The notes beneath the pieces are model-generated. The model saw only the letters and a list, made by a program, of their open reading frames with translations, was not told the origin of the DNA and made no database searches. From Rhodopirellula sp. (GTDB taxonomy: Bacteria > Planctomycetota > Planctomycetia > Pirellulales > Pirellulaceae), in NCBI GenBank assembly GCA_002701385.1, contig NZVD01000003.1, forward strand, positions 1-47,893: a stretch of 47,893 nucleotides of DNA, written 5' to 3'. This document shows, one piece after another, positions 1 through 47,893 of this stretch (its first letter is position 1; the number at the start of each line of letters is the position of its first letter). Both the position numbers and the translations under genes were made by a program.

Positions 1-18
1 CTAAACCCCAGCCCCTTC

Positions 19-1899
19 ATGTCACGATTCAATTTCGTGCTGATGATGTACTCGTTGGCCACAGTAGCCATTGCACGTATCTCTATTGAAGAAGGTAAGG
101 AGCGTGCTGTGCTGTTTGGTATGCCGCTGGCAGCTGTCACGCTATTGGCCATGACAACACTTGTCCAATACAAAGATGCTATCGGCGGAATGAAGTTCAT
201 TTATAGCGCCATCGTAATCGCTATTACTTGGTGGTCGGCTCACAAAATCACCTGGGACTGTACCGTCATAGAAGATCATGATGATTCCAGTGGACAAGGT
301 CTACTACAAAAAATTGGCCTCGAAGATCTCATTGCCGAGCCTTCATCCAATAAGCCCGACAGTGAAAGCCCTACCCAAACTTCCCTCACTGACGAATCAA
401 AATTGACGTGGTTTGAACGTTGGAAAGAAAATCGCAAGAAACCACACACTCCTGGGGTCTGGGTAATCTATTACTCCCTAGCAGCACTCCCGCTCTTTGG
501 CTTCGGGCAATTTCTAGCAGATACAGCGACCAATGAGTTGTGCTTCAAATACCTATTTCTTTATGTTGCCAGCGGACTAGGATTATTGCTTACCACCAGT
601 TTTCTGGGACTACGTCGTTATCTTCGCCATCGTGATGTAGAAATGCCCGTGGAGATGGCTAGCTTGTGGCTCAGTGTGGGGGCCTTAATGATCGCCACAT
701 TCATGGTAATTGCCTTGATCCTGCCCCGCCCTGGAAACGCTCGTCAACTGACAGACGTGAGCTCTTGGTTCGACCAAAGTCAGGATGAGTATGAAACCTC
801 GGAATACGGCGTCGGCCCGGACGGAAAACAAGAGGGGCAGGACGGTGAATCCACTGATTCCCCAGAATCCACGGGCTCTGAGGGTACAGAGAATTCAGAA
901 GATTCAGAGGGCAAGTCCGGAATTGATCAAGGCAACCAAGGCGATGGCAACGAGCAATCTGAGAAAGGAAACACTTCATCGGGTGATTCCAACAACGGAG
1001 GGCAGGCCGATGAAGGTGAAATGGAAGGAAACGGGAAGGAAAACAACGGCGACGCCTCCAATCAGGGTGATTCAGAAAACCAGGATTCTCAAAACTCGAA
1101 TCAGCAAGATGGCAATGCCGGTCAATCGCAATCTCCCCAACAAGAAGGCTCGAACGACACCGAAAACAACAACGATTCGAACCAATCCAGCAACGAAAAC
1201 CAGTCAGATAATTCCGAGGGGGAACAAGGGTCTCCCAATCAATCTAACAACCCTAACGACTCGCAGGAAAACCAAACCTCTGATGACAAGCAACAAAGCG
1301 AAGCATCCGAGTCTTCATTTCAAATGCCGGAGATACCATCTCTCGGAATCCTTGGCAAAATATTCCAAATTCTGTTTTGGGTTGTCGTTGGCCTCGCTTT
1401 GATCTACTACCTCATCAAAAACCACAAAGCACTGCTGACCGCTCTAAAGGAGATGATTACTGGTTTTCTCGATTGGCTTTCGAGTGTCTTTGCTGGAACG
1501 CAGGCAGAACCACTCATTGAAGAACAAGTCCCAGAAGCGGTGTCATTGCCACTAGTGGCTCCGTTTAGCAGCTTTCATAACCCGTTTACCATGAACACTC
1601 AGATGAATCTCAACGAACTGGTACAGTACAGTTTTAAGGCACTGGAATCACTTGGGTACGAATTGGGTATATCGAGAGATGAAGACCAAACGCCGAATGA
1701 ATTTATTCAGGCAATTGCCAATCACATCACCCCGCTGGGGCAATCTGCTCTACAACTTGGTCGGCACTACAGTCTGGCAGCCTACGCCCCTGGCATGCTG
1801 AATCAAAGCTGCTTGGAAGACTTGAAAACGTTTTGGCAACAGCTGAGTATTGTTGAAATACGCCCGATAACACCGACTAACGAGCCAGCCTCAAGTTAA
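19..1899 (+). CDS. Multi-pass membrane protein with acidic low-complexity linker and DUF4129-like C-terminus
   Basis: About six hydrophobic segments lie in the first 240 residues. A linker of about 190 residues (roughly 246-434), very rich in Ser, Asn, Gln, Gly, Glu and Asp, follows. One more membrane segment comes near residues 445-465. The C-terminal 90 residues contain a helical block with the pattern Y-x2-ALexLGY...R...QTPNEF, which resembles the DUF4129 domain found at the end of TgpA-type transglutaminase-like proteins. No catalytic transglutaminase triad is visible here. In other bacteria such proteins sit in MoxR/DUF58/transglutaminase clusters; that context would be upstream of the window and cannot be checked. 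The frame is open to the left edge, so the true start may lie outside. The gene overlaps the convergent PP-loop gene by 23 bp. The family assignment is an inference from pattern, and the function is unknown. Confidence 0.7.
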   Translation: MSRFNFVLMMYSLATVAIARISIEEGKERAVLFGMPLAAVTLLAMTTLVQYKDAIGGMKFIYSAIVIAITWWSAHKITWDCTVIEDHDDSSGQGLLQKIGLEDLIAEPSSNKPDSESPTQTSLTDESKLTWFERWKENRKKPHTPGVWVIYYSLAALPLFGFGQFLADTATNELCFKYLFLYVASGLGLLLTTSFLGLRRYLRHRDVEMPVEMASLWLSVGALMIATFMVIALILPRPGNARQLTDVSSWFDQSQDEYETSEYGVGPDGKQEGQDGESTDSPESTGSEGTENSEDSEGKSGIDQGNQGDGNEQSEKGNTSSGDSNNGGQADEGEMEGNGKENNGDASNQGDSENQDSQNSNQQDGNAGQSQSPQQEGSNDTENNNDSNQSSNENQSDNSEGEQGSPNQSNNPNDSQENQTSDDKQQSEASESSFQMPEIPSLGILGKIFQILFWVVVGLALIYYLIKNHKALLTALKEMITGFLDWLSSVFAGTQAEPLIEEQVPEAVSLPLVAPFSSFHNPFTMNTQMNLNELVQYSFKALESLGYELGISRDEDQTPNEFIQAIANHITPLGQSALQLGRHYSLAAYAPGMLNQSCLEDLKTFWQQLSIVEIRPITPTNEPASS

Positions 1900-2896
1900 C
1901 ACCGGCGATTGTCTTGTCGTTAGCCGAGCGTTCCGTGGGATGAGCCGTAAGATTGAACTCACCAGAGTCCTGAACGACCTGAACGATATTACCTTCGCCT
2001 TCCAGAGAACGTCCGTAACGATAGATCAATCCTGCGGCATACTCTAGGGCATCGTCAGTAGAAGGCCCTGTAATCAAAGCACTGGGCCCCTTAAAGCTTA
2101 TCGGTTCAAGAAAAGATGTACTCGTTGCATCTTCCATCCGATGCATGTATTCAAGCTGAGTATTCTCTTTTTGATCGCGTCCCAAAATAACTTTGGTGGC
2201 TTCATTGAATCGAAAATGGCGACCTACATTCAAAGCCTCATAATCCCATCGTGTATCATCTACTTGGATCTGAATCAGGTCATGTACTTTATTACCAAAT
2301 TCAGGTTCCGTCAGTGCACATCCAGTGGACGGCGTGGGAATCATTTCTTCTGTAAAACCAAAGTCTCTAGCCAATTGGATTAGGCCTTTCCGACTACGGC
2401 CTTCGAAATCATATAGTTTTTCCCGGTCTACCAATCCTTCGCGTTCAGGCTTTGTGGGTTCAAGCAACTTGGCAGAAAGAGGACGTAGTAATAAATCCTC
2501 TAACCCTGAATTCGTTGAAATGATATTTAGATCCCGTCGCTTCTGACTCATCGGGCGTTGACCTACAACTTCACCGCTAATGATAAATTGGGCATCCACA
2601 GCTTCCATGAATTTATAAGCTCGTTCAAACATATAAATCCGGCAATCTACGCAGGGATTCGCTCCTTTCCCGTAACCATACTGTGGGGAACGCACGAGAT
2701 CTAAATAGTCATCTTCCTGACCAATGACAGTAATATTAGTGCCTAAGGCCCGCGCTGCCTGAGCAGAGGTGTCCTGACAACAGGTAAACATCGTTTTGAA
2801 ATTCAATGCCTCAACTTCAATCCCCTGTTCCTGCATGATGCGGATCGCCAGCATGCTGTCTAATCCACCGGAAAGTAATGCAACGCAACGTGTCAT
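1877..2896 (-). CDS. PP-loop ATPase with NFACT-R-like C-terminal domain (ThiI-like, probable tRNA thiolation enzyme)
   Basis: The N-terminus carries a PP-loop nucleotide-binding motif, SGGLDS (residues 9-14), typical of enzymes that adenylate a base or carboxylate before sulfur or nitrogen transfer. Candidate catalytic or metal cysteines are the pair C39-C40, the PCVDC motif (C82, C85) and C193 in a TGCALTEPEF block. Residues about 225-250 contain GRHFRF and GRDQKEN, matching the signature of the NFACT-R (DUF814) RNA-binding domain, which is known fused to ThiI-like PP-loop domains. By family logic it should thiolate a tRNA uridine, but the target base cannot be read from the sequence. It lies 56 bp downstream of the RNase III gene on the same strand and is probably co-transcribed. 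Such proteins are often annotated loosely as a thiouridylate methyltransferase, which the motifs do not support. Confidence 0.8.
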   Translation of the reverse strand: MTRCVALLSGGLDSMLAIRIMQEQGIEVEALNFKTMFTCCQDTSAQAARALGTNITVIGQEDDYLDLVRSPQYGYGKGANPCVDCRIYMFERAYKFMEAVDAQFIISGEVVGQRPMSQKRRDLNIISTNSGLEDLLLRPLSAKLLEPTKPEREGLVDREKLYDFEGRSRKGLIQLARDFGFTEEMIPTPSTGCALTEPEFGNKVHDLIQIQVDDTRWDYEALNVGRHFRFNEATKVILGRDQKENTQLEYMHRMEDATSTSFLEPISFKGPSALITGPSTDDALEYAAGLIYRYGRSLEGEGNIVQVVQDSGEFNLTAHPTERSANDKTIAGVNLRLAR

Positions 2897-2920
2897 ATCA
2901 ATTCTCTACTAAATTTTCTA

Positions 2921-2934
2921 TCCCGAGATCGGGA
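2921..2934. other. Short perfect inverted repeat between rnc and the PP-loop gene
   Basis: TCCCGA and TCGGGA are separated by two bases; as RNA this would be a 5-bp stem with a four-base loop. It sits in the 56-bp gap between the two minus-strand genes. A T-run follows on the plus strand, but no plus-strand gene ends nearby. It could be a processing or attenuation element; the function is not established. Confidence 0.35.
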
Positions 2935-2952
2935 ATATTTTTGTCCGAACCG

Positions 2953-3834
2953 TCATCCCATATCTTTGCTGTCGATTGATAGTTCATCAACCTCCAACAT
3001 CGATTCTTCGTCAATTTCCCCCAAAGAGTTTAACGCATTCAACGCCGCCTGCTGCTCCGCCTCTTTCTTGCTATTGCCCCAACCAGACTCAAATACTCTT
3101 TCGCCAACCACGGCACAGACATGGAATTCCTTTTGATGATCAGGTCCGCGCTCATCCAGCAACTGATAAACGGGGGTCAGCTTGAATTCCCGTTGAGCCA
3201 CCTGCTGAAACAGAGACTTGTAATTAATCGGCACGCCATCAGACACCATTTCCAGCATGGCATCCTTTAGAAACGTCAGGATAAATCGCTGAGCAACCTC
3301 ATATCCACCATCCAGATGGAGTGCTGCTACGATAGATTCAAATGCATTCGACAAGATCGACCGAGGAATAGAATCCTTAGCCCCAATGCCTTTCCCAACA
3401 ATCACCACCTCTTGAAGCTGCAATTGATCAGCAACTGTTGCACACGTCTTACGACTGACAATCACCGATTTAATTCGCGTCAATTCACCTTCAAGATAAC
3501 GTGGATATTCGCAAAACAACCATTCACTAATTACCTGTCCTAGAATGGCGTCACCAAGAAACTCCAAACGCTCGTTGGAAGCTAACCGATGATTGGCGCC
3601 GGACGTATGTGTCAAAGCGACCTTTAATAACATCGGGTCACGGAAACGATAGCCGAGTCGCCCCTGACACACAATAAGTTTCTCGCGATCTTGTTCCGAG
3701 ATTTCTATATCGTCGGTCGCTCGAGTAGGGGGAGGGCGATGCCCGCTAAACCATCCGCGAAACTGATCCCAAAACGTTCGTTTCGATTTCATCGTTCTTC
3801 TCCGTCGTCCAACAGCATCAAAATTGGCTGTCAT
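2953..3834 (-). CDS. rnc: Ribonuclease III
   Basis: This is the double-strand-specific endoribonuclease that processes rRNA precursors and structured RNAs. The RNase III signature NERLEFLGDA is present, with the conserved Glu and Asp metal ligands, and the second catalytic block reads SNAFESIVAALHLDGG. The usual GlxEAlIGAxYLDgG pattern is recognisable and its catalytic Glu is kept, but the position equivalent to E. coli Asp114 is Asn. A dsRNA-binding domain occupies about residues 205-270 (KSLFQQ...GWGNSKKEAEQQAA). The outermost ATG is at 3834. A second ATG at 3792 is preceded by GGAG seven bases upstream and is the better start, giving 279 residues. The extra N-terminus includes an Arg-rich stretch. 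The PP-loop gene follows on the same strand. Confidence 0.95.
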   Translation of the reverse strand: MTANFDAVGRRRRTMKSKRTFWDQFRGWFSGHRPPPTRATDDIEISEQDREKLIVCQGRLGYRFRDPMLLKVALTHTSGANHRLASNERLEFLGDAILGQVISEWLFCEYPRYLEGELTRIKSVIVSRKTCATVADQLQLQEVVIVGKGIGAKDSIPRSILSNAFESIVAALHLDGGYEVAQRFILTFLKDAMLEMVSDGVPINYKSLFQQVAQREFKLTPVYQLLDERGPDHQKEFHVCAVVGERVFESGWGNSKKEAEQQAALNALNSLGEIDEESMLEVDELSIDSKDMG

Positions 3835-3849
3835 CGAACCTATCCGCCA

Positions 3850-3871
3850 GCGTGAAACCTTTACTTCACGC
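3850..3871. other. Inverted repeat upstream of rnc
   Basis: GCGTGAA and TTCACGC form a perfect 7-bp inverted repeat with an eight-base loop. It lies 16 bp before the outer rnc start and 58 bp before the preferred start, so it may fall in the mRNA leader or the promoter region. RNase III genes in some bacteria are autoregulated through leader hairpins, but this stem is shorter than a typical RNase III substrate. Confidence 0.35.
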
Positions 3872-4116
3872 CTGTGGACTGTACCAAGAAGAATCCCTCA
3901 AAAAGAACCACTGGAAATAATCATGGGAATAATAGTGGGCCGTTCAGAAGAATTCCTATCTGTTTAGAATCTATCCGGTCTACCGTTTGGTCAAGCATCT
4001 TAAAGGGCTTCCTGACAATCACACTAAATAGTTGCCCGCAATATCGCTATAAACGATACAATCGGACAGCCCCCTCACCACTCTCAGGGGACTAAAAAAA
4101 CTACGAATTGCGAGTG
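3872..4116. other. Non-coding divergent region between rnc and mgtE
   Basis: About 380 bp separate the divergent rnc and mgtE starts. Apart from the hairpin at 3850-3871 and the candidate mgtE promoter, I see only short inverted repeats, such as TATCG/CGATA near 4042 and CCCCT/AGGGG at 4071-4090. No convincing small ORF, no RNA gene and no recognisable Mg2+ riboswitch was found. Confidence 0.4.
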
Positions 4117-4145
4117 TTGACTGTTTGGTACATCAATAACACAAT
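4117..4145 (+). promoter_or_regulatory. Candidate sigma-70-type promoter for mgtE
   Basis: TTGACT (4117-4122) is followed after 17 bp by CACAAT (4140-4145), matching the consensus at five and four positions. Transcription would begin about 60 bp before the mgtE start. Identified by eye only. Confidence 0.4.
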
Positions 4146-4214
4146 CAATTGGACAGGCCCAACATCCCCCCCTCCCCCCTCATGACTCTTCCAAAACTGG
4201 GAAGGAACAGCGAC

Positions 4215-5594
4215 ATGATCAATACGCTTTACCTACCTGAACTGAGGGAAATGCTGGCCGAAAACCGCACAGAGGAGATGGCTGAGTTTTGCACTGCTGT
4301 CCATGCCGGAGTTACGGCAGAATTCATGGAAGGTCTAACTCCACCTGAAGCATGGCGGGTTTTACAGCATGCTGAGCCCTTTCGACGTTGCGAAATATTT
4401 GGATTCTTCTCCGAAGACAAACAGCTCCAAATCCTCGAACGGGAAGAGCGTCAGGAGATTGCACAGCTGATCGAAGTGATGTCACCGGATGATCGTGTGG
4501 ACATTCTCGAAGAAATGGACCAAAGCATCGTCGATGAATTACTGTCGCTACTTTCACATGAAGAGCGACGCAACGTGATTCGACTGCGTGAGTATCCAGA
4601 TTCCAGTGCGGGATCTGTGATGACAACCGACGTTGCAAAACTCGAAGAGCATCTCACGGTATCGCAGGCACTCGCCGAACTAGGCCATCAAGCTGAAGAA
4701 TTGGAAACGATTTACTACCTCTACGTCGTGGACGAAAACGACCATTTACGCGGCGTCGTCTCTGCTAAACAACTTGTCCGTTCGATTGTGCAGCCAGATA
4801 AAACTCTCGAGGAGTTAATGGAAGAGGATGTCGTTAAAGTGGATGCCTTTGACGACCAGGAGTCAGTAGCCCAGATTGTGGCTCGCTACGACTTACTGGC
4901 TATCCCGGTCGTTGATCGTCAAAATCGCATGCTGGGCATCATCACTCACGACGATGTCATCGACGTCGTCATGGAAGAGGCTCAGGAGGATGTGCAAAGA
5001 ATTGGTGCGGTGAACCCACTTGAGGAAACCTACCTAAAGACACCGCTACTGACACTCGGCTGGAAACGAGGAATGTGGTTGATCATTCTCTTCTTTGCGG
5101 CATTACTGACGGCTTTTGCGCTGGAGCACTACGAAGCTCGAATCGATCAGCACGTATGGCTGGTCATGTTCATCCCTCTGGTTATTTCCGCCGGAGGAAA
5201 TTCGGGCGGCCAATCCTCGACACTCATTATTTCGTCAATGGCAAGAGGTGAGATTCAGTTGACCGACTGGGTTAAAGTCATCCGCCGCGAAATTGCGATG
5301 GGCCTGATGCTCGGGTCACTTCTCGGTCTTCTAGGATGGGTCGCTGGGTTGTTTTTAGCTCCCCAGCCTATTTATGCGGCCATTATCCCGATTACAATCA
5401 TCTGTGTGGTCATATGTGGAACACTTTCAGGCTCGCTACTTCCACTGTTTTTCCGCCGGCTAGGATTAGACCCAGCCCTCATGAGCAACCCGTTTGTGGC
5501 AGGGATCGTTGACATCCTAGGCATTATTATTTACATGAGTGTGGCGGGCATCTTTTACAGCCTTTACCCAATGGGTGAAGCCGTCACGGGATAA
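4215..5594 (+). CDS. mgtE: Magnesium transporter MgtE
   Basis: This is a Mg2+ channel/transporter of the inner membrane. The order of domains matches the family: an N-terminal helical MgtE_N superhelix (about residues 20-130), two CBS domains (about 135-255, with MTTDVAKL and VVSAKQLV, then AIPVVDRQNRMLGIITHDD) and five C-terminal membrane helices. These include the conserved ISAGGNSGGQSS loop that lines the ion pathway. The start at 4215 is chosen because AAGGA lies eight bases upstream; the 459-residue product fits the usual family length. An in-frame TTG at 4149 would add 22 residues with no family counterpart. CBS domains in this family sense intracellular Mg2+. The gene converges on the GT4 glycosyltransferase with a 4-bp gap and no visible terminator. 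Confidence 0.96.
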   Translation: MINTLYLPELREMLAENRTEEMAEFCTAVHAGVTAEFMEGLTPPEAWRVLQHAEPFRRCEIFGFFSEDKQLQILEREERQEIAQLIEVMSPDDRVDILEEMDQSIVDELLSLLSHEERRNVIRLREYPDSSAGSVMTTDVAKLEEHLTVSQALAELGHQAEELETIYYLYVVDENDHLRGVVSAKQLVRSIVQPDKTLEELMEEDVVKVDAFDDQESVAQIVARYDLLAIPVVDRQNRMLGIITHDDVIDVVMEEAQEDVQRIGAVNPLEETYLKTPLLTLGWKRGMWLIILFFAALLTAFALEHYEARIDQHVWLVMFIPLVISAGGNSGGQSSTLIISSMARGEIQLTDWVKVIRREIAMGLMLGSLLGLLGWVAGLFLAPQPIYAAIIPITIICVVICGTLSGSLLPLFFRRLGLDPALMSNPFVAGIVDILGIIIYMSVAGIFYSLYPMGEAVTG

Positions 5595-5598
5595 GCTT

Positions 5599-6723
5599 TT
5601 AGTTTAGAATACTGCGGTATAAATCCAGTACTGCCTCACGATGTCCCTCAGTTCCAAACAGAGTTTGAACTCGGCTCGCAGCTTCTTTGGTCAGGCAACG
5701 ACTAAATTCCGGTTCCTTCAATACGCGACTCAACCCATCTGCCATAGCGCGGGAGTCTGCTTTAGGTACGAGTACGGCTCCTGATTCACCAAAGATTTCT
5801 GGAGTTCCACCAACATCGGTGGCAATAACCGGAGTCCCCAGTGCTGCTGCTTCCAGCAAAACCCGCCCGAGTGGCTCCTGATATGCTGGATGGGTCAGCA
5901 CATCAATCTCCTGAAGAAATTGATCAATCGGAGTCCAATAACCAACAAGATGCACCCTTCCTGTCAGCGGACCATGTTTACCACGTTGCAGAAGTACTTG
6001 TTCGTACTCGATACTCTCTTGTTTATTCGAATGCCGCACACCGGCAATCACTACATGAGGATCGACGGTCGGATCTGTCGCCAACCAATGTTCGACCGCA
6101 TCCAGCAGGACATCCCATCCTTTACGAAGACCTATCTGGCCAACACCTCCAATCAATGGAGAGGATGACCCCAGTCCGAGCCTAGCTCGCAACCCTTCTC
6201 TATTCGACGCCAATGCATTTTCAGGTTGCTTGGATGTAATCCCGTTATAGATTCGCAGAATCCGTTGCTTGTCCAATCCTTGTTCTACGTAACATTGTCT
6301 TGTGGCATCCGAAACTGCAATGCATTTACTCAATTGACTTAGGTCACTGATCACTTTTTTACTGACATTCAATATATCTCTGAGATGGCCAAAACAGGGA
6401 ATCGATAATTTATTCGCAATTCGACCAAGCACTCGTGACATCGACAAACTGTTTGCATGGACGATCTGCGGAGAAAGAGACTTCAGCATCGCAAGTAACT
6501 CTGCGTTGACCAACTCGGGGTCTTTCCTTTGGCCATTTGAATCGACAAGATGCAGGCCTTCGCTCGCTATACCAAGCTGCCGCAGACGTTCGGCAAGTGG
6601 GCCTGCTTGTGGACAGAGGACAATGGGTTCAATTTCTTCCGGAGTCGACGCTAGAAACGACATCAAGGAATTCTCACCACCGTTGATTGATGGGAATTCG
6701 CAAAGATATGCAACTCGGATCAT
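5599..6723 (-). CDS. Family 4 glycosyltransferase (GT-B fold)
   Basis: A 374-residue cytoplasmic glycosyltransferase of the GT4 type. The N-terminus has the Gly-rich acceptor-domain start (residues 11-17, with SINGGEN). The C-terminal donor domain holds the characteristic EX7E motif in EPLGRVLLEAAALGTP, followed by VIATDVGGTPEI. No membrane segment or signal peptide is seen. It probably transfers a nucleotide-sugar-derived hexose to a polysaccharide or lipid acceptor; the substrate cannot be predicted. It starts nine bases after the dapA stop and is likely co-transcribed with it, although no pathway link is obvious. Confidence 0.88.
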   Translation of the reverse strand: MIRVAYLCEFPSINGGENSLMSFLASTPEEIEPIVLCPQAGPLAERLRQLGIASEGLHLVDSNGQRKDPELVNAELLAMLKSLSPQIVHANSLSMSRVLGRIANKLSIPCFGHLRDILNVSKKVISDLSQLSKCIAVSDATRQCYVEQGLDKQRILRIYNGITSKQPENALASNREGLRARLGLGSSSPLIGGVGQIGLRKGWDVLLDAVEHWLATDPTVDPHVVIAGVRHSNKQESIEYEQVLLQRGKHGPLTGRVHLVGYWTPIDQFLQEIDVLTHPAYQEPLGRVLLEAAALGTPVIATDVGGTPEIFGESGAVLVPKADSRAMADGLSRVLKEPEFSRCLTKEAASRVQTLFGTEGHREAVLDLYRSILN

Positions 6724-6732
6724 TGCATCGAC

Positions 6733-7620
6733 TTAGAGCAGTCCATACGAAGTCAACGTACCACGCAATGACTCCAACTGATCTGCATTTAGAGGTGTCA
6801 TCGGCAAGCGTAGTTCGCCTGTATCCATACCGAGCAATTGCATAGCCGACTTCACTGGAATGGGATTTGTAGCCAGACCGAGCATATCACGGCAAAGCGG
6901 AAATAGCTTCAGATGCCATTCCAATGCTGTCTCCACATCTCCAGCTGCGTATGCCTTAACCATGGCAATCATATCTTTGGGCACTATATTCCCAACGACA
7001 CTAATCACCCCGGAACCTCCAATTGCCATCAGAGGCAAGGTTAGGCTGTCGTCGCCACTCAACACTGTCAGATTGGATCCACAGATGATTTGAGAAGCCT
7101 GATCAAGGGAGCCGGTTGCTTCCTTGACCATAGTAATGTTTTCCAATTCACCTAAACGGCAAATCGTATCCGGCTCTATATTCTTTGCAGCTCGCCCCGG
7201 AATATTGTAAACGCAAATCGGCAAATCGACCTGTTCAGCCACTGCTTTGTAATGCTCGTAAAAGCCTTCCTGCATTGGCTTGTTGTAATACGGAGCCACC
7301 ATCAATGCGGCATCGGCCCCTTCTTTTGCTGCCCATGCCGTAAGACGCAGCGCTTCGGCCGTACTATTGGACCCTGTACCTGCCATCACCTTAATGCGAC
7401 CAGCGGCAGCCTGTACCACTTCGGCAATCACACGTTCATGCTCATCGTGCGATAAAGTAGGGGATTCTCCGGTAGTACCAACAGGACAAAGACAAGTCGT
7501 TCCTGCTTCAACATGAAATTCCACTTGGCGTTTTAATGTTTCGTAATCTACCTCACCGTTAACAATTGGAGTTGTAATTGCGACAGACAGACCAGCGAAT
7601 TCAGCGCCTTTTCTAGCCAT
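6733..7620 (-). CDS. dapA: 4-hydroxy-tetrahydrodipicolinate synthase
   Basis: The enzyme condenses pyruvate with aspartate semialdehyde in the lysine/diaminopimelate pathway. In the 295-residue form, the Schiff-base lysine is K166 in MVKEATG, the catalytic Tyr is Y138 in VYNIPGR and the Thr pair is T49-T50 in GTTGES, all in the expected places for a DapA TIM barrel. The start at 7620 is preferred: AGG lies eight bases upstream and the protein then begins like its family. An upstream in-frame ATG at 7695 adds 25 residues without homology. The wider DapA/NAL superfamily includes other aldolases, but the full set of residues supports DapA. The GT4 gene follows after nine bases. Confidence 0.93.
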
Positions 7621-7748
7621 TTTCTTTACCTGTGGTTGATATACTTCATGCGTATTAAGGGGTTGGAAGCCTTCATGATAAGCAACAAACCACATCTATA
7701 GAAGGCGGCGAGAGCTGAAAAGGAAATTGAACTTGAGCCGAAAACGCT

Positions 7749-9374
7749 CTACTCAAACTCATAATTGTCGCTCAAAAAATCCTCAAAAGCGTCCGCTGGG
7801 ATTTTAGCTCCAGCATAATTCCCAGACTGCCATATTTCTCGAGCTCGTTTTACATAGCGATCCGAATTAAGAGTGACCAAATACGCGGCCTTCAGAAACG
7901 GCACCATCACTGGATCATTGAAATTTGTATCGGCAATTCCCATAGCTAGTCCAACACTTAATTTATTACGGGGGTGACTACGTAAGACGCCAGCAGCTTT
8001 GATAGTGAGTTCGTCGGGAGTTACTTCAACAACGACGGCTTTGGTGCTCGAACCAACATTGATTTCAGAACCGGACTCATAACTATCCATCGCTTGGTTT
8101 GCCAAACGATTAAAATTATGCACAAGTTCATGCATCAGTTTCAAACGCTGATAAGATGAGGCTGCTTCGCCCTCTCTCGCAATCGCAGATGCCGCCGCCA
8201 ATTGTTCAGCGGTAATCTCCAAATTCCGTTCGGCCAAAGCGACTCGCGCCAACGTGAGTATTTCCTTCAGCTTCGCCTTTTCTTCCGAGGTGAGTGGCTC
8301 GGGCTTCGGCTCGGGATCCTCTGGCTCGGGATCCGGCGATTGAGGATTCGTTTCGGGCATCTTTTCCGGCATGGGCCCTACTTCAGATTCCGGTGTCCCA
8401 AAATCCTTTGGTAAAGGACTCAGGGGATTTACTCCCGTGCCAGGATCCTTAGACATCGGTTTTCCCTGGGGCGACTCCGGATCCTGCTCGGGTTCAATTT
8501 TTTCCGGCCTCTCCGCAACTTTGACATTTTCATTCCCCCGGTCATTGGAAGTGTCCGACAGTGGCGTATTCTTTGGGGCTTCTAAAGCGACTTCTGGGCC
8601 TCCAGATTTTGTAACCACAAGAGTAACCACGATACCCACCAGGAGAAGGCACATAATGGCTACCAAGGGCATTGGAAATCCACTAAGTGCCTTTGTTTGC
8701 TTTCTACGACGTCTAATCCGCCTCTTACTGCTAGAGGAGCTGTTATCTAATGAAAAGGTGGAACCACCATTACCTAGCTTCGAGTCAGGTACTTCAATCC
8801 CTCCCGTGGGTACTTCCGCGTGGACTGTCAAAGGAATTTCTTCGGCAATTGGGATGGAAGGCGTATTCGGCACGACCGGTGTTGCCACCGGAGCCGCAAT
8901 TGGTTGGGTTACCTGCAGAGGAGTTGTGACACCTGCACCTAAGTGCGAGGGCACTAATTGTTCAGCTAGAGATTGCTCTACAGGTACCGTATTGTCGCCA
9001 CCCTCACTCAATGGTGTTGATTCTTTATGTACATCTGTAACCTTCACCGATTCAATCGGGCCCAACAAATCGAACAATTCAAGGACTTGCGGAAGAACGC
9101 CGCTGGCTAGCTCTTTGTCATAGGCATCTCTCCTCTCAGAATCCGTAAGGACAGCAAATGCTTCAGATATTTCGTCCAGAATGGCAGCCCAGGTTCTTGC
9201 ATTCTGTCCGGGCTTGAACCCACGGACTTTAGACAGAGCATCATCACGCCCAGCAGCAATTGCGGCTTCATCCGTTTCATCAGACGAGACACCAAGTAAT
9301 TCATAATACGATGGTTTCTTCGGAGCCGTATTAAGCCCCAAGTACTGCAAATATGGATTAAATTGCCCAGTCAT
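7749..9374 (-). CDS. Single-pass membrane protein with degenerate J-like domain
   Basis: With the start at 9374 (541 residues; a GGA-containing element lies just upstream) the protein begins with a J-like domain at residues 20-90: YYELLGV, then VRG, then LDEISEAFAVLTDSERRDAYD. The helix I and helix III/IV pattern of DnaJ is recognisable, but the HPD motif needed to stimulate DnaK is absent. This degenerate form is, to my knowledge, common in planctomycete proteins. A Pro/Thr/Val-rich stretch, an Arg/Lys-rich stop-transfer sequence and one membrane segment (about 232-253) follow, then a Pro/Glu/Asp-rich linker and an unrecognised C-terminal domain of about 190 residues. The basic stretch before the helix suggests the J-like part is cytoplasmic. 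An upstream in-frame ATG at 9680 would run into the divergent gene and is unlikely. Function unknown; divergent from the alpha-2-macroglobulin gene. Confidence 0.75.
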   Translation of the reverse strand: MTGQFNPYLQYLGLNTAPKKPSYYELLGVSSDETDEAAIAAGRDDALSKVRGFKPGQNARTWAAILDEISEAFAVLTDSERRDAYDKELASGVLPQVLELFDLLGPIESVKVTDVHKESTPLSEGGDNTVPVEQSLAEQLVPSHLGAGVTTPLQVTQPIAAPVATPVVPNTPSIPIAEEIPLTVHAEVPTGGIEVPDSKLGNGGSTFSLDNSSSSSKRRIRRRRKQTKALSGFPMPLVAIMCLLLVGIVVTLVVTKSGGPEVALEAPKNTPLSDTSNDRGNENVKVAERPEKIEPEQDPESPQGKPMSKDPGTGVNPLSPLPKDFGTPESEVGPMPEKMPETNPQSPDPEPEDPEPKPEPLTSEEKAKLKEILTLARVALAERNLEITAEQLAAASAIAREGEAASSYQRLKLMHELVHNFNRLANQAMDSYESGSEINVGSSTKAVVVEVTPDELTIKAAGVLRSHPRNKLSVGLAMGIADTNFNDPVMVPFLKAAYLVTLNSDRYVKRAREIWQSGNYAGAKIPADAFEDFLSDNYEFE

Positions 9375-9475
9375 CTCAATTCCGTTCCCTGAGGGAGTCC
9401 GTAAGTTTGTACGTCGCATTCCAAAAACATACTTTGCTCTCCCCATCACGTTATATATAGAACGTATCATACCGC

Positions 9476-9496
9476 TCACTGTACTCACTAAAGTGA
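9476..9496. promoter_or_regulatory. Three TCACT/AGTGA half-sites in a divergent promoter region
   Basis: The 240-bp region between the J-like gene and the alpha-2-macroglobulin gene contains TCACT at 9476-9480 and 9485-9489 and AGTGA at 9492-9496. That is a 9-bp spaced direct repeat whose second copy forms an inverted repeat with the third. An AT-rich stretch (TTATATATAG, 9451-9460) that could hold a -10 element for the minus strand is adjacent. A regulator-binding site for one or both genes is possible but unproven. Confidence 0.3.
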
Positions 9497-9614
9497 ATTC
9501 ACATTTTTTAGCGATTTCAGGGAACAAACCGAACGTAAGAACCGTCAAACCATTACACTCAACTAACCTGTTTGCAACCGTTTTCTCGGTAAATCTCTGA
9601 TTTGGAATGTTGTT

Positions 9615-12600
9615 ATGAAACGTCTTCTTGCCACGCTCCTTTGTTTCACCACGATTGCCGCTATAGCAATCAGCACTCACAGCACATTTTTGCCTACCGA
9701 GGTTACTTCAACCATTGAATTGACTCCGGTTGTGCAATCTGGCTCAAAGTCCACTAAGGTCGTCCAATCTGACACAACGGATAGGGTCAGTGAAGAAGTT
9801 CGAGGCAAGGCTAAGGAATTATATGCCGAGGGAAATTACAAAGAGGCTTTCGACGCTTACAAAGAGATCGTGACGGACCCCAAAGCGGGTGAACAACCTT
9901 TAGTGTCGGACCTCGCCATCTTGTATCAATGCATCCAGCGAATGCGGTACTATTCGCAATGGGATGAATTGATCGAAAACGTCATAGAAGCTCAGTCCAA
10001 TGACTGGCGTGTTCTGCAGGCTATCGCGGTACAATATCAGTCTGCCCCTAAATACGGAGTGATCATTGATAACCAATGGCAACGAGCTCCACAAAGGATG
10101 ACGGGTAATGCACGTAACAGTCAGGAACGGGACCGAATCCGCGGACTCCAACTGCTAAATCAGGCACTCCCTTTGGCTATGCAGGATGAGGATAAGAGCT
10201 CTGTCTCCAGATTCCTCATTCAATTTGCACAAGCCTGGCAGAATTACCGTGGAGCCTGGCGAATGCAGGCTCTGACCGATCTATCCCAGCTTCCCGACTA
10301 TGGTGATGGCTATGGAGACGGATTTGGAGGCCAAGGTGCTCCGGTAGACGACCAAAACAATCCAATTTTTTACTCGATGCCAAAGTCATGGGATGAAGCG
10401 AGTTCAGACGGTGAGCGTTATCGCTGGGCGCTTCACCAAGCTGGAGTAGTCTATCCACCTCAGAAAATCTACGTCCGATACTTGTTCGCGCAGTTTTTAC
10501 ACGGTCAGTTTGGCGTGCAAACCATGCAACGATTTGGAGCGGGATTTTTTGGTGGAGTGGCAGTCAATGACGAAGACGATCGCCCAGCCACCGGTCGATA
10601 CGCACTAACGACACTCGAGGATAACGAAACAATAGCTCAGCTGGCAACTGGCGTACAACGCTTTGACCTCCCTGAAGAATTCAACTTCGTAAATATTCTT
10701 AAGGAAATTGCGAGTTCCACCGATAACAATCAGTCGCAACACATCATCCAGGCCAGCACAACCTTAGCACAGCTCTATCAAAATCGTCGGCAGTATCCAA
10801 AAGCGGCAGATGTACTTCGCAGCATCATCAAACGGTATCCGCAAATCACTAAAAACTACCGAATTGATGAGACGCTCAACGCGATCCTCGGAAACTGGGG
10901 AGCTTTCGATCCAATTACCAGTCAAACAACCAATGAGCAAAACATCTTCACCTATAAATTCAGAAATGCCGAAAAGGTGACATTCACGGCACATCGTATC
11001 GATGTTCCAAAACTTCTGAACGATGTAAAGACTCATATCGAATTGAATCGCGCATCGGATGTTCAATACACCGTAAACGACCTCAGCAGCCTTATGTATC
11101 ATCAACAATCCGATCGGTATATCAACGAGAAAGTAGCCAGTTGGTCCTTGGATTTAGAACCTCGTGAAGATCACTTTGACAAACGAATTACTGTCGAAGT
11201 TCCAATCAAGGCAACCGGCGCCTACCGGATTACTGCTACAGTCGAAAACGGTAACACCAGTTCGATAGTGTACTGGCTTAACAATACGACCATGGTCAAG
11301 ATGGCTACCAATAATGGTCAAATGTTTTATCTGGCAGATTCCACCACCGGCAAACCGCTCCCCAATACAAAGCTTGATTTTTTTGGATATCGCCATACCC
11401 GTACCAAAGACGGAAAGGTCCAGAACCTCGTAAAGAAGTTCATAGAAACGGCGGATGAAGACGGCATGATTGTCGTCAACAAGACACTCGCCCCTACCAA
11501 CATGCAATGGATCACTACTGCCCGAGATGACCAGGGTCGTTACGCGTATTTAGGATTCCATGGCATCTGGTACGGTCAAATCCATGACCAACAATACAAG
11601 CAGAGCAAAGTCTTTATCGTTACGGACCGACCGGTTTACCGACCTAATCAAACCGTGAAATCAAAGTTTTGGCTCCGAAAAGCACAATACGACAAGGACG
11701 ATTCAAGTCAGTTTGCAAACATCTCTGCTTCGCTTGAACTTTATAATCCGCGAGGCGAAAAGGTACTGAACAAGAACGTAAAGACGGATGAATATGGAGG
11801 TTTTGAATTCGAGTGGCAAGCTCCTGAGAATGCCATGCTGGGGGTATACCGATTCCAAGTAAACGGAATTGGGAGTGAGCGGGTATCTGGTGGAAATACT
11901 TTCCGCATCGAAGAATACAAGAAGCCTGAATTTGAAGTGACCGTGGAAGCTCCCGAAAAGCCTGTCGCTTTGGGGCAAGTAATCAAAGCAAAAGTCCGTG
12001 CCAAGTATTACTTCGGATCGCCCGTAACAGAAGGGACCGTCAAGGTCACCATTAGACGCCATTCCCACAGTCAGAACTGGTACCCCTATCGCACCTGGGA
12101 CTGGTGTTTCGGTCCGGGATACTGGTGGTACTGCTATGACTACCCTTGGTACCCGGGATGGAACAATTGGGTCGGTTGTTACCGCCCTGTTCCCTGGTGG
12201 TATGGCACTCCTCGTAATCCACCAGAATTAGTCAGTCAACAGGAAGTCGAACTAAATGAAGACGGGACGATCGAATTGGAAATCGACTCTGCCATCGCCA
12301 AAGAATTACACCCCAACACGGACCATCGTTATGAAATTCTAGCGGAGGTCAGAGATCAATCCCGTCGTACGATTGTCGGCAACGGCTCCGTCTTAGCCAC
12401 ACGCAAACCTTTCACCGTCTTCAGCTGGGTGGATCGGGGCTACTATCACACCGGAGACACGATTAACGCGAGCTTCAATGCCAAGACGCTCGACAACCGC
12501 CCTGTTCAGGGCAAAGGCAAACTTCGGCTATTAGCAATCAGCTACAACCGAGATAACGAACCGGTAGAACGAGTTGTACAAACTTGGAAACTCGACACCG

Positions 12601-15600
12601 ATGCACAAGGAATGGCCAAGCAACAAATAAAAGCACATCAAAAAGGACAATACCGAATATCCTATGAAGTCGATGACGAGAATGGACACGTGATCGAAGG
12701 GGGATATATTTTCACGATCATCGGAGATGGGTTTAATGGCGACAGCTTCCGCTATAGTGATCTGGAACTCATTCCAGACAAGGCCGAGTATCGCCCTGGT
12801 GATACGGTCAAATTACAAATCAATACAAATCGTCGAAACGGCACAGTCCTACTATTTGTCAGGCCGTCTAACGGAGTCTACCTTCCGCCGAAACGTATTG
12901 ACCTGCAAGGTAAGAGTACGGTGGAGGAAATCGCCGTCATTCGCAAGGACATGCCTAACTTCTTCGTTGAAGCAGTCACCGTTGCTGATGGAAGAATCTT
13001 CCAGTCAACCAAAGAAATCGTGGTGCCTCCTGAAAAACGGGTACTCAACGTTGCCGTCGAACCCTCCGGGACGACATTTAAGCCCGGAGAAAAAGGGACG
13101 GTTAAAGTACGCTTGACGGATCACGAGGGAGAATCCTTTGAAGGCTCCACGATCGTTTCAATTTACGATAAGTCCGTAGAATATATTTCCGGAGGTTCCA
13201 ATGTTCCCAATATTCAGGAATTCTTCTGGAAATGGCGTCGCAGTCACTACCCTCGTCATGAGTCAAATCTCATGCGGCACTCCTATGAGCGAGTGCCACG
13301 TGGAAAGAACCAGATGAGAGTTTTAGGCATCTTTGGCAATACTGTCGCAGATGATCTAAGTTCGCTAGCTAAGGACAAACGTGGGAATAACCAACAATTA
13401 ATGAAAAGCCGGACGATGGGGAGCGGCATGGCCGGTGGCATGAATGCTGCTGCGCCAGCGACCGCTAGGGCTTTTCTATCCGAAGCAGCAGAACTCAATA
13501 GTGACGACGCACCGGACGCCGACGCCCTCAAAGGGGCGGCAGCAGGGACTGAACAACAGGCCCCTCAGGGAGACTATATCGAGCCGACAGTACGTAAAAA
13601 CTTTGCCGACACTGCGCTTTGGGTGGGGACGGTTTCCACCGACAAAGAAGGATTTGCCGAAATCGAATTTGAAATGCCGGAAAATCTGACCACCTGGAAG
13701 ATCAATGTCTGGGCTATGGGGCATGGTACCAATGTTGGTGAAGGACATACCGAAGTCATCACTCGCAAAGATCTGATCGTACGACTCCAGGCTCCACGAT
13801 TTTTCACTGAGACTGACGAAGTCGTCATTTCTGCCAATGTCCACAATTACCTCGACTCGAAGAAGACCGTTACCACTAAACTGTTGGTAGATGGTGAATA
13901 CCTGATTGCTTTGGATGATGCAGAGCGGGAAGTCGTCGTCGATGCCAACGGGGAAACTCGTGTCGACTGGGTTGTAAAAGTTCACGGTGAAGGGGAAACA
14001 ACAATCCAAATCCAGGCTTTGACTGACGAAGAATCCGATGCGGTGGAGATGTCCTTCCCTGTCTATGTACACGGCATCCTAAAAACGGAGTCCTGGGCAG
14101 GCACAATCCGTCCTGACGAAAACGATGCCACACTCGGCTTCCGAGTTCCCGAAGAACGTAAACCAGAGCAATCGGTTTTGGAAATTCGTTATTCCCCCAC
14201 GTTGGCCGCAGCCATGGTCGATGCGCTTCCCTACATGCTGGCTTACCCATACGGCTGTACGGAACAAACCTTAAACCGCTTCCTGCCAGCGGCAATCACT
14301 CAACAGACGCTGCTAAATATGGATTTGAATCTGGAGGATATCCGAAACAAACGCACTAATCTGAATGCTCAGGAAATTGGGGAAGATCAACAGCGTGCCC
14401 AACAGTGGAAACGCTTTGATACCAATCCGGTCTTTAGCCAGAGTGAAATGCAGAAAATCGTAAAGGCCGGAGTCACTCGACTCACCAACATGCAAAATCC
14501 AGATGGAGGCTGGGGTTGGTTCGGTGGAGGCCGACATTATAGTTACCCTCATACCACTGCGGTCGTGATTCACGGCCTCCAAGTTGCTCGTGAAAATGGC
14601 ATCGATGTGGATGCAACTGTTTTATCCCGAGGTATTAAATGGTTGAGCAACCATCAAGATGGCGAAGTGGAGAAGTTAAAACGCGCCACTTCCAAAACAC
14701 TACCTTATAAGCTCTACGCAGATAATCGCGATGCATTGATATACATGATCCTTACCGAGGCTGATGTAAACAATGTTCAGATGCAAGATTTCCTTTACCG
14801 AGATCGCACCAAACTCAGCGTCTATGGAATGGTCGTCTTTGGCCTGGGGCTGGAAACGGTTGCTCAGCAGGAACGACTCACAATGGTCGTCCGCAACATC
14901 GAACAATATTTGATTCAGGATGAGGAAAATGAAACTGCCTACCTTGAATTGCCCGCTGGGCATCATTGGTGGTATTGGTATGGCGATGAGATCGAAACGA
15001 ACGCCTTCTACCTGAAATTGCTAGCAAGGGTAAAACCGCAGAGCCTGCAGGCATCACGCTTGGTTAAGTATTTACTGAATAACCGTAAGCATGCAACCTA
15101 CTGGAAGTCGACCAGAGATACTTCGCTGTGTATTGAAGCGTTTGCCGAATATCTAAAGGCCACTGGAGAGGCTAGTCCTGAGATGACCGTCGAAGTCTGG
15201 CTCGACGGTGAAAAGCACAAAGAAGTAAAGATCGAAGCGTCCAATCTATTCTCCTTCGACAACACGCTTATTCTCAAAGGCGATGAAATTACGTCTGGAG
15301 ATCACAAGGTTGAAATCCGTCGACAAGGCAAAGGCCCCGTATACTTCAACGTCTATTCCACCAATTTCACGCGGGAGGATTTCATTGAGAAAGCCGGGTT
15401 GGAAATCAAGGTCGAACGCCGCTATTACAAATTAGTCGCAGACCATAAGGAAGTAGATGTTGCTGGAAATCGTGGACAAGTTGTACAACAGAAGAAAGAA
15501 AACTACAAACGTATTCCTCTTAGTACGGGAGATCATGTTGAGAGCGGAGACATCATCGAAGTCGAACTGCTTTTAGAAAGCAAGAATGATTACGAATATC

Positions 15601-15875
15601 TAATGTTCGAAGATCGGAAAGCCGCGGGAGTAGAACCTGTCGATGTTCGTAGTGGCTGGGTGTACTCCGGGCTTAGCGCCTATCGCGAAATGCGTGATGA
15701 GAGTGTCAACTATTTCCTACACCGTATTAGCCGAGGCAAACATAGCTTCACCTATAAAGTGCGGGCTGAAATCCCTGGAAAATTCTCCGCCTTACCTACG
15801 ATCGGCTACGCGATGTACGCTCCGGAACTACGAGCCAACAGCGATGAAATCAAAATTGAAATCATCGACAAATAG
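9615..15875 (+). CDS. Secreted alpha-2-macroglobulin family protein
   Basis: A 2086-residue protein with an N-terminal hydrophobic signal segment (residues 2-20) and TPR-like repeats (about 55-200). MG domains follow, including the TDRPVYRP hallmark of MG2 near 667. The A2M domain begins near 1329 (LWVGTVSTDKEGFAEIEF). The thioester motif C-T-E-Q (C1548-Q1551) lies in YPYGCTEQT, with the Cys and Gln that form the internal thioester both present. An Ala/Gly-rich linker (about 1262-1325) occupies the place of a bait region. The family traps proteases or attacks surfaces covalently; bacterial members usually work in the periplasm, often beside PbpC. No PbpC is adjacent here. A strikingly Trp/Tyr/Cys-rich insertion lies at residues 822-864. 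The start is supported by GGA eight bases upstream, and the gene ends in a strong terminator. Confidence 0.93.
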   Translation: MKRLLATLLCFTTIAAIAISTHSTFLPTEVTSTIELTPVVQSGSKSTKVVQSDTTDRVSEEVRGKAKELYAEGNYKEAFDAYKEIVTDPKAGEQPLVSDLAILYQCIQRMRYYSQWDELIENVIEAQSNDWRVLQAIAVQYQSAPKYGVIIDNQWQRAPQRMTGNARNSQERDRIRGLQLLNQALPLAMQDEDKSSVSRFLIQFAQAWQNYRGAWRMQALTDLSQLPDYGDGYGDGFGGQGAPVDDQNNPIFYSMPKSWDEASSDGERYRWALHQAGVVYPPQKIYVRYLFAQFLHGQFGVQTMQRFGAGFFGGVAVNDEDDRPATGRYALTTLEDNETIAQLATGVQRFDLPEEFNFVNILKEIASSTDNNQSQHIIQASTTLAQLYQNRRQYPKAADVLRSIIKRYPQITKNYRIDETLNAILGNWGAFDPITSQTTNEQNIFTYKFRNAEKVTFTAHRIDVPKLLNDVKTHIELNRASDVQYTVNDLSSLMYHQQSDRYINEKVASWSLDLEPREDHFDKRITVEVPIKATGAYRITATVENGNTSSIVYWLNNTTMVKMATNNGQMFYLADSTTGKPLPNTKLDFFGYRHTRTKDGKVQNLVKKFIETADEDGMIVVNKTLAPTNMQWITTARDDQGRYAYLGFHGIWYGQIHDQQYKQSKVFIVTDRPVYRPNQTVKSKFWLRKAQYDKDDSSQFANISASLELYNPRGEKVLNKNVKTDEYGGFEFEWQAPENAMLGVYRFQVNGIGSERVSGGNTFRIEEYKKPEFEVTVEAPEKPVALGQVIKAKVRAKYYFGSPVTEGTVKVTIRRHSHSQNWYPYRTWDWCFGPGYWWYCYDYPWYPGWNNWVGCYRPVPWWYGTPRNPPELVSQQEVELNEDGTIELEIDSAIAKELHPNTDHRYEILAEVRDQSRRTIVGNGSVLATRKPFTVFSWVDRGYYHTGDTINASFNAKTLDNRPVQGKGKLRLLAISYNRDNEPVERVVQTWKLDTDAQGMAKQQIKAHQKGQYRISYEVDDENGHVIEGGYIFTIIGDGFNGDSFRYSDLELIPDKAEYRPGDTVKLQINTNRRNGTVLLFVRPSNGVYLPPKRIDLQGKSTVEEIAVIRKDMPNFFVEAVTVADGRIFQSTKEIVVPPEKRVLNVAVEPSGTTFKPGEKGTVKVRLTDHEGESFEGSTIVSIYDKSVEYISGGSNVPNIQEFFWKWRRSHYPRHESNLMRHSYERVPRGKNQMRVLGIFGNTVADDLSSLAKDKRGNNQQLMKSRTMGSGMAGGMNAAAPATARAFLSEAAELNSDDAPDADALKGAAAGTEQQAPQGDYIEPTVRKNFADTALWVGTVSTDKEGFAEIEFEMPENLTTWKINVWAMGHGTNVGEGHTEVITRKDLIVRLQAPRFFTETDEVVISANVHNYLDSKKTVTTKLLVDGEYLIALDDAEREVVVDANGETRVDWVVKVHGEGETTIQIQALTDEESDAVEMSFPVYVHGILKTESWAGTIRPDENDATLGFRVPEERKPEQSVLEIRYSPTLAAAMVDALPYMLAYPYGCTEQTLNRFLPAAITQQTLLNMDLNLEDIRNKRTNLNAQEIGEDQQRAQQWKRFDTNPVFSQSEMQKIVKAGVTRLTNMQNPDGGWGWFGGGRHYSYPHTTAVVIHGLQVARENGIDVDATVLSRGIKWLSNHQDGEVEKLKRATSKTLPYKLYADNRDALIYMILTEADVNNVQMQDFLYRDRTKLSVYGMVVFGLGLETVAQQERLTMVVRNIEQYLIQDEENETAYLELPAGHHWWYWYGDEIETNAFYLKLLARVKPQSLQASRLVKYLLNNRKHATYWKSTRDTSLCIEAFAEYLKATGEASPEMTVEVWLDGEKHKEVKIEASNLFSFDNTLILKGDEITSGDHKVEIRRQGKGPVYFNVYSTNFTREDFIEKAGLEIKVERRYYKLVADHKEVDVAGNRGQVVQQKKENYKRIPLSTGDHVESGDIIEVELLLESKNDYEYLMFEDRKAAGVEPVDVRSGWVYSGLSAYREMRDESVNYFLHRISRGKHSFTYKVRAEIPGKFSALPTIGYAMYAPELRANSDEIKIEIIDK

Positions 15876-15887
15876 CGGAACAAAAGC

Positions 15888-15922
15888 GGGCATGGTCATC
15901 TAAGACCATGCCCTTATTTTTT
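15888..15922. terminator. Strong intrinsic terminator, probably bidirectional
   Basis: GGGCATGGTC and GACCATGCCC form a perfect 10-bp stem with a six-base loop, followed by TTATTTTTT on the plus strand. It ends the alpha-2-macroglobulin transcript. On the minus strand the stem is followed by GCTTTTGTT, so it may also end the convergent pgk transcript. Confidence 0.93.
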
Positions 15923-15945
15923 GTACCCTAGGCTTTTTAGGTTTT

Positions 15946-17136
15946 CTAGGCTTCGTCGTCTAACAACTCGACTGCTGCAAAACTGCGTCCTTCCAGCATC
16001 GCCAGACTCGCACCACCACCTGTACTGACGTGCGAAACCTGATCTGCAAACCCGAGTTGCTGAATAGCCGCCGCGCTGTCGCCACCACCGATGATACTAG
16101 TCGCGTCACTGGCAGCAATCGCTTCAGCGACTCGTTTTGTACCAGCATCGAAGGGAGGCATTTCACAAACTCCCATCGGGCCGTTCCAGACGACAACCTT
16201 GGCATCGGCAAGAATAGCAGCGTAGGCTTCCGCCGTCTCTGGGCCCACGTCGAGTCCTTCAAAGTCGTCAGCGATAGCCCCAAAAGGAACGACCTGTTTA
16301 TTGCAATCGGCGTTAAAATCATCACCACAATGTGTATCCACCGGTAAGATCAGTTTATCGCCACCTTGAGCGATTAACTCGGCTGCCAACTCTACCTTAT
16401 CCGGCTCCACAAGGCTTTTACCAACGTTGCCCCCTTTGGCCAGAGCAAAGGTATAAGCCATCGCTCCACCAATTAGCACTTTGTCACAAATTCCCAACAA
16501 GTTGTTGATGACCGTAATTTTATCCGACACTTTGGCTCCACCAAGAATAGCAACGAAGGGACGTTCCGGATTACCGATAGCATCTGACAGATATTGGATT
16601 TCTTTGGCAACCAGAAAACCAACGACTCGGGGTTTACCTTCCATTGCCTGTGGGACTGCTACCATACTTGCATCGGTACGATGGCAGGTTCCAAAGGCAT
16701 CATTGCAATACACGTCACCAAAGGACGCCAATTGAGAGGCGAACTCACTACAACCAGCCTTTTCACCTTCATTGAATCGCAAGTTTTCAAGTACAACGAC
16801 TCCGCCATCAGTTAAAGCAGAAACTTTAGCCTGTGCATCATCCCCGACGGTATCTGCGGCCATTGCCACGTCCACACCAAGTAGCTCACCAAGTCGAACG
16901 GCTGCCGGAGCCAGGCTAAACTTTTGATCATTGCCATCTCTTTTAGGACGCCCCAAGTGGCTCATCAGGACTACACGCCCGCCTCGGTCCAACACCGAAG
17001 TGATTGATGGCAATGCCATTTGGATTCGCCGATCATCGGTAATCTGCAATTCGTCATTAAGAGGAACATTAAAGTCTACGCGAATTAGTACCGTTTTACC
17101 GGCGACGTCTACCTGATCAATTGAAATCTTGGCCAT
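15946..17136 (-). CDS. pgk: Phosphoglycerate kinase
   Basis: The enzyme transfers phosphate between 1,3-bisphosphoglycerate and ADP in glycolysis and gluconeogenesis. The 396-residue length is normal. The N-terminal signature reads [11 protein letters not shown], followed by [12 protein letters not shown] and SHLGRPK. The nucleotide-binding domain contains [14 protein letters not shown] and the C-terminal WNGPMGVCE and GGGDSAAA loops. All motifs are intact. The gene stands alone between convergent alpha-2-macroglobulin and divergent glutamate synthase genes, with no other glycolytic gene nearby. Confidence 0.98.
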
Positions 17137-17346
17137 AGTGTTGTTTACATCCTGTTCGAATCTAACAATGGTGTGAAAGTTAGGTCTATTTTGAAGACAA
17201 ATCCATTGATTGAAAAGTGCTGTTCAGGATCTAAGCGAAAGTGCGGTGAGGATGTTTCAAAAATTAACTTTGCCTTAGGCCGGTAAAACACTGTACATTG
17301 CTAAAGCTCGGGTAGTGTATCACTTCAACTGGAGGCAAGTTCTTTC

Positions 17347-18918
17347 ATGGCGGAAATTATGAGTTGGTGGCTTTGGACGTTGACCATCGTCACCGCATTA
17401 CTAATTCTAATCGCTCTTCGGGACGTCACACAAAAGAAGCATACCATCCTTCGCAATTTCCCCCTGATAGGGAGATTGCGTTATTGGTTGGAGACGATTG
17501 GCCCCGAACTTCGACAGTACATTGTCAGTAGCAATAACGAAGAACGTCCATTTTCCAGAGATCAGCGTCGTTGGGTTTACGCTTCTTCAAAACTGCAAAA
17601 CAACTATTTTGGATTTGGTACTGACAAAGATATCGAACTGACGCCAAACCATTTGGTGATCAAACATTCTGCATTTCCCATTTCGTCTCTTCACAAAAGC
17701 GAACCTGGTTACGATCCGAAGCATTCGATCCCTGCCGCAAAAATTTTGGGGCGTCACCGCAACCGCAAGCACCAGTTTCGACCGGCGTCCATCGTCAACC
17801 TTTCTGCCATGAGTTATGGGTCGCTAAGTGCTACCGCAGTGGAATCTATTAATCGAGGCTGCGCCGCTGCTGACTGTCTGCACAACACCGGAGAAGGGGG
17901 TATCAGTCCCTTCCATAAAAAAGGTGGGAAACTCATTTGGCAATTAGGAACCGGTTATTTTGGTGCTCGTGGTGCTGACGGTGGATTTTGTGAAGACAAA
18001 TTCAAGGCCACAATTGAACAAGCGGAAGGTATGGTCAAGGCGATTGAGATTAAATTTAGTCAGGGAGCCAAACCCGGATTGGGCGGCATGCTTCCAGGCG
18101 CTAAAGTCACTCCTGAAATCGCTGCCGTTCGGGGAATACCAATTGGAAAAGACTGCGCCAGCCCTGCCTTTCACTCAGCATTTTCTAACGCCGACGAAAT
18201 GCTCGACTTTGTAGAACGCCTAGCTGACATAAGCGGATTACCGATTGGCATTAAGAGCGCAGTTGGCGAGATGAGTTTTTGGGACGAACTCATTTCCCTC
18301 ATGAGCTCAGGCTCTCGCGGTGTCGACTTTATCGCTATTGACGGAGCAGAGGGTGGCACAGGAGCCGCTCCACTAACCTTCTCAGACCATGTCGCCCTCC
18401 CCTTTAAGCTGGGCTTCACTCGTGTTTACAAACGATTTGAAGAAGCAAATTTGGCCGACAAGATATTCTTCATGGGGTCGGGGAAGCTGGGGTTTCCTGA
18501 AACCGGCTTACTGGCGCTTTCATTGGGCTGCGATGCCCTGAGCATCGCTCGCGAGCCCATGCTGGCTATTGGTTGCATTCAGGCTCAAAAATGTCATTCT
18601 GGCCATTGTCCAACCGGCGTGGCAACTCAAAGCAAGTGGCTGATGCGAGGATTAGACCCAACTCTCAAATCAAATCGTTTAGCCAACTATCTGATTACAT
18701 TAAGAAAAGAACTCATGCAACTCACCCATGCATGTGGATTCGAGCATCCGGCACAGATTACCCCTAGCCAGTTTGAGATCGCCGATGACCAATACGGATC
18801 CAAAAACGTCGCCGATGTCTTCGAATACGAAGATGATTGGGGACATCCTTCAACGCAGGACATTCAGGCTGTGCTCGACGAAATGCATCAGGCTGAAGAA
18901 GTAAGAAAAACAGCTTAA
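17347..18918 (+). CDS. Membrane-anchored FMN-binding glutamate synthase family protein
   Basis: A 523-residue protein with one N-terminal membrane segment (about residues 5-24) and then the FMN- and Fe-S-binding central domain of glutamate synthase. The 3Fe-4S cysteines C410, C416 and C421 are in CIQAQKCHSGHCPTGVATQ, and the FMN barrel includes IDGAEGGTGAAPLTF. It lacks the N-terminal glutamine amidotransferase domain and the C-terminal GltB beta-helix, and no gltD partner is adjacent, so classical ammonia channelling from glutamine is not supported. This stand-alone class is widespread; its electron donor and substrate are uncertain. A GGAGG at 17331-17335 lies eleven bases before the ATG. 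The gene converges on aspS with a 7-bp gap. Confidence 0.9.
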   Translation: MAEIMSWWLWTLTIVTALLILIALRDVTQKKHTILRNFPLIGRLRYWLETIGPELRQYIVSSNNEERPFSRDQRRWVYASSKLQNNYFGFGTDKDIELTPNHLVIKHSAFPISSLHKSEPGYDPKHSIPAAKILGRHRNRKHQFRPASIVNLSAMSYGSLSATAVESINRGCAAADCLHNTGEGGISPFHKKGGKLIWQLGTGYFGARGADGGFCEDKFKATIEQAEGMVKAIEIKFSQGAKPGLGGMLPGAKVTPEIAAVRGIPIGKDCASPAFHSAFSNADEMLDFVERLADISGLPIGIKSAVGEMSFWDELISLMSSGSRGVDFIAIDGAEGGTGAAPLTFSDHVALPFKLGFTRVYKRFEEANLADKIFFMGSGKLGFPETGLLALSLGCDALSIAREPMLAIGCIQAQKCHSGHCPTGVATQSKWLMRGLDPTLKSNRLANYLITLRKELMQLTHACGFEHPAQITPSQFEIADDQYGSKNVADVFEYEDDWGHPSTQDIQAVLDEMHQAEEVRKTA

Positions 18919-18925
18919 CAACTGT

Positions 18926-20692
18926 TTATTCTGGATGGGTGATTCGAAGGTTTAACTCGCCCAACTGCTTGGATTCAACATCCCCAGGTGCGCCAGTCAT
19001 CAGGTCCGAGGCTTTTTGAGTTTTGGGGAATGCAATAACGTCACGAATATTATCCAGATCACCGAACAACATCACGCAGCGGTCAATTCCTAATGCAATG
19101 CCACCATGTGGAGGAGCACCAAACTGGAGAGCCTCCAGTAAAAAGCCAAAACGATCTGCCGCTGTCTCTTCATCGATTCCCAACAGACCAAAGACCCTCG
19201 CCTGCTCTGCCTGATCGTGAATTCGGATTGTCCCGCCACCAGCTTCATATCCATTGATCACGAGGTCATACGCAACGGCTCGTGCTTGCCCTGGATCCGA
19301 ATCAAGTAAAGCGATATCTTGTGGCCTTGGCGCTGTAAACGGATGATGCATGGCGACCCAACGATCTTCCTGTTCGTCATGCTCAAACATTGGGAATTCA
19401 ACCACCCAAGAGAAATGCATTTCATTCGGATCGTACAAAGCCAATTCTGCGCCTAACCGTTTTCGCAAGGCAGACAATGCTTTGCAACTAACTTCATAAG
19501 TATCAGCGATGAAGAACATAATGTCGCCGACCTCGGCTCCCATTCGTTCACCAATTTCAACGAGTAGTTCGCCTGCAAAATTCTTGGCAATCGGAGACCA
19601 AAGCGTTCCATCTTCCTCAACGCGGAACCAGGCCAACCCTTTCGCACCGAAATCCTGTTTGACCCATTCGGTCATGCCATCGATGTCTTTTCGGGAATAA
19701 TTCCCAGCAGCCCCTTTTGCATTGACCCCACGTACGACACCACCCGATTCCACGGCGCCGGAGAACACACGAAATTCCGCTTTGGCTGCCAAGTCAGAGC
19801 AGTTAATGAGTTCCATCCCGAAACGCAGGTCGGGAGCATCGGAGCCAAACCGTTCCATGGCTTCATCGTAAGTCATACGTGGCAGAGGTGTTGGGAGGTC
19901 GATTCCCTTTAAATCCTTTGCCATCTGCTGCATCAAACCATCGATCATACCAATCACATCGTCTTGGTCGACGAAGGACATTTCCACGTCTAGCTGAGTG
20001 AATTCAGGCTGACGGTCTGCCCGCAGGTCTTCATCGCGAAAACATCGGGCGACCTGAACGTAACGATCGTAACCGGCCACCATCATGATCTGTTTATAGA
20101 GTTGAGGCGACTGTGGCAATGCATAGAATTGACCGTGGTGCACCCGGCTAGGCACGAGATAATCTCGGGCACCTTCTGGAGTACTTCGTCCCAGTATCGG
20201 CGTTTCCACATCGATAAAGTCGTGTGTTTCGAAATAATCGCGCATCATTTTGATAATGCGACTACGCAGGAGTAATGTTTCCTGCATCTCCTTACGACGC
20301 AAGTCAAGATAGCGATACTTGAGACGCAGGTCTTCCCCAGGAAGCTCCTGCTGAGATGGCGTAAACGGGGGAGTTTTACTCTTATTGAAGACCTCTAAGG
20401 TTGTAACTCGCAATTCCACCTGACCGGTAGGCAACTTTTCGTTAATTGTCCCTTCAGGTCGCTCGGCCACCTTTCCAACCACTTTGATGACATCTTCGTT
20501 TCGAAGAGCACTTCCGTCATCGACTAACCCGCTTTCCGGACCAAAGACAATTTGTGTCTTTCCGTAACGGTCACGCAAGTCAATAAAGACAGCGCCACCA
20601 TGATCCCGAGAACTATCCACCCAGCCACACAAAGTGACTTCCTGATCGATATTCTCCGCTCTTAATTCACCGCAGGTATGAGTACGAAACAC
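18926..20692 (-). CDS. aspS: Aspartyl-tRNA synthetase, bacterial type
   Basis: A class IIb synthetase that charges tRNA-Asp and possibly tRNA-Asn. The order is an N-terminal OB-fold anticodon domain ([21 protein letters not shown]), the catalytic core with motif 2 ([20 protein letters not shown]), a GAD insertion domain, then motif 3 ([13 protein letters not shown]). I place the start at the GTG at 20692, because AAGGA lies about seven bases upstream and the protein then begins FRTHTCGEL as in the family. An in-frame TTG at 20719 would add nine residues. The His in RDHGG corresponds to the residue linked in Pseudomonas aeruginosa AspRS with relaxed, non-discriminating tRNA recognition. miaA lies upstream on the same strand. 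Confidence 0.96.
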
Positions 20693-20729
20693 CGTATTTT
20701 CCTTCAAAGTTTGAATCAATAGCTACTTA

Positions 20730-20751
20730 CTGAGGTCATGCATTACCTCAG
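20730..20751. promoter_or_regulatory. 22-bp near-perfect palindrome between miaA and aspS
   Basis: CTGAGGT and ACCTCAG flank an ATGCAT core with one mismatched pair, giving 20 of 22 symmetric positions. It lies 38 bp upstream of the aspS GTG. No T-run follows on the minus strand, so it is not an ordinary terminator. It could be an operator or an mRNA leader hairpin. No T-box sequence was found. Confidence 0.4.
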
Positions 20752-20810
20752 GCCAAACAGCTATTCTACTTAGAGAACTAATTATGCAAAAGGCAGCTTT
20801 AAGAGTTGCA

Positions 20811-21773
20811 TCACCCTGTCTCAACCAGAGATAGAATTTGATCTACCACTTGATCCGTCGTCAATTCTTCCGCCATCTCAATCTGCTTGCATTCAGGGAA
20901 CCCGCGAAACCACGTTTCCTGTCGCCGTGCAAAGCGGCGTGTGTGATAGACAACCTGCTCCATCGTTTCTGCAAGATCTCGTTTCCCTTCTAGATAATCA
21001 ACCACTTCACGGTACCCAACGGCCTGAAGCGCCGTCCTTCCTAATGCCTGCTGGGCACTCAGCAACGACTCTACTTCAGCCACCAATCCTCCATCAAACA
21101 TTTCCTGCACACGTGCTTCGATTCTGCTGTGCAATACTTCACGAGACCAACACAACTGGAACACAAACTGTTTATTGGTACTCGTCTGGTTTTCAAACTC
21201 CTGTTGCTGATGGCTAATGGGTTGCCCAGTCAAGTGGTAGACTTCCAAGGCCCGAGTCACTCGCCGTATGTCATTCGGGTGGAATTTATGGGCCGAAAGC
21301 GGGTCAACTTGAGCCAACTGGCGATGCAAGGCTTCTTTCCCATGTAATTCGACCTGCTCTTCGACCTGTTGGCGAAATTCCCAATCAGCTGCAGGCCCAC
21401 CGAATATTCCTCTCAACAGCACTTTGAGGTACATAGGCGTCCCACCTACAAAGAGCACTTTCTTTCCACGAGCTTTGATTGCTTCAACCGTCTCGTAAGA
21501 TCGACTCAGGTATTCAGCTACACTGAACTGCTCGTGCGGATCAAGAATATCGATCAGGTGGTGAACAATACGCTGTCGATCTTCCTTCGCTGGCTTTGCT
21601 GTCCCAATGTCCATGCCTCGATAAATGGCCATTGAATCCAGCGAGATGATTTCAGCATCAATCTTTTCGGCTAACCGTAACGCTGTACTGGTTTTCCCAC
21701 TGGCGGTCGGACCAGTCAGAAACCAGCAATCATCGTCGATTGCCGGCATCGGCTCGCTCTCACGCTCCGTCAT
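20811..21773 (-). CDS. miaA: tRNA dimethylallyltransferase
   Basis: The enzyme adds a dimethylallyl group to N6 of A37 in tRNAs that read UNN codons. The P-loop GPTASGKT is at residues 21-28, followed by the tRNA-contact motif SLDSMAIYRGMDIGTAKP and by FVGGTPMYLK. Later, HPNDIRRVTRALEVYHLTGQP and HTRRFARRQETWFRG complete the family pattern. The 320-residue length is normal. ATG codons at 21773 and 21749 are both possible starts, and neither has a convincing Shine-Dalgarno. The gene is divergent from hisE and upstream of aspS. Confidence 0.96.
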   Translation of the reverse strand: MTERESEPMPAIDDDCWFLTGPTASGKTSTALRLAEKIDAEIISLDSMAIYRGMDIGTAKPAKEDRQRIVHHLIDILDPHEQFSVAEYLSRSYETVEAIKARGKKVLFVGGTPMYLKVLLRGIFGGPAADWEFRQQVEEQVELHGKEALHRQLAQVDPLSAHKFHPNDIRRVTRALEVYHLTGQPISHQQQEFENQTSTNKQFVFQLCWSREVLHSRIEARVQEMFDGGLVAEVESLLSAQQALGRTALQAVGYREVVDYLEGKRDLAETMEQVVYHTRRFARRQETWFRGFPECKQIEMAEELTTDQVVDQILSLVETG

Positions 21774-21858
21774 AATTGATATAACTCCACAAATTAGCCG
21801 TGAAATGCACTACTTCACAGACTCTTTAAATCCCATGTCCGTTCGGCGATTGTCAGTA

Positions 21859-21872
21859 TTGACTCGTGAGTC
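21859..21872. promoter_or_regulatory. Inverted repeat overlapping a TTGACT box, hisE upstream region
   Basis: GACTC-GT-GAGTC (21861-21872) overlaps TTGACT (21859-21864) in the divergent miaA/hisE region. No good -10 element is found at the right distance, so it is only a weak candidate for an operator or promoter element. Confidence 0.2.
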
Positions 21873-21949
21873 TACGATAAACGCTTAGTAGCAAACACGT
21901 TATTTCATCGTGGTTTCAAATCCATCTCCTGTAAAGGGGAAAGAATCCT

Positions 21950-22285
21950 TTGAACGAAGCATCCCAGGTATTACATCAACTGATGGCGGTTATCGAAGAG
22001 CGTCGCCTCAATCCTCCCCAAAAGTCTTACACAACCAAGTTATTCCAAGGTGGGAACGACTTGATTGGTAAGAAGATCATGGAGGAGGCCGGAGAAGTCG
22101 TGGAAGCCGCTGACGAACCGGGGGACTCCGGTCGAGAGCATTTAATTTATGAAGCAGCCGACCTGCTTTACCACCTCATGGTAATGCTCGGCTACCACGA
22201 AATTCACATCCGTGAAATCGAAACTGAACTGGGGCGACGATTCGGCGTCTCCGGAATCGATGAAAAAGCATCACGCAAATCCTAA
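21950..22285 (+). CDS. hisE: Phosphoribosyl-ATP pyrophosphatase
   Basis: This catalyses the second step of histidine biosynthesis, hydrolysing phosphoribosyl-ATP to phosphoribosyl-AMP. The 111-residue all-alpha protein carries the MazG-like signature: SYTTKLFQGGNDLIGKKIMEEAGEVVEAA, followed by EAADLLYHLMVMLGY. It is the stand-alone form, not fused to HisI. Translation appears to start at TTG, with AAGGGGA about ten bases upstream. The next ATG would delete twelve residues. hisG follows after 31 bp, so the first two pathway genes are probably co-transcribed. Confidence 0.94.
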   Translation: MNEASQVLHQLMAVIEERRLNPPQKSYTTKLFQGGNDLIGKKIMEEAGEVVEAADEPGDSGREHLIYEAADLLYHLMVMLGYHEIHIREIETELGRRFGVSGIDEKASRKS

Positions 22286-22316
22286 ATAAAACCTGCACGA
22301 AGATAAGTACCATCCC

Positions 22317-23168
22317 ATGAGTAACCTGCGAATTGGATTACCCAGCAAAGGTCGGCTATCTGATCTGGCTAGTGAACTTTTGAAAGAGGCCGGCATTAAA
22401 TTCCGCCGACAAAATCGTTCTCTGTTTGCCAAAGTTTCCGACCTACCTATAGAAATCATTTTCCTGCGAACGGACGACATCCCTGTACTTTGTGCAGAGG
22501 GTGCCATCGACATGGGAATCACTGGATCAGATTTAGTCGCGGAAGCACAGGCCGACGTACAGACACGGCTATCACTGGGCGTTGGAAAATGCCGACTTGC
22601 CGTTTGTGTACCTGAAACGATGGAGATCGACAGCCCTGCGAAATTAAACGGCTTACGAATCGCCACCAGTTTCACGAATGTCACCAAAAACTATCTACAA
22701 CAACACGATGCGGAAGCGCACGTGGTGCCACTCACAGGTTCCGTGGAAATCATGATCACGTTGGGAATTGCCGACGCGATTGTCGATCTGGTTGAAACCG
22801 GCTCAACGCTCGCCGCAAACCGACTGAAGATTTCTCATGAAATCGGTAACTATGAAACCATCCTCATTCAAAATCAGCAGAAACGACACCCTGAACTTGC
22901 AGACCGTATCGTTCGCCGTTTAGAAGGGGTCGTCATCGCTCGAGGCTACTCGCTACTTGAGTACAACATCCCCAAAAACCAATTAGCCCAGGCGGAAGAA
23001 ATTACCCCGGGATTCAAATCGCCAACAATCACTTCGCTTGAAGACAGTGAGTGGTGTGCCGTTCGAGTGATGGTAAAAACGAAGCAAGTCACTTCGGTAA
23101 TGGATCAACTGGAAGAATTAGGAGCTTCTGCCATTTTGGAAACTCCTATCAACAACTGTCGTCTATAG
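22317..23168 (+). CDS. hisG: ATP phosphoribosyltransferase, long form
   Basis: This is the first and committed step of histidine biosynthesis, joining ATP and PRPP. The N-terminal catalytic lobes read RIGLPSKGRL, then GITGSDLVAE; the PRPP-binding loop is DAIVDLVETGSTLAAN. At 283 residues it includes the C-terminal ACT-like regulatory domain (about 210-283, ending SAILETPINNCRL). Long-form enzymes form hexamers inhibited by histidine and do not need HisZ. The last 6 bp overlap the end of the convergent amidohydrolase gene. Confidence 0.96.
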   Translation: MSNLRIGLPSKGRLSDLASELLKEAGIKFRRQNRSLFAKVSDLPIEIIFLRTDDIPVLCAEGAIDMGITGSDLVAEAQADVQTRLSLGVGKCRLAVCVPETMEIDSPAKLNGLRIATSFTNVTKNYLQQHDAEAHVVPLTGSVEIMITLGIADAIVDLVETGSTLAANRLKISHEIGNYETILIQNQQKRHPELADRIVRRLEGVVIARGYSLLEYNIPKNQLAQAEEITPGFKSPTITSLEDSEWCAVRVMVKTKQVTSVMDQLEELGASAILETPINNCRL

Positions 23169-24410
23169 TCTCAACAACTGCGCCTCTGAAAGGCGAGCCA
23201 ACACTGCGGATAAGCATGCTAACTCCGAGGCCCCTGCTTCTTCTTTTGTCAACGAGACCGACAAAACAGAGGCTACCGCATCCGTGCCTATAAATCCGTG
23301 CGTGGTTTCCAAACCCAGTGCAAATGCGGCATTGACCGTTACCATTTCTAAGAGTGTGCTAGGATTCAAGTTGGGGTACTCGTTCCTTACAAATTCCACT
23401 TCAGCAAGCAGATTCAGATCCGGATTAGAAGCTCTGGAATCTGTCCCTAAGCAAACCCGCACTCCTGCTGCTAACATCTCCTCCAATGCATAGGTTGGAT
23501 GCCGAAAGTAATGGTGGGTTCGGGGACAATAACACACACTTACATTACTACTAAGTTTCCCCAGTAATTCCCAGTCGTCATGTTTGAGATAGTTACCATG
23601 TACAATCAAAGCACGCCAACTACTAGCAAGCGTTTCAATATACTGTTGAAACGATGACTCTACAGGAATCCCTGCCTCTTCCCACATCCCCAAACGCTCC
23701 AGCATTTCCCTTAATGGCCCCGACCGCGTCTGAATCAAAGCACACTCTTCTGCCGTTTCAGCAAGGTGCATTACGCAGGGAACTTCGAAATCTTTACTCA
23801 ATTCACAAAGCGATTTAAGTTGCTCCCAATGTACCGTATATGGCGCGTGAGGACTTATGCCTGCATTTACGCCAGAGATAGCAGCCTGAGTCAGATAGTC
23901 TTGAACGCCTGTTGTAACATCAGAGACTTGCTCTGCTGAGTAATTGATGACTTCCAATAACGAGACGATCCGAGTCTTCAATTTTGAGTAACAGTCTAGT
24001 AGAGAATTACTGGTGGTAATTTCACCAATCCCAATGACTCCTACTTCTCTGGACTCACCAGCACCCAACGCGATCGTCTCTTCGAGCCACTCTACTCCTT
24101 CGGCTGCCTTTTCCCGTCGATACTTTACGACTTCAGTAATCCAGGCATCAAAATCGAGGCTCGGATCACCGACTGGAGTAGATAGTTCGCTAAATTCCAA
24201 ATGCGTGTGCGAGTTGACCAACCCTGGCAACAACGCGACGTTTCCCAAATCGTGTACTTCAAACTGTTGCTGAGCGTCTTGAAATCCGGGAGGAGCAGTT
24301 GATTTAGAACCAATACGGATGACCACTCCGTTATCGACCTCCACCCAGCCTTCATTAATGGGAGGGATATTCACCGGAAAAACCCAGGCTGCTCGATAAT
24401 AAATCGACAT
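23163..24410 (-). CDS. Amidohydrolase, probable aminodeoxyfutalosine deaminase
   Basis: A 415-residue metal-dependent hydrolase of the TRZ/ATZ (COG0402) type. The metal ligands are H68 and H70 in VNSHTHLEFS, the His in MHLAET, the His in IVHGNYL and the Asp in LGTDSRAS. The NSHTHLEFS form and SPHAPYTVH resemble known aminodeoxyfutalosine deaminases of the futalosine menaquinone pathway. The gene is the last of a minus-strand run that includes mqnA and mqnC. Its start overlaps the previous stop (TGATG), indicating translational coupling. The specific substrate is an inference from motif and context; a guanine/cytosine-type or S-adenosylhomocysteine deaminase is the main alternative. Confidence 0.72.
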   Translation of the reverse strand: MSIYYRAAWVFPVNIPPINEGWVEVDNGVVIRIGSKSTAPPGFQDAQQQFEVHDLGNVALLPGLVNSHTHLEFSELSTPVGDPSLDFDAWITEVVKYRREKAAEGVEWLEETIALGAGESREVGVIGIGEITTSNSLLDCYSKLKTRIVSLLEVINYSAEQVSDVTTGVQDYLTQAAISGVNAGISPHAPYTVHWEQLKSLCELSKDFEVPCVMHLAETAEECALIQTRSGPLREMLERLGMWEEAGIPVESSFQQYIETLASSWRALIVHGNYLKHDDWELLGKLSSNVSVCYCPRTHHYFRHPTYALEEMLAAGVRVCLGTDSRASNPDLNLLAEVEFVRNEYPNLNPSTLLEMVTVNAAFALGLETTHGFIGTDAVASVLSVSLTKEEAGASELACLSAVLARLSEAQLLRL

Positions 24411-26599
24411 CAGTCACCTGCGTGTTGAGACTTACCAACGGCTAACTTGGGCCTGGTTTGAATATGGAACCAGACAATAAGCCCGATCGCGATTACACCG
24501 CCGCACACTGCAACAAGCGGAGAATACATAGGAGTGCCGTGATAGTCTGTCAGGAGCGGGGACAGCCATTCTTGACTCTCACTTCGAGCCACCAAGACCG
24601 TAATGCCGTTGTGCAACACATGCATAATAATCGTCGGAATCAAACTCCCACAACGGACGGCGATATACCCTAACAAAAGCCCGATAATAAATGCATTTAA
24701 TGACTGCTGTAATATCCCGTGCGTGATGCCGAAGAAAAATGCAGAGACAAAAATTGCCGACGAAGGTCGGGAGTCTTTCTGTAATCCAGTCAGAATCACT
24801 CCCCGAAATGCCAGCTCTTCAAAGATCCCCGGAACAATGGCAATTACGAACATGAGTGCGAACAGGGGAGCCGAATTCAACATCGCTTCGACTGGGGCAG
24901 TAGCTGCCTTCATAGCAGGGTTGACCGGGTAAAGCTGTTCGATCCCAACCCCCAGCCAAATAATGGTGGGATGAAGCAGGAACGGTAACAAAACGGCGAT
25001 CAGAACCGCCACCACGGGGGGGGGCGTTAATTTCAGTGCCCCCATTACATTATTTGTCAGCAACACGGCAACCAAAATTGCGGGGACGCCGATCGTTAGA
25101 ATCAGTGCGATACTATTGGAAAATACAAAGTCCTGCCAGGTTTCCGGAGCACTGGCGGTCGCATTGGCCACATATCGCAGCATCAAAATGGCAATCGCCA
25201 CAAAGATCGCCATGCCACCTGTCGGCAGCATTGGCTTATTACGAATCAGTTGACGTATCCATAGGCGAATATCCCATTTCTCGCTTTCACGAAACAGAAC
25301 TGCCTCACTATTAAACTGAAAAGTCGCCCAACGAACAGCAAGGTAACAACAGAAAGCACTACTGGCCATTACAGGGATTGCGAAACGAATCGCGACATCG
25401 AATTGGGATTCAACAAGGTTTCGCAATAACAACGCTGAGCCTGCAATGGGGATGAGACTTGTGCCCAAATCAAGCTCCACATTGGGCATCACACTAATCA
25501 TCGACAGAGGTAATGCCAGCATTAGAAGTGGCATCATATAGTATTGGCCTTCTTTGCTACTACGAGCAAAGGTCGCTGCGGCCAAAGCCAATGCACTGAA
25601 CATGGCAACCAAAGGGATCAACACCACCAAACTCCAGAGAATATTCCAACCAGGGAACATCCCCAGCTTGGAGTGGAGTTCACTTCCAACAGGCATCACC
25701 TTGGCGACCATAAACACCCCGGTAAAAGCAATGCTAACGAGATTGGCCAACGACGTCGCAAAGCTAAATACCATGACGGTCAGCAGTTTCCCGGTTACAA
25801 TCTCGACGCGTTTTGCTGGCCCACACAAGAGCGTCTCCAAAGTCCCCCGTTCTTTCTCTCCCGCACACAGATCAACCGCGGGATAAAACGCCCCTGTCAA
25901 AGTCCACAGCAATAACATGATTGGAATCATACTGGCCCAAAACTGAGCAGCCTGACTCTCCTCGGGTGCGATATCCTGAACCTGAACTTCAACCGGCGTC
26001 GCAACGCCTAACGGAAGCTGACCCAATTCAAAAAGAGAAGCCCTTACTTCTTCTTCCCACTTATCAAGTACGCCAGCAATTCGCGATCTGGCAATCTTGG
26101 ATTTATCAGCCACCGAATTATAGACTATCACCGGCCCTGGAATCGCTTCAGGCTGAACATCAAAACTCGCCGTTCCATCGACGGATTCCCTGAGAAACTG
26201 CAAGTACCGATGCAATTCAGGGCTTAGCACCAATGCTGCATCAAATTCCTTACTATCAAGCCTTTGTTGAAGTGACTCCCGAACCCCTTCCAACGTCGCA
26301 TGTTCCGGAAACTCTTCTGGAATGAGGGTCAGTAACGTATCCTGCGATGTAACCAGTCCCTCTTCTTCCCCGTTCGGATTAACAAATTGAGGCAAACCTT
26401 CAAACGCCGCCTCACCGACCAGCACCACATTACTTTTACTTTCAGTCACGAATTGAGCAACCTGCATCATGACCAATCCCAATACCGGATAAATCATGAC
26501 AGGTAGCAAAACCGTCGTGAACAATGTACGGCGATCTCGTAATTGACTGAGCAATTCCCGTACAAACAATCGTTTTACATTGAACCAGTTCATTCGCAT
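24410..26599 (-). CDS. ABC-2 type permease fused to a CPBP intramembrane protease
   Basis: A 729-residue membrane protein. The N-terminal half (about 1-410) is a NatB-like ABC-2 permease: an N-terminal membrane anchor, a large extracytoplasmic loop, then several membrane helices with the conserved CAGEKERGTLETLLCGPA block. The C-terminal part (about 470-690) is a CPBP/CAAX-type protease with all three motifs intact: EELAFR at E594-E595/R599, FGITH (H627) and HVLHN (H660, N664). It overlaps the ATPase gene by 10 bp and pairs with it as an exporter. NatAB exports Na+ in Bacillus, but the substrate here is unknown. It sits inside the mqn gene run. Confidence 0.88.
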   Translation of the reverse strand: MRMNWFNVKRLFVRELLSQLRDRRTLFTTVLLPVMIYPVLGLVMMQVAQFVTESKSNVVLVGEAAFEGLPQFVNPNGEEEGLVTSQDTLLTLIPEEFPEHATLEGVRESLQQRLDSKEFDAALVLSPELHRYLQFLRESVDGTASFDVQPEAIPGPVIVYNSVADKSKIARSRIAGVLDKWEEEVRASLFELGQLPLGVATPVEVQVQDIAPEESQAAQFWASMIPIMLLLWTLTGAFYPAVDLCAGEKERGTLETLLCGPAKRVEIVTGKLLTVMVFSFATSLANLVSIAFTGVFMVAKVMPVGSELHSKLGMFPGWNILWSLVVLIPLVAMFSALALAAATFARSSKEGQYYMMPLLMLALPLSMISVMPNVELDLGTSLIPIAGSALLLRNLVESQFDVAIRFAIPVMASSAFCCYLAVRWATFQFNSEAVLFRESEKWDIRLWIRQLIRNKPMLPTGGMAIFVAIAILMLRYVANATASAPETWQDFVFSNSIALILTIGVPAILVAVLLTNNVMGALKLTPPPVVAVLIAVLLPFLLHPTIIWLGVGIEQLYPVNPAMKAATAPVEAMLNSAPLFALMFVIAIVPGIFEELAFRGVILTGLQKDSRPSSAIFVSAFFFGITHGILQQSLNAFIIGLLLGYIAVRCGSLIPTIIMHVLHNGITVLVARSESQEWLSPLLTDYHGTPMYSPLVAVCGGVIAIGLIVWFHIQTRPKLAVGKSQHAGD

Positions 26600-27357
26600 T
26601 CCCCTGGTTGCAATTGCTGCTCCATCAAGTCAAAGAAGACATCTTCCAGATCGTTCTGGTTAAACTGCTCTCTCAGATCCTCTTGTGTTCCTTCACAGAG
26701 AATCTTGCCGTTATGCATGATAGCCACCTGATCACAGACTCGCTCGACCTCCCTCATATGGTGTGTCGAATAAAGAATACACTTGCCCTGATCTCTCAGC
26801 TCCAAAACCGTGTTTTGCAAGGAACGTCCAACCAGTACATCCAGCCCAACCGTGGCTTCGTCAAAAATCAACACCGGAGGGTTATGAATAATGGCACGAG
26901 CAATGGATACCTTTTGCTTCATACCGGTGGACATCTTCCCACCTGCCACCTCCAGAAATTCCGTCATCTGCAACTGCTCGTAAACCAATGATGCCCGACT
27001 CTGCAACTCACCTTCCGGCATGCCATGCAGACGACCAAAGAACTCCACCATCTCACGGGCGGACATGCGATCATAATTTGAAGTATTGTTAGAAACAAAT
27101 CCAATATGACGCCGTACTTGCTCAGCTTCCGCCTCGACGTCAAAACCTGCGATGGTGGCTGAACCAGAAGTTGGCTTAAGCAAAGTCGCAAGCGTACGAA
27201 GAACCGTCGTCTTTCCGGCTCCATTGGGACCCAATAACCCGAAGATCTGCCCAGGTTCACAGCGAAAGCTCACACCATCGACAGCCTTGACTTCATCGAG
27301 CTCAAGGTCGGGATAGCTTTTCCGAAGATTCTCAACAACGATCATAAAGAGAGTCAC
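26590..27357 (-). CDS. ABC transporter ATP-binding protein, NatA-like
   Basis: A 255-residue ATPase. Walker A GPNGAGKT is at 43-50. The signature motif is a variant, MSTGMKQKV, in place of LSGGQ, as is common in NatA-type exporters. Walker B and D-loop read VLIFDEATVGLD, with Ala in place of the usual Pro, and the H-loop is STHHMREVE. The partner is the overlapping permease-protease downstream. A second ATG at 27345 (MIVVENL) is an equally good start. It begins 38 bp after the mqnC stop, consistent with one operon. Confidence 0.93.
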   Translation of the reverse strand: MTLFMIVVENLRKSYPDLELDEVKAVDGVSFRCEPGQIFGLLGPNGAGKTTVLRTLATLLKPTSGSATIAGFDVEAEAEQVRRHIGFVSNNTSNYDRMSAREMVEFFGRLHGMPEGELQSRASLVYEQLQMTEFLEVAGGKMSTGMKQKVSIARAIIHNPPVLIFDEATVGLDVLVGRSLQNTVLELRDQGKCILYSTHHMREVERVCDQVAIMHNGKILCEGTQEDLREQFNQNDLEDVFFDLMEQQLQPGECE

Positions 27358-27395
27358 TCAAGTCGATCAAAATAAAACCGTGGACAATCAACGTA

Positions 27396-28556
27396 TTAGG
27401 TCGACAACTGGACTAAAGGGGTTTGCTGCTCTTCGAGCTTTCTTTTCATCCACTCGCGATTTGCTTCAACGGCCTGTTGCTCATGGGTTTCGTCCAGCAA
27501 TTCATAATGGACATTGCGTTGGCGAGGGGTGAATCCCAATTCAGAAATCGAATCCCGGATTTGGTCAAGCGTTAAGTAATGAACCGTACCGGCTTCCGCC
27601 ACCACATTTTCTTCTATCATTAGGCTCCCCATATCATTGGCTCCATAGAGCAATGCTAGTTGGCCAATTTTGAGGCCTTGAGTTACCCAACTCGACTGAA
27701 TATTAGGAACATTATCAAGGTAGAGTCGTGATATCGCCTGGACCTTCAGGTATTCATACGAGCCAAGTGGTTGAATATCTGACAACGGAGTGTTATCCGG
27801 CTGGAACGTCCAAGAGATAAATGCGGTGAATCCATTGGTTTCATCCTGCAATTGGCGCACCCGTTCCATGTGTTCGATGCGTTCCTCCAAAGTTTCGATG
27901 TGCCCATACATCATCGTAGCGCTGGAGTGGCCTCCCATTTGATGCCAAACTCGCATAACATTCAGCCAATTCTCGGTATCCACCTTTCCGCGGGTCATTC
28001 CATCCCGCACTCGATCCACGAGTATTTCGGCTCCACCACCAGGAATGCTGCCTAAGCCTGCAGCCTTCAGACGCGTTAACACTTCCTCGATGGTGATACC
28101 GTTCATCTTTGTAAAGTGATACAGTTCTGGAGGGCTAAAACCGTGGATATTCACCTGGGGAAAACGCTCTTTAATATCACGGCATAACTGCTCGTACCAA
28201 TCCAGTTTATATTCATGGTGCAGACCACCCTGCATCAGTATCTGGTCTCCTCCCAAGGCGACTGTTTCTTCAATTTTCTGAAGTAACTCCTCCCGTTCCA
28301 ACACCCACCCTTCATCACTTTTCGGGCCACGGTAAAATGCACAAAAATCGCAGACCGCCGTACAGATGTTGGTGTAGTTGATATTCCGATCAATGTTGTA
28401 AGTTCGGTACGGTTCCGGATGCAGTCTCTGAGTAACCGCATTGGCAGCTTTACCAATGGCACTCAGGTTGCTTGACTTCATTAAGGCAATACCATCATCC
28501 GGGGTCAGGCGTTTCCCGGCTACAGCTTTATCGAGGATCGGTGTTATATCAGTCAT
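27396..28556 (-). CDS. mqnC: Cyclic dehypoxanthinyl futalosine synthase
   Basis: A radical SAM enzyme that cyclises dehypoxanthinyl futalosine in the futalosine route to menaquinone. The 4Fe-4S cysteines are C65, C69 and C72 in CTAVCDFC, preceded by NINYTNIC. The barrel contains GGDQILMQGGLH, SIPGGGAEIL and the C-terminal WTFQPDNTPL block seen in MqnC. The closely related MqnE and CofH proteins differ in these segments, and the adjacency to mqnA supports MqnC. It lies 11 bp downstream of mqnA. Confidence 0.94.
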   Translation of the reverse strand: MTDITPILDKAVAGKRLTPDDGIALMKSSNLSAIGKAANAVTQRLHPEPYRTYNIDRNINYTNICTAVCDFCAFYRGPKSDEGWVLEREELLQKIEETVALGGDQILMQGGLHHEYKLDWYEQLCRDIKERFPQVNIHGFSPPELYHFTKMNGITIEEVLTRLKAAGLGSIPGGGAEILVDRVRDGMTRGKVDTENWLNVMRVWHQMGGHSSATMMYGHIETLEERIEHMERVRQLQDETNGFTAFISWTFQPDNTPLSDIQPLGSYEYLKVQAISRLYLDNVPNIQSSWVTQGLKIGQLALLYGANDMGSLMIEENVVAEAGTVHYLTLDQIRDSISELGFTPRQRNVHYELLDETHEQQAVEANREWMKRKLEEQQTPLVQLST

Positions 28557-28567
28557 TGGTATCTTGC

Positions 28568-29350
28568 TTATCCGTTTTGGGCAACGGCTGCTAATTCATC
28601 CACGTAACGGCGAAACAACTCCTGCCCCTGTCGCTCACGCTCGCCTAAATAAAAGTATAAATGATCTCGCAAATAGACTTCACATTGTTGTTGTGAAATC
28701 CCCAATTCCGACGAATGTTGAGCAGCTATCTGAGCAATATTCTGAACACCTTCATCTCGGGCTGCTGAAAGCGCCTGTTCGATGGAACTCAAATCTAATT
28801 CCGAGTCTGCACGGGCAGTCCACATGGCAAAGACAAATGGCAAGCCGGTCCAATCGACCCATTCCTGCCCTAAATCCCAGGTTTCTGCAAATTTAGATTT
28901 GTCAACATGCATTGCCCGGTCACCGATGATCAACACTGCATCGGTTTCCAATTCCTGCAAATCACTACCAATGGGAAATGGATGTAGTTCAGGGATGATC
29001 CCGAGTCGTTTTTTGAGTAAGACCTGAACCAATGCTGCGCTTGTACGAGACCCTTCATCCAACGCCAGCGTTTTAATATCCGCCGAGTGGCATTGGCTCA
29101 GTAACGAGACACTGTAAACATCTCCGCGACAGGCAATGCAGGCATCGGAAACGATCTTATAACCGGGATCCTGAAAGTACTCGACCGTCGGAATCAAAGC
29201 GACATCTAACTCACCGCAAGACAAGTCGTCAGCCAAACGACTCGGCAAATCAAATACAATTTCAGCGTCAGGTAGACGCTCAGCCAACCCAAACACAAGC
29301 GGTTTGGTATTGAGGTAGGAAACAGCGCCAATTCTTACAGGACGAACCAT
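28568..29350 (-). CDS. mqnA: Chorismate dehydratase
   Basis: The first enzyme of the futalosine menaquinone pathway, converting chorismate to 3-[(1-carboxyvinyl)oxy]benzoate. The fold is that of a periplasmic-binding-protein-like lyase, but no signal peptide is present. Family motifs are IGAVSYLNTKPL at the start, DVALIPTVEY, LALDEGSRTSAALV and TGLPFVFAMW. The 260-residue length is typical. It heads the run mqnA-mqnC-ABC ATPase-permease/protease-amidohydrolase. The other pathway genes (mqnB, mqnD, mqnE) are not in the window. Confidence 0.93.
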   Translation of the reverse strand: MVRPVRIGAVSYLNTKPLVFGLAERLPDAEIVFDLPSRLADDLSCGELDVALIPTVEYFQDPGYKIVSDACIACRGDVYSVSLLSQCHSADIKTLALDEGSRTSAALVQVLLKKRLGIIPELHPFPIGSDLQELETDAVLIIGDRAMHVDKSKFAETWDLGQEWVDWTGLPFVFAMWTARADSELDLSSIEQALSAARDEGVQNIAQIAAQHSSELGISQQQCEVYLRDHLYFYLGERERQGQELFRRYVDELAAVAQNG

Positions 29351-29529
29351 GTATGCGGAATTCTCCGAAGTCTCTCAACGGTGCCTGGATTCTGCTTCGC
29401 CCTTCGGTTACTCACAGGTCAAGGCACCCAATCATTCACTAGTCATTATAGTTAAGGTTTTATTTAATAGAACCGGACCTAAGGCAGGAACAACAACCAC
29501 AATTCGGTCCTTCTCTGGACTTTTTTAGC

Positions 29530-30258
29530 TTAGTCGACGAATATTCCAGCCTCTTCCCAAGTTGCCGGAACAGGAGCGACTTGCTGAACATATTCATCAA
29601 TCATCGGATGACGGATTTTCAGCCGGCGAGAATGTAAAGCAATACACCGCCGACGCTCATCCTCATGGTGCGATCCAAAGGTTGTTTGAGCCCCATAAAG
29701 GGTGTCACCTACGATCGGAAATCCTCGACTACCGCATTGCAATCGAATCTGATGCGTTCGCCCTGTCTCCAATTCAATCGACAGCCAGGACTTACCGGCC
29801 TCTCTTTTCATGACTCGATAGTGCAATACTGCCTGCTTAGCTTGCTCGACACTGTCAGCACAGATTTCACTTCGAGCTTCACCGGGTACTTTACGCATCG
29901 TATCTAGCCACGTTCCTTGCTCCTCCAAAACTTCACCTTCCACACAGGCCCAGTATTCCTTCTCCACCTGGCGTTGTTGGAATTGATTTGAAATTCGCTT
30001 TGCTGCGCGCTGGTGCAATGCAAAAACCATCACGCCGGTGACAGGGCGATCGAGACGATGAGGGACTGCTAAGTAGACGCGGCCTGGCTTTTCATCCCGG
30101 ACACGGATGAATTTCTTCAGCCTCATCTCCACACTGTCGATGTGTGGGGGCGCCTGCGTTAGCAAACCTCCGGGTTTATTGATAATCAGGCAGGGCCCCT
30201 GTTCGTACAGGATTTGGATATCCCCTAGTAATTCTTCCATCGAGAATTGATCATCCAT
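29530..30258 (-). CDS. RluA-family pseudouridine synthase
   Basis: A 242-residue RNA pseudouridine synthase. The catalytic Asp is in HRLDRPVTGVMVF, with LETGRTHQIRLQC and GDTLYGA later, all characteristic of the RluA family. There is no N-terminal S4 RNA-binding domain, so it is a short form, more like RluA or TruC than RluD. The target uridine in rRNA or tRNA cannot be predicted. It is separated from the upstream Gfo/Idh gene by a hairpin that is probably a terminator. Confidence 0.93.
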   Translation of the reverse strand: MDDQFSMEELLGDIQILYEQGPCLIINKPGGLLTQAPPHIDSVEMRLKKFIRVRDEKPGRVYLAVPHRLDRPVTGVMVFALHQRAAKRISNQFQQRQVEKEYWACVEGEVLEEQGTWLDTMRKVPGEARSEICADSVEQAKQAVLHYRVMKREAGKSWLSIELETGRTHQIRLQCGSRGFPIVGDTLYGAQTTFGSHHEDERRRCIALHSRRLKIRHPMIDEYVQQVAPVPATWEEAGIFVD

Positions 30259-30267
30259 CTAACAAGA

Positions 30268-30307
30268 AACAACGCCGACCATCATGCTCAGATGAATCGG
30301 CGTTGTT
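30268..30307 (-). terminator. Candidate terminator after the Gfo/Idh/MocA gene
   Basis: A perfect 11-bp stem (AACAACGCCGA at 30268-30278 and TCGGCGTTGTT at 30297-30307) with an 18-base loop. On the minus strand the stem is followed by TCTTGTT, a weak U-tract. It lies between the stop of the Gfo/Idh gene and the start of the pseudouridine synthase gene. Confidence 0.6.
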
Positions 30308-30356
30308 AAAGTCATTTAATTCGGCATTCGCATCGCGAACCCGTAATCGTTTTCAA

Positions 30357-31814
30357 TTAAACCTGACCTGCGGCAGGAACTTCAAACGGTTTACGGTATT
30401 CACGCGACAACATTTGACTTGCCTTTTCGTTTCCGACAATCGACTCATCTTCAGGATTAATCTCCAGAAGTTCACCGAATGAGAACGGAGTGACAGCATA
30501 ATCAACGTTGTTGTCTTTACCGTGAGCCAACGTACGCTGGAACGTATCGTGCACATCGTCTTGAGAAATGTGCTTATCCAGAGCTTCCTTGGCTTTATCA
30601 ATGTCCAGATTGCCACCACAATTCAAAGAGATATTACCAAGATGGCAAAGTGCACTTGAGAGATGACCTTCGCGGATATCGGCATTAAGCAATTTATGAT
30701 CACGAGCTCGCACTGCTTTAACAAAGTTTGCGAAGTGATCACCGCCGCCCGAGAACGATTTGATCTGGTTTCCATCTTTATCAAAAGCGGTACCGTTGTG
30801 ATATGACGGGCAGACAGCATAGCCTTCTGTACCTTCAAAAATCACACCGATCTTCGCTCCCTTGTAATCCGACGTTTCCAAACCACGAACTTCAAAGATG
30901 AGAGATTTCTCGCCGTAACCATGAGAAACGACCTGAGTGTTTGCTGTGTTGCCAGCATCGACATAACCAAATCGACCACCATAGCTCAGGGTTGAAACAC
31001 AGAGATGATCAATGTTTAGTCCCCAGCGAGCGATATCCATCTGGTGGATTCCCTGATTCCCCAAGTCTCCATTACCGTAATCGGTTTGCCAGTGCCAGTC
31101 ATAGTGGAATTGAGGTCGCGAAACCTGTTTCTCCGGTGCTGGCCCCAGCCAAAGGTCATAATTGACATTCTTTGGAGGTGCATAAGTGCCGCGTTCACCG
31201 ATAGACTTACGACGCTTGTAACAAAGCCCTCTAGCTACCTTGACTTCACCAATACCACCACTCTGTACGAAGTCGATTAAGGACTGCATACCAGGGTTAG
31301 ATCGGGATTGAGTCCCAGTCTGGCAAATGCGGTTGTATTTGCGGGCAGCTTCAACAATACGAGCACCTTCTGAGACATTATGACTAACCGGCTTTTCGAC
31401 ATAGACATCTTTACCAGCCTGAATTGCCCAGATCGCTCCCAAAGCATGCCAGTGATTTGGCGTGGCAATGCTAACGATATCAACACGGTCATCCTCCAGC
31501 ACCTTTCGAATGTCTTCTTCGAAAACAGGTACCTTACCACCTTGTCGTTTGCCAACTTCCTCAGCTCGACGACCACCGACGTCACGATCAGCATCGCAGA
31601 TATAGAGAATTTCAGTATCCTGTCGACCAGCGAATGCTCCAATATGGCTTCCACCGCGACCACGAACACCCACAACAGCCACGCCCAGTTTCTCATTGGG
31701 GCTTTTGCTTTGTACGTCCTGAGCGGCAACAATTGCCGGTGTGGTTGCTGCAGCAGCTGTCGCTGCGGCTAACATAGATTCTTCGAGGAATTGACGACGA
31801 TTCTTAATTCCCAT
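30357..31814 (-). CDS. Tat-exported Gfo/Idh/MocA family oxidoreductase
   Basis: With the ATG at 31814, which has AAGGGAG six bases upstream, the product has 485 residues and begins with a twin-arginine signal (MGIKNRRQFLEES, then an Ala-rich hydrophobic stretch). The NAD(P)-binding Rossmann domain follows (VAVVGVRGRGGSH, ICDADRDV, IATPNHWHA). The catalytic Lys is in VYVEKPVSHN, and the C-terminal domain holds GNQGIHQMDIARWGL. The family oxidises or dehydrates sugars and polyols; exported members are numerous in planctomycetes. The substrate is not predictable. A longer in-frame start at 31898 would bury the Tat motif and is unlikely. The secreted PHP-type gene lies upstream on the same strand. 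Confidence 0.9.
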   Translation of the reverse strand: MGIKNRRQFLEESMLAAATAAAATTPAIVAAQDVQSKSPNEKLGVAVVGVRGRGGSHIGAFAGRQDTEILYICDADRDVGGRRAEEVGKRQGGKVPVFEEDIRKVLEDDRVDIVSIATPNHWHALGAIWAIQAGKDVYVEKPVSHNVSEGARIVEAARKYNRICQTGTQSRSNPGMQSLIDFVQSGGIGEVKVARGLCYKRRKSIGERGTYAPPKNVNYDLWLGPAPEKQVSRPQFHYDWHWQTDYGNGDLGNQGIHQMDIARWGLNIDHLCVSTLSYGGRFGYVDAGNTANTQVVSHGYGEKSLIFEVRGLETSDYKGAKIGVIFEGTEGYAVCPSYHNGTAFDKDGNQIKSFSGGGDHFANFVKAVRARDHKLLNADIREGHLSSALCHLGNISLNCGGNLDIDKAKEALDKHISQDDVHDTFQRTLAHGKDNNVDYAVTPFSFGELLEINPEDESIVGNEKASQMLSREYRKPFEVPAAGQV

Positions 31815-31955
31815 GTCATGCTCCCTTTTATCACCAAGGATTGGTTTGTATTTCTTCAGTAGCTTTGGGCCACTAAAGCAGTTGTCTTGTTTCTTCAATA
31901 TAGCACATCCTCGCGGTAATTACCCAGCTTCTCCTGGAGTGATAAGAGATAGGAA

Positions 31956-33482
31956 TTAATCCGCATTTGCAGCCTCTAAAACTGCCTCCCAGTATTTTTG
32001 AGCCCCTACGTAATACCTTAAGACAGCCTGCTGTTGAGTCGGATCCTCAAGCATCACCTTTTGCTGTCGTTCCTTCAGCCAATCGATGAAAAACTGAGTC
32101 GACGCTTTGCTGATTCGTCGGGCACCACCAATCTCAACATAATAGGGACCAGAACTGGCCAACCGATAAGTTTTGGGGTTATTCGTCACTGCTCGAATTA
32201 ACATCCAGCCACTTTCCTTGAACTCCACCTTAGGCAATCGCCCTCCCATCTTGGCATATTCATCCAGAGGGACATTTTCAATAACGAGTCCATCTCGAAC
32301 GATCTCCAAGTACTCAACTTTGTCCTGAATGGCCAAATTCAATGTTGGCTGTAATGATAGGGTTTCCCCAGCCGGTGCCTCAAACACGTGGCCCGGCAAC
32401 TGTCCGTTAACTAATGGTCGCATGATAGGACCATTGGTTACCACGACCTTACCTGCCTTAAGATTTTTCCACCAGGAGTTCCAATTAAAATCGTCTCCAC
32501 AGTGAACATAAACTCGGTTATATCCAACCGGATTATCTAACACCCCCGAAGCGGAACCGGCAGACGGAGCAATCCGGTGCCCTGTATTTAAGATCTGGTA
32601 ATAGATTTCCTGCGACCACTTACCATTGCCATGAACCCCTGGAAAGCGACGAGCGTCACGAGGTTTTCCCCAGGCTTCATTTGGCAATACCTTACTACGC
32701 TGCATATGGTTATTAAGCAAACCGATGGAATCTACCATACCGCTGGCAATCCAGAGTGGAGTATCCCACCAGAATGGCTTTTCAATGTCGACGTGGACGC
32801 CCGGCATACGACGGATGGGGATCAAATACTCCATCGAGGATGGAAAGGTTTTCTCTGCAGCCGTAATATCCAAGATCTCGGGCATATTGTGATACAACAA
32901 TGCCCCGCCATCACGTTCATCCTCGCCACTTAATACGTGCATCCAGCGTTTGCCATCGACTAACTGCAAAGATTCATCTGGCAAATCCAAACCGCTCCAG
33001 AGATTTTGCTTATTCCACCAGGTAATCACCGGTGCCACATACAAGTCCTCCGCTTGCATGAGTAACGGGACGTCTTTGACAGGGCGATGAATATGCAGAT
33101 CACCCGCATACCAGCCTTTTTCAGACATATCTAAAATTCGCTTTAAGGGAATCACTTTTGCTTCCCGTGCCCCCGGAAGCATTCTGAAATTGCCGTAGTG
33201 AATTCGATATTCAGGGCCGCGTTCAATCTCAAACCGATAGTCTCCAGGTGGCACACGAAGCCTTACTTTTCCGTTGCAAACAAAGTGATCATGCCAAAAC
33301 GGTAATGCGGGCGGACGGATAACTTTCCCCTTTGAATCCCATAAATGGATGCGTGCCGGAACCTGCTCCTTGGACTCCGAATCCACAATCTGAAAGTCAA
33401 TCACTCCGATTTGAGCTACAGCCAATTCCGGACAAAGCAGAGCTACCAAGAGTACCCAACACATCCATCGCTTTCCACTCAT
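31956..33482 (-). CDS. Secreted CehA/McbA-like metallohydrolase (PHP superfamily)
   Basis: A 508-residue protein with a Sec signal peptide (residues 1-24, cleavage near AVAQ). A beta-rich carboxypeptidase-regulatory-like domain (about 25-115) follows. The PHP-type metal motif GDLHIHRP (H130, H132) comes next, with more His/Asp ligands likely in VLSGEDERDGG and SAGSASG. This pattern resembles the CehA/McbA family of metallohydrolases. The target ester or phosphoester is unknown. The start is supported by AAGGA six bases upstream. It may be co-transcribed with the Gfo/Idh gene, 141 bp downstream. Confidence 0.78.
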   Translation of the reverse strand: MSGKRWMCWVLLVALLCPELAVAQIGVIDFQIVDSESKEQVPARIHLWDSKGKVIRPPALPFWHDHFVCNGKVRLRVPPGDYRFEIERGPEYRIHYGNFRMLPGAREAKVIPLKRILDMSEKGWYAGDLHIHRPVKDVPLLMQAEDLYVAPVITWWNKQNLWSGLDLPDESLQLVDGKRWMHVLSGEDERDGGALLYHNMPEILDITAAEKTFPSSMEYLIPIRRMPGVHVDIEKPFWWDTPLWIASGMVDSIGLLNNHMQRSKVLPNEAWGKPRDARRFPGVHGNGKWSQEIYYQILNTGHRIAPSAGSASGVLDNPVGYNRVYVHCGDDFNWNSWWKNLKAGKVVVTNGPIMRPLVNGQLPGHVFEAPAGETLSLQPTLNLAIQDKVEYLEIVRDGLVIENVPLDEYAKMGGRLPKVEFKESGWMLIRAVTNNPKTYRLASSGPYYVEIGGARRISKASTQFFIDWLKERQQKVMLEDPTQQQAVLRYYVGAQKYWEAVLEAANAD

Positions 33483-33714
33483 TCCAAATCCTTTCCCAAC
33501 TGAACGCCGAAATTACTTTGGCAGGCTGACCGTCTCGCCCGACATGCACTACCATCTAGTCTTCAACTAGCGTAGAGTAGCCAAAAATCAGGATTAACGC
33601 ACCCTCACTCCGCCACCGCTACTGACAGGACTCTTACCGTGTGAGAAGGTTGTTGTTAGAATCCGAGTAGATTGAACTGGACAACGCAAACCCCTTCATA
33701 GCTCGCTTCTATAT

Positions 33715-34599
33715 ATGAGTCAGGACTTTTACAAAACACTCGGAGTATCTCGTGGAGCATCCTCCAAGGAAATCCAAAAAGCCTACCGAGATCTAGCTCG
33801 AAAGTATCACCCGGACATGAACCCCGGTGATAACTCGGCCAAGTCCAAATTTCAGGAAGTCCAACAAGCTTATGATGTTCTTTCCGATGATCAAAAAAGA
33901 GGTCAGTACGATCAATTTGGTGCTGGCTTTGAACAAATGGGAGGCGGAAACCCATTTGGCGGAGGAGGTGTTGATCTAGAGTCTATCTTTGGCGGCATGG
34001 GCGGCGGCGGTGGCTTCGAACAGTTCTTTGGAGGATTTGGCGGAGGCCGTGGGCCACGTCCTCGTCAGGGGCAAGACCGTGAAGCATCTCAGGAAATCCC
34101 CTTTGCCACTGCAGTCAAAGGTGGTGAATTCAATATCACCGTCATGACACCTGACGGTGTACGAAAACCACTAAACGTAAAAGTCCCTGCCGGTATCAAG
34201 CAAGGCAAAAAGATAAAGGTATCAGGCTATGGGCAACCAGGACAAGGCGGTGGTCCTCCAGGCGATCTGATTATTCAGATCCACGTTTGCGATCACCCCA
34301 ACTACACTCGGTCTGGACGTGATCTGGAACTAGAGGTCCCCATCACATTAGCCGAAGCGTTAACCGGTACAACAATTGAAATCCCCACTCCCTATAGCAA
34401 GATTGACCTAAAAATTCCTCCGGGGATCCAAAGTGGTAAGAAGATTCGAGTTCCCAAGCACGGCGTATCCCACAAATCAGGTAGAGGCAATCTGTACGTG
34501 ACAATACAAATCCAGCTACCTGATTCGATACCTGAATCGATCATTGATCAGATTTCTGACCTCAATCAACCCAGTCCACGCGAAAAGCTTACCTGGTAA
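33715..34599 (+). CDS. Class B J-domain co-chaperone (CbpA/DnaJ-like, no zinc finger)
   Basis: The J domain at residues 1-70 has an intact HPD motif (32-34), so it should stimulate DnaK. A long Gly/Phe-rich region (about 75-120) and two C-terminal beta domains follow (PAGIKQGKKIKVSGYGQPG, then IPPGIQSGKKIRVPKHG). There is no cysteine zinc finger, which makes it a class B, CbpA-like protein rather than DnaJ proper. The 294-residue length is typical. No clear Shine-Dalgarno precedes the ATG. rnpA starts 7 bp after its stop. Confidence 0.92.
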   Translation: MSQDFYKTLGVSRGASSKEIQKAYRDLARKYHPDMNPGDNSAKSKFQEVQQAYDVLSDDQKRGQYDQFGAGFEQMGGGNPFGGGGVDLESIFGGMGGGGGFEQFFGGFGGGRGPRPRQGQDREASQEIPFATAVKGGEFNITVMTPDGVRKPLNVKVPAGIKQGKKIKVSGYGQPGQGGGPPGDLIIQIHVCDHPNYTRSGRDLELEVPITLAEALTGTTIEIPTPYSKIDLKIPPGIQSGKKIRVPKHGVSHKSGRGNLYVTIQIQLPDSIPESIIDQISDLNQPSPREKLTW

Positions 34600-34606
34600 G
34601 AATTTC

Positions 34607-34969
34607 ATGTCCGTTTCCCAAACATTTCCCCAACGCCTTCGCCTAAAAAGCCCCAGCCAATTTGCTGAGGTTTATGCGACCGGGCTCTTCGAAGCGGATC
34701 AGGTATTGGTTATCAACCTACGGGCTAATTCTCTACCAGAAAGTCGCATGGGCTTATCGATTCCCAAGGTTTGTGGAAATGCTCCGATCCGCAATCTCTG
34801 GAAACGCTATTGCCGGGAGGCGTTTCGCCAGCAACAGCACGAGCTCCCTAAAGGAATCGACTTTGTAATTCGTCCTCGCAAAGGTGCTAAACCAGATTCA
34901 GAGGCAGTGGCCCATTCCCTTCACAAACTCCTACAACGTGCAGCCAGCAAACTGGATCGGACGTCATGA
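34607..34969 (+). CDS. rnpA: Ribonuclease P protein component
   Basis: The small basic protein subunit of RNase P, which helps the catalytic RNA remove tRNA 5' leaders. The 120-residue product starts at the ATG at 34607 with the family opening (RLRLKSPSQFAEVY). It has the RNA-binding signature as RNLWKRYCREAFR (62-74), a variant of RNRIKRxxREafR. An earlier in-frame ATG at 34544 lies inside the J-protein gene and is rejected. The stop overlaps the yidD start by 4 bp (ATGA), the usual pairing, but rpmH is absent upstream, where a J-protein gene sits instead. Confidence 0.92.
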   Translation: MSVSQTFPQRLRLKSPSQFAEVYATGLFEADQVLVINLRANSLPESRMGLSIPKVCGNAPIRNLWKRYCREAFRQQQHELPKGIDFVIRPRKGAKPDSEAVAHSLHKLLQRAASKLDRTS

Positions 34970-35214
34970 CTTTCCTTGGTAAGTTGTTCTTACTTGCTCG
35001 CAAAGGAATCAGTGAGCTTCTCATTGGATGTGTGCGTCTATACCAAATATTCCTCAGCCCAATCTTCGGCCAAAGCTGCCGATTTACTCCGACATGCAGC
35101 AATTATTATATTCAGGCTGTTCGTAAGCATGGGCCAATCAAAGGGTCGCTCAAAGGGGCCTGGAGAATTTGTCGCTGCAATCCCTGGGGTGGTAGCGGCG
35201 AAGACCTACCCTAA
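34966..35214 (+). CDS. yidD: Membrane protein insertion efficiency factor YidD
   Basis: An 82-residue amphipathic membrane-associated protein. The signature CRFTPTCSNYYIQAVRKHG, followed by GAWRICRCNPWGGSGED, is diagnostic and all conserved cysteines are present. In other bacteria it assists YidC-dependent insertion of inner-membrane proteins. Its start overlaps the rnpA stop (ATGA), so translation is probably coupled. No yidC follows. Confidence 0.95.
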   Translation: MTFLGKLFLLARKGISELLIGCVRLYQIFLSPIFGQSCRFTPTCSNYYIQAVRKHGPIKGSLKGAWRICRCNPWGGSGEDLP

Positions 35215-35316
35215 GCCAACTGCCTATCCGCTTCGGCTGTCCGGCCGACCCAACTACCCAATTGTCTAACAATCTAATTGTCACGTGGGCTAATTGGTTA
35301 AATGGCTAAATGGTTA

Positions 35317-35346
35317 TTGACCTCAAACCTCGATTTCCCTTATTTT
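35317..35346 (+). promoter_or_regulatory. Candidate sigma-70-type promoter for the FlgI-like lipoprotein-smc operon
   Basis: TTGACC (35317-35322) and TATTTT (35341-35346) are 18 bp apart, matching the consensus at five and four positions. Just upstream is an AT-rich imperfect repeat (TAATTGG, TAAATGG, TAAATGG at 35291-35313). Assigned by eye only. Confidence 0.35.
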
Positions 35347-35437
35347 TACGCATGGTTTAGTCGTTCAGCGCCCTTTTGACAGGTGAACGGCGGTTGAAAT
35401 GTGCGCAAAAGGATTTGCGTTAAGGAGTGATTGAGGC

Positions 35438-37309
35438 ATGAAGCCTGTTTTAGACTTAAAATATACTATCTTGCTAACCGCTGGACTCTGGTCCACTCTG
35501 ATGCTCACTGGCTGCAGCCTGACAGATCGCATTCCAGGTTCTAAACAGCTCAAGGAATTGATTCCCGGAGGGGAAGAAGAAACTCCGACTCTCACCGTGG
35601 GCGACCTAACCGTCCCCAATGGGATGAATTACCTCAAAGTCGAAAGCGTTGGCCTGGTCACAGGCCTTAAGAATACCGGCAGCACACCGCCTTCCGGCAT
35701 GCATCGCCAAATGCTCATCGACGAAATGCAAACACACGACGTAGAAAATCCGAATGCACTTTTAAGTTCACCACAGACATCACTAGTCATGTTACGAGGC
35801 TTTCTCCCACCGGGTGTTCGTAAAGGTGATCGGTTTGATGTAGAAGTACGCGTTCCTCCTCATTCAAAAACAGAAAGCTTAAAAGACGGGTATCTTTTAC
35901 GTTCGCGAATGCGAGAACTCGCAGTGCTCAATCAAAATGTACGAACCGGCCATGTCGCAGCCTTATCGGAGGGATCCGTATTGGAACACACCCTATTCCG
36001 AGGTAAAGATGATCCTACGAACAGCCGATCGGGCATCGTACTCGGAGGCGGCGTCTCTCAGATGGACCGTCCTCTGGGATTACTTGTAAAAACCAAATAC
36101 AGCAGCATCCGCACGGCGACCCGAATTGCCTCAGCAATCAATCGAAGATTTCTGCAATACACTGACGAGAACAGCAAGGGAGTCGCCAATGCAAAAAGCG
36201 ACAATTACATCGAACTAGCCGTGCATGATAGCTACCGTCACAATGTTTCCCGATATATGAATGTCATACGAAGCATCGTAGTCGGAGAGTCACAATTGGA
36301 CAGCTTCAGTCGCAAGGAACTGCTACTAGCTAAATTGCTTGAACCAACCACAGCTGCGGAAGCAGCGATGCAATTAGAAGCAATTGGTTCCGAATCAATA
36401 CCCACGTTAAGACAAGGATTGGCAAGCGAGGACCCGGAAGTCCGGTTCTATGCTGCCGAGTCACTGGCCTATCTGGATGAACCAGATGCAGCCCCTGCGC
36501 TGAGCGGGCTCGCCTCGGAGCATATCGCTTTCCGCTGGCATTCCTTGACCGCCCTAGCAGGCATGGATCATGTCAATGCCCTGGATGCCATTACTGAACT
36601 CTTAAATGCTGAGAGTGCGGAAACACGGGTCGGAGCATTTCGAGCTCTTTGGACTCGAAACCCCAATTCCCCTCTGGTCAACGGACGTACTTTTAATGAC
36701 TTTCATTACCATCAAGTCGAAACATCAGCCTACCCATTGGTGCACATCTCTATGTCCAAGCGACCGGAAATTGTAGCTTTTGGAGAAGGCGTTATGGTCA
36801 CACCACCTGACCATGTTTTTGCTGGCAAAGAAATCATCATCAAAAACAAAGGCGACGGCCAATTGCAGGTCAGTCGATTCTCGCCCAATATGCCAGATCG
36901 CTTTTCCAGTTCTACGACTGCCCTTCCAGATGTCATTCGTGCAATCGCCGAGGTAGATGGAAATTACTCAGACGTCGTCGATATGTTGCAAACGCTTAAA
37001 AAGGAAAATGCAATCAATGCCCGAGTACTGATTGGGGCACGCCCACGTCCTGTCTGGAATTTCAATCGCAACGACAGTTCAGGCTCGCGTGCTGACTCCG
37101 TAGAATCACCCGATTCTCAGGAGCGATCTCAATTCAATGTAGCCAATCCAATCCCAGAACTTTACTTCGACCGTCTGGCCGAGACGGAAGCCGATGCCAT
37201 CAATCGAAATCGCTCTCGAGTTCAAGCAGATTCCTCTGCAACGCAAACGGAGCAAAATAACTCGGAGTCGATGTTAGACAAATTCAAAGCGGCAGTCCCC
37301 GGACTTTAA
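35438..37309 (+). CDS. Lipoprotein with FlgI-like domains flanking HEAT repeats
   Basis: A 623-residue lipoprotein: a hydrophobic segment ends in the lipobox LTGC (C26). Residues about 60-285 resemble the ring-building part of FlgI, the flagellar P-ring protein: SVGLVTGLKNTGS, LPPGVRKGDRFDVEV followed by SLKDGYLL, and ATRIASAINRRF. Residues about 300-410 are HEAT-like helical repeats (AAEAAMQLEAIG, VRFYAAESLAYLDEPDAAP). Residues about 432-540 return to a FlgI-like C-terminus (DVIRAIAEVDGNYSDVVDMLQTLKKENAINARV). The tail is Asn/Ser/Gln-rich. No flagellar genes are nearby. AAGGAG lies ten bases before the start. smc follows after 29 bp. Homology to FlgI is by eye, and the function is unknown. 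Confidence 0.75.
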   Translation: MKPVLDLKYTILLTAGLWSTLMLTGCSLTDRIPGSKQLKELIPGGEEETPTLTVGDLTVPNGMNYLKVESVGLVTGLKNTGSTPPSGMHRQMLIDEMQTHDVENPNALLSSPQTSLVMLRGFLPPGVRKGDRFDVEVRVPPHSKTESLKDGYLLRSRMRELAVLNQNVRTGHVAALSEGSVLEHTLFRGKDDPTNSRSGIVLGGGVSQMDRPLGLLVKTKYSSIRTATRIASAINRRFLQYTDENSKGVANAKSDNYIELAVHDSYRHNVSRYMNVIRSIVVGESQLDSFSRKELLLAKLLEPTTAAEAAMQLEAIGSESIPTLRQGLASEDPEVRFYAAESLAYLDEPDAAPALSGLASEHIAFRWHSLTALAGMDHVNALDAITELLNAESAETRVGAFRALWTRNPNSPLVNGRTFNDFHYHQVETSAYPLVHISMSKRPEIVAFGEGVMVTPPDHVFAGKEIIIKNKGDGQLQVSRFSPNMPDRFSSSTTALPDVIRAIAEVDGNYSDVVDMLQTLKKENAINARVLIGARPRPVWNFNRNDSSGSRADSVESPDSQERSQFNVANPIPELYFDRLAETEADAINRNRSRVQADSSATQTEQNNSESMLDKFKAAVPGL

Positions 37310-37338
37310 CCCATCATCTCAACAGGTACGCACACCCG

Positions 37339-40300
37339 ATGCTAACAGCGCTGGAACTAACCGGCTTTAAGAGCTTCGCCGATAAGACGCGGTTTGAATT
37401 CCCCGAAGGAATTACCGTTGTCGTGGGGCCTAATGGATCCGGTAAATCCAACGTAGTAGACGCGGTGAAATGGGTGCTTGGCACGACCAGTGCTAAGAGT
37501 TTGCGTGGCAAAGAGATGGCCGACGTGATCTTCAAGAGTCCCAACCAGTCCAATCGCCGGGATATCAACAGTGCTGAAGCAACCATCATCTTTGACAATT
37601 CCAGTCGACTATTACCTCTAGAGCACGATGAAATTCGAGTCACACGCCGCGTATACCGAAGTGGTGAAGGCGAGTACTTAATCAATGACGAACCATGCCG
37701 ACTCAAGGATATTAAAACTCTAATCCGGGGAACAGGGATCGGCGCTGATGCTTATAGCATCATTGAGCAAGGTAAAGTTGCTCGCATGCTGGAAGCTTCC
37801 AGCAAAGACCGGCGACAAATCTTTGAAGAAGCGGCGGGCATTAGTCGGTTTAAAGCCAAAAAGATTGAAACCTTACGAAGATTAGATCGTGTCGACCAGA
37901 ACTTATTGCGGCTCTCGGACATCGTGGATGAAGTTGAAGGTCGACTAAAGGCTGTTCGCAATCAGGCTACAAAAGCCCGCCGATATAAAGAATACAGTGA
38001 CCGCCTACAACAGTTACGCACTCAAATTGGATTGGCCCAATGGCGTCAGCTCAACGAGCAAACCCAAATCTTCGACCAGCAAATCGAAGAATTAGATACC
38101 CAATCCAATGAATTAAATCTTCAGATTGAACAGAGTTGTTCGACAATTGCTGATTTCGATTCGCAACTGGAACGCCTTACCGGCGATCTGCAAAGCCAGG
38201 AAGAATTGTCTGCTTCCGTACGCGAGAAAATTGCGGAGTTTGTAACGACCCAATCGGTGCAGACTCAGAGGCTGGAAGAACTTGCTAATGAAATCGCTCG
38301 CCACCGTATTCAACTGGCCGTGACCCAAACAAATGTCGGTGGTTTAGCAGACCGAGTTAACCTGACACAATCGGAGCTCGAATCGTCACAGGCAACGCTT
38401 GAGTCAACACAAACCGAACTCAACACCATCGAATCTCAACAAAGTCACCTGGAAGAACAACTAAAAGAAATCCAAGAGGACACCGAAGTACAGCGTATAG
38501 AGCAAGTAACAGCGACTAAAAACGCCAGTGAGGCAGAATCCACCCACCGACAATTGCTCGCAAATTCAGGTGATCTAGATGAGCAAAAAGAAGTTGTTTC
38601 AGGGCAACTCGAAGCAATTAATAAAACACTGGCCTCACTGCGCGAGCAAGCTACCGATCATCGAAAACAAATTGAGACATTGGAATCGAAGTTAGAGTCG
38701 GCCGAAGACGAGTCTGAAGTCCTGGCGCGAGAACTTTCCGACAACCAGCGTGTCCATGAACGACGGCAGGAAAACCTGCATGCTTTAATGGAACGGCTAA
38801 CTGCGGTTCGAGAACGCTGCAATGTACTTGAAGAATTAGAAACCCGGAATGCCGGAGTCAGCGAGGCTGTAAAACAGTTGCTTGACGAGTCGCAAGCGTC
38901 GGATGATACCTCACTTCCTTTAGGCATGTTGGGATTAGTCGCTGATCTGGCAGAAGTTGATTTCACGTCGGCCAAACTCGTCGATCTTGCATTGGGAACA
39001 AACGCTCAACTCGTTGTCACAGAGAATGACGCTTTACTTGATTCTTGCCGAACCGGCAGGACTCAACTCGCCTCCCAACTCACCATATTAAACCTTCAAA
39101 ACATCCGGCAACCACAAACACCATTAACACTCGAGCAAGATCCCAACGTGGTTTGCCGTGCAGACGAATTGGTGCACTGTGCCGAACGATTCAAGCCATT
39201 GTTCACAATGCTGTTATCGAACACCTGGATCACACAGGATCTCACCTCAGCTCAACACTTATGGCAACGTCACCTCGGTCAAATCCAAGTCATAACGAAA
39301 GCCGGAGAGCGGATTGACCAGCACGGCATTACTACGATGGGGCCTCCAGATTCTTCAAACGAGTTAATTTCTCGCCGAAGTGAATTGCGAAATCTCAAGC
39401 AGGACATCTACGTCCTCGAGGCTCAAGTCCAGGATAACCGTGACGAGCAACAAAGGCTTAAACAAAACATCTATACTCAGGCTGAACAGCTAAAACGATC
39501 GCAGGCTGCCGTGGAAAGCCTGCGTTCACGTACCAGCCAGCGAAAATCCACCTTGCAACGATGTCACGATCGCATTGAATTGGAATCCACCAATCAGACG
39601 GGAACTAAACAGCAACTAGATACTATTGTCCAAAGACAGCAAGTTACGTCTAAAGAACTCGCCCAACAAACGGCTGAACTCGAATCACTTAGCAATTACC
39701 TTGAGGAAGTTACAAATTCCCTCACTCGCTTTAATAGAGCAAACAACGAGCTCGAGCGACAAAAGCAGACACTCAATTCTCAAGCGGTGCGTCTCCGAGT
39801 TGAACTTGGCAAAAGTGAACAACGCGTCTCCGCGTTAGAAACTCAGTTGCTGCAGTATGAACAAGACCACGAAGAACGACAAATCGTGGTGGATGACCAA
39901 GCCCGCTTGTTAAGCCAAGCGCAAAATCGATTCCGGGAATCTACACTTCAAATTCTCTCCGCTACCTCGCAACTCGCAGAGTTATACCTGACTAAAGAAC
40001 AGTACCGCGATACAAACATGGCCATACGCCAGCGTCAAAATGAAATTGCGGCAGAACGAAAGCGTGAGGCACGGGCTGGAGATAAACTCCGAAAGGAAGT
40101 AGAGGGGCTTCGATCTCGAAAACATGAAATTGAATTGGCATCTGGCGACCTTCGCTCCCAGCGTTCGACTCTCGAAGAACGTTTACGAGAAGATTACGAC
40201 ATCGAAATCGCTTCCTTGCAACTAGACGCAGAAACCGAAGAAGAAACGCAACAGAGAGAAGAAGTCGAACGAGAAATTGAAACGCTGCGACGAAAGCTCG

Positions 40301-40953
40301 GGAATATCGGCGCCGTTAATATGGAAGCGTTAGGGGAACTCAACGAACTCGAAGAGCGATTTAACACGCTCTCCGGTCAGTTTCAAGACTTGACGCTTGC
40401 CAAGCAATCACTCGAGAAAATCATTCACCGGATTGATGCCGACAGCAGGCGTTTATTCATGGAAACACTCGAGACAATTCGCCAGAACTTCCAGCAACTC
40501 TACCGCAAGGCATTTGGCGGCGGTCAGGCCGACATCATTCTGGAAGAAGGCGTCGATATTTTGGAAGCTGGAGTTGAAATCATTACTTCGCCCCCCGGCA
40601 AACCCGCGATCAACATTTCATTGCTCAGTGGTGGTGAAAAAGCGCTCACCGCCGTTTCCCTGCTGTTAGCCATCTTCCAATTTAGACCTAGCCCGTTTTG
40701 CATTTTGGATGAAGTCGATGCTCCTTTCGACGAGGCAAACATTGGTCGTTTCATCAATGTCCTGAAAGACTTTCTGGACTTCACTCGCTTTATCATTGTC
40801 ACCCACTCCAAGAAAACCATGACCGCTGCCGACACGCTCTACGGAGTCACCATGCAGGAATCGGGGGTCAGTAAGCAAGTATCTGTAAGATTTGAAGATG
40901 TCGGGAACAACGGGGAAATTAGCGAATCTGCTACCAATCGTGATGCAGCCTAA
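37339..40953 (+). CDS. smc: Chromosome segregation protein SMC
   Basis: A 1204-residue condensin ATPase for chromosome organisation. Walker A GPNGSGKSN is at 30-38, and the following AVKWVLGTTSAKSLRG is typical of bacterial SMC. Long coiled coils (about 170-490 and 690-1020) flank a hinge domain near 510-680. The ABC signature LLSGGEKALTA begins at L1095, and Walker B reads CILDEVDAPFDEANIGRF near 1120. Length and order are normal and all ATPase motifs are intact. It follows the FlgI-like lipoprotein gene by 29 bp and is likely co-transcribed. scpA and scpB are not in the window. Confidence 0.97.
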   Translation: MLTALELTGFKSFADKTRFEFPEGITVVVGPNGSGKSNVVDAVKWVLGTTSAKSLRGKEMADVIFKSPNQSNRRDINSAEATIIFDNSSRLLPLEHDEIRVTRRVYRSGEGEYLINDEPCRLKDIKTLIRGTGIGADAYSIIEQGKVARMLEASSKDRRQIFEEAAGISRFKAKKIETLRRLDRVDQNLLRLSDIVDEVEGRLKAVRNQATKARRYKEYSDRLQQLRTQIGLAQWRQLNEQTQIFDQQIEELDTQSNELNLQIEQSCSTIADFDSQLERLTGDLQSQEELSASVREKIAEFVTTQSVQTQRLEELANEIARHRIQLAVTQTNVGGLADRVNLTQSELESSQATLESTQTELNTIESQQSHLEEQLKEIQEDTEVQRIEQVTATKNASEAESTHRQLLANSGDLDEQKEVVSGQLEAINKTLASLREQATDHRKQIETLESKLESAEDESEVLARELSDNQRVHERRQENLHALMERLTAVRERCNVLEELETRNAGVSEAVKQLLDESQASDDTSLPLGMLGLVADLAEVDFTSAKLVDLALGTNAQLVVTENDALLDSCRTGRTQLASQLTILNLQNIRQPQTPLTLEQDPNVVCRADELVHCAERFKPLFTMLLSNTWITQDLTSAQHLWQRHLGQIQVITKAGERIDQHGITTMGPPDSSNELISRRSELRNLKQDIYVLEAQVQDNRDEQQRLKQNIYTQAEQLKRSQAAVESLRSRTSQRKSTLQRCHDRIELESTNQTGTKQQLDTIVQRQQVTSKELAQQTAELESLSNYLEEVTNSLTRFNRANNELERQKQTLNSQAVRLRVELGKSEQRVSALETQLLQYEQDHEERQIVVDDQARLLSQAQNRFRESTLQILSATSQLAELYLTKEQYRDTNMAIRQRQNEIAAERKREARAGDKLRKEVEGLRSRKHEIELASGDLRSQRSTLEERLREDYDIEIASLQLDAETEEETQQREEVEREIETLRRKLGNIGAVNMEALGELNELEERFNTLSGQFQDLTLAKQSLEKIIHRIDADSRRLFMETLETIRQNFQQLYRKAFGGGQADIILEEGVDILEAGVEIITSPPGKPAINISLLSGGEKALTAVSLLLAIFQFRPSPFCILDEVDAPFDEANIGRFINVLKDFLDFTRFIIVTHSKKTMTAADTLYGVTMQESGVSKQVSVRFEDVGNNGEISESATNRDAA

Positions 40954-41080
40954 TTCAACAACGTTATAAATTTATCTTTACACCAATTTTTAATCGTGTG
41001 ATTGCTAGTATTTTTATCGGAAATACGGACAATGGTACCCAAGCCTCGAAAACGGGGCATCCCTAAGTCGGAGAATATTG

Positions 41081-41542
41081 ATGCGATGTCCTTTTTGCCA
41101 ACAGGACCATGACCGAGTCTTGGATTCGCGTGCAAGTACGGATGGATATTCCATTCGACGACGCCGCGAATGTCTGGATTGCAACCGCCGTTACACCACT
41201 TATGAACGGCTGGAAGAACTCTCGATTAAGGTGCAAAAAAAGAACGGCGTTCGCGAACCGTTTATCCGAGACAAGATCCGTCAGGGTATTGTCAAAGCTT
41301 GTTGGAAGCGTCCCGTCGGTACTGAAGATATTGAAAGTTGCTTGTCCGAAATCGAAAGCGACATTTACGCCAATTTCGAAGGCGATATTCACTCAGACAA
41401 CATCGGAGAAGTTGTCATGAAGCACCTGGGAAACCTGGATCAGGTAGCCTACGTGCGATTCGCCAGCGTTTATCGCGAGTTCAAAGATGTACGTGACTTT
41501 GTCAACGAGCTTCAACCGATCCTACAACGAGATCAATCCTGA
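41081..41542 (+). CDS. nrdR: Transcriptional repressor NrdR
   Basis: An ATP/dATP-sensing repressor of ribonucleotide reductase genes. The N-terminal zinc ribbon uses C3, C6, C31 and C34, with DSRASTDGYSIRRRREC between. The ATP-cone domain follows (about 48-138, KKNGVREPFIRDKIRQGI). The ATG at 41081 has GGAG seven bases upstream. The adjoining TTG would add only one residue. The 153-residue length is typical. The last 10 bp overlap the convergent moaC gene. Confidence 0.97.
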   Translation: MRCPFCQQDHDRVLDSRASTDGYSIRRRRECLDCNRRYTTYERLEELSIKVQKKNGVREPFIRDKIRQGIVKACWKRPVGTEDIESCLSEIESDIYANFEGDIHSDNIGEVVMKHLGNLDQVAYVRFASVYREFKDVRDFVNELQPILQRDQS

Positions 41543-42039
41543 GATGCAGACGTTGATTCGCTTTGCTCGCTCCTTTTGTAGTGACCGCTTTTGCCACCGG
41601 ATTTTTCCAACAGCATGACATCCTGTACCTCCATGCCTCGGTCAACAGATTTGCACATATCGTAAATGGTTAATGCGGCGACACTAACCGCCGTCATCGC
41701 TTCCATCTCGACTCCGGTTTTAGCAAACACTCCTACCGTAGCCCTCACCACAATTCGGTCCGGAACTAGTATTTCGAAATCAACATTCACACGATCAATC
41801 CCAATTGGGTGACAGAGTGGGATCAATTGCCCTGTCTGTTTGGTCGCCATGATGCCCGCGAGCCGTGCAACTTCTAAGACATCGCCTTTGGCAAAACTTT
41901 CTGATGTAATCTTGCCCAAGGTTTCGGGTTGCATCCGAACCGTCGCAGTAGCAGTTGCCACTCGCTGAGTAGCTTCCTTGGAGCCTACATCCACCATCCG
42001 AGTGGCGCCATCTTCATCAAAGTGTGTGAATTCGGGCAT
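41533..42039 (-). CDS. moaC: Cyclic pyranopterin monophosphate synthase
   Basis: This acts in molybdenum cofactor biosynthesis, forming cPMP from the MoaA product. Family motifs are intact: RMVDVGSKEATQR, KGDVLEVARLAGIMATKQT, LIPLCHPI and TGVEMEAMTAVSVAALTIYDMCKSVDRGM. These hold the catalytic His, Glu, Asp and Lys residues. I take the start at 42039, giving 168 residues beginning MPEFTHFDEDG. The upstream in-frame ATG at 42132 adds 31 residues without family match. moaA is not in the window. Confidence 0.95.
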   Translation of the reverse strand: MPEFTHFDEDGATRMVDVGSKEATQRVATATATVRMQPETLGKITSESFAKGDVLEVARLAGIMATKQTGQLIPLCHPIGIDRVNVDFEILVPDRIVVRATVGVFAKTGVEMEAMTAVSVAALTIYDMCKSVDRGMEVQDVMLLEKSGGKSGHYKRSEQSESTSASQD

Positions 42040-42132
42040 AGCTTCATCTATTGAGCGGAACGAGTAGTACTTTCTTGAGTTTACCTTCGAATCAACCAGT
42101 AGGTGCAGAGGGCAATTCACAAATCGGCGCAT

Positions 42133-42168
42133 AAAAAAAGCGTGGTGCCTATAACACCACGCTTTTTT
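42133..42168. terminator. Bidirectional intrinsic terminator
   Basis: GCGTGGTG (42140-42147) and CACCACGC (42155-42162) form a perfect 8-bp stem with a seven-base loop. It is flanked by A7 on the left and T6 on the right, so it works on either strand. Its main role should be to end the minus-strand HTH-receiver transcript and isolate moaC. Confidence 0.92.
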
Positions 42169-42186
42169 AACTTTTGGTTTTGTTGA

Positions 42187-42759
42187 CTAAACGAGTTCTT
42201 TACGAGTTCCAATTAATGTTCGTAAACGTTCAGCTAACAAGCTTGCATCAAACGGCTTCTTAAAAGTTTCGTTGATGGTCGAACGATCAAAGCTCATTGG
42301 GCTTCCTACGTCCGGCAGCAAGGCAATTAGAATCGTTTCAGCAAAATCCGGGTTGCGACGCAGATTTTGGCAAATCTGAAGTGATTCGACTTTGCCAATT
42401 GAGAAATCGACAATGATACAGTCAGGGTGGAAACTCTCTGCCTGAATTCCAGCTTCGAATCCACTGGCAGCGACAGCTACCTTGAATGACCTTTCAGTCG
42501 GTAATTCTCGTTTAAGATTTTCGATCAATACCTGGTCCTGAGCTACGATCAGTACTTTGGCCATTGCTTCATCTTCTAAGTCCCCTAAAGGCATACCATG
42601 CTCTTTAAGAAACTTGATCAACGAATCGCGGGGAATTCGACGATCTTGCGAACCAGGGATACGATATCCCTTGAGACGCCCTGAATCAAACCATTTACTA
42701 ACTGTGCGCGGGGCCACTTTACAGATCTTGGCAACCTGTCCAGTTGTGAAGACCTTCAT
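42187..42759 (-). CDS. Excisionase-type HTH regulator fused to a C-terminal receiver-like domain
   Basis: A 190-residue protein. Residues 1-55 are a MerR/excisionase-type DNA-binding domain (TTGQVAKICKVAPRTVSKWFDSGRLKGYRIPGS, then RRIPRDSLIKFLKEHG). Residues 67-185 have a receiver fold. The phospho-acceptor position D118 in IIVDFSIG and K168 in FKKPF are kept. The usual acidic pair is reduced to one Asp (D75 in VAQDQ), and the conserved Thr/Ser near 147 is Leu. Phosphorylation may therefore be weak or absent. The domain order is the reverse of ordinary response regulators. The start has GGAG seven bases upstream. An in-frame ATG at 42876 is less likely. No histidine kinase is adjacent. Confidence 0.85.
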   Translation of the reverse strand: MKVFTTGQVAKICKVAPRTVSKWFDSGRLKGYRIPGSQDRRIPRDSLIKFLKEHGMPLGDLEDEAMAKVLIVAQDQVLIENLKRELPTERSFKVAVAASGFEAGIQAESFHPDCIIVDFSIGKVESLQICQNLRRNPDFAETILIALLPDVGSPMSFDRSTINETFKKPFDASLLAERLRTLIGTRKELV

Positions 42760-42923
42760 TTCGGCACTCCAATTCTCTCTCGATGACTTCTTTGGTGAAC
42801 ATCCGGTAGATGCTCTGACCCCTGACTTGCTGTTGGCTTGCGATTCATTGTGGGGGAACAAATCACGACAAGTCACTGGGTTGGGGTACTAATAAAACTC
42901 GCTTCCTAATCTTGTTTGCTGTT

Positions 42924-43082
42924 ATGCCTGGATCCGTCCTGACAAAACAACGCTTCCCAATACACCTCTTAGCTTCCAACCACCGTTGTCGTGCTCTAAC
43001 GGGCATGGACAAATCATTGGTTTGGCAGCTCATTGATGAATTGAAGTACTTCGGCGTAAGTACATACAGAGAGAATCTTTAA
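42924..43082 (+). CDS. Possible small ORF, 52 codons
   Basis: The frame from ATG 42924 to TAA 43080-43082 encodes a 52-residue basic then amphipathic peptide ending in a helix-like stretch (DKSLVWQLIDELKYFG). No Shine-Dalgarno is visible and I do not recognise the product. It is listed only because it lies in a long gap and has a plausible amino-acid composition. Confidence 0.2.
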   Translation: MPGSVLTKQRFPIHLLASNHRCRALTGMDKSLVWQLIDELKYFGVSTYRENL

Positions 43083-43455
43083 GAACATGACATGAACGGG
43101 TCATTGCCATATCGCATCCTCCCTAGGTGTTGAGATAAACACCCAGAAGATCCCCCCTGAGAAGTCCTGGTGGGTTTGCTATGTCTTGGATAATAGGACT
43201 ATCCGAGAAATAACAAAAATGACCTCTCAAAGTTATTTGTCGATTGTTACAGGGGTAATACTTTAGGAAGTTCCGTAATACATACGGCTTTGTTGGATGA
43301 TTCCTATAAAAACAGCGTAAACTGTCGTAACCATTAGGTTAATTCCCCGTAAAAAAAAGCCTTTACGTGTTACAGAATTTATGCCATTCAGAGTCAAATT
43401 TGCGGCTTAGATAAAACAGACAAGAATTTCCCGCAGAATTCTAAAAGGCAAACGC

Positions 43456-43516
43456 GAGCTTACCCATCGCAGTCAGCCCTAACTGTCTAAGATGTATGAG
43501 CTTGCCTGTCGCAGTC
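43456..43516. repeat. Pair of 19-bp direct repeats, 42 bp apart
   Basis: Copies at 43456-43474 and 43498-43516 share 16 of 19 bases (GAGCTTRCCYRTCGCAGTC). A partial third copy (GAGGCTTGCC) starts at 43583. The 42-bp period is close to four helical turns. The pair lies downstream of rpoN and may be transcribed with it. Confidence 0.6.
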
Positions 43517-43623
43517 CAAAGGAAGGAGTTTCTCCACAGAAGCCTAAAACGCGAAGGTGAGAGGGACAAACCACCTGCGTCTGAGGCTTGCCGAATTGTA
43601 AAATCTGTCTAACTGGAAACCGG

Positions 43624-45132
43624 TTACCCATCAACCTTTCCCCAGTCCTTACGTTGTCTTGAACTAGGGATTCCCATTTTCTTTCTGTATTTGGTGACCG
43701 TACGACGAGCAACTGAGAAGCCCGCTGCCTTGAGACGGCGCACCAATTCATCATCACTGTGTGGCTTTGCTTTATCTTCTTGATCGATGATTTCCTGTAG
43801 CTTGGCACGAATACTATCCCAAGCCACATCTTCACCATCTTCTGCTGTGATGCCACCTACGAAGAAGCCTCGCAGAGGAAAGATACCTCGTGGAGTTTGA
43901 ATCCACTTGTCATCAACAGCTCGGCTTACGGTCGTCACATGGACTCCGACTTGGTCAGCAATTTGTTGCATCTTTAATGGAATAATTGCCTCCAAACCAT
44001 CCTCAATAACGCGGAATTGATGATCGACAATCGCCTGTGAAACTTTTAGAAGCGTCGCCTGGCGTTGCTGGATAGCTTCAATCAACCACTGAGCACCATT
44101 GAGTTTTCTCCTCAAAAACTCTTTCTCATCCTTATTAGCATCAGTCGCTTTTAGGCGACGGCGGTAATAAGCACTAATGCCCAACTGTGGTATATCCCGC
44201 TCTTCCACGGTAACAATATACGCTCCGTGCTCATCCTGGTGCACGAACAGGTCGGGCACAACCGTTGCGATAGGCTTCTCCACGAAGCTGGAGGCTGGCT
44301 TGGGATTGAGATGCCGCAGTTCCTCCCAGATCAACTGAATATCCTCAATGCTCATGCCCGTTTGCTTTTGAATCAACGGTAAGCGGTTGTGTTCAAGATC
44401 TTCCAGATGATTGGTAATCAACATATGAAGTTCCCGATAGAAGGGATGATCCTGAGAAAGTTGAATGAGAAGACATTCTTCAAGACTCCGAGCAGCAATC
44501 CCTGGCGGATCGAGGCGTTGGACGAGATTTAAAGCCTCCTGAGCAATCGCCAGCTGATGCTCATCGGTATCATTACGAATCAGACTTTCAAGTGGAAGCT
44601 TTAAATAACCTCCTCCTTCTGCATCCAGCGATGACGCGATTCGCTCGGCCATAGCAAACACATCCGGAGACAATTCCAATTCTCTCAATTGCATCACCAG
44701 ATGGTCGTACAGCGTAATTCCTCGCTGCGAAATATTCGCCATCGTGTCGTGGTAGCGATCCGAGAATTCCTGGACTCGATTTACGCTGAGCCGAGGCTGT
44801 TCATCAAAGTAATCGGGGATTTCGTTATCCAGTTCGTCGAGACGTTCAAAGTCGTCTGCATTGTTGGACTCTTCATCCACCACCAACTCTGATTCCACGT
44901 CATCATTCGCGGCAGCTTCCTCGGCCTCGGCCGCCTGCACAGCCTCAGCCCCTTCTAACTCTTCCTGTTCCTGCTCAAGTTCTTCCAAGACAGGGTTTTC
45001 AGTCATTTCCTGATCAATGCGTTCCTGCAATTCCAGCACCGGCAACTGAAGAATCTCCATGGACTGGATCATCCGCGGAGCAAGCTTCTGTATTTGCTTT
45101 TGAGTCGTAAATTGGCCGAGCGAAAAACGCAT
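43624..45132 (-). CDS. rpoN: RNA polymerase sigma-54 factor
   Basis: The alternative sigma factor that recognises -24/-12 promoters and requires AAA+ activators. Region I is Gln/Leu-rich (LGQFTTQKQIQKLAPRMIQSMEILQLP). An acidic region II (about 48-110) and the core-binding region follow (LDPPGIAARSLEECLLIQL). The HTH reads VGVHVTTVSRAVDDKWIQTPRGIFPLRGFF. The RpoN box ARRTVTKYRK starts at residue 475, followed by GIPSSRQRK. The 502-residue length is normal. It starts 40 bp after recR and probably belongs to the dnaX-ybaB-recR transcript, an unusual location for rpoN. Confidence 0.97.
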   Translation of the reverse strand: MRFSLGQFTTQKQIQKLAPRMIQSMEILQLPVLELQERIDQEMTENPVLEELEQEQEELEGAEAVQAAEAEEAAANDDVESELVVDEESNNADDFERLDELDNEIPDYFDEQPRLSVNRVQEFSDRYHDTMANISQRGITLYDHLVMQLRELELSPDVFAMAERIASSLDAEGGGYLKLPLESLIRNDTDEHQLAIAQEALNLVQRLDPPGIAARSLEECLLIQLSQDHPFYRELHMLITNHLEDLEHNRLPLIQKQTGMSIEDIQLIWEELRHLNPKPASSFVEKPIATVVPDLFVHQDEHGAYIVTVEERDIPQLGISAYYRRRLKATDANKDEKEFLRRKLNGAQWLIEAIQQRQATLLKVSQAIVDHQFRVIEDGLEAIIPLKMQQIADQVGVHVTTVSRAVDDKWIQTPRGIFPLRGFFVGGITAEDGEDVAWDSIRAKLQEIIDQEDKAKPHSDDELVRRLKAAGFSVARRTVTKYRKKMGIPSSRQRKDWGKVDG

Positions 45133-45172
45133 TGTATGGACTGGAAGATACTTACATCACGAACGGTCAGAT

Positions 45173-45772
45173 TCAATATTTCTGTCGACCAGCAATGGCA
45201 TCTGCCAAAATCTCCTTATTTGTAAATTCGAGTATACTGCCGGTGGTAATTCCTCGAGCCAATCGAGTGATGGTTACATCATAGTTACCGAGCAAGTTTG
45301 AGATATGAAGTGCTGTCCCGTCTCCTTCGACGGTGGGATTAGTAGCCATAATCACCTCTTTAATTCCTCCTGCTCTGACACGGTCAATCAAGGCGTCAAT
45401 GGTCAGCTGCTCAGGCCCGATACCTTCCAATGGCGCAATGCGCCCCAACAAAACGTGGTATAACCCGCGAAAGACACCGGACTGTTCCAATGACATCAAA
45501 TCTCGCGGTTGCTCGACAATACAAAGAGTCGATTGGTCTCGGCGAGTGTCCTCACAAATTGCACAGATTTCGCTTTCTGCCAGATTGAAACAGACGCTAC
45601 AGTATCTGACATTTTCACGTACGTTTCGAATTGCATCGGCAAACGCCAAGGCTTCCGACTTATTGACACGCAATAAGTGGTAAGCGAGACGCTCTGCACT
45701 TTTACGACCGATCCCTGGTAATTTCGCAAGCTGTGCGATGAGTTCGGTTACCGATTCAGATAATTGTGCCAC
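45173..45772 (-). CDS. recR: Recombination mediator RecR
   Basis: It works with RecO (and RecF) to load RecA at gaps. The N-terminal helix-hairpin-helix (LAKLPGIGRKSAERLAYHLL) is followed by a Cys4 zinc finger (C58, C61, C70, C73) and a Toprim domain (LCIVEQPRDL, IMATNPTVEGDGTA). The C-terminus carries the family block ITRLARGITTGSILEF. The start is GTG, with AGGA nine bases upstream overlapping the ybaB stop. The 199-residue length is typical. Confidence 0.97.
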   Translation of the reverse strand: MAQLSESVTELIAQLAKLPGIGRKSAERLAYHLLRVNKSEALAFADAIRNVRENVRYCSVCFNLAESEICAICEDTRRDQSTLCIVEQPRDLMSLEQSGVFRGLYHVLLGRIAPLEGIGPEQLTIDALIDRVRAGGIKEVIMATNPTVEGDGTALHISNLLGNYDVTITRLARGITTGSILEFTNKEILADAIAGRQKY

Positions 45773-45783
45773 AGTGATAATTC

Positions 45784-46146
45784 CTAATCTGGCTGCTTAC
45801 CGAACTGCTCGAGCGCTTGTTCCAACCCCGGAATATTCATCCCAGCGGCCATTTCCTGGGTCACTCGCGCATGGACTTCCTTGGTTTTTTCCCGAGTAGT
45901 GTTGACCGCAGCTCGGACGAGATCTTCCATGAGCTCACCGTCCTGTTTCTCAAATAATTCCGGGGCGATCGACACCTGCAGGACTTCACCCAGCCCGTTC
46001 ATTTCCACAGACACCAAGCCAGCTCCGGACTCTCCCTTCACTCGCTCTGCTGAAAGCTTTTGATTCACTTCATCAAGTTTGCCGCCCATTTGCTGAGCCT
46101 GCTTCATCATGGAAGCGAGGTTTCCCAGGGACTTAAACATCTTCAT
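45784..46146 (-). CDS. ybaB: YbaB/EbfC family nucleoid-associated protein
   Basis: A 120-residue DNA-binding dimer. The family pattern is clear: MMKQAQQMGGKLDEVNQKL, then GLVSVEMNGLGEVLQVSIAPEL and LMEDLVRAAVNTTREKTKEV. The position between dnaX and recR is conserved in many bacteria. ATG codons at 46146 and 46140 are both possible; AGG lies nine bases before the second. The gap to recR is 11 bp. Confidence 0.95.
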   Translation of the reverse strand: MKMFKSLGNLASMMKQAQQMGGKLDEVNQKLSAERVKGESGAGLVSVEMNGLGEVLQVSIAPELFEKQDGELMEDLVRAAVNTTREKTKEVHARVTQEMAAGMNIPGLEQALEQFGKQPD

Positions 46147-46245
46147 ACACCTTTCGCGTTGGGAGTGATTTCTCCCGGATTATTCCAACAAAACGCATGC
46201 CACCGTTGGTAGGACAACGTAGTCCTCGCCGGTTTAATATGAGCA

Positions 46246-47893
46246 TTATTGGCGGCGTCGTGGTTGGTCTACACGAACCACTTCGGCTCCAAAAGTCTCC
46301 GCGACCTGTTGCACCATTGGATGCTGCTCTGCTTCCCGTCTTCTTTGGCGAGTGGTCTTTACACCACTGTCCTGAACAACCGGTTGAGGCTGAGAAGATT
46401 GCGGAAGCAATTCAAAAGTCACTCGAAAACGATTTCCTGTAGTCTTAAAGAGCTCGTCTTCTAATTTATTGCGACGTTCCGGACGTTCGCAGGCGTCTTT
46501 TTGAAAAGTATAGTGCGAAGGAAATTTCACGACCAGATGATTTGGCACGGAAATTGCTACCGATTCGGCAGATTGTAGAGTACTGGCCGTTAAATCGTCA
46601 AGATTTTGACAAACCCTTTCCCAGACCGACAGGACATTCTGATTGGTCACGTTGAGTTTATTCGCTGGTGCATCCACTGCTGCCGAGGTGCTTTGCGAGT
46701 CTGAATCTTTCATCGATTCATCTGGCGTCGGTGGGGACATGGGCGTATCAACCCCTGACGGTGACGTCGGGTACGGGTCAGAAGTTGAATTTGGAGTTGG
46801 GACTGGAGGGCGAGTGGATTGGGTAGTTTGAACGTCAGGCGTTAGTTCAGTCTCAGCGTTGTGACTTGGTACCTGCAAACCTACTCCATCTACCATGTCG
46901 CTCGTCGGCGTCGCGTTTGGACGCACAGGCGTTTCGGCTGAGCGGTCATCGACGACATCTGCTGTAGTTTGTTCCGGAGCATCAACTACCGACGCTAGCG
47001 CTGTCGACGGTTCACCTTTTTTTTTAACGCCACCAGGAGTCTGAGCTACAACACCGCCTGGAGCGATTACCAAACCACTCTTGGCAAAGTCCTTCATTTC
47101 CGGACTCTGCAACACGTTCAGCCATTGTTCGATACGATCAAGCTCTTCTAAGCTTGCAATACGTACCACAGCGGTTTCCACCAGAATTCTGACCTTCGTC
47201 GTCTGCCGCACCCGTCTCAGCATTTCCTGAAAGATTTCTAGCGAGGCCAGTAGTGTATGTTTGCCGATTCTGTTGGCGAGTGATTGAACACGATCAAATT
47301 CATTGCGCTGCGTGTATTGCATCAATTGGGCCCCACACCCAACGCTGGCGGATAATAAATCCCGATAAACGCCCAGCAATTGTTCAGCCAATCTTTCGGG
47401 TTCAGCCCCGAGCATCCAAAATTCACTCAGGATTTCTAGCGATTGACCGGCATCCCGCGCACAAAGAGCCTCGGATAAATCCAACAATTTCCCGCTATCT
47501 GATGTGCCAAGCAATAGATGAACGTCGTCCACCGTGACCTGCCCATCGCTGAAGGAAAGCAATTGTTCTAGCAAGGACTGGCTATCACGCAATGAACCGT
47601 AAGCCCGACGCGCAAGCATCCAAATCGCATCGTCGTCGGCAGTCCGATCTTCCTGTTCCAGAATAAATTTCAGCCGGTTAAAGATCTTCTCGTCTTCGAC
47701 TGGTGAAAGATCAAAACGCTGACACCTAGATAGTACGGTGATCGGCAATTTATCCGGGTCTGTAGTGCAGAACATGAACTTCACATGTTCCGGTGGTTCT
47801 TCGAGCGTCTTCAGTAATGCGTTAAAGGCGGGTTTCGTAAGCATGTGGACTTCATCGACGATGTACACTTTAAATCGACTACGGGAAGGTCGA
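46246..47893 (-). CDS. dnaX: DNA polymerase III subunits gamma and tau, N-terminus cut by window edge
   Basis: The clamp-loader ATPase. The visible part begins just before Walker B (KVYIVDEVHMLTKPAFNALLKTLEEPPEHVKF) and includes sensor 1 (FCTTDPDKLPITVLSRCQRFDL) and the domain III helices. A Pro/Thr/Ser/Asp-rich linker and a C-terminal tau-specific region follow. Walker A and the zinc-binding cysteines lie beyond position 47893; the frame is open to the edge. An A9 run on the coding strand (47025 to 47017) sits at the start of the linker, about 280 codons into the visible part. A shift of one base there gives AGG then TGA, so a short gamma form of roughly 400 residues is predicted. ybaB follows 99 bp downstream. 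Confidence 0.95.
   Translation of the reverse strand, partial: RPSRSRFKVYIVDEVHMLTKPAFNALLKTLEEPPEHVKFMFCTTDPDKLPITVLSRCQRFDLSPVEDEKIFNRLKFILEQEDRTADDDAIWMLARRAYGSLRDSQSLLEQLLSFSDGQVTVDDVHLLLGTSDSGKLLDLSEALCARDAGQSLEILSEFWMLGAEPERLAEQLLGVYRDLLSASVGCGAQLMQYTQRNEFDRVQSLANRIGKHTLLASLEIFQEMLRRVRQTTKVRILVETAVVRIASLEELDRIEQWLNVLQSPEMKDFAKSGLVIAPGGVVAQTPGGVKKKGEPSTALASVVDAPEQTTADVVDDRSAETPVRPNATPTSDMVDGVGLQVPSHNAETELTPDVQTTQSTRPPVPTPNSTSDPYPTSPSGVDTPMSPPTPDESMKDSDSQSTSAAVDAPANKLNVTNQNVLSVWERVCQNLDDLTASTLQSAESVAISVPNHLVVKFPSHYTFQKDACERPERRNKLEDELFKTTGNRFRVTFELLPQSSQPQPVVQDSGVKTTRQRRREAEQHPMVQQVAETFGAEVVRVDQPRRRQ
47017..47025 (-). promoter_or_regulatory. A9 slippery run in dnaX, predicted frameshift or transcript-slippage site
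   Basis: On the coding strand the codons are GTT AAA AAA AAA GGT GAA. Reading one base back after the run gives AGG TGA, an immediate stop. Adding one A during transcription gives the same outcome. Losing one A leads to TAG seven codons after AAG. E. coli dnaX uses ribosomal -1 slippage and Thermus dnaX uses transcriptional slippage at A9 to make gamma. Whether this site acts by either route is an inference. Confidence 0.6.

Follow-up and report, generated by a model that had tools for sequence, protein, structure and literature searches.

Does the run of nine A's in the dnaX gene of a Rhodopirellula species serve to produce a short, gamma-like clamp-loader subunit beside full-length tau, and would RNA polymerase or the ribosome be responsible for the change of reading frame? 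E. coli dnaX makes short gamma from the same gene, and a short gamma has been proposed for the dnaX gene studied here. The window is the whole stretch of DNA analysed (contig NZVD01000003.1, 47,893 nucleotides), and because it comprises the whole contig and the contig edge cuts the gene, the 5' end of dnaX is missing. NCBIfam gamma/tau models identify the gene with a best E of 3.5e-83; this lies under that model's cut-off, as expected for a gene fragment. The features relevant to the question are as follows.

46246-47892, minus strand: dnaX fragment (DNA polymerase III gamma/tau), 548 codons, the 0 frame encoding tau
47137-47538, minus strand: DnaX domain III (PF12169), residues 119-252, retained in the proposed gamma form
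47017-47025, minus strand: A9 run, the proposed slip site, codons AAA AAA AAA (T9 on the plus strand)
47012-47014, minus strand: TGA of the −1 frame, in AGG TGA directly after the run
46995-46997, minus strand: TAG of the +1 frame (one A fewer), after six codons
46270-46473, minus strand: tau C-terminal region (PF12362), residues 474-541, missing from the proposed gamma form

The coding strand reads GTT AAA AAA AAA GGT GAA CCG around the run, which occupies residues 290-292 of the 548-residue fragment, and the in-phase A9 followed by GGT GAA reported in the initial annotation is thus present. Its statements on the two other frames also agree with the sequence, as AGG TGA is read at once after insertion of one A or a −1 shift by the ribosome, and one missing A gives GTG AAC CGT CGA CAG CGC TAG past the run, with the stop falling inside the eight codons that had been claimed. 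The tau frame is open through the run, and dnaX in the window is a single ORF in which no frame transition is required. The run had further been placed at the boundary between core and linker. This agrees with the Pfam matches, as ATPase, lid and domain III all lie N-terminal of the run and domain III ends at residue 252, while the match to PF12362 is weak (E 0.00013, 22.7 bits versus a Pfam cut-off of 30.2). In the nearest full-length relative (locus L104), 88-89% identical to the window protein, tau would have 683 residues and gamma about 424 if the ATG at position 1177 of L104 is the start, a guess based on the conserved N-terminus. The gene belongs to a one-strand order of dnaX, ybaB/ebfC, recR and rpoN (window 43624-47892), in which the sigma-54 gene comes right after dnaX-ybaB-recR.

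Conservation of the A run among relatives

The initial annotation had suggested checking the run among relatives at the nucleotide level. For this comparison, dnaX loci were sampled from 239 phylum members, among them the window's own genome, with 238 handled by script and one (G074) read by eye. The loci come from 109 of the 142 same-family genomes searched, 49 of 53 same-order genomes (no proper dnaX match was obtained in the other four), 32 of 61 same-class genomes and 40 of 113 genomes elsewhere in the phylum. Four genomes (G056, G066, G147 and G037) were excluded for a contig edge at or before the slip site, and the ambiguous G137, excluded in an earlier count, was scored as run-less in the final one. 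At least nine A's are present in the dnaX linker of 168 of the 194 scored class genomes; G074 had no core match in the script but carries A9 by direct reading, and its inclusion would give 169/195. By rank, the run is found in the window's own genome (1/1) and in 8/8 genomes of the genus, 93/104 of the family, 41/49 of the order and 25/32 of the class, while 6 of the 40 phylum members examined outside the class have it. AAG codons in place of AAA, named beforehand as the contrary outcome, are not what most relatives carry, and A9-A10 is retained in all codon phases. Identity of the sequences flanking this conserved run is near chance: over all pairs of the 168 run-bearing genomes, the 30 bases after the run are 28.3% identical versus 26.5% when shuffled, and the 14 bases before it 30.4% versus 28.9%, in an ungapped comparison that is anchored on the run and scores one-base shifts as difference.

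The run is A9 in 80 of the 168 genes, A10 in 86 and A11 in 2, the lower limit of 9 being partly a product of the scoring threshold; class genomes whose longest run in that region is 7-8 are only G356 (A8), G314 and G335 (both A7). Phase 0 is used by 15 runs (A9 in 11, A10 in 4), phase 1 by 92 (A9 in 33, A10 in 58, A11 in 1) and phase 2 by 61 (A9 in 36, A10 in 24, A11 in 1). Three loci, L062 (G033), L164 (G355) and L202 (G343), have two adjoining runs of at least nine A's at the slip site, with one C or TTG between them. Multiple dnaX-like matches were seen in G149 (contigs C8, C12 and C15), G298 (C432 and C478) and G310 (C21 and C30); the three G149 matches score nearly identically, reflecting either duplication or an assembly effect.

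The 26 scored class genomes without the run are clustered, with absence in 4/4 genomes of genus g18, 4/4 of family f83 and 2/2 examined of the three in family f91. Gamma production by an A-run route would therefore be dispensable or replaced in these clades. In the first set of genomes 23 lack the run, and few of these have any other slip site, the alternatives seen being the A8 of G356, the A7 followed by C7 of G335 and the C7 of G040. These C7 runs lie near position 893 of L195 (G335) and near position 875 of L067 (G040), where a −1 stop follows one codon on or at once (immediately in G040), and they are perhaps replacement slip sites. A core tree (FastTree, 213 rows), weakly supported in places and not separating gain from loss of the run, implies that within the class the run changed 17 times in presence, 36 times in length and 25 times in phase.

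Stops in the alternative frames and reversed genes

The tau frame is continuous in 165 of the 168 run-bearing class genomes. In these single-ORF genes, stops lie close to the run, at a median of 3 codons for the −1 frame and 4 for the +1 frame; a stop is met within five codons in 126/165 genes for the −1 frame and 116/165 for the +1 frame, and both frames are closed within 10 codons in 134/165. Controls were taken from the same dnaX linkers for a subset of 147 genes, where both stops occur within 10 codons in 117/147 compared with 8.2% of 8,727 control codons, and in a gene-wise permutation (2,000 draws) the maximum was 23 genes with both stops as against the 117 observed. Apparent selection on stops in both frames fits realignment in either direction.

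The arrangement is reversed in the three other genes. These are G003, G120 and G054, where it is the short form that the templated frame encodes, closing one or two codons past the run, whereas the tau reading continues in another frame, −1 for G003 and G120 and +1 for G054. With the templated stop placed just after the run, tau in these genomes would need realignment. Their examined congeners are not reversed (two for G054, four for G120 and, with the window's own genome among them, eight for G003). Mixed shift direction among orthologs has been used as a criterion for transcriptional over ribosomal events (Antonov et al., PMC3711429). Because the reversed genes come from draft assemblies, in which one missing or extra A might be an assembly error, the three cases are only suggestive of transcriptional realignment. 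Outside the class, locus L226 (G261) carries an A10 in the dnaX linker; the templated frame closes three codons later while the −1 frame stays open for 218 codons, representing another two-ORF dnaX.

Probable polymerase slippage and the competing readings

Our reading, to which we give a probability of roughly 0.77, is that the dnaX A9 functions as a programmed transcriptional-realignment site giving both tau and gamma. RNA polymerase would slip on the nine template T's and produce dnaX mRNAs in which the number of A's varies (8, 9, 10 or more). Full-length tau would be translated from messages in which the run has 9 (or 9+3n) A's, while in the others either alternative frame would soon meet a stop, a few codons on, yielding a gamma-like protein that lacks the C-terminal region and keeps ATPase, lid and domain III. 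High-efficiency RNA polymerase slippage on nine A's or T's in vivo has been reported (PMC5009743). The interpretation of the run as a gamma-forming site, put forward in the initial annotation, is strongly favoured and is backed by placement and conservation; the ribosomal −1 shift that it had named as one possible route is not favoured. Slippage by the RNA polymerase of this organism, the production and stability of gamma, and the gamma:tau ratio are what we infer from the DNA.

Among the alternatives, programmed −1 ribosomal frameshifting at A_AAA_AAA, yielding gamma as in E. coli dnaX, survives best, although we consider it improbable. It would reach AGG TGA directly in the window gene, its heptamer can be accommodated by the run whatever the phase, G003 and G120 among the reversed genes require a −1 change, and the phase-2 A7 of G335 has a −1 stop five codons on. 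However, an A_AAA_AAA site needs at least 9, 8 and 7 A's in phases 0, 1 and 2, respectively. Under a ribosomal shift phase-2 runs should therefore often be shorter, but run length is independent of this phase-specific minimum and only G335 fits. Moreover, a −1 shift alone would not select +1 stops, which are nearly as close as the −1 stops in the counts within five codons given above, and G054 requires a +1 change. In E. coli, A_AAA_AAA is also reported to shift far less readily than A_AAA_AAG (PMC5009743).

Ribosomal signals were then considered. The E. coli-type A_AAA_AAG is absent from the window run, where the in-frame heptamers are T_AAA_AAA and A_AAA_AAA. A downstream CGAC/GTCG pairing had been offered as a weak candidate stimulator. 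The letters are there, but three downstream stretches of the window fold no better than shuffles (z of +0.45, +0.98 and +1.41), and in the relatives the downstream z averages −0.35, compared with −0.22 in control stretches located 120 bases further along, with 13% versus 11% below −1.5 and no clear enrichment, so the hairpin was rejected. Neither GGAG, AGGA, GAGG nor GGGG occurs within 2-16 bases upstream of the window run, and a Shine-Dalgarno-like motif is found in 10.7% of run-bearing relatives versus 9.3% of controls, again without clear enrichment. The window's genome encodes tRNA-Lys of both anticodons, UUU and CUU, in a survey that scored 150 of 233 first-look candidates and read the anticodon in 30 of 38 matches; the presence of the second, CUU, counts against the −1 shift. 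Polymerase slippage is preferred to the −1 ribosomal shift on these sequence grounds, because no stimulator and no A_AAA_AAG were found, run length does not follow phase, and tRNA-Lys(CUU) is present.

It is very unlikely that the run merely encodes a lysine-rich linker, for example for DNA contact, with the nucleotide run incidental. Lysine-rich residues are found there in all phases, as this explanation would have it, but the three phases give different residues (KKKG, QKKT, EKKN, AKKN), and synonymous-codon shuffling within each gene leaves at least nine A's in an expected 21.1 of the 150 run-bearing genes tested. In other parts of these genes AAG is the commoner lysine codon (1174 AAG versus 962 AAA), and a peptide function would exert no selection for close stops in frames that it does not use. 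Since all three phases are used, the residues differ and shuffling loses the run in most genes, selection is judged to act on the nucleotide run rather than on the peptide.

Rarity of A9 was dropped as an argument because it is too weak and other genes also carry A9. Outside contig C51, the window's genome has 14 runs of at least nine A's, that of dnaX included, and seven besides dnaX lie in sense within stop-to-stop ORFs that are 100 codons or longer, including one on the AT-rich contig C27. It is conservation, not rarity, that exceeds chance, given the 168/194 class genomes that keep the dnaX run as against the shuffled expectation. In a small control set of two genes, the A9 of a DUF1592-type gene is absent in 6/6 genus orthologs (61-97% identical, one partial) and that of a MerR gene is kept in 1/2 genus relatives. 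Slippage at the other sense A9 genes of this genome would be noise. Contigs C51 (L258) and C27 (L251) are themselves unusual, the stretches read having about 25% G+C versus 48% in the window; C51 has ten A/T runs of at least nine and carries genes for an EF-Tu-like/APS-kinase fusion and an ABC transporter, and both contigs are probably foreign contigs in the bin.

To a phase-variable homopolymer switch of dnaX at the DNA level we give slightly less weight than to the lysine-rich linker. Run lengths do differ among relatives and three genomes have an out-of-frame length, but the tau frame is kept in all the other run-bearing class genomes. dnaX is an essential gene, and close stops in both frames together with the narrow range of 9-10 fit RNA realignment better than the switching of such a gene. 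Sliding of the ribosome, rather than slippage of the polymerase, has equally poor prospects: E. coli ribosomes do slide on consecutive AAA codons, but in the cell-free system this required A11 with little product at A9 or A10 (Koutmou et al., PMC4363877), and 166 of the 168 class runs are A9 or A10, short of that threshold.

A wider version of the slippage reading can be offered tentatively, as a possibility we hold to be rather less than even. The dnaX run would be held at 9-10 because it must be long enough for polymerase slippage, as set by the length of the RNA-DNA hybrid, and short enough to avoid ribosome sliding, and most of the class would use slippage in replisome assembly. The frame encoding tau would then be nearly free to drift, because message populations would always contain all frames.

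Known dnaX systems and biological meaning

Transcriptional slippage at an A9 has been measured in Thermus thermophilus dnaX (PMC1088944, PMC5009743). That gene and the window dnaX are alike in having a sense A9, a single-ORF tau and close stops in both other frames, and both organisms have two lysine tRNAs, a property that may bear on polymerase slippage in Thermus (Atkins et al., PMC5009743). By contrast, the window organism belongs to a different phylum, slippage is measured in Thermus and predicted here, and the planctomycete site spans most of a class, where every phase is represented and genes of single-ORF and of split-ORF layout both occur. The window gene shares with E. coli dnaX the immediate UGA in the −1 frame, but lacks A_AAA_AAG, an upstream Shine-Dalgarno-like motif and a supported stem-loop, and its relatives have conserved +1 stops as well. 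The initial description of the site as combining the A9 of Thermus with the immediate UGA of E. coli is accurate for the run and the AGG TGA, whereas the shift signals of the E. coli type were not supported.

Transcriptional realignment was also proposed by Antonov et al. (2013), who reported poly-A runs of 7-10 in 12 of 17 two-ORF dnaX genes, three of the two-ORF genes being from Chloroherpeton and Chlorobium, with A10 genes displayed in a supplementary figure (PMC3711429). Their two-ORF layout is shared by G003, G054 and G120 within the class and by G261 outside it, whereas the window dnaX is a single ORF. Judged by title and start of abstract among the matches listed, the literature searched yielded no report of dnaX slippage in planctomycetes. 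The only match to combine dnaX, Planctomycetes and slippage was PMC3711429, in the available text of which Planctomycetes stand just in a row of a genome-count table, and its gene set may include a planctomycete. The kind of gene is known, and the window dnaX adds a new lineage to it. Measured dnaX slippage, in the literature found, is that of Thermus, and conservation independent of frame across most of a class is unreported as far as titles and abstract openings of that literature tell.

If true, a phase-independent A9-A10 across most of the class would mean a stable, inherited route to two clamp-loader subunits. It would provide well over a hundred natural variants, differing in phase, length, split or single ORF and absence from certain clades, with which the requirements of slippage and the importance of gamma could be probed. 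For annotators it carries a caution, as a split dnaX in these genomes need not be a pseudogene or a sequencing error.
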